DNA from: Megalonaias nervosa
Lineage: Eukaryota > Mollusca > Bivalvia > Unionida > Unionidae
DNA length: 64,000 nt
Assembly: GCA_016617855.1 (NCBI GenBank)
Contig: JAECUM010004393.1
Location: 1-64,000 of the forward strand
Direction: 5' to 3'
The stretch's first letter is position 1, and each line of letters starts with the position of its first letter. Shown piece by piece: positions 1 through 64,000 of the stretch. The position numbers and the translations under genes are program-made. Below the pieces are notes generated by a model, which saw nothing but the letters and a program-made list of their open reading frames with translations, was not told where the DNA came from and did not search any database.

Positions 1-168
1 TTTTTTTTTCTCCTTGTTTGATTTTGTCTCATGGTACGTATTTATTCGTCATTGGAAAGATTTGCCTTCCTGTGGGGTTTTAGAAGGCTATTTATCCACC
101 GATATGGCTTCAGTAATGTTTTGCTCGACATTATATAACACATTTTTGCTGATATGTCTTTAAAACCC

Positions 169-177
169 ATACATACA

Positions 178-206
<29 letters not shown>
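169..206. repeat. (CATA)n microsatellite
   Basis: A run of about nine CATA units. The rest of positions 1-571 is AT-rich non-coding DNA in which I see no gene or element. Confidence 0.9.
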
Positions 207-210
<4 letters not shown>

Positions 211-571
211 TTTTAATGAGCTATGAAGGGGACTAAAAGATGATGCAATGAACTCTTCAAATAGTGACAAAAATAACCCTTAGCAAAATAGGAGTCAGAC
301 ATAACGAAAGTACATGTATATGACAATTTTAACATGACAGTAATTTGCTCAGGTCGTCCAGTACAATTTTCACGTTCCTACAATAGATCTTGATATCTGT
401 TATCTTTCATAACAGCCGTAATTTGAGTTTGAGAGAAAATTTTGCTTATATTTATCAGTCAAAACATTATTTCACAAAAAACCGGGGAAAACAAATAATA
501 TTTGCTCTTATCCCATGTTATAGTACTCTAAAGCAGGAAACAAGTCTTTGATTCAGATTTGTAAAGCAACC

Positions 572-1553
572 TGTTACGTGTCTAGGCTCGTACAAAAGTA
601 ACAAAGAAAAGAGTGAAGCCAACAAGCTTGTAAAATTTAACAAAATAATTTATTTTCCTATAAAACAAGGTAAAAATAAGAGAAAGGACTTACAGTTTAT
701 GAATCTAATCCAAAATTAATCCAATAATTAAAATATATAAGTCCTATCAATAAAAAGTTCTAAGTGAATCAAAGTTCGAATCACAATGAATTTCTAAGAT
801 GGAAGGCTATGGCATCTTCTATAACCTACTTTGTCCTGATGTGTCAACAGTTCTTTGTTAAATCACCAAGAATAATATTCCAGTTTGGAATTCCGAATAA
901 TTTCCAATAAATGTCTTTGCCCAAGAATTCTGATGAGCACTAGTAATTTCCAGGGAAAATAAATTACTTTGAATTAAATAAAATAAAAATTCAACTCAAA
1001 CTGGTCACAACAAAAACACCTTTGAGCTCCAACAGTTAAATGCAAGACTGGCCCAAAATCACTATAATAACGTGTGTTTTAAGCCTAACTAAAACGCAAA
1101 ACAGATCACCTGATAGGGTCACGCAATCACTTCCTTCTAGTGGCGTAGAAACATTACATGCCGATTATCACGTTCGCTATATACGGCTTTGACTCTATAA
1201 ATGAATCTTACTATAAGATTCAATAATAAAAAGATTTGTTTACTCCAAAGCTGAAACTGGCTCTGAATCTAGGTCACCATAAGATACAATGTTTCTACTA
1301 ATGCTTGTTTATCAGGTTTAACAGAACTGAATTTTCTGGAAAAAATGTCAAATCCGGTGAATAAAGTTATCATTACAATAACATGTAATGAAATAAAAAC
1401 AAAATTTAAAAAATGTAAAACTAACACACAAGCAATTAAATTACATATACATAACAAACCAAAGCTATTATGTCTACTGTATTTGTATCTTATTTTCTTA
1501 ACTGTAAAGCTAAATAGTTCAAAAATCAATGTTGAGTCCCCAAAATTATGAGA
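572..1553 (-). mobile_element. LTR-like dispersed repeat, copy 1
   Basis: Starts TGTTAC and shares ordered blocks with 45405-46350, 53873-54605 and 56617-57555: an 'aaagaaaagagtgaa' block, 'acaagctt' plus 'ttatttt(c)cct', then 'agtcctatca', 'ccagggaaaataaat' and, at the far end, 'taatgaaataaaa' with 'acacacaagcaattaaa'. The last two copies flank a Gypsy gag, so this is probably a solo LTR in the gag orientation. Both ends are approximate and no target-site duplication was confirmed. The short open frames inside it (1269-1551) look like chance. Confidence 0.5.
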
Positions 1554-2329
1554 TCCAGAAAATATTTTCGTTCTTGTTTCATGAAAATAAATAAAATGGT
1601 TCCATCTAAAATGTATAAATCCAATTTATTAACCATTCAAGATATCCATTTTAACTAAAATGTGTTTATAAATACCTTCCATCATACATTATGCTCAGAA
1701 AAATCATAATGATTCATTATATTACAGCTGCATTCCTTAACATGTATAAACTTTATAACTGTTGTTTTCTTTAATATGTGAGAGAATAAGATGTAGTTAA
1801 AAATGTTTGTGTAACATTCTATGTTACCTGAGTGTATTTGTCCTCAAACCAGAACTATTGTACAGAAAATCTTTCACATAAAAATATACAAGAAAATACT
1901 GAATCTGTTACATGTTGGATGTGATACACATTGAGAGAGATAGAGAGAGAGAGAGGCCTCCAACAAAATTACGGAATGGTGTACTTTTATCTTGTTTTCT
2001 ATAAATCATGAATGAATACTTGCATGAAAGATTTCTTCTTATTGTTTGATGCTATCCAGTGGAACGAAATTTTTAACCTCAGGTATCAGTTTAAGTTTCA
2101 CATCACAGGGAGAAACCTGACACATAATAAGCTTATATCTCTGCAAACCAATTAGATTACAATGAAGTCATTATTTACATTAGTCATCAAATACCTCCTA
2201 CAACAGGCATTATTAGTTGTGTTAAAGGTAACAGTTTATTTTTGGGGTCATTGATGTATATGTTGATTAGCAAATTTGGTCATTTTAAAGAAAGAATACA
2301 GTCCAAACATAAATAGTATGTGTATAAAT
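1554..2329. other. Non-coding stretch
   Basis: AT-rich sequence with a short interrupted GA tract near 1935-1955. I see no gene, RNA or recognisable element. Confidence 0.6.
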
Positions 2330-3103
2330 AACATCTAGTTGAGGATGATGGCTATACAATAGCGGGCTAAACAATATTTAGTTGAGGATGAGGGCTATAC
2401 AATATCTAGTTGAGGATGAGGGCTATACAATATCTAGTTGAGGATGAGGGCTGTACAATATCTAGTTGAGGATGATGGCTATACAATAGCGGGCTAAACA
2501 ATATCTAGTTGAGGATGAGGGCTGTACAATATCTAGTTGAGGATGAGGGCAATACAGTATCTAGTTGAGAATGAGGGCTGTACAATATCTAGTTGAGGAT
2601 GAGGGCTGTACAATATCTAGTTGAGGATGAGGGCTATACAATATCTAGTTGAGGATGAGGGCTATACAATATCTAGTTGAGAATGAGGGCTATACAATAT
2701 CTAGTTGAGAATGAGGGCTATACAATATCTAGTTGAGGATGAGGGCTATACAATATCTAGTTGAGGATGAGGGCTATACAATATCTAGTTGAGGATGAGG
2801 GCTATACAATATCTAGTTGAGGATGAGGGCAATACAGTATCTAGTTGAGGATGAGGGCTGTACAATATCTAGTTGAGGATGAGGGCTGTACAATATCTAG
2901 TTGAGGATGAGGGCTATACAATATCTAGTTGAGGATGAGGGCTATACAATATCTAGTCGAGGATGAGGGCTATACAATATCTAGTCGAGGATGAGGGCTA
3001 TACAATATCTAGTTGAGGATGAGGGCTATACAATATCTAGTTGAGGATGAGGGCTATACAATATCTAGTTGAGGATGAGGGCTATACAATATCTAGTTGA
3101 GGA
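2330..3103. repeat. 28-bp minisatellite, about 27 units
   Basis: Direct repeats of a 28-bp unit whose core reads 'ctagttgaggatgagggc' followed by 'tatacaatat'. Variants carry gtcgagg, gttgaga, tgtac or aatacagt, and two early units carry an extra 'agcgggctaaacaat'. Blocks of variants recur in order (compare 2500-2600 with 2800-2900), as expected from duplication of several units at a time. Confidence 0.95.
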
Positions 3104-4085
3104 CATGGCAGAAGTTTCTTATGTATAATCCAAATGAAGCACTTACAGGTGATTAACTGATCCATTTAAATCGAATGATGAGTAGATTTTACCTAGATAT
3201 ATCATTGTTTTCCTGAGTAAATTTAAACACACACACACACACACACGATAAATTAGTTCAATATTTTGGGGTGAATCTTTTATGCATGTGATGATTTCTT
3301 TTCCATTTGTGTTTAAATATGATAACATTCCATAGATATTGTGGACAAGAATGTGCATTTTCTAACATTATGGAATCAATTTCTAATTTTTAATATTAGA
3401 AATTGGTGTAACATTAGAGTATCAGTATTGAGAAATAATAGAAAATACCTTGAAGTTTTAAATATTAGAATATCATGATCCAAAATTATAATATTACAAA
3501 AATATTCCATATATTTAGAAAATTATATATTAGAAAATCTTGTGTACAAGAATAGTAGAAAATGATTTTCTAAACATAGAAAAGTCAGTTAATTTTATTT
3601 AGTAAGAGAAGTGTTTGTAGCAACTGCTGTTTGCTTTTAATACAATTACTTTCATATAATACAAGAAAAGTGTTCTAAATCAGCGGAAATGCTTATTTTT
3701 GTCCAGAATGGTTTCACATAATCATGTAAATGGTGAAATTCAGTATAAGCCATAGCAAATACATTTCATCGGCAAGGAGAAATAGAGCCTGGGCTAATCA
3801 ATGAGTGAAAAAAATTGAACCTTTTTAATAGTTATATTGGTACAATTTGAAAATATGCACATTTTGAGATAGTATTCACTGGGGATTAAGATTGTATCCA
3901 CTGGGACTTCAGTCCTATAGTTTCTTTGCCTTTCTCCGTATATGAATGTTTCACTATATTGGGACTAATTTTGCTAAAAATTCTACTTTATAAAATAATC
4001 TTGACCTTTTTGATACCCTTCCCAACCCAGAATGAAATATGAGATAGTTACAGGCATTTTATTCATTTATTTAGAATACATATTA
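3104..4085. other. Non-coding stretch with a short (AC)n
   Basis: Holds an (AC)n tract at about 3226-3246 and, from 3360 to 3560, many 'attagaaa/tttctaat' motifs that look like a very degenerate short repeat. No gene is visible. Confidence 0.6.
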
Positions 4086-4917
4086 GGCAATAATTCCATG
4101 ATGGAGTCAAAGTACTGACAATAAATGATAATTCCTTCATAGAGTCAAAGTAATGACATCCAAAGGTAATTTCTTCATAGGGTCAAAGTACTGACATTCA
4201 AAGATAATTCCTTCATAGAGTCAAAGTACCAACATTCAAAGTTAATTCCTTCATGGAGTTGAAGTACCAATATTCAAAGTTAATTCCTTCATTCAAAGGT
4301 AATTCTTTCATAGAGTCAAAGTACTGATATCCAAAGGTAATTCCTTCATGGAGCCAAAGCACATGTACAGACATCTTGAGGTAATTTCTTCATAGAGTCA
4401 AAGTGCTAAATTTCAAAGTTAATTCCTTCATGGAGTGAAAGCACCAATCACAGAGTCGAAATACTGACATCCAGAGGTAACTCCTTCATGAAGTCAAAGT
4501 AACAACATTCAAAGGTAATTCCTTCATGGAATCAAAGTACCAACATTCAAAAGTAATCCCTTCAGGGTGTACAAGTACCAACATTCAAAGGTAATTCCTT
4601 CATGGAGTTAAAGCAACATCATTCAAATGTAATTCTTTTGTGGAGTCAAAGTATTGACATTCAACAGTAATTCCTTCATTGAATCAAAATACTGACATCT
4701 TAAGGTAAGTTTTTTGTACAGTCAAAGTACCAACATTCAATGGTAATTCCTTCATGGAGTCAAGTAACAACATTCAAAGGTTATTCCTTCATGGAGTCAA
4801 AGTATTCAAAAGTAATTCCTTCGTATAGTCAAAGTACTGACATTAAAAGGTAATTCCTTCATGGAGCAAAAGTAACAACATTCAAAGGTAATTCCTTCAC
4901 AGAGTATATGTTCCAAT

Positions 4918-7195
4918 GAGGTTGAGCAATGCTGGGAGGACTTCAAACAGCTGGTGTACTCTACTGCATCTGAAATCCTTGGTGTCACTGCGTGAAAGCA
5001 CCAGGACTGGTTTGACGAGAACTGTGAAGAAATACAGTCCCTGCTAGAGGAGAAGCATCGTCTCCATCGTGCATACAGCATCGACCCCAAGTCAGCTGCA
5101 AAGAAAGATGCCTTCAGCAGAGTCTGCCAAGTTGAGCAAAAGAAACTGTGTGAGATGCAGGACACATGGCTGAGCCGAAAAGCTGATGATATTCAGTCCT
5201 TTGCCTTACAGACATGACATGAAGAAATTCTGTAGTGCTCTTCGTGATGTCTATGGCCCAGTAACAACAGGCACAGCCCCACTCTTGAGCTCCAATGGCA
5301 GCACACTCATAACCGAGCAAGAGAAGATACTGGATCGCTGGGCAGAACACTTTGATGGTGTCCTCAACAGACCCTCTTCCATCAACGATGAAGCGATCAA
5401 CCGTCTACCCCAGGTGGAGATCAACGAGAGATTGGCTGACCCTCCAACGGTGCTGGAAACTCAAAAAGCCATTGAGCTCCTGTCTAGTGGGAAAGCTCCA
5501 GGAGCAGACTCCATCCCAGCTGAGATCTACAAGTCTGGTGGGTCTAAACTAGTGGAAAGATTAACAGAGATGTTTTGTGGGATGTGGAAGCGGAGACGCA
5601 TACCTCAGGAATTCAAAGATGGATCCATCATCCACATTTACAAACGCAAAGGAAATCGCCAATCCTGTGACAACCATAGAGGAATCGCTCTACTCTGCAT
5701 TGCTGGCAAGGTCCTCACCAGGCTACTGCTGAACCGATTCACAGAGCACCTTGATCATGGCCTACTGCCAGAATGTCAGTGTGGCTTCAGAATGGAGACA
5801 GGCACGATCGACATGATCTTTGCTGCCAGGCAGATGCAAGAAAAGTGTCAGGAACCAAATGTGCAGCTATACACCACCTTCGTGGACTTGACTAAGGCAT
5901 TCGACACTGTCAGCCGGGAAAGCCTTTGGAAGATCATAGCCAAATTTGGATGTCCAAAAGTCTTCATTGATATGGTGAAGCAATTTCATGATGGCATGCT
6001 TGCCAGAATCCAGGAACAGGGTAACTATTCCGAACCCTTTGCCGCTATGAATGGTGTGAAACAAGGATGCGTCTTAGCCCCCACTCTCCTCAGCCTCATG
6101 TTCTCCGCCATGCTGATGGATGCTTTCAAGGACAGTGATGTGGGAGTAGGTCTCCGATACCGTTATGATGGGAAGTTGTTCAACCTAAGGAGGCTTCAAA
6201 CCAAAACCAAAGTCCAAGTTGAGAACATTCGCGACTTCCTGTTTGCAGACGACTGTGCCCTTATCGCCAGCATGGAGGCAGGCATGCAACAGAGCATGGA
6301 CCAATTTTCCACAGCGTGCACCAACTTTGGACTCACCATCTCCACCAGCAAGACAGAGGTTCTGCATCAGCCTGCTCCTGGAAAAGATTACCTGGAACCA
6401 TCCATCACTGTCAATGGCCAAAAGCTCAAAAATGGGGACAGGTTCACATACCTCGGCAGCCCCCTCTCACAAGCAGTCCACATAGATGATGAGATCAACA
6501 CCAGGATTGCCAAAGCCAGCATAGCATTTGGCAGACTCTGCTCAAATGTCTGGGATAGGAGAGGCATCAAGCTCGCCACCAAACTTAAAGTCTACGCAGC
6601 AGTTGTTCTCCCCACCCTTCTCTATGCTTGCGAGACCTGGACTGTGTATAGCCGCCATGCTAAAAAACTGAACCACTTTCACCTGAGCTCCCTGAGAAAA
6701 CTGCTGAAGATCAGATGGCAGTACTGGGTACCGAACATAGAGGTGCTTACTTGGGCTGGCATGACAAGCATCCACACCATGCTGTGCAAGGCACAACTCC
6801 GATGGGCTGGCCATGTTGTCCGCATGCCGGAAGAACGCCTACCCAAGAAGGTGTTCTATGGAGAGTTACAGCAAGGCAAGAGATCTCACGGTGGTCAAAA
6901 GAAGAGGTACAAGGGCACCCTCAAGGCCTCGCTGAAGAACTTTGGCATTGACCCTGATAGCTGGGAGAGTGTTGTTACTGATTGATCGGCTTGGCGCAGT
7001 CAAGTCAATGCCAGTGCGTCAGCCTTTGAGCAGAAAAAACTGGAGGACGCAGCTGAACAACATGCTCTACGCAAATCTAGGAAGAGCAGTTCTGCATCTC
7101 CAAGTCAGCAACCTGTACATCCATGTCCCCACTGCAACAGACTCTTCCAAGCCCGGATTGGACTGATCAGCCATCTCCGGACCCACCCCCAGTGA
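4918..7195 (+). pseudogene. LINE reverse transcriptase ORF2 remnant (dead copy)
   Basis: The RT domain is open from 5186 to 6982, but the ATG at 5186 is only an internal codon created by a frame change near 5205-5215; the upstream frame from about 4918 encodes more of the same protein. The RT core is recognisable: SSGKAPGADSIPAEI, an FVDLTKAFDTV block, GVKQGCVLAPT, and the catalytic FADD at 6242-6253. A TGA at 6983-6985 stands where a CGA arginine codon would fit, and the same frame runs on to TGA at 7193-7195, encoding a C2H2-like finger (CPHCNRLFQARIGLISHLRTH split as CPHC...HLRTH). Another TGA sits near 4991, again where CGA fits. Both stops look like CpG decay, so no intact protein is made. 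Confidence 0.88.
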
Positions 7196-7237
7196 ATTCA
7201 ATGACAAGAATGGTCCTCATTGACACCAACGGACAAA

Positions 7238-7238
<1 letters not shown>

Positions 7239-7289
<51 letters not shown>
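7239..7289. repeat. (ATC)n tail of LINE copy A
   Basis: About 17 ATC units directly before the right-hand target-site duplication. The poly-Ser and poly-Asp open frames across it are artefacts. Confidence 0.9.
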
Positions 7290-7518
7290 TGTTCCAATAT
7301 TCAAAGGTAATTCCTTCATAGAGTCAAAATAGTGACATCCAAAGGTAATTCCTTCATGGAGTAAATGTACCAATATTCAAAGGTAATTCCTTCATAGAGA
7401 CAAAATACTGACATCCAAAGGTAATTCCTTCATGGAGTCAAAGTATGGTAACAACATTCAAAGGTAATTACTTCATGGAATCAAACTACCAACATTCAAA
7501 AGTAATACCTTCATAGAG

Positions 7519-7520
<2 letters not shown>

Positions 7521-7551
<31 letters not shown>

Positions 7552-7719
7552 ATCCCTTAAACCAAGAGGTTGTTGGGGCACCACAATTGACTTTACAACC
7601 AGTTCTCTCCATCTTTCCCCATTCTCTACTGCCCTTTGGGAATCTCCAAATCCCATACCTGTCCACTCCTTAATGTTGTCTTCCCACCTCTTTTTCTGTC
7701 TGCTTCTTCTTCTGCACCC
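7521..7719 (-). mobile_element. Truncated 3' end of the second LINE family
   Basis: Reads on the minus strand as the last ~190 bp of the LINE at 20580-23932: the same 'gcagaagaagaggcagac' start, 'ggaagacaacattaagga', 'cccaacaacctc' and a (TGA)n tail. It is flanked by a 10-bp duplication tcatagagtc (7511-7520 and 7720-7729). This is a heavily 5'-truncated insertion into the 38-bp minisatellite. Confidence 0.92.
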
Positions 7720-7864
7720 TCATAGAGTCAAAGTACTGACATCCAAAGGTAGCTCCTTCAAAGAGTCAAAGTACCAACATTCAAAGTTAATTCCTTCATG
7801 GAGTAAATGTACCAACATTCAAAGGTAATTCCATCACAGAGTCAAAATACTGACATCCAAAGGT

Positions 7865-8114
7865 TGTTGTTGTTATAGGGTTTAACGCCATTTTTCAGCA
7901 CAAGATATGCTATACATGGCGGCCAGTATTAATGGTGCAGAAAGAACCCGGGAAAACCCCGGAAAGAACCACCGACCCACGAGAAGCTACTGGCAAGCTT
8001 TCTCATGTACCCACATTGGCCAAGAGCTAGACTCGAAACCATATAGACTGAAGTGAGATGGCAGTTATCCCTAACGGTGAGTGCTTTAGACCACTCAACC
8101 ACTCGGGGCCCCTC
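7865..8114 (-). mobile_element. tRNA-derived SINE
   Basis: On the minus strand it starts GGGGCCCCGAGTGGTTGAG, continues to an A-box-like GAGTGGTCTAAAGCACT and a B-box-like GGTTTCGAGTC, and ends with 'aaaatggcgttaaaccc' plus a (TTG)n/(CAA)n tail. A tRNA-like head of this serine/leucine-like type with a 'GCGTTAAAC' tail is typical of molluscan SINEs. It is flanked by an 11-bp duplication catccaaaggt (7854-7864 and 8115-8125). Confidence 0.85.
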
Positions 8115-8352
8115 CATCCAAAGGTAGTTCCTTCATGGAGTAAAAGTAATAACATTCAAAAGTAATTCCTTCACAGAGTATATGTACCAATATTCAAAGG
8201 TAATTCCTTTGTAGAGTCAAAGTATTGACATCCAAAGGTAATTCCTTCATGGAGTCAAAGTAACAACTTTCAAAGGTAATTCCTTCACGGAATCAAAGTA
8301 CCAACATTCAAAACTAATTCCTTTGTAGAGTGAAAGTACTGACATATAAAAG

Positions 8353-9734
8353 GCAAAAGAAACTATAAATAAAATTTCAAGTATATCAGAAGAATGATAA
8401 ATAATAATAAAATGTTAGAGAAATTGTAACTAACACAAGAACAATATCAATATTCAAATAAATTTTTAACAAAATACATATAAATAAAATTGAGCCACTT
8501 CCAAACATATAAAAGTATTGGTACACGTGAAATACGACAGCAGAGTGAGGCTTATCTGTGAAAAATCCATATCAATTATTTAAATACATCTCAACTCTTT
8601 AGGCATACAAGTCTGTTAAAAAAAAAAAAACTTTTAGGAAATAATAAATCACAATGTATTATCACAATCTAGTATGTGGCACATAGGTATTATTATGGAT
8701 AAAAAATCAGATTTCTGTTTTGCAGAAAAAGTATTAACAAAAATAAGGAAGAAACAAAATTGATGGTTTACCCACCACCATGATGGCAAAACTGAGACAA
8801 CATTCAAATTTATCCAACACCATGATGGCAAGACTGAGACAACAAATTTACACACCACCATAATGGCAAGACTGAGACAATCAGCAACAATAACCTTAGA
8901 TTAATTTTTTTACTGGCTTGTCTTTTCACTATGGTACCTACCATTTTTGATTGATGTATTGCATTTTTTTTCCTAACATTATTATTTCATTGTGTTTCTT
9001 TGGCTATATGACATTCTGTTGTCTTTGGCAAACCTACTTCTGTTCATTGCTGAATGAGAATCACCCCATGCATGCTCACTTCCATAGCAGTCAACTTGCG
9101 TGTATTGCTATGCAGTGTTTATGTTTCATTCATATAATGAACACATAATTGTTCAATCAGATGTTGAAATAATTTTTGTTTCAACTGTTTTTCCTATAGC
9201 ATTAACAGAATAATTCATATACTTGTTATCAAGCATATAATAAAAAGGTTATTGACTGAATAAAAAAAAATAATAGGGCCCTCTTCCATGTGCCACAGAA
9301 TGTCCTTGCAAGCTTGGGCATCCTGCACCACATGACCTTGGGCCCGATAATTTTCAGTGCTTACTTAATAATTTATACATATTCTACTAGATTTTACTAT
9401 TAAATACTGATAAAATAAGTGTGCAAATGCAACCAAACAGTTACTAATAAAGAAATGAATATGCAGTGTCACAGCCATTTTAAACTGCATTAAGGGAAGT
9501 AAATAAATAATTGATGGATTACAAGAACAGTAAGGGTTATTCCCCCATAAACTCCTTCAGAAACAAACCTCTACCATTGAGCAAAATAACTATTCTAAGG
9601 AATTATGTCAGGTATTTTGAGGCATTTTCTATTAAAACATTTATCAGTAAAGAAACTCTTCATTTAAGAGATTTCTTTAACCTTAAATAATTGCCATTTA
9701 TGTGCATGCAGCTTTAAAATTTAAACATTAGTTG
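8353..9734. other. Non-coding stretch
   Basis: AT-rich sequence. At 8765-8880 there is a three-fold ~45-bp repeat ('caccaccatgatggcaa', 'actgagacaac'). No gene or RNA is visible; the open frames 8649-8861 and 8951-9148 show no protein features. Confidence 0.6.
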
Positions 9735-10392
9735 TCCATGTGGATAAATGTAATCATTGGTTGTCCATGTGAGTGAATTTAAACATTAGATGTCCATGAA
9801 GGTGAATAAAAACATTAGTTGTCTTTATGAGTGAATTTAAACATTAGCTGTCCATGTGGGTGAATTTAAACCTTAGTTGTTGATGTGGGTGAATTTAAAC
9901 CTTAGTTGTTGATGTGGGTGAATTTAAACATTAGTTGTTGATGTGGGTGAATTTAAACATTAGTTGTTGATGTGGTGAATTTAAACATTAGTTGAACATG
10001 TGAGTGAATTTAAACATTAATTGTCCATGTGGGTGAATTTAAACAGTTGTCCATGTGGGTAAATACAAAATTAGTTGTCAATGCAAGTGAATTTGAACAT
10101 TTATTGTCCATTCTAGTGAATTTAAACATTAGTTGTCAATGTGAGTGAATTTAAACATCACTTGTACATGCGAGTGAATTTAAACATTAGTTGTCCATGT
10201 GAATGAATTTAAACATTAGTAGTTGATGTGGGTGAATTTAAACATTAGTTGTCCATGCAAGTGAATTTTAAACATTAGTTGTCCATGTGGGTGAATTTAA
10301 ACATTAGTTGTCCATGTGAGTACATTTAAACATGAGTTGTCCTTGTGAGAGAATTCAAACATTAGTTGTCCATGTGGGTAAATTTTTAACAT
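9735..10392. repeat. About 29-bp minisatellite
   Basis: Roughly 22 degenerate units built on 'gtgaatttaaacattag' plus 'ttgtccatgtgg', with 'ttgttgatgtgg' variants clustered at 9868-9975. Confidence 0.93.
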
Positions 10393-11193
10393 TTTTCAAG
10401 AGATTTCATGAAGATCAAATGATCTACAAGGGAAATGACTGCAAGCCAACATGTATTAGCTTTTAAATTACTCCTGTGGCTTTGATCTTATAGATGACTG
10501 TTTTCAATGAAGTAGAAACAAAAGACAAAAACTTAGACATGTTTATTAATAAAAATTGTGTTCACATTTATGTAATTAAAAGAGAATTGCAAACAGCATA
10601 CATAATATGCAATAAAAATAATGAATCACAAATAATGATGTGCACACAGCATCAACAATAAATACAACACTGTAAATGGATCTTCTGAACTAAATAACAG
10701 TTACATATACCCATATGCAGATATACACACACATCTATTCACACAGAGGGATCTCCACACATGCAAAATCAAATGCTCATATATATAATTTTCTCACATT
10801 TTTTTATAACAAGTAATGTACTGATGTACAGATCAGGATGTACATACAATGCCAAACAGCTTTTTTTTCTTCAAATTACAAATTTGTTTTAAACATTCTG
10901 AAATACATATCATATATGTACAAAAGTTCAATAATTTGTATTTATAAAAAATATAATTCTTAAATACAGAAAATATACACATGGTACAAATTGTTAAGTC
11001 TTAAAAATGTCAAAGACTTTAGAAAATTTAGCATCATGATCATGTGGGAACAACTTGTACCATTAGGATTATGGTTACTGGGTCCTGTGCTAAAACATGT
11101 TAGCATATGTCTGACTCAAAATCAAAGTTTCAAAATAGGCAGAGAATCTCCACAAACACTTCAGATTTATATATTATTGAAATAAACTAAAAG

Positions 11194-11197
<4 letters not shown>

Positions 11198-11257
<60 letters not shown>
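11198..11257. repeat. (TA)n microsatellite
   Basis: About 30 TA units. Confidence 0.95.
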
Positions 11258-11263
<6 letters not shown>

Positions 11264-11796
11264 TATTTAATAACACTAACAATGGGCTCCATAAACAAAT
11301 GCAGCATAAGTGAGGTAACTCAGAAAAATTAAGAAAGGGATGGACTTGGAGAGAGAGAGAGAGTGTGTTAAATGGTTGAATAGTTGTGTTATAAACTTGT
11401 TGGGAATAACTGTCCATAAATAGCTATTTCTATAATGAGGTTGTTTGGTTTTCTGTATAAATTACCTTATTTTTAAGATAATGAATTTATGAAAAATCAT
11501 GAAAAACATTACGCCAAAAGGTTTCAATACATATGATGTGTACCAGCAAAAACATAGTCTGTTTTGTCACCGTCTTTTGCAAATGAATGTGGAGACATTC
11601 TAGTGTTGATTCAGAAATGAACTAGATTCTTTTTTAAAAAAAACAAGATCCATATTTGTTTTCAGAAACAATATTGAAACTGATTTTACTGATGGAACAG
11701 TAAAAATCAAATTTCAATGCAATGTCTTTCAATATTTTTAATTCTACCCCCTCTGCTGGATATGTAATTAACAATATCAATCTGATCTACATGCAA

Positions 11797-11802
11797 TTTA
11801 TT
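11797..11802 (-). terminator. Candidate poly(A) signal for the FAM47E-like gene
   Basis: AATAAA on the minus strand, the first I find downstream of the stop codon at 12467-12469. It would give a 3' UTR of about 650 nt. In sequence this AT-rich it could be chance. Confidence 0.3.
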
Positions 11803-12466
11803 GCAACAATGTAACAAATACTTCCACATGTCATACCTCAATACACATATAGCATGTAATATGATTCTTATGGAAAAGTTATTAGGCATTGCTTTTGATG
11901 GTTGACTGACACTTTTTAAGTCTGAATACCAGAAAGCTTATCACATTTATGATGACTGCACTGAAATTAAATTAAAAGATAAAACCAAATCACAAATTTC
12001 ACTCTACCAGTTAAATCAAAGTTGTTATACTTTTGATCAGCAAACATGGCCTATTTTTTGTATTCAAGAGTTATCAGTGCATGCTAAAATCAGGAAGTGT
12101 GTGTATACAGTTTAACTATAATGATTTTATGAAAATCTCACTATCTGGCAAAAACCAAAATACTGGCATAAACTTTACCTTAAATCAGATTTCTATTACT
12201 GAATGTACTATAAAAAACTAAATAACAATCTTAGTGAAAACAGTATGGTAATGTACAGTTACACATTTACTGAACTTTTCTATATACCTTTTGTAGAGAG
12301 AAAGAAAAGAAACAATAAACCAATGATATCCTTGAATAATATTGAATTATGTATCTGTCTCGATCTGCAGCTTGCCTATTTGCCAATGAATTAATTAGAA
12401 GGCAGAGAGGAGAGAACAAGTGAAACATATGGAAATAATTTTAGATGCATTTTTGTTTTGGTGTTA

Positions 12467-12613
12467 CTATGATTTTCCCTCAGAAGACACATCCTGTGCG
12501 GAGTCTTTTTTCTTGTTGTGCAGCCTTTTTTGTTTTGCAGCTTGCTCTGCCTCCTGCCTCTTCCTCTCTTCCTCTGCAGCCTTCTGCTGGATCTCTGATA
12601 TTTCATCCAGAAA
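12467..12613 (-). CDS. FAM47E: FAM47E-like exon 10 (terminal)
   Basis: Acceptor CTACATTGCAG, stop TAG at 12467-12469. Encodes [20 protein letters not shown] and a further charged helix ending in SSEGKS, a likely coiled-coil tail longer than in the vertebrate protein. Confidence 0.82.
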   Translation of the reverse strand, partial: FLDEISEIQQKAAEEERKRQEAEQAAKQKRLHNKKKDSAQDVSSEGKS

Positions 12614-13817
12614 CTGCAATGTAGCCAGTTGATCACACATCATTAGTTTATCATGCAACACTATATTATCACACATCCTTTATGTTTATCACACATCACT
12701 AGTTTATCACACATCCTTTATGTTTATCAATGTCATGATGCAAGCTAGTTGAATAATTTCAACCTTAGCTTATTCCTGATAGCAGAAAATTGAAATTACT
12801 TAAAGATTAAAAAAATTAATCTGAAATTAACACAAATGTAATCTTTTTATCAGAAGACAAAAATAAAATACTGATTTTCTTCCATAAACATCAAACATGT
12901 GTGGTGAATAACAAGGATACCTATCTGGACTTTGCATGATCTCATTACAACATTTAAAAGTACTAGTGTATATATTACATATGACTTATCTCAAAGTAGA
13001 CTAGGAAAACATGCAACCCTCACCCCTCACCCCCACATTTAAAATGCTGAATGGCTCATCCTGGTAAAACTTTAAAAAATCATTTAAATGGCACAAACTG
13101 AATTATATCATCTATATGTGTGAAAATACTGACCATACAAATTTCATTTGCACAGGACAAACAATTTCTGAGCAAGTGTGGAAACAATGTGTTCACACAA
13201 AAGAAAAGCCCTCAAAGTGCATGGAACATGAAAAATGTCCTTAAATGGTTCAGCATCTACCCAGGTCAAGAATGCTAATAAGTAACTTTAACTCAACAGG
13301 TGTACTTAATTTCAGTTGCCTTTATTGAGCAGTTACTAAGTTATTATGTTAACAAGATATGAGCTAAATGTATCATGTTAACAAGGTATGAACTAAACTT
13401 ATGTTACTGTATTAATAAGGTATGAACTAAAGCCAAGTTATTGTGTTAACAAAGTATGAACTAAATGTACATTATTGTGTCAACAAGGTATGAAGTGAAT
13501 ATAAGTTATTCTGTTAACAAGGTATGAAGTGAGTATAAGTTATTGTGTTAACAAGGTATAAAGTGAATATAAGTTATTGTGTTAACAAGGTAAGAACTAA
13601 ACTTAAAAAGCCCAAAAAGTGCAAGTAATTAATGAAACTACTGCAAATTCATTTGTTTTCTTGGTATCAATTTTCATAGTTTTGTACAAACATAACAGTT
13701 AGTATATGTACAGTGAGTATATGTACAATAGTTATATGAACAATTAGTATAAATGTACAATTAATATCTGTACGGTGAGTATAAGTACAATTAGCATATG
13801 TACAGAGAGTGTATGTA

Positions 13818-13883
<66 letters not shown>

Positions 13884-13962
13884 ATAGGTGTATGTACAAT
13901 GAGTATATGTACAATAGGTATATGTACAGTGAGTATATGTACAATAGGTATATGTACAGTGA

Positions 13963-14033
<71 letters not shown>

Positions 14034-17000
14034 TACAACAGGTATATGTACAGTGAGTATATGTACAGTGAGTATATGTACAATTTGCATATGTACAGTG
14101 AGTATATGTACAATTTGTATATGTACAGTGAGTATATATAAAAATTTTATATTCAGAGAGTATATGCATAATTTGCATAGGAACTGTGAGTGTATGTAAA
14201 ATAGGTACATGTACAGTAAGAATATGCACTATTAGTAAATGTACATTTAGTATATCTATGGTTGATAACCTGCTTTAATTTATAGAATTTTTTAAGCACT
14301 ACATTATGGTTGTAGGCTTGCTTTGTGTCTAATTTTCAGTAACAAAAGGAAATGTATACCATATTTTTCCATCTAAAAGTTGATATGGAGTACAAGTTGA
14401 AATTTTTTTGCAAATTATGTAAATTTTCCATCCTTCATCCATATATAAGTCAAAGTGAAGTACAAGATGAATCCAGATCAGCATCTTGGCTTTGTCTTTT
14501 CACTTGTAACTTCCAGTTTTATGAATATTATTGTTATCAGTGTATTCTATTCCAGATTAATTGGGAAACTGAAGTCACCAAAGCTAACATGCTTTTTCCC
14601 CTGTTTTGTTTGCAAAGTACTTCATTACTGAGAACATTGGTTTACAATTTTTTAGAAGTTGTCTTCTTCAGAGAAAAAATGTGCTATTTTTATTATGGAT
14701 TTTGATGTGCTGTATTTAAATATGACAATTAAAACAACCGATTGGCTACTGTTTCCAAGCTATTTAAGTTTTTACATTTTACATCTAAGTATATTGTGTA
14801 GATACTAGAGTTTTAATCATATATTGTAAACCTAGGTCTTTTCACATGTTTATGGTTGCTTTACATGATAATATTTCACCTGTCCTGTTTATGTAACACT
14901 TTAAAAAAACAGCAAAAGGATTGTATAAATAAAACTTATTATAAAACAAAAGGCAAAAAACTACTATGTATATAGAAGTACTAATTTAGTCCTTATTCAG
15001 TGACTACTTGGTGCTTCTTGGGTTGTTGTATTCATTAAATGGAGCATCTCTTGTCACTGTCCAGCTATAGTTTGCAAGCACTGATGGGCTCCATTTGCTC
15101 CAATAGAATTTCTCCATTGTTGCAATGTCCAGGCGAAATCACTTGCCACTCACTGCTCAGCAGTTCCATGGGAAAAAAAATCTACATGAGAGTGCCAAAA
15201 ATGTATCTTTAGTGACACGTTGCAACCAAGGCTTTTGTATGCCTTGAGGAGGTTTACCACCAACTCCCTGTAGTTGTCTGCCTTGCTATTTCCGAGAAAA
15301 TTTGTTGCCACTAACTGGAAGGCTTTCCATGCCGTCTTTTCCTTGCCACGTACTGCATGGCCAAATGGATCAGCTCAAAGAAGTTCATGAATCTGAGGAC
15401 CAACAAAAACACCTTCCGTTATCTTAGCTTCACTTAACCTTGGAAATTTTCCACTGAGGTACTTGAAAGCTGCTTGAGTTTTGTCCATGGCCATGACAAA
15501 GTTCTTCATTGGACCCAGCTTGATGTGTAAGGGTGGTAATAAAATCTTCCTTGATTCAACAAGTGGTGGATGCTGAACACTTCCTCCCAGGCTCCAATGA
15601 CCATCGCAGTGATCAATCTCTCTTGATGTAGTCAGAATCTCTCACACAACTATCCCATCTGCAGAGAAAACAGCAGTACTTTGTGTATCCAGTCTGCAGA
15701 CCAAGCAAGAGAGCAAGAACCTTCAAATCATCACAAAGCTGCCACTGATGTTGGTCATAGTTTATACACCTCAAAAGTTGTTTCATATTTTCATAGGTTT
15801 CCTTCATATTGACTGCATGACCAACTGGAACTAATGGCAAAACATTGTCATTATGCAGCAAAACATATTTAAGACTCGTCTTCAATGAATCAATGAACAG
15901 ACTCCATTCATCAGGATCATGAATGATGTTGAGGGCTGCCATCACACCATCAATGTTGTTGCAGGCTACAAGATCACCTTCCATGAAGAAGAATGGGTCA
16001 AGATCCTTTTGACGGTCATGGAACATGGAAACCCTATCATCACCTGCCAGGAGATTCCACTGCTGTAGTCTGGAGCCCAACAGCTCTCTGCCTTACTCAT
16101 GGATAGTTCCAAATCCATGACGAGGTCATTCAGTTCATCTTGCGTTCTGAAGTGTGGTTCAGAGGAGGATGGGAGAAAATATGGGTCATGTGACATTGAT
16201 GGTTCAGGATTAGAAGTTTCATCATCTTCCTCTTCCTTGTTTGACTCAAGTGACAATGATTCTGGTGCATCATGAACCTGCAGTCCTTTTCTGTTGGGTA
16301 CTGGGCATACGGCTGGTGGAATGTTTGGATAATGCACAGTCCACTTTTCTTTCTTTGACACACCTTTCCCAACTGGAGGCTACATGCAGAAGTAACAATA
16401 GCTGATATGTTCTGTTGGCTCTCTCCAAATCATTGGCACTGCAAAAGGCATATATTTCCTTCTCCTGTTCAGCCACTGGTGAAGATTTGTTGCACAAGTG
16501 TTGCAGCATTATGCGTGGAGCCCATCTCTTGTCCTGATCTCCAATTTTGCAGCCAAAATAAAGGTGATAAGCCTTCTGAACAATAGTGGTTACACTGTGC
16601 TTTTGTGATACAAAAGTCACTTCACCACAAACATAGCAGAAGTTATCTGCATTGTTCACACAAGTACGAGGCATCCCTGCTCACTTTGGCTAAACAGAAA
16701 TGTGTCCCTTTGCAAAATCAAACACTGACAAATAAGAGAGCCTGACACTGTATGATTTCTAGAGCTGAATATGTTCAGCAGAGTGATGTAAGCTTAGTTA
16801 TGATTGCATCATCCAAGAATTTTAGGAATAACATATGCAATTCATATCATGCATGTATACCAGCTTCAGACTGCATCATTCATTGTTCTGCCTAAAAAGC
16901 AAGTACTGTCCAAACCCAGTCATAGATTTAATTCATAGATCCAGTCAGTATTTGAGTCATTTCTGGTTTAAATTGAGATCCCTTCCCTTTATAACTCACT

Positions 17001-18660
17001 TTTCTTCTGCCATTCCCAAGTCAAAGGTCGTATATACTGACCCAGTATCATATCTTTAAAACAAGTGCCAATCAACAATTTTAAGCATCATTTTCGTTCT
17101 CAGTGACCCAGAATTAGTATAGTTTGATCCATCAATTATAATCAAAGAGAGATGATAAAACATCAGCTTCTTAAGAATGAATATGGGTAATGTGTTGACA
17201 CTACATTTTGCTTTAAGCTGAAATATAAACTAAGATGGATCCTTGATGATCTATTGGTGGTCCATCAGCATTCTGATTTATAACCTATGTTACGGGCATT
17301 CTTTACTGAATATATGATATTACTGTGAATATATGATAGCTATGTACTTAATCTATGACATTTTACAAATATTCATCTGACAATGATAAAGATGTACCAG
17401 TAATATCCTGCGTATGTCAAATAAAATTCTGAAATATCCAATATCAGACCTATGGCTAAAATGTGACCAGGAAGAATGAAGTTGAAAAGAAAAATATTGG
17501 TCCATATTTTATTAGGAACAAACTGTATGCTTTGCATAAGTAGATAAAGTATACAGCACAAGTATTATGTGGACCATGAATTGTGGCCCTTTTTAATTGT
17601 TTTCTTTTATTTCATTTTGGAGAAATCAGAAAATGCAAGCACATATAAATGCACAAAAATAATGTTAAAAAGTATAATATAAAAGTAGTCATATTAATTC
17701 ATAAGAATTTATTGATATGGTAACTGAAGAATTAGTACAACTATGTGACCTGTTTTCAATTTTACCAATTACTTCTCAAATTCATGTACTACTGGTACAT
17801 AAAGATATTTCAATTATAAAATATCCATATATGTCAATTTGGAGTACAAAATAAAGCCAAGACTTCCAGATCAGACGGTACTGATTTATATGCTGAAAAA
17901 TATGGTATATGTCACTTGTTGATTTAAGAATACATAACTCAATGATCTTTCTCATTTTACAGTTTTCAAAATTTGCCATAATTGTCACAGGGAGGGGTAG
18001 ATGTTTTTGTCCTGAACTAGGTCCTGAAAGCTGTGACAATCTGACTGCTGGAAAATGTTCACATTACCATATTTGACATAATATTCACATTGTATGCTCA
18101 AGAAATTAATATCTAAGTGTAATTTTTCAAGGTTTATCAGTAAGCTCATTATAATAAGAGCACAGTCATGATATCATAAACAATGTCCCCAAGATGTGTA
18201 CATACATACAAAAAAAAACTAGTTCCCTTTGTTGATGCATGGAGCTTTCCACTTTGCAGGTGCATCATCATTTCAAATATGTTTGCACTAAATAAAGCAT
18301 AAAACATTAATTTCTGTGACTGATTTAACCCATTAAGTCATGTGGGAACTTAACATCACACATACATAATGAGAAAGTTCCAAGACAATCATGATGTACT
18401 TACTTCGTGGATTTTAGCAGCCACTTTCTTCACATGAGGCATGTTGGTATAGAGAAACATGTCCTCAGTAAGGGAAGTTACTCGGTGATTGTTTTTATCT
18501 AAATTAGTGGTGAGCATATATTAGGCATGTGTATGCATTATGTCAGTTGTGGAATACAGGAAACACACAGTACCACAGCAAGATTGTCTGGGCAATTTTA
18601 TTTAAATTTACTGTTTTTCTTTCCTCACCTCTCCAGCGACCAAAGACCACTAATACAAGT

Positions 18661-18754
<94 letters not shown>

Positions 18755-21700
18755 GTTGATATTACTTTTTATATTCATTTACCTTTGGTCTCCTTGTTCC
18801 TGTCTTTTTATCCATAAACTCCATGAACGCCTGAGAACCATGCATAATGGATAGTTCAGAATTCTGAAAGACAGATGTGACCATAATGTAATGTAATGTA
18901 GTTCTTGATGAAGCATGTAACTTTATTATGATATGGTTTTAGGAAATTTTTAAGTCAGGTTCTCTGTATTTAAGATTGGCTGTATCATGTTCAAACAGTG
19001 TTTATTTAACCAGTTTTAGTAACGAAGAACAAGCAACATTTATTTGCATTCATTACAACATGGTTCCTCATATAAGGCCAGTATAGTCCTGGATCCTTTT
19101 GTATTATTTAGTAGTAAAATTATATTGTTATGTATATCTATATTATGTGTATTATTTTCATAATAATAGTTAGTAAGTGTTATTTAATTAATAATATTTT
19201 AAATATTGGTTTTCTAAATGAATGGGTTTGTACTGTAGGATGAGTCTGGTATCAAGTGTGTAGATCCATTCATAAGTTGCAAGGTTGAATCCAGGTCAAC
19301 ATCACATGCTGAAAATGGAGGTCATGGGATTTTAAAAAGGGCCAGATTGACTTAATTCTTGATTAGCTAGTGTAACCCATATGATTCTGTTTACTGGTTC
19401 AATGTGCAATGTAAATGAGTCACTGAACCATCTATATGTTTTAGGGATTATGACTAAGCTTTCTATATAATAGAATAATTATGTAGAATTAGGCATTCTT
19501 AGTAGTACCACCAGTCATGGAAGATATTCAGTTATATTGAGAGGAATTGGTTCATTTAATGTAATCATTTGTTGGAAATACAGTACCTGAAATAGTTCAG
19601 ATTAATTGGCATACTATCTGTATGGAATTACTTGGAATTCATTTAAAGACCATTTGGATATATAGCTGTCACAGGATTACTGTGAATTCATTTAAAGTTA
19701 TTGTGGGATTATATGATAGTGATTTTTCAGTACTATTGATACATTAGTACATTACTGACCATAATTCAGAATACCTTTGGAACTCATTTGGTTTACTCTA
19801 TACTTTTGGAATTTATAGAACATTTACAACTTTAGGATTTCATTTACCATACTGGAAGTTATTTTACTACTACTATTATTTCTACTACCACTACTACTAC
19901 TACTATTACTATTACTACTACTACTAATAATAATGACTCTGTTTAAACAGGGTGACATTTAATTCTTTCATTGTGTATTGTAGGGAAATAAATAATATTT
20001 CAATTATATAAAACTTGTTGGTTTTTGCTCTTTCTTGATACTTATTCTGAGACCATAGAGTTATGGCAATATATATCATGTGATTTATTACTACATAGTC
20101 TTACTATGAAGCAGTATACTTAATGACTCCCATGGAGAGCATTACAATGAGGGTGTACTGTATCATTGTACATCATTACAGGACAGTCTCATTATATGGT
20201 GGTATACTCCATGGCACTCATGGACAGCATTACAATGAGGGTGTACTGTATCATTGTACATCATTATAGGACAGTCTCACTATATGGTGGTATACTCCTT
20301 GGCACTCATGGACAGCATTATAATGAGGGAGTACTGTATAAGGAATTGATGTCCTGCAGTTTTCAAGGCTGTAATTTCAAGAAGTGTTGTATGTGGCTGA
20401 ACTTGTTCATCATGATATGAAGTGTTGTATGTGGCTGGATCAGTTCATCATGATATGAAGTGTTGTATGTAGCTGGACCAATTCATCATGATATGAAGTG
20501 TTGTATATGGCTGGACCAATTCATCACGATAGGAAGTGTTGTATATGGCTGGACCAATTAATTCATCATGATATGAAGTATGATATGGGCAGTGGTACAG
20601 GTCCTTCGGATCCATACAGGATGGAATAAGACGCTCCCGCCCCCACGAGTCTCCCAACCATGGGTAAAATAGTGTAATGATAGCACATCATCACTGGGCA
20701 GAAGTCTTCTCCAAGATGAGCTCAACGACCATGTGCTCAGGGTCAGGGCGTGCCACATTATATCAGAGGATTTTGGCTGTGGTCATCCAGTCTGGAGAGG
20801 GATGGGCTCCGCCAGGCTGTATCTTGCCTATGACACACCACATGAAGACAACTAACAATTCTTCCATACCAGATTGGTCACAGCCTGGGTCAACAATGAC
20901 CACGTCTTCTTCTGCACACAAGGACGGAGGTGACAAGTATGCTACTGGTGCCCCCACTACCAAGATCCGTGGGAGAGACAACATCATCATTGGTACATGG
21001 AATGTTAGAACACTGAGAGCTGTGGGAAAGTTGAAAGAACTTACACATGAAATGGAGAGGTACAACTGGAACATTATTGGTCTCTACGAAGTGCGCTGGA
21101 AAAACTTTGGCAAAATAACAGCAGATAAAGGGCATAAGCTCTACTTCAGCGGAAGAGTGGACAAACACAGTCATGGCATTGGATTTCTTGTCCACAAGGG
21201 CATTGTGAACAGCATTATGGGTTGCTGCCCTGTCTCAAGCAGGCTCATTACCATCTGCCTGAGGGGGACTCCCTTCAACATCACAATCATACAGGCCTAC
21301 GCACCCACATCTGACTATCATGACAACGAGCTGGAGAATTTTTATAACCAACTGCAAGATGTCACTGACAACCACCCAAGAAGGACATCCTGTTTGTACA
21401 AGGAGACTGGAATGCAAAGGTGGTACAGGTCCTTTGGATCCATACAGGATGGAGTTGATTCACAGACAAACTGGCAAAGCACCTGTGGACCCTTCTGCAA
21501 TGCAGAAACAAATGAAAGAGGACTCAGGCTCTTGGAGTTTGCTGCCTACAACAATCTTGAGCTAGCCAACACATTCAGCCCTCACAAAGCATCTAGAAAA
21601 TGGACCTGGCACAGTCCAGATGGACAACATCACAACCAGATTGACTACATCTTGGTGAAAAAAAGATTCTGCACAGCACTGAATATTGCCAGAACATGAA

Positions 21701-24700
21701 GTTTTCCATGAGCAGATATTGGAAGTGACCATGATTTATTAATGACGTTTCACCTCCACCTGAAAATGATCAAAAAGCCTAACCAACCAAGAATCAGATT
21801 TGACCTTGAAAAATTGAAAGATCCAAAAGTCACAGAAGCCTTCCAAGCAATGATAGGTGGTAAATCTGCACCTTTGATAACCCTGGACAGCCAAGACACT
21901 GACCTAGAGTCCTTAACAATCACATTCAACACAGCTGTGACTAGCACTGGCAAATATTGTCGAACAAAGAAACCTTGGGTCACGACAGATGTCCTTGAAC
22001 TATGTGACAAAAGAAGAGAACTAAAAAAGGGAAAAAGAAGATAATAAAGGAGCTAGAAAATACAGAGAGATAAGCAATATGATCAGGAAAAGCATGAAAA
22101 TGGCAAAGGAATCCTGGATAGAAAGACAATGCTGCAAAATTGAAGACAGTCTGAGTAGAAATGACAGCAAAATGGCATATCAGCTGGTGAAAGATCTTAC
22201 AACCCATAAACAAGGGAAAACTACCACAATCCAAGACAAATCAGGGAAATGCCTCACAGAAGATCAAGAGATCCTCAACCGATGGACAGAATACTGCTCA
22301 GAATTGTACAATCATAAGACCCAAGGAGATCCAGCAGTACTAAATTGCCGTCAAGCAGAAGAAATTGATGACAACCCCATTTTTCATGAAGAGGCAGAAA
22401 TTGCAGTTAGGTCACTAAAGAAAGGAAAGTCAGCCGGCACTGACAACATACCAGCAGAGCTCACTCAAGCAGGAGGAGAAGAGATAGTCACAGTCCTAAC
22501 AACAATCTGCAACAAGATAAGGCAGACAGGAAAATAGCCCACCACATGGACTCAATCCTTGGTCATCATGCTCCCCAAGAAAGGAAACCTACAGCTATGC
22601 CAAAACTACAGAACCATCAGTTTGATCAGTCACCTGAGCAAAGTCATGCGGAAAATAATTCTCAACAGACTAAAGCCTCAAGCAGAGAAAATTATTGCTG
22701 AAGAGCAGGCAGGCTTCCAAGCAGGAAGGAGCACCACAGAACAAATCTTCAATCTCAGACTCCTTTGTGAGAAATACTTTCAGCACCAGCAGAATCTATA
22801 CCACGTCTTTATAGATTTCAAAAAAGCCTTTGATAGGATATTGCATGCAGCCTTATGGGCAACTATGAGGAAGTACAACATCAGCTCAAACCTGGTGCAG
22901 GTTGTTGAGCACCTCTATGACAATGCCATCAGTGCTCTCCTCATCAATGGCAGCAGAGGAGATTAGTTTCGAACAACAGTTGGAGTCAGACAGGGATGTA
23001 TACTGTCACCTACACTCTTCAACATTTTCCTGGAAAGGATCATGGAGGATGCCTTGCATGACCACAAAGGCACTGTCAGCATCGGAGGAAGAACAATCAC
23101 AAACCTTCGCTTCGCAGATGATATTGATGGTTTAGAAGGAGATGAAAAAGAACTGGCTGACTTGGTCAAATGCCTCGACACAACCTCCACAGTATACGGT
23201 ATGGAGATTAGCGCCGAAAAAACCAAACTGATGACAAACAACACCAATGGCATCAGTGCAGAAATAAAGGTCAGTGGACAGAAGCTAGAAAGAGTCACAA
23301 GCTTTAAGTACTTGGGATCAATTATCACAGACGAGGGCTCCAAACCAGAACTACTTTGCAGGATTGCCAAGACAACAGCAACAATAACAAGGCTGAGACC
23401 AATATGGAAAGATACCAACATCGCTTTTGGTTCTAAAATAAGGCTGATGCGCTCGATTGTCATATCTATCTTTCTGTATGCTTGTGAAACATGGACTCTC
23501 ACATCAGATCTACAGAGAAGGATTCAAACCTTTGAAATGAGATGCTACCACAAGATCTTGGGCATCTCATACATTGACCATGTAACCAACGAAGAAGTCC
23601 ACAACAAGATCCAATGAGCCATCGGATCCTATGAAGACCTCTTGACCACTGTAAAAAAGTGGAAACTGAAGTGGTATGGTCATGTCTCAAGATCATCTGG
23701 ACTGTCAAAAACAATCTTGCAAGGCACAATGCGAGGGTGCAGAAGAAGAGGCAGACAGAAAAAGAGGTGGGAAGACAACATTAAGGAGTGGACAGGCATG
23801 GGATTTGGAGATTCCCAAAGGGCAGTAGAGAACAGGGAAAGGTGGAGAGAACTGGTTGCAAAGGCAACTGTGGTGCCCCAACGACCTCCTGGGTTAAGGG
23901 ATTGATGATGATGATGATGGTGATGATGATAAGAAGTGTTGTATATGGCTGGACCAATTCATCATGATAGGAAGTTTTGTATGTGACTGGATCAGTCATC
24001 ATGATATGAAGTGTTGTATGTGGCTGGACCAGTTCATCATGATATGATCTGCTATATACGGCTGGACCAATTCATCATGATATGAAGTAATGTATATGGC
24101 TGGACCAGTTCATCGTGATATGAGTGTTGTATATCACTAGACCAATTCATCACGAAATGAAGTGTTGTATGTGGCTGGATCAGTTCATCATGATATGAAG
24201 TGTTGTATATGGCTGGACCAATTCATCATGATATGAAGTGTTGTATGTGGCTGGATCGGTTCATCATGATCAGAAATAAATATCATGATATGAAGTGTTG
24301 TATGTGGCTGGACTGGTTCATCATGATGTGATGTGTTGTATATGGCTGGACCAATTCATCATGATTTGAAGTGTTGTATATCATAATATGAAGTGTTGTA
24401 TGTGTCTGGACCAATTCATCATGATATGAAGTGTTGTATGTGGCTGGATTAGTTCATCATGATATGAGTGTTGTATATCACTGGACCAATTAATTCATCA
24501 TGATATGAAGTATTGTATGTGGTTGGATCAGTTCATCATGATAAGAAATATATACCATGATACGAAGTGTTGTATGTGGCTGGACTGGTTCATCATGATA
24601 TAAAGTGTTGTATATCATGATATGAAGTGTTGTATATGGCTGGATCAGTTCATCATGATGTGAAGTGTTGTATATGGCTGGACTAATTCATCATGATATA

Positions 24701-27700
24701 TAGTGTTGTATATGGCTGGACCAATTCATCATGATATGAAGTGTTGTATATCATGGTATTAAATGTATGTGGCTGGATGAGTTCATCATGATATAAGTTA
24801 TATGATGTATCATAAATGTTACAACTGAACAATACAATCTTGTACTCTATGAGGTTCCAGATCAAAAGTGATTAAAATTTAATAACAAAAATAAATTTTA
24901 TGTTCAAAAGAAACTTGTCATGCATTTAAGGACACATAAACATAAGCTCTCAGAGAGACAGAGGGAGTCGTCATTGTGCATAGAAATGACACCAAAGCAT
25001 TAAGTGAAAAATAAAATCTAAAATAACCAATTTGGTTGAAAATTGCTGATAACAAGCCTCTTTAAAAGGCACTTAAGTATGTGCATATGTTGGGGTGGGG
25101 GCTGCATCTGATTACTATCAATAAAGATTGATTTATGAAAAATATGTGTTTCTGATCAGCACCATCTATGAATCAGAGAGAGAGAGAGAGACAGAGAGAG
25201 AGAGAGACAGCAAAAGATAGCAAAGCTGAAAGTTCAGTAAATAACCACACAGCTTTTTGAAAGAAACAACTGGACTTGCAGTCTGATATATCCAGTTAAG
25301 TTTTTTTTTCCATTTTATCATAGTTATCTATCTTGTTTCTTCCAAACACATTCAACACTTCTCCATGAATGACATTAAAGCTTTTAGTTGTTTCCTGTGC
25401 CAAATTTTTGCCCAACAAGGAAAGTTTCCACTTTTAAGATGGGTCATCAGTTAAAGAACACCTCATCTTCAACTGACAAACATTCTTTATTTAAATTGCA
25501 ATTGGAACTGAAAAGAATATGTACTTATATCAAATTTTTCTTCAGGCCATAATTTCATACAAAACATGAAAATGATACTCATCTAAACATGAGGCAAAGC
25601 CCATCTATTTAGCCACTTTTAATAACTGGCTCATCATGACCATGACGGATGTTTTAAAACATGTTCAAATGTATGTAAACTTGTTCAAATGTAACTTGGA
25701 GAAGAGAAATGGATAAAAACATAAAAGCCAAATCTGATACTCCTGAATTTTACAAATGAAAAATGATTCCTACTTTTTGATGTGCTGAATTTCATAGACA
25801 CCACCATCCCAGCTCTATCCTACAACTTTTCAATATTCTTTTAAGGTGGGAATGGTCTAATTTTGTTATTGGTCAACCTAAATATTAAATATTTTTTCTG
25901 TACATAACTCAAGAATGAAATGACTTAGCTTTACTTACAAGTTCATGACTTTTCTGTTTGGTCTCAGAGGTTTCTTTGTCCTTTATCTCCTTGGGATCAA
26001 CCAGATCTTCTTCATAATCTCTTTTCTGCCAGGTTTTAGGGTCCAGGTACCAGGCTCCATATTTAAACTTGACCCAACTGGGCTCGTAATTTCCTGAATA
26101 CACCTAAAAGTAAATAAATTTGTAAACTTTTTGAAGTTTTGTCAATCAACATCTTCATGCAAAAAAATCTTCAATTTCATATTTTATGTCAACTGACCTG
26201 TGGATATTTCTAAAATAGGAAAATAGGTCCATCAGTAATGCAATGCTTTATCTGACAGGTTACTAAAAATAAGTAAACCAGTAAATTTAAAGGTTGGCAA
26301 AGCATAAACCTCTATTGGTGCCTGTCAGATCTATTTTTTTATATGTAGACATCAATCAGAATCAGATTTCCCATTGTACGAGTCCATACATTATTATGAA
26401 ATGGTTGCATTTATTATGAACTGTCTCATAAATTTGTCAAAAACAAGGTATGTGGCCTCTTTTGAGACAGACAAAATGGTAAAACGATGCTTAATTGGTC
26501 ACCCCTCTTTAAGAGGCCACCCTCCTGTAATGAAGGAAGTTTAATGATTAGATGTTGCATGCTCCATAAAGAATTATAAATTTAGAGAATGTATGATCTG
26601 TGATAAGAAATAAATAACAAAGTTATATTTGAAAGCAAGAGGTACATGAAGTAAAAGTAGTTTATTATATTCTTGGATAAATGTTTTCTGTGTTGGAACA
26701 TTCAGATTGAATTTCCATGGCTAAATTACATCCAATATATTCCAAAGGCTTTGTTATAACATTCCAGTGTTAAATTTATTATAGCATTTAATGTGGTGTG
26801 GTCCATCAGAAAAAAATAGCTCAAAGATAATGTTTTTATCACTTGATGTGCCAAAGCCAGGTAATCAGTGGTTGTCATTTAAAATAACGAAGGTGTGATA
26901 ATCACACCTCATTTATACTTGGCAATTTAGAAGCATGGGCTGTTTGTTCAATGCAATTAAAGCATCAGAAGAAATGATTTTGTTTCATACTATTGTGACC
27001 AAATAATTTAGAAATATCCTTTACCTATTATTCTTTACCTCTATGTTGAATAATTAGTACTGCTGAGAGTGACACACCTGATAGTCTTTATGAGCATCTG
27101 AATATCATTAAAAACACATCAACAAAAATATCCAATTACAAAAAACATGTGACTATTGACAATTTCTTCCTTCCAAATAAACAAAGGGCTAATTTACTGG
27201 TCAAGTTATTGAGCAGAGACGTCTTACATAAAAGAGATTTTTATGATTCATTACTGGTACTTGTATATTGACACTTCCATCAGATGGTACAATGTACTGG
27301 TTTATCAAATTTTCTTGATAACACGAATTTATGCAAATGTATATTGCTTAAAAATTTAAAAACCATTACATGATTTCAAATAAATTTTTCTAAATTGCTT
27401 ATTACTATGTCCAATGTTATCAACAAGGACATATTCGAAAACATTTTGAAAAATAAATGACGAATTTGGATAATACATTTCTTAGTTATAATGGTATAAA
27501 AATCCCAGACCCCTGTGAAATGTTATTAACAATCTTTATTGCAAGTGACTTTTTATAAAAAATAAATCTTAACTGACATGAAGTTATTTCAGCTTGATTA
27601 GATTTTAAATTATTAACTGCCCTCCACGAAAAATATTTTAAAAAATAATCACTAATTAAGTACTAAGCTATAAATATTAAAATTTCTAATTTATAATATC

Positions 27701-27976
27701 TCTACTCATTATGATGCAGAATAAAATGAAGCAAAAATCACACAATTCCAAGAAAGTCAGGCATTCTCATTGCAAAGCTATCAGAATGATATGAGATGAA
27801 ATGCAATTTCTGTAGCACAGGGAGAATAGCAATAAATTGAGTCCAGAAATCTTGCTATACATGTATATAAAAATCAAACCATGAAAACATTAATAGAAAT
27901 GTACAAAATATATTTTACTCCATGCCTTACATACTTATGATCTTTGTTACTAGTAAATTGTGGAATAATTTGGTAC

Positions 27977-28075
<99 letters not shown>

Positions 28076-28111
28076 TATATAGGGAGAGAGTGAGAGACAT
28101 AGTCAAGTACC

Positions 28112-28171
<60 letters not shown>

Positions 28172-31100
28172 ATACTATCATACAGGTTTGAGAATGTTTA
28201 ATTCATACTCTACAGATATTAAAACCCAAGTACGTGGGTAAACAGCACTCATTACCCTGCCTGCTCGCAGCAGTCCATATGCCATCATGACTAAGCACAC
28301 ATCACAAAACTGAGACTACAAAGTCAGTAGTATATTCACTTGTGCATAGCAGACACACTTGTATATCAAACTAGTAATTGATTCTTATCTGACTACACAG
28401 TAATACTGGATTCCTTTGAAAGTATATCAAGGTATATAGAATTAATTATAGAGAATTACAAATAGACGCCAAACAGAATGAAAAGTGCTGTCTCTTGATT
28501 CTACAGGAGAATGCTTGATAATACTAGGCATAATTAATATTTGATAGTAATACTATCATATAGGTAGGAGTATTTTTAATTTGAAGAAATTCAAACACAG
28601 TTCTGAGGGTAGACAGTAGGCATATTTAATATCTAATACAAATAATACTAATGTTTGGTGTATATTTGTAATATTCTCTCTCTCTCTACATACATATATA
28701 TATATACATATATATATAGTGTACTTATCTAGAGACATTATAATGAAGGTTAGAAAGTACTAGTAGTTGCTATTGCTAAAAGAAAAAACTCCCTGTTTCT
28801 AAAATTGCTAAAATGTAACTATTTGATATTGGTACCCCTTCCCCCATACTAAATATAAAACTCTAATCTATCCTACAAGACATATCCTCAAAACCATTCT
28901 AAAGTATGATATAAGACATGTTCCTAAACACACTATGAAGTATGCTTTTAAAAATGTTTCTAAAACCACTCTAAAGTATGCAATCATATATATCTCTAAA
29001 ACCACTCACAAGATGTGCTAAGAACATGTCCCTAAAAGCACTCAAAAATGTTATAAAACATGTCCCTAAAACCTTTCTAAAGTATGCTATCAGACAGTTC
29101 CCTAAAACCATTCTAAAGTATGCTATCAGACAGATCCCTAAAACCATTCTAAAGTATGCTATCAGACAGTTCCCTAAAACCATTTTAAAGTATGCTATCA
29201 GAGATAAATTTGAAGGCTTACATGGTTGGTTAAATAGACTAACTATGGAGCTAGATGTTACTACATCCCAACAGTATTCTAGTAATTGCTAAAAGGTTCC
29301 AGTGTTCTCTTAGAAAAGAATGATAAAAGCAATATCCCCAACTGTTCCAAGCCATTCCAATAAAAAATATAAAACTGTGCATTTATTACATACCAGCTCT
29401 CTGGTTCTCTGTAAATTTGTATATCAAAAGAATTACAAGTAAAGCCAATAATTTCAACTAAAACAGATGTTTGTATTCAATATTAATTTATAAATAAACA
29501 GAGTTCATGCATGATTGCAATAATAATGTTGGTAAGATTCCCTTGTACTTATTGTAAAACTAGAACTCTTTGTTTGTAAACAATCTACCTTTTGACCACA
29601 ACCCCAAAGTTTTAGCTTCATGGAAAGGAACCTAAAGGTAAGGATTGTCCCAAGGACAAAAGTCAGGTGGGAGTGTGCATTTGTCTTTTCATGCCTAGGA
29701 TGTTAACCTGGTTGTAAAGTAAGGATCTGAATAATATCCGAACTATGACCCAGGAGCTTTGTCCCTTAAGGAGAAAGGATTGATGCAAGGACCAACTTTT
29801 TCCCTAAAGGAGTAGGGATAGATGTCAGGACCAATATCGGATGCATTCATAAATGTCTTTTCATGTCCAGGAAGAATATGCATGGCTATATGACAGGGAC
29901 ATCAATAGTTTCCAAGCTATGACCCAGCATGGTACCTTAGGGGTTAAGGATAAACCTAAGGGTCAGTGTCAGTTGCATGTAATGAGTCAATCTGTCATTT
30001 CAAGCCCAGTAAGTGAATATATAGTTATAAGGTTGGGATCTCAGCAGTTTCCATGTAATTTCCCAGTGGTTAAATTACTTTGGGTAGGATGAACCCTGGG
30101 TCACTGCCACTTGCATGAATAAATTTGTCTTCTCATTACCTAGGTGTTAAGTACCTGGAGTAGGGATGGACACCTGGTCAGTATCAGTTGCAATTATAAA
30201 TTTGTCTTTTCATTCCTAGTAAAAATATATATGACTACAGGATAGCAATACCAACAGTTTCTATGTTATGACTTAGGGGTTATGCCCCTTGCAGGGTAGG
30301 TTGTTTATGTTTCTGTTTTCTCCCCACAAGTCAGATCTATTTCTTGCAGACAAGTTGGTATGGAAAGACAATGGGGCATGACCTAGAAAATCAAGTCTGA
30401 CATTTGTTGACAACTGGGTCACTGATCACATATGCCAGTTCTCATACATATATGACAAAATTTCTGGAATTATTTTGAATTTTTTAATAATCCACCCACC
30501 CATGTAGCCTCACCCCTAGGGACAAAAAAGAAATAAAAATTGACACACTCTATACTTATAGACTCTCAGTGACCCAAATTGCAGGTGTCTAGTTCAATGG
30601 CATTATACATATACATTACTGTAAAATCATAATTTTTTTCCATGACTTGTGAGTAAATAGACAATTTTGTGAAGTCACAATGTTTATATACTGTTGTTCA
30701 ACAATACTATCTTTTGTTGTGGATTTAAATTTTAAAATATCTAACACCCATGAAAAATAATGAAATTAAATCCTCTATGAATATTTATGACTTTACAGTA
30801 TGTATGGACAGATAGACAAATGGACACAAGTATGCACATACATACACTGGAATGGAATGGCTGTATAATGACACCAATGAACTTCCTTGCAATTATGGGT
30901 AAAATAATCCTTTGCCACAAAATACACAAATTTACTCAAGTTTCTAACAGTTATTAACATTTAACTTGAAAGATACTTGATTTTGAAAATAAATTTCACA
31001 AAAGTGATGCTGGTACTTAATGCTATATGTGATACAAATTTGTTAAAAACTTCTTAAGATAATGTCTTTTATTTCCATCAAAATTACTTCATGTTTTTGC

Positions 31101-33563
31101 AAACAAAATTGGGTAAATTAAATATTATCTTTCCAATATGTACATTTTCTGGGAAGAAACGTTTTAAACATGCATCCTAGTTTGTATGAATCATTATTAT
31201 TATAATTATGGCAATGAAAGATTTGTATTCTTACCCAATTTTTTGTCTTGGCTTTATTCTCTGGGAGGTTTTTTGCAGACTGCTGCTGTGGAGGAACAGT
31301 GGCAGAACTTCTCAACTCTGGAGGGACATTTGTCAATTCAACAACATGAATGGGAACTGAGAGTGCTGGTTTTGTTTCATAACCAGAAGCAAACAGACTG
31401 GTTATTGTAGATTCTTCAATATTATTGCTTTCACCACCTAGGCTTGCTACCCAGTCACAGAATTCTTTGGTGACCAGTTTAATGTGTTCATCCTGAAAAG
31501 TACAGCAACCATGGCAAATGTAGTAATGTAGTCATTGTATCCAAGGACAGAGACAGACAGACTGTCATACATTCCACTAAAGCATCATCAATAGTCTTCA
31601 GATCCAGATATTATTATAGTTTTTTAAATTCACTTTTAAATTGTATGAAATTAGCTTTACACACTGTATAAAATAAGCAAAAGGTACACTGCCCTTGGCA
31701 CTTGTACAATGGTGTTAATAAAACTCTTTTACAACAGTGGGGTGGGGGATACTAAATGATGATGATGGTGATGATTATGAAGATGATGACTGGTTTAATG
31801 TCAAAACTTAGGACAGTAAAATTCATTATTTAAATTTGAAAACTTTTGTGCCATGATGACATCATTATGCTATGAAGTGGAACAATTGACATTTACACTG
31901 ATCACTATTTTTTGCAAAACTTTCTAAAATGTGTAAGAAAGGGAAGAGAGTACAACAGCCTGTAACCTCAATTTTTCATCACTATAAATACTGCATGTCA
32001 GCAAATGTGAACACATTACAATTATTCCCCTGACTTATTATGAAGACAGTCTCTCATTGCAATGTTTCTTTCAGAATGTTTCAAAAGTATCATATAAACA
32101 AGTACTGCAAGAATCTGCCCTTTTGTTATTTCACAAGTTTTATATCGTTTCTCACTTAATTACAAACAATAAATAGAAACTGTACGTTACACACAATACT
32201 AAACACAAAAACCCCCTAAAAACAATATTAAATTTGTCCACATTATATGGACTTTTTGTCACTGATGTTGATAAAGGGATGGATAATTTAACAGACAGAA
32301 TTTTTTATGATTAAAATTACATTCTTTAAACCTACCATTTCATTGCAATTCCTGCATCAACTTCCTGGTGGGTTATTAAAAATTTGCAAACAGAGGTATG
32401 AATTTTTTCAAAAATTGACAATTAAAATAATTGGCATTTCAATTACATCAAATTTCAATTAATTTCCTCTTTTATTTTCTTGAATTGCACACAAATGCGT
32501 GCAGTAAAAGGCAGCTATCTCAGGTAACCTTTTTGTCCTGTAGTGCATCCTGTAATGATATTCCAGCACAAAAGTTCTTGGAATTTTAAAAATACCGTTT
32601 ATATAAAACCTTGATTCTAATTTAATGACTTTACATATTTTTACTTCATCACTATTTTGTATACCTTTTTCGGATATGTAAATTTACTTGGCATTACTTG
32701 GCATTAACATGGCTGATGTACCAATAAATGCAATGCATGCATACTTCTAATGCATGGAAATTGTCTTCCCTAACTGCAGACAAAAGTAAGGAGTTTTTGC
32801 AAAATCTGTTAGGTCAGCCTGCACTAGGTGTTTGTAATGGACTATGGAGATAACAAATGGGAACCCCCAAAACATGATCTGCAAATAAAGACTGATGGTC
32901 CTTTAATACAGATTTTTAATATCCAAAATGTAAATACAGAATCATATTTGGAAGCCACTCTAAGTAGGTGGTCTATTAACGGATGTGGTTTTAAGTATTA
33001 ACTTAACTGTAATTAATGCTACATTTTTGTCATTATAGGTGTTATTGACATTTTCTACAAAACAAAAGGGTCACAGTTCAATCTTAAATATACAAAAATA
33101 TATATTGTGAAAAATCATGTAAATTTACCTGGGAAGAATCTGAGGGCTTTTCTAATCCTGTTTTCTTCTTGTCTTTTTTATCTTTTTCCTTCCATCTGTA
33201 TAGATTTCTTATTTGTTCTTCTTGGCTAAACAAAAGATTTATAACATGTTTCATCTTCTGATGTCCCCAAATCATATATAGCCATAACGTTTGATGTTAG
33301 CTGACGAAAAACAAACCATGAATAGTGTATGGTTATTAAAAAAACTACATTTATAATTCAGTTATGTCCACATTGCAGACTCAAATAATAACCAATTAAA
33401 AATGTACAAATAATCTGAAAAAATTGCCTTTTTGTTTAAACATATTTCATTGTCACAATAGGATACAACTGGATTGGGCACAAGTTCTAACAACTTAAAT
33501 TAGCCCTACATGATACAAGTATTGCAACATATTCAACATGACAACATAATAATATAAAATGAT

Positions 33564-33601
<38 letters not shown>

Positions 33602-36600
33602 CACAATGATAGTAATCATGATTTGAGTAAGTTACTGAAATCATCCAGTCGCAGTTATATATTTGCATACATGATATTTTTATTTGCACAGCCCTTTCCC
33701 AAAAGCAGTAAATCTAAGCTAATAGTTGCATATGACACTGAAAGTAATTTTCTCATCAACTCAGTTTATTATCTACTGTACTAGGGACAGAACATGAAAA
33801 AGAAGCATGGTGATTTTGATCCCACCGCATGAACAAAAAGGACTGTAAGCAAGTTGAACATGGTAAAGATCAGCTTTTAATGAAATAACATCATGTCATA
33901 ATCTAGTATAGATAATATCCAGTGTTCAATTAATAAAACGTGGCATTTTGTTAAATAAGATTTTTGGACATAATTGCTTTTTCAAAGCACTGTAAGACAT
34001 ACTACACTGAGTATCCTGTTCGAGATTGTTCCACAAAGATACTGTTGAGCGTATAAAAGATGATTTGGTAGAATTTAGCCTGAAACCATATTGTTTGTGT
34101 GTCAAAGGTTATAATTTGTTTGTCTGAACACAGGGGGAAGGAGTAATTTATTGATATAGTTTGGAGTTTGGCTCATTTCAATGTTGTAGAGTGTTGGTAA
34201 TTTTTGTCTTTTTCTTCTAGACTGCAGACTTTCCCACCCTGTTTCAAAATAAAGAGATTGCCTACTAGTGTATTTTGTAAGTCCTGTAACTATTCTTGCT
34301 GTTTCAAGATATAGTTTTGCCAATTGTTCTTATTTGATCAATAAGCATCCATCCCAGACTACACTGGCATATTAAAAGATAGGCCTGATTTAAGTTATAT
34401 TCAATTTTGATAAAATTTGCCTACTTAGTTTGTGTTTTAGTTTTTGTAGACTAGCTATTCAAGATGATGATGCTTTTAAATACTATCAATGTGACAAGTC
34501 CGTTTGGTATTTGATGAAAGTATTAATCCTAGATGGCAATAAGAATCCACATATTTAAGTTTGATATTATCAAAAACAAGTTTAGGATTATTTGTTAAGG
34601 GTTTTGTTCATGAAAAATGTAGCCACTATTTTCTGGATTTAACTTTAAGAGCCATTTCTTGGACCAGTTATGCAGTTTTATTAGATCATTACTCATGGCA
34701 AGCTCTATTTTAGCACAATAAGGGGATGAATAATGCAGAGAAGAGTCATCTGCAAAAACATGAGCGAGAGAGCTCATACCATCGGCAGATATTATTTACA
34801 TAGATTAAAAAGAAAAGTGGCCCACGCACAGATCCTTGTGGCACACCAGCATTTATAATCATTTCCCAAGAATAAGTATCATGCAAAACCATCGCTTGTT
34901 ATTACTTAAATAACTTTCAAACCATTTTATCAAATTACCTGAAACAATGTATTACTTCAATTTAAATAATAAGCCTCTGTGCCAGAACCAATTGAAAGCT
35001 TTTGATAAATCACAAAATGCAATACAAGAATTTTGAGATTGTTCTAATGAACTATAAATACTATGATACATTTCAATAAGTTGAAAAAACAGCAGAGTGA
35101 CCAGGAAGGAATCCTGATTGATACTTATAAAAAAGATGGTTTATATGAAAGTAATTATACACATGTTTAAAAATGCATCTTTCAAAGAATTTTTTGACTC
35201 AGCTATTCAAGTAAAGAGATTGGTCTATAATTGGCAATCTCATGTGATCACCTTGTTAGGAATGGGAAGAATGTGTGCAAGTTCCATTTTTATCTGGAAA
35301 TTTATTTTCCTTCTGTGATTGATTACAACGCATTTCTAGTGGTGCTGCTATTGTTTTGCTATTGTTTCACTGACACCTTTAAGTATTCTATGACTTATGC
35401 CATCAGGTCTAGTGGATTTATTGACAGAAATAGAACTAATAATATCTTTAATTTCTTTTTCAGCACCAGTAGTTCTGTTTGGGTATCAGAGCATCTTTTC
35501 TGAGAAGTCGGGAGAGGAACATTACTATCATCAATTGTGGAAACTGGGGTTACAAAAATCATTTAATAAGTTAAAATTTTCTTTTTTATCATAGTTGCAA
35601 ACTGAAGTATTATTCTTGTATCTATAAGTGGTGGAATAGAATTTGAAGGTTCTATCTCATTTAAAAAGGTTTTTGTAATTTTCCAAATGTTTTATGAGCA
35701 TTTTTTTCAGAGTCTGAAAGATGCACTCCAATACTATCTATATATTGCTTTTTAGCACACTTTTTCATGTTGTTTACTTTATTTCTGATTTATCTGAATT
35801 TGTTCCAATTGATTGGCCTATCATGATTGATGGCAGTTTTGTGTGCTCTATCCCTTTCCTTATCATTTTTCTTAACTGGCAGTCAAACCACAGCTATTGG
35901 TTGGTCAAACTGTTACAGTTTTACAAGGAATATACAAAGCTGAGAATTCTAATAGTTTGGTTACCACATTTGGTTGCCACATTAATATCACTTGCTGTTG
36001 GCAATAGATCTGCCCTGTTAGTTCCTGTTAACAGAGCATTCACTATGTGAAAATCAACTTTGCTGTAAATCCAAAAATGGTGCATGTAGGTCGCTTGGAG
36101 GTGCACGTTAATGCTGATTGCTATATTAGGAGCATTATGATCACTAAATTCTCTATCAATTTTTAAGATGTCTGTGTGGAATATATCTGCGCCACTACTT
36201 ACAAAGATTGGATCAAGCAAGGTTTTGGTAGTAGAAGTAACTTGTGTAAAATTTGTTATTACATTTCATAGACAATAACTTGCTATTAAATTAACTAAAT
36301 TTGCAGAAATAGAAGGTACAAGCGAATCAGTGTTATAATCCCCCCATAATAATAATATGTTTATAATTGCTACTGATGATATCAACTGAAGCTTCAAAGC
36401 TTTCCCAGAAATTGGTTGGAGAGTAGTTTGATTTGTACCCTACCCCAATGCTAATTTATGACAGGGCAATGTAATCGCAATCCACATTAGCTCAATGTCG
36501 TGACAGTCAAAGTTCAAATTGTTCAAATGTTTTCAAATTCAGAAACGTATACCATGATGCCACCTCCGAGACAGTTTCTATCTTTTCTATAGATTCTTTA

Positions 36601-37481
36601 AAACCATCGAGTTTTAAACAATCCATATGGATGTTAGAATTTAAATGTGTTTCATTCAGCAAAAAATTGCAAATTCCTCCACTAAACTATCTAGGTAATC
36701 AAGTTTTTGTTGAATGTTCCTTACATTTAAATCAAGTAAAGAAATTTGATTAGCCTCGATAGGTCCCAGGTTGTTTTAATGTTCCCACAAAGAGTTAGTA
36801 AAAGTGAAATCATTAAAATTAATAGAGTATTCTTGATAAATGGCAATGCAACAATTGCATTTGATTGCTTAAAAAACATGTTTTGAGACATATTCATGAT
36901 TTTGATTTTCATGGCTTTACCACAAACCACTGAATGATTGTTGAATACCCCGATGGAGATTCTATACTGCATTATGAAGTTATCCATTATTACTAATGAT
37001 TTTATTATGTGGTAACCATTCTCCATGGAGGTATTCTCTGCGAATACAAGATATGGTAAAATCATATATAAGAGTCTGATGGTACAACACTGTATTGCTG
37101 ACATTGTGAACAGAAGGAGATATAGAGAATTGTAATAATGTGAAAATGATAAAGAAAACAATAGGTGAGATCATGCTTGCAAGTTTCTTGAGATTGAGAT
37201 AATTTGCTGGTTAATTTGGCATACAACTGGGGAAGTGATGTAATGATTTTAAAGTTGAAACAAATACCTGATACAATGTTAAAGCTATATACTAAATAAA
37301 TTCAATATAGATCAACTAAATTTAGATGATGTCAAAATGTAAATACATGTACCTAAAGACTGGACATCACATTGCATTCTAATGATCAAAATGATAATCT
37401 TAAAATAGCAAGACACACATACATGTATACACACTTGCCCATACACACTTGCATTTGTGCACATAAAAGTATATGCAGAAA

Positions 37482-37557
<76 letters not shown>

Positions 37558-40500
37558 TATATATATATATATATATATAGAGTTACATATGTACTTGTAC
37601 ATACATATACACATACACAAATACTAAATGTTGGTCTTAAATGTACATATACCAGTTATTGAGTTGAATGACATTTCTGTCAGTTGAAAATAGAGCATTA
37701 CTCGAAATGGGATAGCATATGACACAAATGTAATACATACTGTGTTAACAGTGCTAAGAGCTGATCAAAACCAGTGATGCAAGTTAAACATAATTAGCTA
37801 CATGTGCAGATTCGGCAAAGCAATGGTAGCAATTGAGTAAGAAGTTCACAAAGTTTGCAAAGTGTACATAATTATTGAAAATGTTTAACTTGTGTGCACA
37901 ATTTATGAATCGGAGATTAAAGATTTTAATTAATTAATGTGAATTAGGAAGATACTGGGATATCTGAGACTAACTTTATATAAAATATCTCTCCTCCTTC
38001 TGCTTCCCTAAATGAGATAATTCCATCCCTTGTCCAGAAAAAATAGATTTTTCTTAAGTTCCCTCAGTTTTCTTATTTGGTTATATCTAGTCTTTGTTAA
38101 ATCTTCAGTAATGAAAGTTCCATTTTCATTGCTTTTTCTCCTGCAGAATGGGGGAGAGGCTACAGACTTAGAGCACTACCTGTTGGGTTGTATGTTTTGA
38201 TTTTCCCATTCATCTAAAGCATGCAGATATTGTAACCATTCATTTAACATGCCAATCCTCATCTGCTGACATAGATCCATGGCTAGTTGGCCTCAAATGT
38301 GTAGTCAACAAAAGGTAAAATGTACTACTTGGGTGTAGGACAACCGTCAACCTCTTATTAATGGGAGTTTTCTATAAAGGATTTGGGGCCATAATATGTT
38401 GATGACTGTGACATACAATAACTTATACTCTTTCATCTGAGATACCATCATGAAGTGTACCAAGAAAATATATCAGTGTTGGATATGAAAACACACTTTG
38501 TTGTGTGATTGTAAAGGGACGTACTCTTGTTCCTCTTTGTTATCCTGTTTGGTGGATGCAAGTTCTGATTTTTCAAAAGCATCTTCATTCTCCCCTTCCT
38601 GCATTTCAGGTAATGATTCATCAGGAGTGTCTGCCAGATTCATTTCTGGATCCAGGATATCTACGATGTCCTCAAACAGCTGAAAAACACATACATTTTT
38701 TTATGACATGATGTAAGCATCGTGTCATAAACCCTTTGATCTAAATGCTTGTTTAACTGCTCACCCTGTATTCCATTGTACATGTATATATAACGATTCA
38801 TTTTGGTAGTACTAATTGGTTTTTTAAGATAAATATCAGTGCTTCAAATACATTTTTGGCATTATCCTAATATTAACAATTAGACAAAATTTTATGTAAA
38901 TATGTAGTGTGTGTGTGTGTGTGTGTGTTTAATGGTAAATCAGCAAAATAATGGCTACATGGTGCTGACTAAAAATAAAATTATAAAAATGTAAGTGTAA
39001 ACAATGGCACAAAAAGCTTCTAATAAAGCCTTACACATAAATGCAAACATGAAATATTACAAGGTAATGAATTTGCACTATGCTCCTCCCTGGACAAAGT
39101 TGTTACATTCTACAATCACATGTTTAAATGTCTGTTACAACAATAGATTTAGATTTTTAATGGATTATAATAGGAAATATAATGTGTTGGGAATGTTAGT
39201 GAATAACAATGTCAACAGCCATTGCAATTTGCTTAAAAAACGAATATATTCATTTAGAAATAAAATCATTAATAGCAAAAACAATCTTTTTTTGCATTAT
39301 GCCATGATTCATCAATAGTTAATTGTTGGAACAAACTGATGTATTGATATTTTCTTTTTCATATCTTGTGTGCAATTGCTGATTTTTCCCATGGATTTAA
39401 GTCTCAAAAAATTATGATTATTATTATTATCATTATTAAGGTCAAAATGCTCAAACTTGGGAAAATGTGTTCAAAATAATTGATCAAGGCAAAAAATATA
39501 AATTACACAAAATATATGGGTCATAATCAATTATTCAGTGAGAAAAAGAGACATGGCAAATGAACACACATACAATAACTTCAGTTGGGATGGAAAATAT
39601 CTGTAAGATTTCTTTTAAACTTTGAGAGCTAAGCATAATTTATACAATCAGAAATGTTTAGAAGACATTAGGTTGGGTGTAAAATGTCAACTATGACAAC
39701 AACATATGTATAAGTAATTAGGGCAATCTAACCTCTGGCTCTACACTTTCCTCCAAATGTGGGTACAAGGCTAGGGGATGCTGGGTCAGGCCATATTCAA
39801 TCTCATCAATGTGGTCCCGCCTCTGCTGCTGAATGGGTGTGGAGCGGGCATAGCAAACTTGTTGCTTGCTGAACCGTTTTCTCACTGCAGGCTGCTTCAC
39901 TGACCCAACATTCTCACTGCTTCCTACAATATTTGGACCAGGACCCTTGGGACCCTGTATAAAGCAAAGACCCTTTAAGTTCAAATTTTAAGTAAATTTA
40001 AATAAGATGTTTATGTGAATATGAAATTTTAACAATTAAGCTAGTAAATTGTTGTGAAAAACATTATTTTATAAACTATATAATCCAATATATTATATAG
40101 TGGGTATTTTTAATGGAAGTAATCTTGTGCAACTTTATTTAGAAAGGAGATTTTATGTTTGGCTATTTTTAAATTACTATCTGCATATCTAAAGTGGTTA
40201 CAGATATTAATGGCAGTACATTTTTACAGGGTTTATCTTTGTGATCTCATTTTGAGACTACTTAATCACTAATATTTCATCACTTCTAAATTCCTTTTAT
40301 ATGTCTGTTTATAAAATGTCTGTTGTTGATAAGAAATTGGCAAATATTTTACCATAAATGTAATTACTGTATATATCAAATTTGTGCACATTCTGATACT
40401 ACATTAGCTAGCCTGCTAATTGGACAAGATGAAAATGAACACTGGTTCATGTTGCAATCATTATGTGAATGAGCTTGACAAATAGTCATGAATGACATTT

Positions 40501-43500
40501 TTGGTGAAAACAATTGTCAGGTCAATAGTAAGTGGTTGTTTTGGATAAAACTGAAAAGTATTTTGTCCAGTTTCTTTTCACAGTTTCTTAGTTTGATTAC
40601 TATATTTGTAAATGATATCAAACCAGCATGTTATTCTTATCTGTCTCTTTGTAACTTGGTCAGAAATAGGGATGGACAGGTAGGGAAATTTTTCCTGGTA
40701 TTGGATCTGGGTACCCAGCCGTGTTAGGCTTCTCTACTCCCATTTTGTCCAGTTTCCCACCACCCTCTCTCACTACCATTTTTGTCAACCACAGAACAAC
40801 ATTATTTTAGGTTTATATTTTTTTTTTATATTATTGACATACAAATTGACAGTGGGTGCAGAACCCAACACAGCGAAATGAAATTTTTATCTTAAAACCT
40901 GGCCAGGCCAGGTATTTCTGGGTAGTGCAAAACTTGGCCAGGCCTGGTACCCATTCATCCCTAGCCAGAAATGATATCAAAATAGCATGTTATTCTTATT
41001 TATCCCTGTGTACAGTAGAAGAGTAACAAATTTACAACCAAATTTTCACATGCTTGGAAAGGAAACAAACACTGCGAAAATAATTATCATAGTAACAGTT
41101 ATGCTTTAGTGGCAAACAAATCCACAATAAACTGAATAATTTCTACACCTTTGATACTGCCACAGAATACAATATTTACCATATTAAAAACAGCATAGTT
41201 GTCACTTAATCCATCATAAACTGTCAGCAATTCTGATGTTTATCATACTGTCACAAAATACAATAGTCACAGCTCTTAAAATTTTTTTTCTGTTATTAGC
41301 ATTATAATGATGGTATCAGTTTTATTTTTGATGAGTCTAGAATGTAAATGGTATCTGAAGTTTTACAAATATCATTTTTACTGGCTCCACTAATGCATTG
41401 CATGTCAAACTTAATTTGTGGTAATAAAACATCCTTGCCCTAAGATCTTAAATACAAGAATGTTATCCCCTTACTTACAAATTACACAGCAATTTAATGA
41501 TACCAAAATAGAAATATTCCAAATACATGTATTCTAATATTACACTATTTAAATCTTTGGTACCTTGATCATGATATTGTCTTGTACAGGAGGTGGAAGT
41601 CCATCTCGGAAGTCATCCAATCCATCCTTTAGGAAGAGCCAGTTCCTTCCCTCAAGATTCTTGGAGGTGTCTCCAGGCTTCACAGATTTGATATGCTTAG
41701 TTCTTAGTCTCTCCTTATACCTGTTCAAGTTACAGAAAAAATGTCACTGAATTTATCGCATGAAGAATATATATATATGGATTGTTGTTTCTCATCCTGG
41801 TCTCATTTATCTACATAACTTTTGGTCAGTGGCTTATTGTTATGAGCCTATGCTGTGAAAAATGATGACTCATTGCTGATTACTGCCATTCTAATTAATT
41901 TAATTGACAGTGGGGTTAACCAAACATTAAGGGCTTGTGTCACATAAATGAAACAAGACTGTGAATCAGAAAAAAGGGTAACAGGTAAACATACATATAC
42001 TTAAATGAAATCAGGCAGAAGCCCATTTTGATACAAGGCATAATTTTATGGCTGCAAGAGACTCCTGAAGTCACTCACTGGTGTTTGAATATATTATCTC
42101 CTTACTATCACCCAAAGTATTAGTCATTCTTAAGACTAAATAATAATTTTATATTTCTATTAGCATAATAATAGTCTAGGATATCTGAGAAAACGTACTT
42201 ACAAGCCCAACCTTTTTATTTTTAATTTTTTTATGAGACTTTGCGTAAGTGTGCCTTTGTGATGTAAGACAACTTACTAGCCCAGCCTTTATATTTTTTA
42301 CTTTTTCTTTAGACCTGGGGTATGTGTGCCTCTCTGTGGTGCAAAAGACCAAGGTCATGATCACATGGCTGATGCATTGTTTGGTCAGAAACATATGATT
42401 TTACTTCATAAATGATGAATTTACATTTAAGAATAGTTCTTTAGTATACTTGAGTGGATAGCAAAGGGTTTAGTGAATTCAATATTGGATGGCACAAAAA
42501 GATCCACAAACTGGCTAAATCTGAGATTGTTACAAGTGAATAAGACTTGTACTTTTCACTGGTCATATTTCAAATTACTGGTTTAATTCAAAATGTCACT
42601 GTTTGACTAAACAAATACTGGAACAATTTGCAAATTAATGGGACACAGGAACAAAGAATATAGATGGTGAGAAATAAAACAGGCACCAGTGAAAAGTTTA
42701 ATAAATCAAATTTTTTTTATTTAAGGGTTACTGCTTAAAGTGACAGTCACGCTTTCAATTGCAGCAACGATTTCAAGGCAACTGAGAGGTGTTTTACCAA
42801 AAGGGATCTTTTGTTTAGAGTATATATGAGTACGTCAAGCTACATGACTGTTTCACAGCAGGCACAACTTATATGTAAAATCGTATGTTTCTGACCAAAC
42901 AATGTATCAAATCCATGTAGATATTTAGTGCCAGCTTTCTCCTTTTCTGATCAAGATTTGGGTAATATCATCCAACATTCCTGTGGGAATGCATTTTCAT
43001 CACTCTGAGGAGTGAATCTTAGTAACATTTTGTGAGTAAATGTTGTGGTCAAGGGTGAATGGGTTGCACATAGGAAACTGCCCAGCTAATCCAGGCCATT
43101 GGTCTGGTTTTATGTTTGCTTCACTATGAAAAGAATTTACTGTTTTTGGTCCTTAGTGGCAGCTTTTCATTTTCCAGTTACACCATTCTGACCTAAACCA
43201 CATGGGGTGTCAATGACAATTATGAGATAATACTTGTACAAAATCTTCATCCTTTTAAGTGTTAATTTAACTCTGATTCTAACAACAATGACAATGGTAG
43301 ACTATTAAATCATTTTTATATAAATGATGTTGCCATGCTTATATAAGAAATGTTTTGGACACACTATAGATGATTATAATGAAAAATGATCTCCTCTTAC
43401 CTTTTAATGTAAAACTATTCTTTAAATGAAAGTATTAAAATAGCAATATTAGTTGTAATTAGGACTGTTTTTTCAGACATTATGGGATTGTACTTAACAG

Positions 43501-46500
43501 TACCCCATCTTGTGAGTACAGGAGAAGATACACAATTAGGGTCATGTCACAAGAGTTCATTTTAGCTAAAGTGAGTGGTTGAGTTTTATATCACAACAAC
43601 ACAAAACTGGATGTATGGTACCACATATGATTGAAAATATTGGTGTTAGTCACATCTCATTTTAATCCAAGATTGGAAGAAAAGAAAAACAATGAAAAAA
43701 CACATTTTTTGAAAATAAAAATATGACACAAAATACACAGAGGATATTTTCTTTTCATATGTTAATACTGGATATATTTCATCATGTGGTATAAAAAATT
43801 ATATATTTTAACGAGTGTTGAAGCCACAAGTTAATAAGATGAAGTATATACAGTATTTACATAGGAAAAGAAAATTTCCTTTTTACTATATGCAAAACTT
43901 GCTCCAGAATCAAAAGTTTAGTAGATTAAACTCACTCTTCAGCACAGCACACTTACCCCATCTTTGCAAATTGACCTCACATTCAAAGGATGATTATATA
44001 AATATGTAATTTAAGAAAGCAGTAATACTGGTTTGACAATATGTCATATTAAATTACATTTTTTGACATTTTGTGAACTATTTTACCCTATCAGAAAACA
44101 AAGGAAGTCTGATTCAGCAATACATAACAGTAGGTTTATCATTGTTGTCAAGATAGTAAGGGGAAATAACTTCAGTGAGATGCAAATGGCATCTGGTAAA
44201 ATTTCATTATCAAAGATTAGTTTCAATGTCTGAAATGTAAGGCAGCTTCTATTTATTTACTCAAGCTGACAAAGTACTCATTTTTGCTGCTGCAGGTACA
44301 GCTTTTCTAGGCAAACAAAATCAAGCATCACATGGCATGATGTGAACTATTATATTTTCTCACATGAAAATATAAGAATATATTTTTCATATGTGAAAAT
44401 ATATGAACAAAAAAAATATGAAAATTATTTTGCCAATATATTTCTATATTTCACACTAATGAATATAATAAAACCTAATAATATATTATGGAACCATTTG
44501 AGTACTGGTAAATTCTTGTTCTTTATTGGCATGGTAAACATTCTGACAGGTTTTAAAAGAAAAATAACTTTGATGTCTTCCCTCATTTACCAGCTGCTGC
44601 AACAAGATAAATTTGTTATTCATACTCATATGGGCACATTCATATGCTAATTTCCAGACTATTAATGCAGCTTTTATATAAATAATGATGTATCTCATTC
44701 ACCAAAAACATGGTTTTTAAAATAATACCTGATTTATCTAATACACCTGGGCAATTATTTACATTTTTCAGCAACTCTTGAAGGATGTTTTAAATCAAGG
44801 CTATAATTCCATTCATTTTGGAAGAATGCATTTTTGTTTACAAACCTAAATTTGACTGAATCATTCTCATGAATCAAATTTTTGCTGTTTTTTAGGTAAC
44901 TGATTACAGTAAATGAATTCAACATAATTATACTGGTAAATTTTGTAACTGGCAACAAAAGCAGTGACAAGGACGAAAATGATCTGTTACTGTGGATGAT
45001 GCATTACTGTTACCGTACCACTGAAATACAAAATGTTCATCTGGCTTGCAAAACATAATGTTGCTGATCCCATTCCTGTTGAAACATATAAGCTGAAAAT
45101 TATAAAACTGATTTAAAAAAAAAAAAAAAAAAATTCAGACAGGAAATATATATCTTGGTAAAGTTGCCAAACAAATATCATGTATAGCATAAGTCATACA
45201 AATCATATAGCCATTCATTACTATTTCAGTAGTTAGTGCCATTTTTAGACATTGATAATTCATAACTTTAAATGGCAATTGTTCACTCTACTTGAATCCT
45301 CATACATCCATATTAATTTGGAAGGACATTATTTGCACATGCCAAGAAATATATTAGGCAAAAATTAATGTTAAAAGTATGTGGATGATATTTGTAGTGT
45401 TACATATCGGCTCATTCAAAAGTAACAAAAGAAAAGAGTGAAGACAACAAGCTTTGTAAGTTTTAACAAAAATAATTTATTTCCCTAGAAAACATGGTGA
45501 AAAGGTGAAAATATGAAATAGGACTTACGGTTTGTGAAGAAAATCCAAACATTTATCCTAGTACTAAAAAAATACAAGTCCTATCACTAAATAATTTTAA
45601 CTGAATCCAGGTTCAAATCTTGATGATGTTCTAAGATGGAGGATGATGACGTCAGAAGAAGTCTTTACACAAATGTCCAGAATTTCATGCTGAACCACAA
45701 TTTGTACTGTACTGTTCCAATTTAGAATGAATTTCACTGAATGCCTTCGTCTTAAACCACTTGTGTAGTTCTCCAGGGAAAAATAAATTATTACTTAAAA
45801 AGTAGACGAACTCCTATAGCTGTCATCTATAACAAGACACATCTTGAGCTCTATAGATGTAAAGAAAAATAAACTCTTTCCAGCACAAGAAAAATAATAC
45901 CTTCTTCTCAAGGTATAAGAATGACTCTGACTATTTCACATGGACATGAGTACTTAAAAACCGAACCAAAACGTCATTTCATGCACACGCACAAAGAACG
46001 CGTGGTTATTTCATCATCTAACAATCGCAGTACACAACGTAATTATGTATGCTCAGGAAATGACCCTGGCCACAACCAATCATTTACACCAGTTGTTTAT
46101 CCAGTTGGCAATCTAAAATAATGCTTATGCACACCGAGAGTCATATTTATGTTCTAAATAAACACGATGTTTCTTTCAAAAGTATCAGATCCCGTGAACA
46201 TAATCATCATCATAATAAAATATAATGATATAAAAATGAAATAAAAAGAATTCAATTTTTAACACACAAGTAATTAAACTACATGGTCGTAACAGTAGTA
46301 AAAATCACATGGGTCATATATGCACATTTACTCATATTAAATTAAATATAACTTGTTCTTTTAAAATTTAACACTAATTTTCTTTAACCAAAGTCTATTC
46401 AATCCTGATTATTGAATGTTCTGCACTTTAACTGAAACTTCCAGATGAAAATTATCTATCGCTATGGACTTTTACAGTGGTGGCCATGTACTAAACTTGG

Positions 46501-48135
46501 GTCATTATAAAAGCGCATCGAGTGGAATCATCACAATCAAGGGTTGCATGAATTTGTTTATCAATATGCGTAACTTTCACTGTGACATCACAGCATGTAA
46601 CATTTAATCCGGATTGTACTAGATCACATCTTTAGGTTCATTTCTTCCAAAAATGTCTACTTACTTTAACATTGATTTTGCCATATGCACCTCTCAGGGC
46701 ATCTAAATAATGACTTTCCAAAGGAATAAAGATGTATTTGAATCTGAATGAAGTGAATACTTGCCACTTAAAGGTATGTAGAATCAAATTCTAAAAATGA
46801 CACCCATTATAGTCCAACGCTGTATTATAGCGGGCTCTATATTATCGCGGCAAACGGGAATTTCCGAATAATTTTGGACACACGCCGTCTAGCTGTTGTT
46901 TACAGATGTAAGGCTGTAGCAGTAAGGATTCAAATATCTTACAGCACAATTTCCTCTAAAATGTCAACATTTTTTACAACTTTACGATGAAAAAGAATGA
47001 AGATCACATTTTTGTAAAGTTCATGCAATTACATTGATCATCATATAACAAAATCCAGTTGAACATGCTATACCTGCATTGGCTTTGGTTACGAAATATA
47101 TTCAGTGTATCGTCTGATGTTTGATGATTATAGGTCATATATTGATGGTGACATACATGTTCTTACAAGGTCAAGGTTGTAATTTCATTTCATGGTAGCC
47201 AATATGGACCAACATTCACAAAATGTTGTTGCTGATCATATTTCTCAAACGTACATAAGAATATAATAACAGTTAAACTTTCTTTAAATCTGTAATATTT
47301 TAATAATAATAATAATAATATTGTTAATAATAGTTGTTATATAGATATATTTCTTTGCCCATTTTGCATTAAAAATTCATATAAAGTTAAATAATTGTTG
47401 CATTTAATTTGTAATGTTGTTATTCATGGATTCCGCAACGATTTACACTTGAATTACATTTGTGTGTTGGATTTATCATTGGATCCTTTCCTTTATTGTG
47501 GAAATACTAAACCAGTACAAGCGTGGACATTTCTTCTCACAGGTAAGTCGTATTTTATTTTTATTATAATACTTGTGTGCTACCATACGTAAGTTGAGCA
47601 AATACCGTGATAATATAGAGTTGTTCCCCCATGGTACATTAATCTGGGTCAGCCATCGTAAGAGGGAAAGTCATTGAAACGTGACAAATTAAAACTAAGC
47701 AACAATATCAAAACAGTTTTAATATGTACCAGTAAGAACATTATGTACCGCGATAATACAGCGTCCCAGGCTACTGAAATAGCAGGTGTTGAATGCCTAC
47801 ATGACCCGTATGACTTGTACTAGAGACAAGTTACTCTAAATTAGTATTATATTTTATAACAACAAGGTATATTTCATTTATTTTGAATAAATGCGCCTAT
47901 GTGACCATGTTAACATGCATTTAAGGAATTCTCGAAAATCGGGTTATCAACAAACTTGCTTCGATTCGATGGACGGCGAATGTAACAATCTACACACCTG
48001 AGATAAACCTATATATTCGTTGAAATTATGAAGAAAAGTAACACAACAAAAAATATACCATGGCTGAGGCCTAATTTTCTTGTCTGTCTTTGTGTTTACT
48101 AGGGCCAAATCGTATTTTAGCTCTGCCATCGCCAT
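12467..48135 (-). CDS. FAM47E: FAM47E-like gene, ten exons (join of the exons listed below)
   Basis: Rebuilt from exons 48135-48059, 41720-41564, 39954-39733, 38679-38525, 33225-33129, 31492-31235, 26103-25939, 18863-18783, 18463-18404 and 12613-12467. The coding length is 1419 nt (472 residues plus TAG), every junction is GT/AG and the phases join without a break. The order of conserved blocks matches what I know of the FAM47 family: an N-terminal [15 protein letters not shown], then [52 protein letters not shown], and [15 protein letters not shown]. Exon 10 adds a charged coiled-coil tail rich in E, K, R and Q. No signal peptide or membrane segment is seen. The family is poorly characterised; human FAM47E has been reported to act with the arginine methyltransferase PRMT5. 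No TATA box is evident upstream. An alternative start is MAELK at 48129. I could not check whether minor exons are missing. Confidence 0.88.
13360..13595. repeat. About 34-bp minisatellite
   Basis: Six to seven degenerate units built on 'gttaacaaggtatgaact' plus 'aaatataagttattgt'. Confidence 0.88.
13680..14260. repeat. Compound minisatellite with embedded (AT)n(AC)n
   Basis: Units of about 15 bp alternating 'gtatatgtacagtga' and 'gtatatgtacaatag'. Two (AT)n tracts, 13828-13870 and about 13966-14016, each run straight into (AC)n. The long YIYI-rich frames here are artefacts on both strands. Confidence 0.93.
15000..16674 (-). pseudogene. Degenerate repeat-associated gene, CYVCGE-type multicopy family
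   Basis: A single-exon protein remnant starting at ATG 16674 ([20 protein letters not shown]) and running with several frame changes and stops to about 15000. Recognisable blocks in order: CYVCGE with a cysteine-rich start, an acidic linker with [14 protein letters not shown], a [20 protein letters not shown] block, [20 protein letters not shown] (15660-15720), [20 protein letters not shown], and a Lys-rich end. I recall many-copy homologs of this family in arthropod, hydrozoan and mollusc genomes, annotated only as uncharacterised. That copy pattern suggests a mobile-element origin, but I see no transposase signature. It lies in intron 9, sense to the gene. Confidence 0.72.
18404..18463 (-). 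CDS. FAM47E: FAM47E-like exon 9
   Basis: Acceptor TTACTGAG, donor GTAAGT, 60 nt, phase 0 at both ends. Encodes [20 protein letters not shown]. It is separated from exon 8 by an unusually short 319-bp intron. Confidence 0.8.
18464..18782 (-). other. Intron 8 of the FAM47E-like gene
   Basis: Only 319 bp, of which 86 bp are a GA microsatellite. This is the only short intron of the gene. Confidence 0.8.
18664..18749. repeat. (GA)43 microsatellite
   Basis: A perfect GA run; on the gene strand it is a (TC)n tract beginning 33 nt after the exon 8 donor. Confidence 0.95.
18783..18863 (-). CDS. FAM47E: FAM47E-like exon 8
   Basis: Acceptor TCTTTCAG, donor GTAAAT, 81 nt. Encodes [20 protein letters not shown] and TGTRRPK, corresponding to the conserved C-terminal block of FAM47E. 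Confidence 0.87.
19560..20060 (+). mobile_element. LTR-like dispersed repeat, plus-orientation relic
   Basis: Shares with 49990-50395 and 51840-52150 an ordered series: 'attcatttaaag', 'ggattatat', 'attgtg...', 'ttagtacatt', a 'ggacttgt/ggaatttat' block, 'tttaccat/cac actg' and, before its end, 'agggaaataaat' with 'gtttttgctctttct'. The last block is the reverse complement of the start of the LTR-like copy at 45405. It contains a (TAC)n tract at 19867-19925. Ends are approximate. Confidence 0.45.
20110..20345. repeat. 88-bp tandem repeat, about 2.7 copies
   Basis: 'tcattgtacatcatta' recurs with an 88-bp period (20163, 20251), followed by 'ggtggtatactcc' and 'ggacagcatta'. Confidence 0.88.
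20677..22044 (+). pseudogene. LINE copy B: endonuclease region
   Basis: An APE-type endonuclease: [16 protein letters not shown] near the start, [52 protein letters not shown] and, after a TGA at 21697, GSDHD. These are the usual Asn, Glu, Tyr/Asp and SDH landmarks of the fold; the GDWN block near 21400 has been shifted out of frame. The open frame starts at 20677 but the domain starts near 20985. Inactivated by frame changes around 21380-21450 and the stop at 21697-21699. Confidence 0.85.
22079..23905 (+). pseudogene. LINE copy B: reverse transcriptase region
   Basis: Follows the endonuclease after a frameshift near 22045. Landmarks: [20 protein letters not shown], a [13 protein letters not shown] block, [22 protein letters not shown], the catalytic FADDIDG at 23111-23131, and a C-terminal YACETWTL with [12 protein letters not shown]. 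Stops at 22535 (TAG, expected Trp), 22964 (TAG, expected Trp) and 23615 (TGA, expected Gln) kill the frame. The two TAGs lie where TGG is expected. Confidence 0.88.
25939..26103 (-). CDS. FAM47E: FAM47E-like exon 7
   Basis: Acceptor TTACTTTTAG, donor GTAAGT, 165 nt. Carries [20 protein letters not shown] and LVDPKE, the most distinctive FAM47 motif. Confidence 0.94.
27966..28172. repeat. Twin (AT)n(AC)n microsatellites with inverted repeat
   Basis: Two (AT)n(AC)n tracts (27981-28072 and 28117-28172) in the same orientation. The inverted 14-mer aatttggtacttga / tcaagtaccaaatt flanks the first tract (about 27967-27980 and 28103-28116). Confidence 0.9.
28850..29210. repeat. 36-bp minisatellite
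   Basis: Units 'ctaaaaccattctaaagt' plus 'atgctatcagacagttcc'. The last four are nearly identical, earlier ones are degenerate. Confidence 0.92.
29620..30300. repeat. Degenerate ~180-bp tandem repeat
   Basis: About four diverged units share 'tttgtcttttcat(gcc)tag', 'gttataaggttgggat/atatgacagggacat', 'agtttcc', 'ctatgaccca' and 'taaggataaaccta'. Units start near 29685, 29850, 29985, 30130 and 30200. Confidence 0.7.
31235..31492 (-). CDS. FAM47E: FAM47E-like exon 6
   Basis: Acceptor CTTTTCAG, donor GTAAGA, 258 nt. Carries [16 protein letters not shown] and then [20 protein letters not shown], matching the central FAM47 block, and NVPPELRSS. Confidence 0.9.
31493..33128 (-). other. Intron 5 of the FAM47E-like gene
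   Basis: No element recognised beyond a short (GATGAT) run near 31757-31785. Confidence 0.7.
33129..33225 (-). CDS. FAM47E: FAM47E-like exon 5
   Basis: Acceptor TTGTTTAG, donor GTAAAT. Encodes a basic [20 protein letters not shown] segment followed by a Ser-rich end. It is less conserved than its neighbours; its support is the clean splice sites and matching phases on both sides. Confidence 0.8.
33567..33600. repeat. (GA)n microsatellite
   Basis: About 17 GA units. Confidence 0.95.
34100..36720 (-). pseudogene. Heavily degraded LINE (endonuclease and RT remnants)
   Basis: On the minus strand, from right to left: an endonuclease C-terminus at 35921-36350 ([20 protein letters not shown] then REFSDHNAP), RT motifs with frame breaks across 35100-35500, the catalytic [11 protein letters not shown] at about 34745-34775 with [14 protein letters not shown], and a C-terminal [20 protein letters not shown] with [11 protein letters not shown] at 34102-34323. 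This order is that of a CR1/L2/Jockey-like element; the clade is not decided. Many stops and frameshifts, lying sense to the host gene in intron 4. Confidence 0.78.
37485..37580. repeat. (AT)n microsatellite
   Basis: About 47 AT units with a single 'ag' interruption near 37555. Confidence 0.95.
38525..38679 (-). CDS. FAM47E: FAM47E-like exon 4
   Basis: Acceptor TTTTTCAG, donor GTACGT. Starts [18 protein letters not shown] and continues acidic. Ends two bases into a codon, which exon 5 completes as Asp. Confidence 0.85.
38680..39732 (-). other. Intron 3 of the FAM47E-like gene
   Basis: Contains a (GT)n tract at 38908-38928 and a LINE 3' fragment at 39004-39321. Nothing else recognised. Confidence 0.75.
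39004..39321 (+). pseudogene. LINE reverse transcriptase C-terminal fragment
   Basis: An open frame whose second half reads [20 protein letters not shown], then [20 protein letters not shown] recognise this as the tail of a large invertebrate LINE ORF2 group (an AYN..R.L...R..S pattern followed by a 'LIYRF' helix). No RT core is present. It lies antisense to the host gene. Confidence 0.6.
39733..39954 (-). CDS. FAM47E: FAM47E-like exon 3
   Basis: Acceptor TTTATACAG, donor GTTAGA, 222 nt, phase 0 at both ends. Carries the strongest hallmark, [20 protein letters not shown]. Confidence 0.93.
39955..41563 (-). other. Intron 2 of the FAM47E-like gene
   Basis: Holds a hAT-like MITE at 40667-40963. 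Otherwise AT-rich and unrecognised. Confidence 0.75.
40667..40963. mobile_element. hAT-like MITE, 297 bp
   Basis: Begins tagggatggacagg and ends ccattcatcccta, giving terminal inverted repeats TAGGGATG, with inner matching GGTACC copies. The 8-bp flanks gtcagaaa (40659-40666) and gccagaaa (40964-40971) match at 7 of 8. TAGGGATG ends with 8-bp duplications fit hAT. The outer flanks (40612-40640, 40972-41000) repeat 'gatatcaaa..agcatg' plus 'ttattcttat', so it went into an older short tandem duplication. Confidence 0.75.
41564..41720 (-). CDS. FAM47E: FAM47E-like exon 2
   Basis: Acceptor TTGAACAG, donor GTACCA. Carries the family block [20 protein letters not shown], which matches the N-terminal region of vertebrate FAM47E. 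It ends on a whole codon. Confidence 0.9.
42185..42350. repeat. About 80-bp direct duplication
   Basis: 'acttacaagcccaacctttt' near 42197 and 'acttactagcccagccttt' near 42271 each lead into 'tatttttta', 'ttttt.tgaga/ttagac' and 'tgtgcct'. Confidence 0.8.
42376..42905. repeat. Inverted repeat pair, possible MITE or foldback element
   Basis: 'attgtttggtcagaaacata' with 'tgatttta' (42376-42403) is matched in reverse complement at 42876-42905 with about one mismatch in 28. The ~470 bp between show no coding sequence. Confidence 0.6.
45405..46350 (-). mobile_element. LTR-like dispersed repeat, copy 2
   Basis: Starts TGTTACATATCGG and follows the copy at 572-1553 block by block ('aaagaaaagagtgaaga', 'acaagctttgtaa', 'aataatttatttccctag', 'aagtcctatca', 'ccagggaaaaataaat', 'acacacaagtaattaaa'). 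Contains a TGACGTCA at about 45649. Probably a solo LTR; ends approximate. Confidence 0.55.
46815..47775. mobile_element. Possible DNA transposon with ~18-bp inverted ends
   Basis: Left 'acgctgtattatagcgg' (about 46818-46834) is the near-exact inverse of 'ccgcgataatacagcgt' (about 47747-47764), and each side is near a TA. This fits a pogo/Tc1-like non-autonomous element, but no transposase is readable and the exact ends differ by two bases. Confidence 0.4.
48059..48135 (-). CDS. FAM47E: FAM47E-like exon 1
   Basis: Encodes [14 protein letters not shown] and on to RPQP, ending in the first two bases of a split Trp codon, with donor GTATAT. The second Met (48129) could also start. The junction with exon 2 reads PW|YKERL. 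Confidence 0.8.
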
Positions 48136-48559
48136 CTCTGCTCCGCAAATGAATACAACGAAATCACAAAATTACATTCCTACCGACGAGAATGTATTCA
48201 ATGTAAACAAAACAAAATTTTAGGCATAGTCTTAGGATGTCGTCAGTCGATTTTAATATAATTAATTAGTAAACTGATAAAGACTAAAATTCATAAAAGT
48301 TGTATGATATTGTAGTTGTTCCCTTAGTTACAGGTCTTCTCCGGAAAACAAGGAAACCCGAAAGCAAGACTGGTTGTATATACAACATATTGTACGGACA
48401 AAGAAACAAATTTGAGAACCAAACATTAATAATTTTAATCGGGGACAGAGGAGAACTTGTAGCGGAATTTTATCACAGATGAAGACACGCTAGTGTAAAC
48501 TGGCTGGAAACAAATTGATTTTCCTTTCCTTTAATATTGACACAAATATTGATAATGGT
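48136..48559. other. Upstream flank of the FAM47E-like gene
   Basis: Presumed promoter and 5' UTR region. No TATA box at a usual distance from the ATG and no coding sequence recognised; the open frame 48300-48482 on the other strand has no known feature. Confidence 0.4.
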
Positions 48560-48904
48560 ACATATTCAAACCGCTTTCCCAACGTTTCGTGCTAAATAAG
48601 CTCTTCATCAGGGGAATAAAAGTACAAAAAATTTATGACTCCTGTATGTTAGAATCACCAGGAGGATATTACAACCTGAGGTATCAACATAAAAAGTTGT
48701 GTAACGATGACAAAAGAGTGGGATACTGTGTCTTTCACAAAGACAGCCAACATGTGCTGACCTATTTCCAGGTTGTGAGCAAAGGACAGAAACACGGCGC
48801 GATGAAAAATCAACGCAATGTACAAGCTTTAATGAAGAAATGATATCCCGGTAGAGTTATGCATGAATGTTCTAAGGGAAAGATGACAAGAAAATAGTTT
48901 AGCG

Positions 48905-48993
<89 letters not shown>

Positions 48994-49560
48994 GTAATTA
49001 CCTCGGTAAATATCGCAATATTTGTGTACTGGTGAACAACTGATGACTGGATGTAATATTCGTAAGACTGCAACGGGAAGGTTCAATTTGTAATTTAGGC
49101 CAAATTCCTCATGAGTTTTTAATTGTAGTATCCAGTCTCATTCCTTACAAGTGCGTTCTATATTGGTCCACCGCAGGCTTGATTCAGTCGGTATCATCTC
49201 TAGGAACTCGACTGAATGCTCAATAGAGCTCTAGTGGTTGTTGACTTTCGCGTTGATTTTGTTGCAGATGTGGCTTTTGTGATTATTCATTCGCTATCTG
49301 AATCAACGGTTTAGCCAACATATTGAGCAGTACAGATCTTGCATGTCACGCTGGTTAGTTTTCTTAGTTTTATATTTTAGTAGGGCTTCTCTGTAGAGGG
49401 GTCTAATTTTGTTAACCTCCTTACCGATGCTCCATCTGTATCCGATCCTTCTAAAGTGCCCTTTGACTTCTTCGAGTCAGTTTTCAAAGGTACTAGGATT
49501 AAAGCATATGCGTTTGTTTTTTTATGAACACACATACCGTAAGAGAGATTATTTATTTGC
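48560..49560 (-). mobile_element. Penelope-like element relic, 3' part (minus strand)
   Basis: Reading right to left: the RT C-terminal extension (about 49560-49330: GHFRRIGYRWSIGKE, LYREALLKYKTKKTNQRD), then remnants of a possible GIY-YIG region near 49330-49100, and near 48560-48640 a 'cctgatgaagagcttattta' / 'gcacgaaacg' motif typical of Penelope-like element 3' ends. It continues the RT at 50695-51420 across an LTR relic and a SINE. Degenerate. Confidence 0.6.
48906..48991. repeat. (GAT)n(AAT)n microsatellite
   Basis: About 13 TGA/GAT units followed by about 15 ATA units, within the Penelope relic. Confidence 0.95.
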
Positions 49561-50395
49561 CATTAAAATATTAGCATACAAAGGTGCCATTTTAGTGCCA
49601 ATTGTAAGAAGTATTGGTTGTTGAGTGCTGTTATGCATATTTAATTTGCATTGTGTGATTGATCTTTCTCCATAACTGAGGGAAGGAATTTTGACCTGTG
49701 TGACTAATGTCTTTTTTTTTATAAACAACATATTACATAGCTAATTCTTGTCTATGAATTTAGATTATATATTAAGATCATTATTACTTGGAGGTAAACA
49801 AGTTTATTTGGACTTTTGACCGTGGAAGTTTTTAGATGGGATCTTTCTTATGAATTTGATGATAAAATATGGCCCTTATCCTGGTTCTAATATTGTCTTA
49901 GTTTTTAACATAATGGAGAATTAAACAGAATTACACATTCCTATCTTAACATCATTCTTTAGAGGAATCCATTTTAGGTGTGTTCAATTGAGAGGATTTA
50001 TTTATTTAAATTATTCATTGGAATTACAAAGCGCTGATTGATTAAGGACTAAACCACTATTTTGGAATTATTATAAATTCATTCAAAGACATGCTGGATT
50101 ATATTATTGTGATACATAATGACTTTTGGCGCATTAGTACATTCGAGATTAATGGCATATCAGCATATTCAGTATTAGAATTCATTCGAAACACCACTCG
50201 AATTCATTCGGAATACTCTATATTTTTGGACTTGTGATAGAACGATTAGGAGTATTTGGGATTAAATTTACCACACTGCTAGTTCTTTTTAAATTTTCAC
50301 TTTTTATTCAAGGGAAATAAATTATTTGTTGAATTTTACTAAACTTGATGGGTTTTCGCTCTTTTCTGTTACTTAGTTGAAGATCATAGAGTCGT
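49561..50395 (+). mobile_element. LTR-like relic, plus orientation
   Basis: Homologous to 19560-20060 and 51840-52150; its end 'aagggaaataaattatttg' ... 'ttttcgctcttttctgtt' is the reverse complement of the start of the minus-orientation LTR copies. It splits the minus-strand Penelope relic. The left end is approximate. Confidence 0.5.
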
Positions 50396-50690
50396 GACCG
50401 CTCAGGTGGCCTATTGGTTAGGGCGTCCGCATCGGATGCGGGAGGTCGCGGATTTGAACCCCGGCCGAGTTATAGCAAAGACTTATAAAAATGGTACTTA
50501 CAGCTGCCTCGCTAGGAGCTCAGCATTTAGAGGTTAGTGTTAGGACAGCCTGGTTTCAGGATAACGTGACTGGGTGGGACATCATGATACATGTCTGCGG
50601 CCCCAGTGCTAGAAATCACCGCAAACTGCCACACTGCAGACATCGTATCGATATGACTCAAAAAGTGTTAAAGCTACGTTAAAAATCCAA
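50396..50690 (+). mobile_element. RUDI/META-like SINE
   Basis: tRNA-like head with an A-box-like gtggcctattggttagg and a B-box-like ggatttgaacccc, a body shared block by block with the inverted copy at 54163-54473 ('cagctgcctcgctaggag', 'tagtgttaggacagcctg', 'tctgcggccccagtgct'), and a tail 'gttaaaaatccaaatca'. SINEs of this design (RUDI) are known from bivalves and gastropods. Abuts the LTR relic on its left. Confidence 0.85.
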
Positions 50691-50694
50691 ATCA

Positions 50695-51420
50695 GAGACG
50701 CACACACAGACACTCATACTCACACACACTCTCCCCCCCCCACACACACATCATAGATCGTAACAATACAATATTGTTATTAGATGCGTTAAAAGCTCGT
50801 CCAAATAGATCATGGAAGGGGAAGGGCCAGGTCGTCTGTCGCATGTTTCCTTGCAGGCTGTGATACATTCCTCGTTGGTGATAAGGAACACACATCCATG
50901 GTGACGAGGTGAGTACTATTTGGTAGGTTAATTTTTGGTGCTTTGTTAAGATAATCCTTGTAATCTTGGATACTTGCAGGCAGTTTTTCCGGAGATGACT
51001 AGCCTCCTCGGGTTCATTTCTGTGTATATTTTAGGGAGTAAATAAAATCTCCCAGGTATCGGAGGACGTAAGTTAGTATTTTGTCATCAGTGTGCCCTGC
51101 TATATGCACAGTGTCTGACACACAGTTTCATCATGTTCAGCTTTTAGGTCATGATGAGATTTTTTACATACAAATTCACTCGGTCAAAAAATGCATATTC
51201 GCCTCAGCGATGTAGTCAGAAGTATTGATAACAACAACAAGGGACCCCATGTCTGCTGGCTTGATGACAATATCGTCCCTGTCGGGCATTTTTTTTTCTT
51301 TCAGAGACTGTCTTATCTGTAGGGTTAAATTGTCCTTTTTGGTATGGCTGCTTTTGTGCGAGTTAAGCAATTTTCCACCTCGGACAAGGGTGCATCACAA
51401 GATCATTTTTTTTTTTTTAC
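50695..51420 (-). mobile_element. Penelope-like element relic, RT part (minus strand)
   Basis: Minus-strand coding remnants: DIVIKPADMGSLVVVINTSD (51176-51370 frame), PGRFYLLPKI with RRLVISGKTA (about 51040-50980), and ITNEECITACKE (about 50880-50840). These are the Penelope RT landmarks IKPADKGG, FYLLPKIHK and the NEECI block. Several frameshifts. Separated from its 3' part (48560-49560) by the SINE and LTR relic. Confidence 0.75.
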
Positions 51421-51699
51421 AGTTATTTTTTTATTTCATGATATGCTGTGGGTAATGTACAACTGTATTCAGTAGCTGACTTTCTCCAAAATCAGTGACA
51501 GTTTTGTACACAACATTGTTTACCTTTTTCTGAGAGAAGGATAAATATTAGGATTAATATCTTAAGCTGAGAGAAGGTCATTGGTATTTTGTCACATAGC
51601 TAGACCTGGTCTACATCGTGATTGTCACATGCTTTGTTATAGTTTTGGTAACAGATCTTCTTGTTTTAACAAGATTCTTCTAGAACAATGACCCTCATT

Positions 51700-52150
51700 T
51701 GTGTTTTCTTTATATGTCTTGTTTTATATTTTTTTTTTTATATAAATATTGTTTACTGGAAAATTAGTCATTCGTGAGATAAAATCTTAGCACAATCAAG
51801 TTGTTATTGTTGTACAGCAGTTTGATTTGAGTGAAATTATTTAATTCAAATTATTCTTGTTTGGAAATACAAAGTGCTCAGAAATAATATTCTTGGACAT
51901 GGAGACTTGGATTTATAGTGAAATACAAATAAAGATATATTCTTGGACTTGGATTATATCATTGTGATCCAACAAAAAACTGTTGGCACACGATACAGGC
52001 CATCTCATGCACATCAACACTTCCAACGTTGGATTTATTTCGGAATACCAGTAAAGTTTATTCAGAACTTTAATCATTAGGACTTGTGTCAGAAATTCTA
52101 GGATTATTTTGGGTTTAATTCGCAAAACCGTAGTTTATTTTTACATTTCA
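51700..52150 (+). mobile_element. LTR-like relic, plus orientation
   Basis: Shares 'attcaaattattc..ttggaa', 'ggattatatcattgtgatcc', 'ggaataccagtaaagttta' and 'taggacttgtg' with 49990-50300. Both ends unclear. Confidence 0.4.
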
Positions 52151-52234
52151 AAATCACTCTGAATTTCTAAGCCACATCTACAACACCAAAACAGTGGAAA
52201 AAAATTCTTAAAATGAAATTAAAGCCACAAATTA

Positions 52235-52400
52235 TTGGGCATATCTCTAAGGCCAGGAATAAAATAACACTTGGGCATATCTCTAAGGCCAGGAATAAAA
52301 TAACACACGAAGCATGAATTAAAACCAGGAATAAAATAACACACGAAGCATCAATGAAAACCAGGAATAAAATGACACACGAAGCATCAATGAAACTCAT
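52235..52400. repeat. About 36-bp minisatellite, 4 to 5 units
   Basis: Units built on 'ccaggaataaaataacaca' plus 'cgaagcatcaatgaaaa'; the first two carry 'cttgggcatatctctaagg' instead. The stretch 52401-52759 that follows shows no other feature. Confidence 0.85.
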
Positions 52401-52759
52401 TAAATTACTTTTAAACACATTAAATCATCAGTACTCTAAAAACTGTAAACACTGTAAAAATAACAAATGAAATGTCATCTAATTCTATTAAAAAAGAACA
52501 AGACCAAGGATGGGCACGCTAAATAAAGACAACAGAAGACTATCAGGTAAACTAAATAAAGGAAGAGAAAGAAAATTTCGAAGATTCAATTTACCAATAT
52601 CTCATCCACCACCCATTTATACCCAAACATTCCACATAAAAAGCAAACAAAACTGAGTACAATTAAAGAAAGGAAACGGAGAAACACGCAAATCATATAC
52701 ATCTGATCCCGAAACAGTTGTAAATCTCTAAAGCCCCTCCCCCCCCAGTAGAAACTTAA

Positions 52760-53868
52760 TTTGTTTCAAGTGGTCTATGCTTCTTTACCACCCCCCACCC
52801 CCCAAAACAAATTGTGATAGGGATGTCCTTTTAAAGGACACCGATGAGTTCATTCGCAGAAAACATCTTAAAACCTACTTTGGAACAAAGGTCAAACTAG
52901 ACTATGAACAAGATAATACTCTGAAGCACTCAAATTTCCGAAAAATATTGATTACACCCTTCAAAGAAATTGTTTGATAATTTTGCGGCTTTCGTTTCAT
53001 CCATCGAAAGTAAAATATCGAAACAAGCAAATACTCAAACCTAAGCAAAGAGGGAAGAGTGCATTAATGTCACTAAATATAGAACTGACATCATAATCAA
53101 ACAGCCGATAAAGGTATGCAGTCGTTGTGATGGACAGAGAAGACTGTCAAGGACGCAAACATACAGCTCACTGATGCACGTTTCTACCAAGAATTAAGCC
53201 ATGACCCAACACTTGAATATGCTAGGACTGTGGAGCATGTCAATAATGAAACGTTCCATGATGGACTTGTAAACCAAAAGACTAACGAATTCCTTACTTT
53301 CGAAAATTCGAGAGTAGAGAAATTCTATCTCCTACCCAAAATACACAAACCAGAAAACCTAGGTGTACCTATTATCTCTTATAACTGTTACCAAACAGAA
53401 AAAATTTCGGAATATTTACACTATTTTATGAGACTCGTGTCTCTGCATTACATAACTGTCTTCAGAACACACAGACTACATCATGAAAAGTAAAGCCAGA
53501 GAACAATTACCACCCAACGAAATTCTTATTTCACCTGGTGTAACATTTCACAGGGTCAAAACTCTTGGAGCTACTTCTTAAACTCAACAGCTTTGAGTTT
53601 AATGGTAAGAACTACCTTCAGATAAACGGAACCACAATTGGGACAATGAAGGCTCTCTGATATGCAAATATCTTTATGAACTAACTAGAAAGCCGACTTC
53701 TGGTCTCAACAAGCCATTAACCATACCAATATGTACGTTTAATTGATGACGTGGATATGAAATGGCAAGATGGGAGGAATATGTGAGACGACTTCATCAT
53801 GTGGATCCATTCTTTCCATTATTCGATCAAATGCACTGCTGAAATTTCGAACACAGGTTTGTTTCAAG
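52760..53868 (+). mobile_element. Penelope-like element relic, RT N-terminal and core (plus strand)
   Basis: Coding remnants in order: TDEFIRRKHLKTYFG (52830-52880), a degenerate AVVVMDRED-like block near 53120, FYLLPKIHKPENLGVPIISY (53310-53375), [20 protein letters not shown] (53560-53630), RLIDDVDMKWQDG (53735-53770, the RT catalytic DD) and HYSIKCTAEIS (53815-53855). It is cut at about 53868 by an LTR element, and the expected next block (FLDTK...) appears at 57570. Several stops and frameshifts. Confidence 0.82.
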
Positions 53869-53872
53869 TATA

Positions 53873-54605
53873 TGCTCTTAAAATAAATAACAGATAACAA
53901 TGAAAAGCAACAAGCTTTGTAAAATTTAACAAATAATTTTTTTCCCTAGAATACAAAGTGTAAATAATAAAAGAACTTACTGTATTGCAAAGTAAATCCC
54001 AAAATAAAACCAGAATTGCAGACACAGGTCCTAATATTTTAAAGTTCTGAATAAACTTTAGTCGAAATCTAAACTAAGTCCAACGCTGACGTTTTGATGT
54101 GTATGTGATGACTTGCATAATGCAGATGTGCCAACAGTCTTTCATTGAGTGTGTGCGTGTGTGATTTGGATTTTTAACATAGCTTTAATAATTTTTCAGT
54201 CATGTCGCTACGATGCTCTGCAGTGTGACAGTTTATAGTGATGTCTAGCACTGGGGCATCATGCCGCAGACAAGTAGCATCCTGTCCCATCGAGTCACAT
54301 TATCCTGACACCTTGCCGACCAGTCCTAACACTAACCTCTTAATGCCGAGTGCCTAGTGAGGCATCTGTTAGTACCATTTTTATAAGTCTTTGGTATAAC
54401 TCGGCCAGGGTTCGAACCCGCGAACTCCCGCATCCGAGGCGCCTGCTCTAACTAATAATCCACAGGAGCGGTTGTCTTTCGCTGAAACTTAGTAATATAA
54501 TTCCAGGTTTTGATTCCTTTAAATTCCTGTGAATGTCTCTGTCCAAGAATATTATTTTTAAGAGCACTATGTATTCCCTGAGAAAATACTCACTGAAACA
54601 AACAG
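53873..54605 (-). mobile_element. 3' LTR of Gypsy-like element (with SINE inside)
   Basis: Matches 56617-57010 through 'aataagtaacag', 'tccctagaat', 'aaagttctgaataaacttta', 'aagtccaacgctga', 'cctgtgaatgtctctgtc' and 'caagaatattat'. Without the SINE (54163-54473) about 420 bp of LTR remain; homology to the other LTR stops near 54605, so the U3 part is missing. Confidence 0.65.
54163..54473 (-). mobile_element. RUDI/META-like SINE, inverted copy
   Basis: Reverse orientation relative to the copy at 50396-50690: tail 'tgatttggatttttaac' at left, body blocks in inverse order, and tRNA-like head at right with 'ggttcgaacccgcgaactc'. It lies inside the LTR. Confidence 0.85.
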
Positions 54606-56102
54606 GAGATCTCCTGATTGTCTTTTTTCACCCGTATTAGAATAAAGAGAATGAGTAGTTAAAAGAGGATCACAGTGATCCAAACAAGGAGTAAAAGTGA
54701 CCTCATCAAAAGAGTGAACAATTCATGTGTCAGCTAAAGGAATAAGTTCCTGATCAACATCATTCTCAAGAGCTTTCTTTGGCATAGCTCTAGTAACGTA
54801 AATGCACAAGCTGGGCCTATATCAGGGATTTCTTTTTCAATTGGGTCAACTTTCTGATCCAAAGAAGACTGGTCAGTTACAAGTGGATTAACAACAACCT
54901 TATCTCCAGCTAGGTCATTGCCTAAGTAATAAATGAACAACCGCAATGGGTAAAGACGACACTCTTCTGACTGTCACGTGTCCTGAGACTAAATCTGATG
55001 ACAAATTTACACAATGGGGAGGTCCATTAACAAAGCCACACTCTACTCCCTGAATAAGAAAACTCTCATTAGAAGAAAACTTCGCAGAAAATGGCAAAGT
55101 ACTTGATAATATAAGACTCTAAGAAGCTCACGTGTTCCTTAAAATTTTAATAGGGATAGGATTGGCCAAATCACCCATGAGTGCTATAGAACCGTGCGAC
55201 ATAAATGGTTAATAATTCTCCATAATAATATCAGACTGGGGTTTGTTTGACTCAACAAATGTATTGCTTTCAATACGTGACCGTGACCTTGACCTCTTAG
55301 AAATAAGAGCATCTGGAACAGGTCTGTCTTGATTTTGTTGCTTATTTTTCAGTTTGTAGCAAATCAGAAATAACGTGTCCTTTCTTCTTGCAATAGGTAT
55401 ACGTAGTATGAGATAAGAACTTCCGATCCGTCTTATCAGAAACATGATTTCTAAAAGTTGTTCCAGTTTGAGGTTTGGAAGTGCTCGTATAACGCTGAAA
55501 TTGTTTTTGAACAGAAGACTGCTGAGTGGAAGACCTACTGACAAACGAAACCTTGTGAGCTAATGAATACGCGTCAGCTTTACGAGCAGCATTTTCTAAC
55601 GTTTAGACCTTGTGTTCATCAAGGTAAATCTTAACGTCACTACAGAAATCTTCGACCAATATGAGTTGTCTGAGATTTTCGTAATCTTTATTAACCTTAT
55701 TAGAAGAGCACCACCTATCAAATTGTTGTGCTTTTTCCCATGCAAATTCGACATTGGTCTCGTCAGTTGATTTGCTACAATTCCTAAACCTTTGCAGATA
55801 TGCCTCAGGTACCAACTCATAACCCTTCAAGATCTATTGCTTAACCACGTCATAATCATCACTCTGCTGTCGTGAGAGTGAAATGTAAATATCACGAGCT
55901 TTGCCAGAAAATACACTATGACCATTAAAAAATTTCAGCAATTTTTTAAAAATGAAGAAAACATTTATCTACTTCTTTTCCTTAAAAGGAGGTACTAACT
56001 TAATATTCTTATTAACATCTATTATCATCAATACTTGAACTTGCGTGTAAAGTGGAGGATTGCTTTTCACTTGCCAGCTATTATTCTTTTAATCAAAATT
56101 GA

Positions 56103-56137
<35 letters not shown>

Positions 56138-56600
56138 ATTGTATTTGCATTTGTTTCTCTCTCTCTCTCCTCTTCTCCAACTGGATTTGCATTTGTGTCT
56201 CTCTTTCCTCTCTTTGCAAATGCATTTTCCTCTCACTTTCCTCTTTATCTAATTGCATATGTCTTTCTTGAAGCTCAAACTTTCTGAACTCTTTTCATTC
56301 TTGTATTTTAAATTAAATTCCATAACTTTTAAGTTAGAGCCAGATGTAGGCTTAGTAATCAAAGCCAAAGCACTTTTGTCCAAAACATTCCTTTCCGCCA
56401 AATACTGGACCATAATTTTTTTATTTCTTGTTTCCTCAAAGAAGCTTTTACCTCAGAAAGATAATATTTTCTAGTAAGATGAAGCAATTCATCCTTTTTC
56501 AAGAAGTCTAACTATTCCTGGGTAGGATTTGAAAAAAAATCTAAACTTTAGATGACATTGTAAAAGCTTGTTGGTTTCACTAAAGATGTGAAATAATACA
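54606..56600 (-). pseudogene. Gypsy-like gag and protease remnant; RT and integrase absent
   Basis: Minus strand, right to left: a charged R/E/Q coiled coil (56260-56060, with a (CT)n microsatellite at 56107-56135 encoding RERERE), a SCAN-like gag core (55830-55600: EAYLQRF, EFAWEKAQQFDRW, LRQLILVEDFCSDVKIYLDE), a CKKKGH zinc-knuckle remnant near 55380, then a protease-linked segment (55080-54900: PLHCVNLSSDLVSGHVTV-like, LLLGNDLAGDKV-like) and PACAFT near 54820. Gag of this type belongs to Gmr1/SCAN-type Ty3/Gypsy elements. No RT, RNase H or integrase lies before the LTR at 54605, so pol was deleted. Stops and frameshifts throughout. Confidence 0.75.
56107..56135. repeat. (CT)n microsatellite inside the gag relic
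   Basis: A perfect CT run within the Arg/Glu-coding coiled-coil region; expansion here probably disrupted the gag. Confidence 0.9.
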
Positions 56601-56616
56601 TGGGACTTAGAAAATT

Positions 56617-57555
56617 CTATGCCCTTAAAATAAGTAACAGGAAAGAGTTAAAAGCAAGAAGTTTTGTACAATTCAGCATATAATTTATTTCCCTAGAATG
56701 GAAAGTGAAAATTAAAAAAAAAAAAAAAAAAGCATCTTACGGTATTGTGAATTAAATCCCAAAGTTATCCTAGAATTACAGGCGCAAGTTCTAATAATTT
56801 AAAGCTCTGAATAAACTTTAGTAGAAATCCAGATTAAGTCCAACGCTGAAGTGTTGATATGTCTGTGATGACCTCTATAATGCTGATGTACCAAGAGACA
56901 TTTGTTGAAACACATTAATATAATTCTAGGTTTGAATTCACTACAAATCCCTGTGAATATCTCTGTCCAAGAATATTATTTTTTTTAGAGCACTCGATAT
57001 TTCCAGAGGAAATAATCACTTGAAAAGAATAACATAAATAAATAAATTCCACCCCACATGAAAGTACGAATTGACTCTGCTTGATCTTAAGCTTGAATGA
57101 ATATTTTTTTCCAGTAACAAGATTTTATAGTCTTCTACTTGACCTCAGGTCACAATAAACATTTCTGAAGAAAAAACCCATAACCTAATGGAAAATAACC
57201 TTCTTCTTAATGTTCACAAAATAAAATGTTAGCTATAATTAGCAGTCTGTTACTGAAATTATAAAATATAACCAGGAAAATAACATACATACCGACCGAA
57301 ATAAACATATTTACTTCTATTAATAATGATCCTGATAATAAACCCATCCACACAGAGACTATCTTAGCTACGTATTAGTTGTTTACTGAATAAAATAAAA
57401 AAAAAATAAATAAAATAATAAAATCAATATTTGAGGTCAAGTAGAAAATAAACTTGATTTTGGACAAGGTTAAGTCCAACATACAATGTTACATTACAAT
57501 AGCATATAATGAAATATTATTTTATAACATAAAACCTAACTACCAAACAATGCAG
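56617..57555 (-). mobile_element. 5' LTR of Gypsy-like element
   Basis: Homologous to 53873-54605 over its left ~400 bp and, further right, to the ends of the LTR-like copies at 572 and 45405 ('acattacaatag.atataatgaaat'). Contains an A-run at 56716-56733. The right end is set by where Penelope coding sequence resumes; no target-site duplication proven. An inverted 15-mer (tctacttgacctca near 57135, tgaggtcaagtaga near 57433) lies within it. Confidence 0.6.
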
Positions 57556-57862
57556 ATTAGATATACAAAACAGAATATATATTTTTTGGACACAAAAACT
57601 AAAACTGTCATTAAAGCACTCCTTACTGACAATTATTCCAAACCGACAAACACACATCAATACCTTCTTCCATCCAGATGCTAACCAAGACACTAATCCC
57701 AAAACACGACCTAAAGTCAATTCGCTTAGAATCAGGAGAATTTGCTCTGATGACATAACCTTCGATCAGAGTTGCAGATAGCTAACACACGTCTGACATA
57801 GCGGGGTTACAACAACTATATAAAGGCGGAAGCGATGCTAAGAGCCATTCAAACAAACCATG
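57556..57862 (+). mobile_element. Penelope-like element relic, continuation after the Gypsy insertion
   Basis: Plus-strand coding: NIYFLDTKTKTVIKALLTDN, then SKPTNTHQYLLPSRC, a TGA-broken stretch, and RGYNNYIKAEAMLRAIQT. These are the usual RT C-terminal blocks FLD, KPT..HQYL, S.HP and RGY of Penelope-like elements, and they continue directly from the remnant that breaks at 53868. The reading ends abruptly near 57860. Confidence 0.8.
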
Positions 57863-57864
57863 CT

Positions 57865-58324
57865 AGTAGTATAGTGGGGTACCGTAGCGACAATGGGAAT
57901 TAGCATTACAGACCCCCCCTGGGCCAGTATAGCGACAAGAAGTAGGTCAACACCCTGGGCCTGTATAGCGACAATGGAAAATGGAGTAGAGGGGCTAGAA
58001 CACCCTGGGCCTGTATAGCGACAATGGAAAATGGAGTAGAGGGCCTAGAACACCCTGGGCCTGTATAGCGACAATGGAAATTTTGTAGAGCGGTGACTAG
58101 GAGCCTGTGGGTTTGTAGAGCGATAAGCGACAGGTGGCATGACGTCACACTGGTAACAATGTAGCAAAAAGAGAAGTACTGTGACGTCAAGCTACCTGAG
58201 AGAGGGGTATAGACAAACACGAATCAAGAGCGTTCGTGTTTCTTTTAGTAGAGGAAGGGTTTTATATATATTCGTTTAGGGGGAGACCAAATGAAAATTA
58301 AGATCTTTTCGAGGTATTGGAAGT
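57865..58324. mobile_element. Candidate left terminus of the Polinton
   Basis: Base composition changes sharply where Penelope sequence stops. The sequence from 57865 begins AGTAGTATAGTGGGG; Polinton ends commonly begin AG. It holds a 50-bp tandem repeat (57914-58085), two TGACGTCA palindromes (58140-58147, 58182-58189) and a perfect 9-bp inverted repeat aaacacgaa/ttcgtgttt (58215-58241). The other end is outside the window, so terminal inversion and a 6-bp target duplication cannot be tested. Confidence 0.45.
57914..58085. repeat. 50-bp tandem repeat, about 3.4 copies
   Basis: 'caccctgggcctgtatagcg' recurs at 57951, 58001 and 58051, followed by 'acaatggaaaatggagtag'. A partial unit starts at 57914. 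Confidence 0.92.
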
Positions 58325-58340
58325 GGCCCTGAAAAGGGCC
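58325..58340 (-). terminator. Histone-type 3' stem-loop of cassette gene 1
   Basis: Minus strand GGCCCTTTTCAGGGCC: a 6-bp stem and TTTC loop, preceded by ACAAA and followed, 10 nt on, by a purine-rich CTCGAAAAGATC. This is the arrangement of replication-dependent histone mRNA 3' ends (stem-loop bound by SLBP, then the U7 target element). It lies 14 nt after the stop codon. No AATAAA lies nearby. Confidence 0.75.
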
Positions 58341-58354
58341 TTTGTCTTCTTCTT

Positions 58355-58933
58355 CTATTGTCTCCACTTCTTCCACCATGTTCTCACTTTGGCAAAAATT
58401 CCTTTCTTCTTTTCTTCTTCGGGCATCCAGTCAGGATGTCCGAGAGCTCTGAATTTGTCTTGCACTTTCATCCAATTGTTGTTCAATTTCTCAAACTCTT
58501 CTTTCTTTTTTTGGTTTTCTTTGTCCTTTCTTTCTTTCTTCCACGTTTCCTTGATCTTCTTTACTTCTTCTTCCAGTACTTTTCTCATTGGGTCTTCGCC
58601 TTTCTTGATATTATCTAAGCCTTTTTTGACAAAAGGCCACTCCATTAAATGGAAGATGTCTTCCAAAAAACATTTCACTTGGATCACAGTATCCAGAACC
58701 TGCTTTAAGGTTCCCACTCTGAAGTATTTAGGATTGATGATTCCTCTCAACTTATCCGCTTCTTCTATTGTTATCATTTGCAAATGATAACTTGCTGCTT
58801 TCAAACTGTTCACCAAGTCTAGGCTACCTGGGAACTTCCATTCTTTGTCAAGTCTGTCCAGCACATAGGCTCCATCCATGATCCACCACCAACTATCTGT
58901 TAACTTGTTAAATAATTCTATGCTGCCAGTCAT
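58355..58933 (-). CDS. Polinton cassette gene 1, unknown protein, 192 aa
   Basis: I do not recognise a family. The protein starts MTGSIELFNKLTDSWWWIMD with a tryptophan-rich N-terminus, has a helical middle (about 40-100), then a long Lys/Glu-rich stretch (residues 105-155) that looks like a coiled coil, and a basic Trp-containing C-terminus ending WWKKWRQ. No signal peptide or clear membrane segment. The start is fixed by the TATA box about 45 nt upstream, leaving a leader of roughly 20 nt. It is the gene nearest the element's left end. Size, charge and position would suit a small virion or DNA-associated protein, but that is speculation. Confidence 0.78.
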   Translation of the reverse strand: MTGSIELFNKLTDSWWWIMDGAYVLDRLDKEWKFPGSLDLVNSLKAASYHLQMITIEEADKLRGIINPKYFRVGTLKQVLDTVIQVKCFLEDIFHLMEWPFVKKGLDNIKKGEDPMRKVLEEEVKKIKETWKKERKDKENQKKKEEFEKLNNNWMKVQDKFRALGHPDWMPEEEKKKGIFAKVRTWWKKWRQ

Positions 58934-58976
58934 TTTTTATTCTGTGTAGAATGGCGCGAATGACGAACGCTATGCT

Positions 58977-59025
58977 TTTATATACTTCAAGCACGGACGT
59001 GAAGGAAAACATGCCTTACACTCAC
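58977..59025 (-). promoter_or_regulatory. Cassette promoter P1
   Basis: Minus strand: AGGCATGTTTTCCTT, then CACGTCCGTG (58992-59001), 7 nt, then TATATAAA (58977-58984). Nearly identical in order and spacing to P2 and P3. Confidence 0.8.
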
Positions 59026-59027
59026 TT

Positions 59028-59700
59028 CACATATGATATACTATCCTCACCAACGAACGAGCAAGCATAAAACACACACACTATACTATCCTCACCAACG
59101 AACGAGCAAGCATAAAACACACAATATACTATCCTCACCAACGAACGAGCATACATAAAACACACAAACATACCATCCACACAATCGGGATGAGAAAAAA
59201 ACACACACTATACTATCCACACCAACGAACGAGCAAGCATAAAACACACACTATACTATCCTCACCAACGAACGAGCAAGCATAAAACACACAATATACT
59301 ATCCTCACCAACGAACGAGCAAGCATAAAACACACAAACATACCATCCACACAATCGGGATGAGAAAAAAACATATTATATACTATCCTCACCAACGAAC
59401 GAGCAAGCATAAAACACACAAACATACCATCCACACAATCGGGATGAGAAAAAAACATATTATATACTATCCTCACCAACGAACGAGCAAGCATAAAACA
59501 CACACTATACTATCCTCACCAACGAACGAGCAAGCATAAAACACACACTATACTATCCTCACCAACGAACGAGCAAGCATAAAACACACACTATACTATC
59601 CTCACCAACGAACGAGCAAGCATAAAACACACACTATACTATCACACCAACGAAGGAAGAGAAGAAAAACACACCCCCATATACTATTCACACCAACGAA
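59028..59700. repeat. 43-bp tandem repeat between cassettes 1 and 2
   Basis: Units 'ctatactatcctcaccaac' plus 'gaacgagcaagcataaaacacaca', about 10 copies. A longer variant inserts 'aacataccatccacacaatc' and 'gggatgagaaaaaaaca' at 59165, 59337 and 59420. Ends in degenerate units and an (AC)n at 59712-59744. It lies directly upstream of P1. Confidence 0.94.
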
Positions 59701-59707
59701 CGCGCAT

Positions 59708-59747
<40 letters not shown>

Positions 59748-59835
59748 CAGTAAAGAGTGAGTGTTTATAGTCACACTACACTACATTCACACGAATTGGC
59801 AAATTGAATAAGTTCTCTTTTCTAGAGATCTGGTT

Positions 59836-59851
59836 AGCCCTGAGAAGGGCT
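59836..59851 (-). terminator. Histone-type 3' stem-loop of cassette gene 2
   Basis: Minus strand AGCCCTTCTCAGGGCT with TCTC loop, 27 nt after the stop, followed by a purine-rich CTAGAAAAGAGAAC. The loop keeps the U-N-U-N pattern and the second stem pair is G-C, as in histone stem-loops. Confidence 0.75.
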
Positions 59852-59878
59852 GTGTTTTTAAACTTCAGATGCACCTGG

Positions 59879-60406
59879 CTAATGGTGACATCTCCCAGGG
59901 CGGGCACCACACACGCATCGCCGGCTCCAATCCTGCTCCCAATTGATGCGTGTGGTTGGGAGCGCAGAGGGAGGTTGATTTGCTTCACTATCCCACTCCT
60001 CAGTTTGAGGGATAGTGAATACTTGTTCCCTTCTTCTTCTATTTATCACCCTGGGATGCTGACGTCGAGGCTCCCACTCTTGCCTCTGCCTTTCCAATTC
60101 CTCCTCCCAATTTTCAATTTGAGGGACAGCAGCTCTCGGTCGTTGTGGTACTGGTAGTGGCTGCGGTGTTGGTAGTGGTTGTGTAGGCGTCCTCACCTCA
60201 GGTTTGACCTCACACTGAGGTCTCAGCATGAGGTGAGGTAGTATCCCTCTCTTCATTTCCTTCTCCTCTTCTTTCTTTCTCTTCTTCTCTTCTTCTTCTA
60301 TCCTTGCTTCCTCCGCTACAGCCTCCATAGCCAGTTCGTCTAGCAGACGTCTGGCATACTCCAGGTGCATCTGAAGTTCCAGTAATTTTGCAATTCTGTT
60401 ACTCAT
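59879..60406 (-). CDS. Polinton cassette gene 2, unknown Pro/Arg/Glu-rich protein, 175 aa
   Basis: Starts MSNRIAKLLELQMHLEYARR, an amphipathic helix shared with cassette gene 3 (MPSRLAQLNEAYVNLHRVRL). Then an E/K-rich coiled coil (about residues 30-55), a proline-rich linker (75-95), an E/R-rich stretch and a short Cys/His C-terminus (RRCVCGARPGRCHH). The frame is open upstream to 60493, but the TATA box at 60458-60465 lies inside that extension, so the ATG at 60406 is the start. Function unknown; low-complexity sequence suggests a structural or nucleic-acid-associated role. Confidence 0.75.
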   Translation of the reverse strand: MSNRIAKLLELQMHLEYARRLLDELAMEAVAEEARIEEEEKKRKKEEEKEMKRGILPHLMLRPQCEVKPEVRTPTQPLPTPQPLPVPQRPRAAVPQIENWEEELERQRQEWEPRRQHPRVINRRRREQVFTIPQTEEWDSEANQPPSALPTTRINWEQDWSRRCVCGARPGRCHH

Positions 60407-60413
60407 TTTCAAT

Positions 60414-60427
60414 GTTGACGAGTCAAC
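60414..60427. promoter_or_regulatory. Leader palindrome of gene 2
   Basis: gttgacgagtcaac, a 6-bp inverted repeat, 7 nt before the ATG. The same 14-mer is found before gene 3. Confidence 0.7.
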
Positions 60428-60457
60428 GATGGATAGCCAGACTGACGATCGCACCAA

Positions 60458-60505
60458 TTTATATACTTGAAGCACGGACGTGAAAGTAAACATTCCCTAG
60501 CACTC
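60458..60505 (-). promoter_or_regulatory. Cassette promoter P2
   Basis: Minus strand: GGGAATGTTTACTTT, CACGTCCGTG (60473-60482), 7 nt, TATATAAA (60458-60465). Same spacing as P1 and P3. Confidence 0.8.
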
Positions 60506-60589
60506 AAATTTACCATCACACGCGGACTTAAAAGAAGCACTCACGTTTACTTTTTACTTACAAACACAGACAGACACAATTGGACAAGA

Positions 60590-60707
60590 CAGAGAAACGA
60601 AGTGCTTATAGGCACACTTCTATTTTTTTGTAAACATACAAACACACGAATATTTTGTTTTACTGACAAAAGAAACGAAGTGCTTATAGACACACTTCTA
60701 TTTTCTA
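60590..60707. repeat. Two direct repeats between cassettes 2 and 3
   Basis: 'agaaacgaagtgcttatag' plus 'gcacacttctatttt' at about 60592 recurs at about 60670 with one change. Confidence 0.85.
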
Positions 60708-60758
60708 ATGACAAATTTTGGCAAATTGAATGAGTATGTCTTTTCGAGAGTATTGGGT

Positions 60759-60774
60759 AGCCCTGAAAAGGGCT
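60759..60774 (-). terminator. Histone-type 3' stem-loop of cassette gene 3
   Basis: Minus strand AGCCCTTTTCAGGGCT, 37 nt after the stop, followed by ACCCAATACTCTCGAAAAGAC: the ACCCA that typically follows histone stem-loops and a purine-rich GAAAAGA. Confidence 0.78.
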
Positions 60775-60811
60775 GTTTTTTTTGTGTTCACGGAAGTAAT
60801 GGCAATCTTTT

Positions 60812-60937
60812 TTACTGTCTAAGATTGCGTCCCCGTCTGGCAGTAGGCTTTCCTATTGGATACGGTCTGCTTCTGCGAAAAGAGAAAGAGAATTCTTTGG
60901 TGTCTACTCGACAGTCCACAAAACCTCTGTCTGGTTC

Positions 60938-60973
<36 letters not shown>

Positions 60974-61192
60974 TTGTTCTTCTCTCTGCTTCTTCTGAAG
61001 TCTGTATTTCTCAGTCCATTCTTCTTGTTCTTTTTTAATTTCCTCTCTAAACATCTCTTCTATCAGACCTTGGACTGTGGAGAGCATTCTAACATTCTCT
61101 ATTTCTTCAGGCTTCGGTATCAGGTTTAGCCTGACACGATGCAAATTGACATAAGCTTCGTTCAGCTGGGCTAGTCTGGAAGGCATCTTCAT
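60812..61192 (-). CDS. Polinton cassette gene 3, unknown coiled-coil protein, ~126 aa
   Basis: Starts MKMPSRLAQL (or at MPSRL, 61186). N-terminal helix like that of gene 2, then a helical region with EEMFREEIKKEQEEW, a run of about 11 Gln (CAG repeat near 60940-60972) and a basic C-terminus (RRSRPYPIGKPTARRGRN). The ATG at 61252 lies upstream of the TATA box and cannot be used. Probably a paralog of gene 2. The polyglutamine tract may vary between copies. Confidence 0.75.
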
Positions 61193-61194
61193 AG

Positions 61195-61208
61195 GTTGAC
61201 GAGTCAAC
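61195..61208. promoter_or_regulatory. Leader palindrome of gene 3
   Basis: The same gttgacgagtcaac as in gene 2, ending 2 nt before the first ATG, with 'tcagtctg' further upstream also shared. Confidence 0.7.
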
Positions 61209-61238
61209 AGTGAATGGTCAGACTGGAGACCCACCCGC

Positions 61239-61284
61239 TTTATATGGTTCAAACGCGGACGCGATAGAAAACATCCCTACTCGG
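61239..61284 (-). promoter_or_regulatory. Cassette promoter P3
   Basis: Minus strand: GGGATGTTTTCTAT, CGCGTCCGCG (61254-61263), 7 nt, CATATAAA (61239-61246). The inverted repeat differs from P1 and P2 by paired changes that keep the symmetry. Confidence 0.78.
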
Positions 61285-61408
61285 TTTTAGTGTCGGAACG
61301 CTATGATAGCGAATGTCATGATGAGGGATAGAAAGAAGTCAAAGAGCATATATTCACAGTGTTTTTTGAAAACAAACGACAGACACATTTTTTCAAAACA
61401 CAACATTT

Positions 61409-61414
61409 TTTATT
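61409..61414 (-). terminator. Poly(A) signal of the capsid-protease block
   Basis: AATAAA on the minus strand, 54 nt after the protease stop, within short 'acttgtt' direct repeats. It is the only such signal found after any gene of the block. Confidence 0.65.
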
Positions 61415-61467
61415 CAAGTAACAAGTAACAAGTCATAACTCACAAGTAACAAGTAACATCAAACAAA

Positions 61468-62025
61468 TTATTTTTGACAAGGTTGACAACGTTGTGAAAT
61501 CATGTGAGATTTCCATTGATGGAAGTCATGAGGCCATTGATGTACACTACGTTTCCTAGCTAAAGACAAAAGATAACTATAATGGTCACAAAACCATCGA
61601 TCTATTTTCTCATCGTTTCTAGAAGAGTGACGATCAAAATAAGTCACTAAATGTTCTAAAGGATATCCAAGACTGCGTTGATGAAGAAAATATACACAAT
61701 ATTGTCCACACACCATGGAATCTGTGCCTTGTAATTTCACATTATTGTATCGTGTCGTCTGGGCATTTCTTCTCATAAAGTCAATGATATCGTCTTCCAA
61801 AGGGGGTAATCCATACGAATCAAAATATTCCACACAATTCTCTTGAGGGAAGTAGACGGCAACCCAGTGAGTGCCTGGAAGATGACTTTCGTCCGTGTTG
61901 ATGACATAAGCTTGATGGTCTTTAGGTTTGCGATGAGGTAGTTCATCTTTAGCGCACACGACAGGATTCCAAGAAGCAGTATACGAACTATTGTTCAAAA
62001 GGTAATAAAGTTCCCAGGTATCCAT
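61468..62025 (-). CDS. PRO: Polinton adenain-type cysteine protease
   Basis: 185 aa. Capsid maturation protease of the adenain (C5)/Ulp1-like fold. Visible landmarks: GTHWVAVYF with His53, CVEYFDSYG with Asp69 after the expected gap, LQGTDSMVCGQYC with Gln99 (oxyanion) and the nucleophile Cys106. Length is typical for Polinton and adenoviral enzymes (about 180-210). All catalytic residues are present, so it could be active. It is expected to cleave capsid-associated proteins during particle assembly. Last gene of the block, starting 25 bp after the stop of the preceding gene and followed by a poly(A) signal. Confidence 0.92.
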   Translation of the reverse strand: MDTWELYYLLNNSSYTASWNPVVCAKDELPHRKPKDHQAYVINTDESHLPGTHWVAVYFPQENCVEYFDSYGLPPLEDDIIDFMRRNAQTTRYNNVKLQGTDSMVCGQYCVYFLHQRSLGYPLEHLVTYFDRHSSRNDEKIDRWFCDHYSYLLSLARKRSVHQWPHDFHQWKSHMISQRCQPCQK

Positions 62026-62050
62026 GTTCTGTTGTGTTGTTTTTGTTTTT

Positions 62051-62557
62051 TCACAGGTAATGATAAGTCATCAATTCAATTCTGACTTTTTGTTTGAAAC
62101 GATCTGTCAAGTATCCGTTTCTTTGCCTTGTCTCCGCACTCTGGGCTAAGAGAGCTTCGATGCGATAGATCTCTAGAGTAGTCAGTGGAGGACAGGAATG
62201 ATCACGCAAGCCTTTATACCACTCATGCAACACGGTTTCTTCTGAGATGAGACTCCAAGCGTCGTCCAGATACTCGTCCAATTTTTCTTCTTGACTCATC
62301 ATCATACATTTATCGTGTTGAATTTGACTGGGATGATCGTTTTGACATCCGTAACAATCTTTCTTGGACAATTCCGTAATGGTATTCGCTAGGTGTTTAG
62401 CAAAACAGGACACTAAATGTTGTTCTTGTTCTGGCCATCTGGACTTGACGACTACCTCGTCCTCTTTGACTTCGTCTGGGGGTTCTGTTTTCACGCTATC
62501 CTCCCATTCCATGTCCAAAGATTCTCCATTGTTTAAAGAGGGATAGGAGTCTTCCAT
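62051..62557 (-). CDS. Small Polinton protein with Cys/His motif
   Basis: 168 aa. An acidic N-terminus (MEDSYPSLNNGESLDMEWED) leads into a central CYGCQNDHPSQIQHDKCMM, with the Cys and His spacing of a possible metal site (C-x2-C-x4-H-x5-H-x2-C). The C-terminal half is helical. I recall similar small proteins with a CYGC..HPSQ..H..C motif beside the capsid gene in invertebrate Polintons and adintoviruses, but no function. The start lies 5 bp after the capsid stop codon and its own stop 25 bp before the protease ATG, so it must share an mRNA or be reached by some unusual means. Confidence 0.82.
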   Translation of the reverse strand: MEDSYPSLNNGESLDMEWEDSVKTEPPDEVKEDEVVVKSRWPEQEQHLVSCFAKHLANTITELSKKDCYGCQNDHPSQIQHDKCMMMSQEEKLDEYLDDAWSLISEETVLHEWYKGLRDHSCPPLTTLEIYRIEALLAQSAETRQRNGYLTDRFKQKVRIELMTYHYL

Positions 62558-62562
62558 TGTGT

Positions 62563-63882
62563 CTAATAGTCTAGAATGACTTCTCTCAAACTGTTGATTT
62601 CTATGGTATTATCGAATTCAGCATACAGGATGACGTTGACCGTCTCAGTGAGAGCTTCTGCAAACTGAAGTTCCACACGCAGTTGACCGGATTTTATAGG
62701 GTGGAAATGTCCCTCGTCGCTGCCTTGGTCTGGAGTGAAATCAAAGGCCCACAAAGTGTAACCTCCGACATAATCTTCGTACGAAATACCGTGACTGGTG
62801 TTGGTTCCTAGTTGCCCCGTAGCTTCGTACAGGGACAAGTACGATCTCAAGTAATTCTTCTGGGCAAAGTTAGGTTCGAAGGGTCTGGTACACAAAGTCT
62901 TGCCATCGCGACTGACTTCAATTTTGGACACTCTGTAGTGCTTAAACTGGAAAGGATTTTGATCGTGGGCTCCGTTGAAGGCTGCATTACTGACGATACC
63001 AACGATTAAACGTTTGGGTAACTGTCCTTGGAACAGATGATCTTCGATCTTGGATCGGAGTCCAGTAGCAATGGTGAATGTTTTCACTTCGACACGTCGT
63101 ATCGGATATTTGGCGGTCGATCTGCTCAATGTTTGACTGATGTCGTTTCCCGCTTTAGGTAACACTTCTACACGTCGCACGTAAAGTCTGGCTTCTTGGA
63201 TGATGGTTTTGTACTCGTTGGCTTGAGCCATCAAATGGAAAGCGACACTGCTGCGATTGAGTCTCAGGCGAATATCCACTCCGTTCAGCAAATACTTCTC
63301 TTGCAACCACATGTCCAAATGCAAACGATCCATCAGTTCTAAACTACGACCTTGCAGGATTTTCCTTCGACGATCGTTAAAACCCACATTGTGAGGATCG
63401 TCAGCTGCTGTCAGGGCTCTGTCGTTAAACGTGTTGTCACCTGCGGTGTCAGGTTTCCATACCACGCAAGCATCCAGATGAGTGTTCTTGACCTCTTTTC
63501 CGTACGTCAAGAGATTTTCTAGGTACGCTCGGTAAGGGTAAGTATCCGTGCTACTGCTGATCAGTTTGTTATTCAAGTACAAATCCACTTCGCTGAACAA
63601 GGAATGCATGAAATTGTTGACGGGAGCTACTGCGGCATCGGCTCCCGGATTGGTGTTGTCGGTTTTGATCACTTTCAGCTTTAGATACAAGTAACTATTA
63701 TTCAGATCGATGTAATCTTCGGGCTGTCCTTTGATTTCAAACTCGATGGGAGCGGAATCCACCAAAGAGGAGACGGGATGAAATTCGACCCATTGGGATT
63801 CTTGCATCGTCATCATGGTGGGTGGCATGGCAAACAGATCCAGTTCCGACTTGGAACAAGCACAAGACTCTCGGTGCATCAT
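62563..63882 (-). CDS. MCP: Polinton major capsid protein
   Basis: 439 aa. Belongs to the invertebrate family annotated 'uncharacterized protein F54H12.2-like', which are Polinton/adintovirus capsid proteins with a double jelly-roll fold. Landmarks: YIDLNNSYLYLKLKV (about residues 55-70), HSLFSEVDLYLNNKLISS (about 92-109), YPYRAYLENLLTYGKE (about 115-130), an LNGVDIRLRLNRS strand pair (about 199) and a C-terminal GYTLWAFDFT with SGQLRVELQF. Starts MMHRES, 28 bp after the stop of the upstream gene; a second in-frame Met follows directly. Complete and uninterrupted. Expected to form hexon-like trimers if particles are made. Confidence 0.93.
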   Translation of the reverse strand: MMHRESCACSKSELDLFAMPPTMMTMQESQWVEFHPVSSLVDSAPIEFEIKGQPEDYIDLNNSYLYLKLKVIKTDNTNPGADAAVAPVNNFMHSLFSEVDLYLNNKLISSSTDTYPYRAYLENLLTYGKEVKNTHLDACVVWKPDTAGDNTFNDRALTAADDPHNVGFNDRRRKILQGRSLELMDRLHLDMWLQEKYLLNGVDIRLRLNRSSVAFHLMAQANEYKTIIQEARLYVRRVEVLPKAGNDISQTLSRSTAKYPIRRVEVKTFTIATGLRSKIEDHLFQGQLPKRLIVGIVSNAAFNGAHDQNPFQFKHYRVSKIEVSRDGKTLCTRPFEPNFAQKNYLRSYLSLYEATGQLGTNTSHGISYEDYVGGYTLWAFDFTPDQGSDEGHFHPIKSGQLRVELQFAEALTETVNVILYAEFDNTIEINSLREVILDY

Positions 63883-63910
63883 TTTCCTTTTTTTTAATAA
63901 TCAAAAACGT

Positions 63911-64000
63911 CTAACTCTCGGACGGTTTTTCTTTTCTTTGTCTTTCTAGCTCTAGGGGCGTGAAGTCCTCTGAAAGGGTGTTTTCGTCGTCTTTTTCTGC
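63911..64000 (-). CDS. C-terminal end of an unidentified Polinton protein (cut by window edge)
   Basis: The minus-strand frame from the window edge to TAG at 63911-63913 encodes 29 residues rich in Glu, Lys and Arg, with DFTPLELERQRKEK near the end. In many Polintons the minor capsid (penton-like) protein gene lies next to the MCP gene, but this short tail does not allow identification. It ends 28 bp before the MCP start. Confidence 0.6.
   Translation of the reverse strand, partial: AEKDDENTLSEDFTPLELERQRKEKPSES

Follow-up and report, generated by a model that had tools for sequence, protein, structure and literature searches.

Histone-type hairpins in the window

The locus raises the question of whether genes of a virus-like mobile element in the bivalve Megalonaias nervosa end in the RNA hairpin that, in animals, is otherwise the signal of histone messages. 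The window, the whole 64-kb stretch of DNA analysed, contains three histone-type hairpins, all on the minus strand, exactly at the positions and with the stem and loop form given in the original prediction:

58325..58340, minus strand: gene-1 histone-type hairpin GGCCCUUUUCAGGGCC, within the terminal inverted repeat (RF00032, 34.4 bits, E 3.5e-6, above the gathering score of 34)
59836..59851, minus strand: gene-2 histone-type hairpin AGCCCUUCUCAGGGCU (RF00032, 23.3 bits, E 0.046, below the gathering score)
60759..60774, minus strand: gene-3 histone-type hairpin AGCCCUUUUCAGGGCU, then ACCCA (RF00032, 31.9 bits, E 3e-5, below the gathering score)

These three hairpins are the only Rfam Histone3 (RF00032) matches in the window, all with E < 0.05, and the E-values already cover all 4227 families. 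The covariance model of the histone 3' stem-loop, proposed as a check of the prediction, thus gave scores far above chance, with the gathering score reached by the gene-1 hairpin alone and two of the three hairpins below it. A strict search over both strands of the 64 kb, for a perfect 6-bp stem with G-C as its second pair and a loop with U in positions 1 and 3, returned the same 3 sites only. In 60 Markov-simulated windows, the strict hairpin occurred at a mean of 0.77 sites (maximum 3), and in 0 of the 60 was it found with GAAAAGA behind it. The RF00032 matches and the strict search bear out the predicted agreement with the metazoan histone 3' end in stem length, loop and second pair. Allowing up to two mismatches, RGCYCTTTTCAGRGCY matches the three window hairpins only, against 0.30 expected, and 0 of 100 shuffles reach three. 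Folded alone, the hairpins have energies of -11.4, -9.0 and -9.0 kcal/mol (z about -2.3 to -2.9). A chance likeness to the histone hairpin is rejected on the Rfam scores, the mismatch search with its shuffles and the simulated windows.

Hairpin-ended genes and their promoters

The stems lie 14, 27 and 37 nt past the stops of genes 1, 2 and 3, which reproduces the predicted range of 14-37 nt. The genes and their TATA-like boxes are as follows:

58355..58933, minus strand: gene 1, ORF of 192 aa, helical by prediction (6 homologues, 54-71% identity; dN/dS about 0.28)
59879..60406, minus strand: gene 2, ORF of 175 aa (no Pfam match at E ≤ 0.01; dN/dS about 0.17)
60812..61192, minus strand: gene 3, ORF of 126 aa, glutamine-rich (no Pfam match above the cut-off; dN/dS about 0.28)
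58977..58984, minus strand: TATA-like box of gene 1, inside a 42-nt block common to genes 1, 2 and 3 (repeat family D6)
60458..60465, minus strand: TATA-like box of gene 2 (repeat family D6)
61239..61246, minus strand: TATA-like box of gene 3 (repeat family D6)

Judged by dN/dS (for gene 1, with frames recovered in 17/21), genes 1-3 are under purifying selection. The protease gene has a dN/dS of 1.18 at a dS of 0.014, in a set that includes short frames, and this ratio says nothing about selection. The AlphaFold2 model of the gene-1 product has a mean pLDDT of 75.7, and neither PDB nor the viral models offer a counterpart of its fold at E ≤ 0.001.

Copy C9319, the sole copy of which both ends were read, carries two further hairpin-ended genes (X and Y) at the polymerase end, five in total. 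The predicted number of three genes therefore stands for the window and not for this copy. Likewise, the claimed absence of hairpins from the rest of the element is true of the part inside the window, but the element extends beyond it. None of genes 1, 2, 3, X and Y has a histone Pfam match, so that each may be said to have an end that works like that of a histone gene, not to be a histone gene. Their five proteins show no mutual similarity at E < 0.1. The genes had been described as unrelated-looking or distantly paralogous; their 3' cassettes are alike. In genes 2, 3 and Y the common sequence extends beyond GAAAAGA, indicating that copying took place.

Purine element, poly(A) signals and predicted 3' end processing

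A purine element of the GAAAAGA type is needed for the cleavage step only. It had been predicted 10-20 nt past each stem and was found at a tighter spacing:

58304..58310, minus strand: GAAAAGA purine element (HDE-like) of gene 1, 14 nt past the stem (no variable site in 19 aligned sequences)
59816..59822, minus strand: GAAAAGA purine element of gene 2, 13 nt past the stem (no variable site in 20 aligned sequences)
60739..60745, minus strand: GAAAAGA purine element of gene 3, 13 nt past the stem (no variable site in 21 aligned sequences)

An excerpt of PMC7026596 gives AAAGAG as the U7-pairing core of mouse H2a. The full core is present in genes 2 and Y, and AAAGAU or AAAGAC stands in its place in genes 1, 3 and X. 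Neither AATAAA nor ATTAAA occurs within 600 nt downstream of the stops of genes 1-3, in line with the predicted lack of AATAAA near the hairpins, whereas the protease gene has AATAAA 54 nt past its stop.

That genes of this Polinton have histone-type 3' ends is well supported at the sequence level by the covariance score, the fixed-spacing purine element, the position and strand, the conservation in sister copies and the persistence in relatives not picked by their hairpin. Such ends suggest that the element borrows the histone RNA machinery of its host. The involvement of SLBP and U7, the lack of a poly(A) tail and the link to S phase are inferred, as are the roles of the proteins. With a probability of about 0.8, the accessory mRNAs are processed by SLBP and U7 without polyadenylation, and their expression follows the host histone programme, with a peak in S phase. 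Each accessory gene has a TATA-like promoter and a histone-type 3' end to itself, the latter composed of an SLBP-type hairpin about 50 nt or less from the stop and GAAAAGA 13-14 nt beyond. The hairpin would be bound by host SLBP and the purine element paired with U7 snRNP, and CPSF73 would cut between them, leaving an mRNA that finishes past the hairpin without poly(A). Such an end would make the production, translation and decay of the mRNA follow the histone programme.

It is unlikely, but of the alternatives the least so, that SLBP binds the hairpin while downstream polyadenylation of the mRNAs also occurs or even predominates, with the loop tuning translation or decay and not forming the normal 3' end. 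Histone genes elsewhere have downstream poly(A) signals that can be used, as in the Drosophila and human cases in an excerpt of PMC1924863. Non-canonical poly(A) signals are also possible, and gene 3 has AGTAAA at 148, 254 and 261 nt past its stop. Polyadenylation would, however, account neither for the absence of AATAAA and ATTAAA past genes 1-3 nor for the invariance of GAAAAGA, an element that cleavage alone needs, across the alignments of 19, 20 and 21 sequences.

The Polinton element and its ends

The following further features of the element were identified in the window:

57865..58346, no strand: terminal inverted repeat, ending in AGTAGTATAG and containing the gene-1 hairpin (by blastn, pieces of 85-99% identity to the opposite terminus of copy C9319; inner limit approximate)
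61468..62025, minus strand: adenovirus-type protease gene, with AATAAA at 61409-61414 (Peptidase_C5 E 0.0038, below the cut-off; homologous to the L001 and L003 ORFs)
62051..62557, minus strand: ORF of 168 aa between the capsid and protease genes
62563..63882, minus strand: Polinton-type capsid protein gene ('F54H12.2-like'; 1652 homologues)

The F54H12.2-like gene, which we take to be the Polinton capsid, is found at no fewer than 96 places in the genome, and the capsid genes found are 99-100% identical. Among the 120 matches listed of its 1652 homologues, those with names are from bivalves. A protein-primed-type family B DNA polymerase (PF03175, E 1.5e-42) is encoded in copy C3813 (L137), outside the window. 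The predicted identity of the element as a Polinton is upheld by this polymerase from another copy, the capsid, the protease (a weak match, below the cut-off) and the terminal inverted repeats. The best explanation of the element is a young, highly amplified Polinton/Maverick whose small accessory genes number at least five: three lie at the protease end and two, seen in another copy, at the polymerase end.

The terminal inverted repeats start with AG. An identical terminus with differing flanks is present in 11 of 20 copies, the other copies being without such a terminus in the stretch or pattern searched. As regards a 6-bp target site duplication, the flanks are unlike in C9319, the single copy with both ends. 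The gene-1 terminal block, with its hairpin, recurs at the opposite end of C9319, so the hairpins of genes 1 and X lie in the terminal inverted repeats and those of genes 2, 3 and Y are internal. In L105, the same terminal hairpin stands behind a different reading frame. With the outermost hairpin on each side in a terminal inverted repeat, outward transcription would stop just short of the element's edge, and a promoter and a 3' signal could be shared by unrelated reading frames. The location of the gene-1 and gene-X hairpins would also suit DNA signals of the terminal repeats, for protein binding or replication, that resemble histone loops. This is very improbable, since the other three hairpins are internal and all five are on the sense strand just past stops, with the purine element spaced as in histone genes.

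Conservation in sister copies and divergent relatives

Sister copies were taken from 20 of the 96 listed places. Of their 58 reachable hairpins, 55 are perfect, 2 have a G-U pair and 1 has a mismatch; the loops are thus present in sister copies, and the prediction was not refuted by them. GAAAAGA is found behind all 55 perfect hairpins, at 13 nt in 38 and at 14 nt in 17. In gene 1, nucleotide diversity (pi) is 0.0046 in the hairpin plus GAAAAGA versus 0.118 and 0.181 around them (flanks vary 12-18%), the coding-end figure of 0.118 being inflated by L105, whose frame there is another gene. In genes 2 and 3, the hairpin plus GAAAAGA is not strikingly more invariant than its surroundings (33/300 and 59/300 windows equally invariant). 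L094 and L099 were left out of the gene-1 alignment and L105 out of the gene-2 alignment.

Among 50 histone-type hairpin loci of the genome examined out of 75 scored matches, 46 are relatives of the element and 0 match core histones. Of 54 gene hits, 28 were excluded because an adjacent hairpin had drawn in the locus or fewer than 110 nt followed; among the 26 related genes that remain, not chosen via their own hairpin, 17 retain six standard pairs (0.65% in shuffled sequence), and L069 and L070 look like one locus counted twice. In a separate tally of 16 distinct hairpins, one is probably false. The hairpin and GAAAAGA persist in relatives with proteins 52-85% identical. Functionless duplication, in which a captured histone-gene 3' end was copied within the element and kept only as the copies are young, would fit the alike cassettes of genes 2, 3 and Y and the near-identical capsid genes, but it is very improbable and was rejected because the gene-1 signals stay while their flanks diverge and because the signals persist in these divergent relatives.

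Comparison with known systems

The element's hairpins share with the metazoan replication-dependent histone mRNA 3' end (RF00032; SLBP/U7 snRNP) a 6-bp stem, a 4-nt loop with U1 and U3, a G-C second pair, an A-rich 5' flank, an ACC/ACU 3' flank, a purine element 13-14 nt past the stem and a stop close by, with no canonical poly(A) signal near the three window genes. They differ in serving non-histone genes of a mobile element, in having C-G as pair 4 where the Rfam Histone3 consensus has U-A, and in that 2/5 belong to terminal inverted repeats. The family B DNA polymerase, capsid and protease genes and the terminal inverted repeats beginning with AG are those of a Polinton/Maverick, and the accessory genes with histone-type 3' ends set the element apart from described Polintons; no description of such genes was found in the literature. 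Viruses carrying histone genes (PMC9145170) are comparable as DNA viruses in contact with the histone system, but those take a protein and the element would take only an RNA 3' signal. The main text of PMC9145170 contains 0 occurrences of stem-loop, polyadenyl- or Polinton.

With slightly better than even confidence, we propose a lineage of virus-like elements with interchangeable cassettes (a TATA-like promoter, a swappable small ORF and a histone-type 3' end, partly in terminal repeats) that yield non-polyadenylated, S-phase-limited accessory mRNAs. Such elements would be the first virus-like, non-histone users of the SLBP/U7 pathway of animals. Unrelated element genes with a histone end would show that this pathway can serve other genes, link mobile-element expression to host DNA replication, and make it possible to test how S phase becomes accessible to a DNA element. 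They would be natural substrates of SLBP and U7 other than histone messages and could serve as a marker in searches for such elements, whose transcripts would escape poly(A)-selected RNA-seq.

Viral contigs, bacterial genomes and host histone genes

In viral contigs, no capsid homologues were found; the hairpin-plus-GAAAAGA pattern returned 48 stretches, in 0 of which the stem has six pairs (L031 and L046 come closest, at 5 and 4), and a longer hairpin pattern 0 matches. A scan of bacterial genome contigs (MAGs) retrieved four Polinton pieces, of which 0/4 match Histone3 at E ≤ 10, contain a strict hairpin or carry any gene homologous to genes 1-3, X or Y; the pieces are incomplete, so absence in those hosts is not shown.

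When the genome was searched for host histones, 7 H4 and 27 H3 places came up, most of them partial. Of three H4 pieces (L131-L133), none matches Histone3 at E ≤ 10; L131 is a diverged H4 frame, and L132 is the end of a decayed H4 with a purine element alike by eye. As no host histone gene with a sound hairpin was seen, the comparison with the histone ends of the host itself is based on a single decayed gene. A repeat bearing an H3 tail, considered as a host histone, proved to be another transposon.

Histone-type hairpins after Polinton genes

Histone-type hairpins following Polinton genes were confirmed and extended in this analysis. The protease-side Polinton end forms the right end of the window on the minus strand, and three of its genes, each with its own TATA-like block of repeat family D6, end in such hairpins. 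The protein at 63882-62563 is presumably the capsid protein.

Features of the Polinton end, in gene order (Histone3, Rfam RF00032, gathering score 34; E-values computed over 64 kb and all 4227 Rfam families)
63882-62563, minus: capsid-type protein gene, first in order
Between capsid-type and protease genes, minus: ORF of 168 aa
62025-61468, minus: protease gene (Peptidase_C5, E 0.0038, a weak match below the cut-off)
61192-60812, minus: gene 3
60759-60774, minus: gene 3 hairpin AGCCCUUUUCAGGGCU, 31.9 bits, E 3e-5, below the gathering score
60406-59879, minus: gene 2
59836-59851, minus: gene 2 hairpin AGCCCUUCUCAGGGCU, 23.3 bits, E 0.046, below the gathering score
58933-58355, minus: gene 1
58325-58340, minus: gene 1 hairpin GGCCCUUUUCAGGGCC, 34.4 bits, E 3.5e-6, passing the gathering score
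After gene 1, outer limit 57865: terminal inverted repeat

The Rfam covariance model of the histone stem-loop matches all three hairpins of the original prediction and nothing else in the window at E≤1. Strict SLBP-type hairpins (6-bp stem, G-C second pair, U at loop positions 1 and 3) number three in total over both strands of the window, compared with an average of 0.77 in simulated windows (n=60), and a strict hairpin followed by the purine element GAAAAGA was found in 0/60 of these. That such hairpins follow these three genes and nowhere else holds within the window, but another copy, C9319, has two more at its polymerase end.

Two repeat arrays were also observed. An approximately 12-copy array of the 43-nt unit ATATACTATCCTCACCAACGAACGAGCAAGCATAAAACACAC (59029-59710) lies between the gene 1 promoter and the gene 2 hairpin. 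Short tandem repeats of approximately 50 nt (CCCTGGGCCTGTATAGCGACAATGG...) lie within the terminal inverted repeat (57917-58098), and their number differs between the ends.

Conservation among sister copies

A search of the assembly (2.19 Gb, 54,709 contigs), in which the best candidates were scored, found at least 96 places where the capsid gene is 99-100% identical and free of stop codons. This uniformity points to a very recent amplification. The accessory genes at the ends of these copies diverge strongly (dS approximately 0.37 for genes 1 and 2). The sister copies are mosaics with a uniform core and variable ends.

The protease end was compared in 20 of these places, and the loops are present there, with 55 perfect hairpins. 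The gene 3 hairpin is perfect in 20/20 copies. The gene 2 hairpin is perfect in 18/20, with a G-U pair in L103 and a mismatch in L105. For gene 1, 17 copies have a perfect hairpin, L101 has a G-U pair, and two contigs stop short of it. The spacing from perfect hairpin to GAAAAGA is 13 nt (38 cases) or 14 nt (17 cases). In the gene 1 region, the hairpin and GAAAAGA have a mean diversity of 0.0046; the coding end has 0.118, a figure that L105 inflates, and the downstream sequence 0.181. Only 9/299 nearby segments are as poor in variable sites. For genes 2 and 3, 33/300 and 59/300 segments are equally invariant, so their invariance alone proves little. Rough mean dN/dS is 0.28 for gene 1 (17/21 frames), 0.17 for gene 2 and 0.28 for gene 3. 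In L105, another reading frame precedes the same terminal hairpin; this copy has retained the 3' signals while the protein was swapped.

Five hairpin-ended genes in copy C9319

The protease end of C9319 (L092) carries all three hairpins. Its polymerase end (L138) encodes gene Y (212 aa) and gene X (84 aa, pI 10.9) in divergent arrangement, followed by Histone3 matches of 24.1 bits (E 0.0059) and 33.9 bits (E 1.3e-6), respectively. Counting both ends, C9319 carries five genes that end in hairpins, and for two of them the hairpin lies within the terminal inverted repeats. The gene X hairpin block belongs to this repeat and is identical to the gene 1 block of the window at 82/83 nt. The proteins of genes 1, 2, 3, X and Y show no mutual similarity at E below 0.1. 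A zinc-knuckle gene with two CCHC motifs (PF00098, E 3.6e-14; L138 835-1281), located between the polymerase and gene Y, has no histone-type hairpin of its own. DNA polymerase (PF03175, E 1.5e-42) was found in copy C3813, with no Histone3 match in that stretch. No target site duplication was found at the two flanks of C9319.

Divergent relatives

To examine genes not selected by their own hairpin, loci fetched for one hairpin were scored at the other hairpin-ended genes they contained (n=26: six gene 2, one gene 3, seven X and twelve Y; 52-85% protein identity). Six standard pairs were found downstream in 17/26 genes, compared with 0.65% of shuffles, and at least five in 21/26, compared with 4.9%. 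A purine element lies behind the loop in 22/26, and in one gene (L123) U-A replaces C-G at pair 3. These copies share ancestry and include duplicates, so the result represents conservation, not 26 independent events. Across 132 hairpin instances, mostly recovered with a pairing-favouring model, the first pair is G-C or A-U, and the third is C-G, U-G or rarely U-A. The protein collection contains six homologues of gene 1 (54-71% identity) and 19 of gene Y (64-93%), all on short contigs.

Polinton-type capsid genes also occur on contigs of bacterial assemblies (L001, a MAG of an Escarpia symbiont; L002, a MAG of a Bathymodiolus symbiont; L003 and L004), presumably animal or protist contamination. 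These four pieces contain neither histone-type hairpins nor homologues of genes 1, 2, 3, X or Y.

Purine element and 3' end formation

GAAAAGA begins 14, 13 and 13 nt after the stems of genes 1, 2 and 3, within the 10-20 nt originally described. In mouse H2a pre-mRNA, the purine core AAAGAG is an established U7 site, according to PMC7026596. Genes 2 and Y carry this full core; in genes 1, 3 and X its last base differs (AAAGAU or AAAGAC). There is no AATAAA, nor ATTAAA, within 600 nt for genes 1, 2 and 3. An AATAAA does occur 54 nt past the stop of the protease gene.

There is good support for reading these signals as true histone-type 3' ends maintained by selection. Judging from the sequence signals, the transcripts would most likely be SLBP- and U7-processed, lack poly(A) and be limited to S phase, as originally proposed.

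The presumed novelty agrees with the open-licence literature. Full-text searches returned no paper pairing histone stem-loop with Polinton or SLBP with Maverick. Among the matches listed for Polinton with histone mRNA, stem-loop, promoter or polyadenylation signal, and for viral histone stem-loop use, bivalve Polintons and mollusc U7/SLBP, none describes hairpin-ended Polinton genes.

Genome-wide hairpins and host histones

Assembly-wide, 75 of 423,121 first-look RF00032 candidates were scored, and 66 were above the cut-off. Fifty of the 75 loci were examined: 46 matched element proteins or the inverted repeat, four matched neither, and 0/50 matched core histones. Host histone arrays seem largely absent from the assembly. 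One decayed H4 end (L132) retains ATCTCTAGGAAAGAG, by eye one base off ATCTCTAGAAAAGAG of gene 2; the hairpin of this H4 end has degenerated too far to match Histone3. A dispersed repeat at no fewer than 15 places, including L134 (C47150), L135 (C52996) and L136 (C34545), contains an H3-tail-like stretch of approximately 28 residues. No histone-type hairpin was seen in these three. The stretch belongs to a 51-aa frame that neighbours a transposase-like one, and the repeat looks like a DNA transposon with a captured first exon of an H3 gene.
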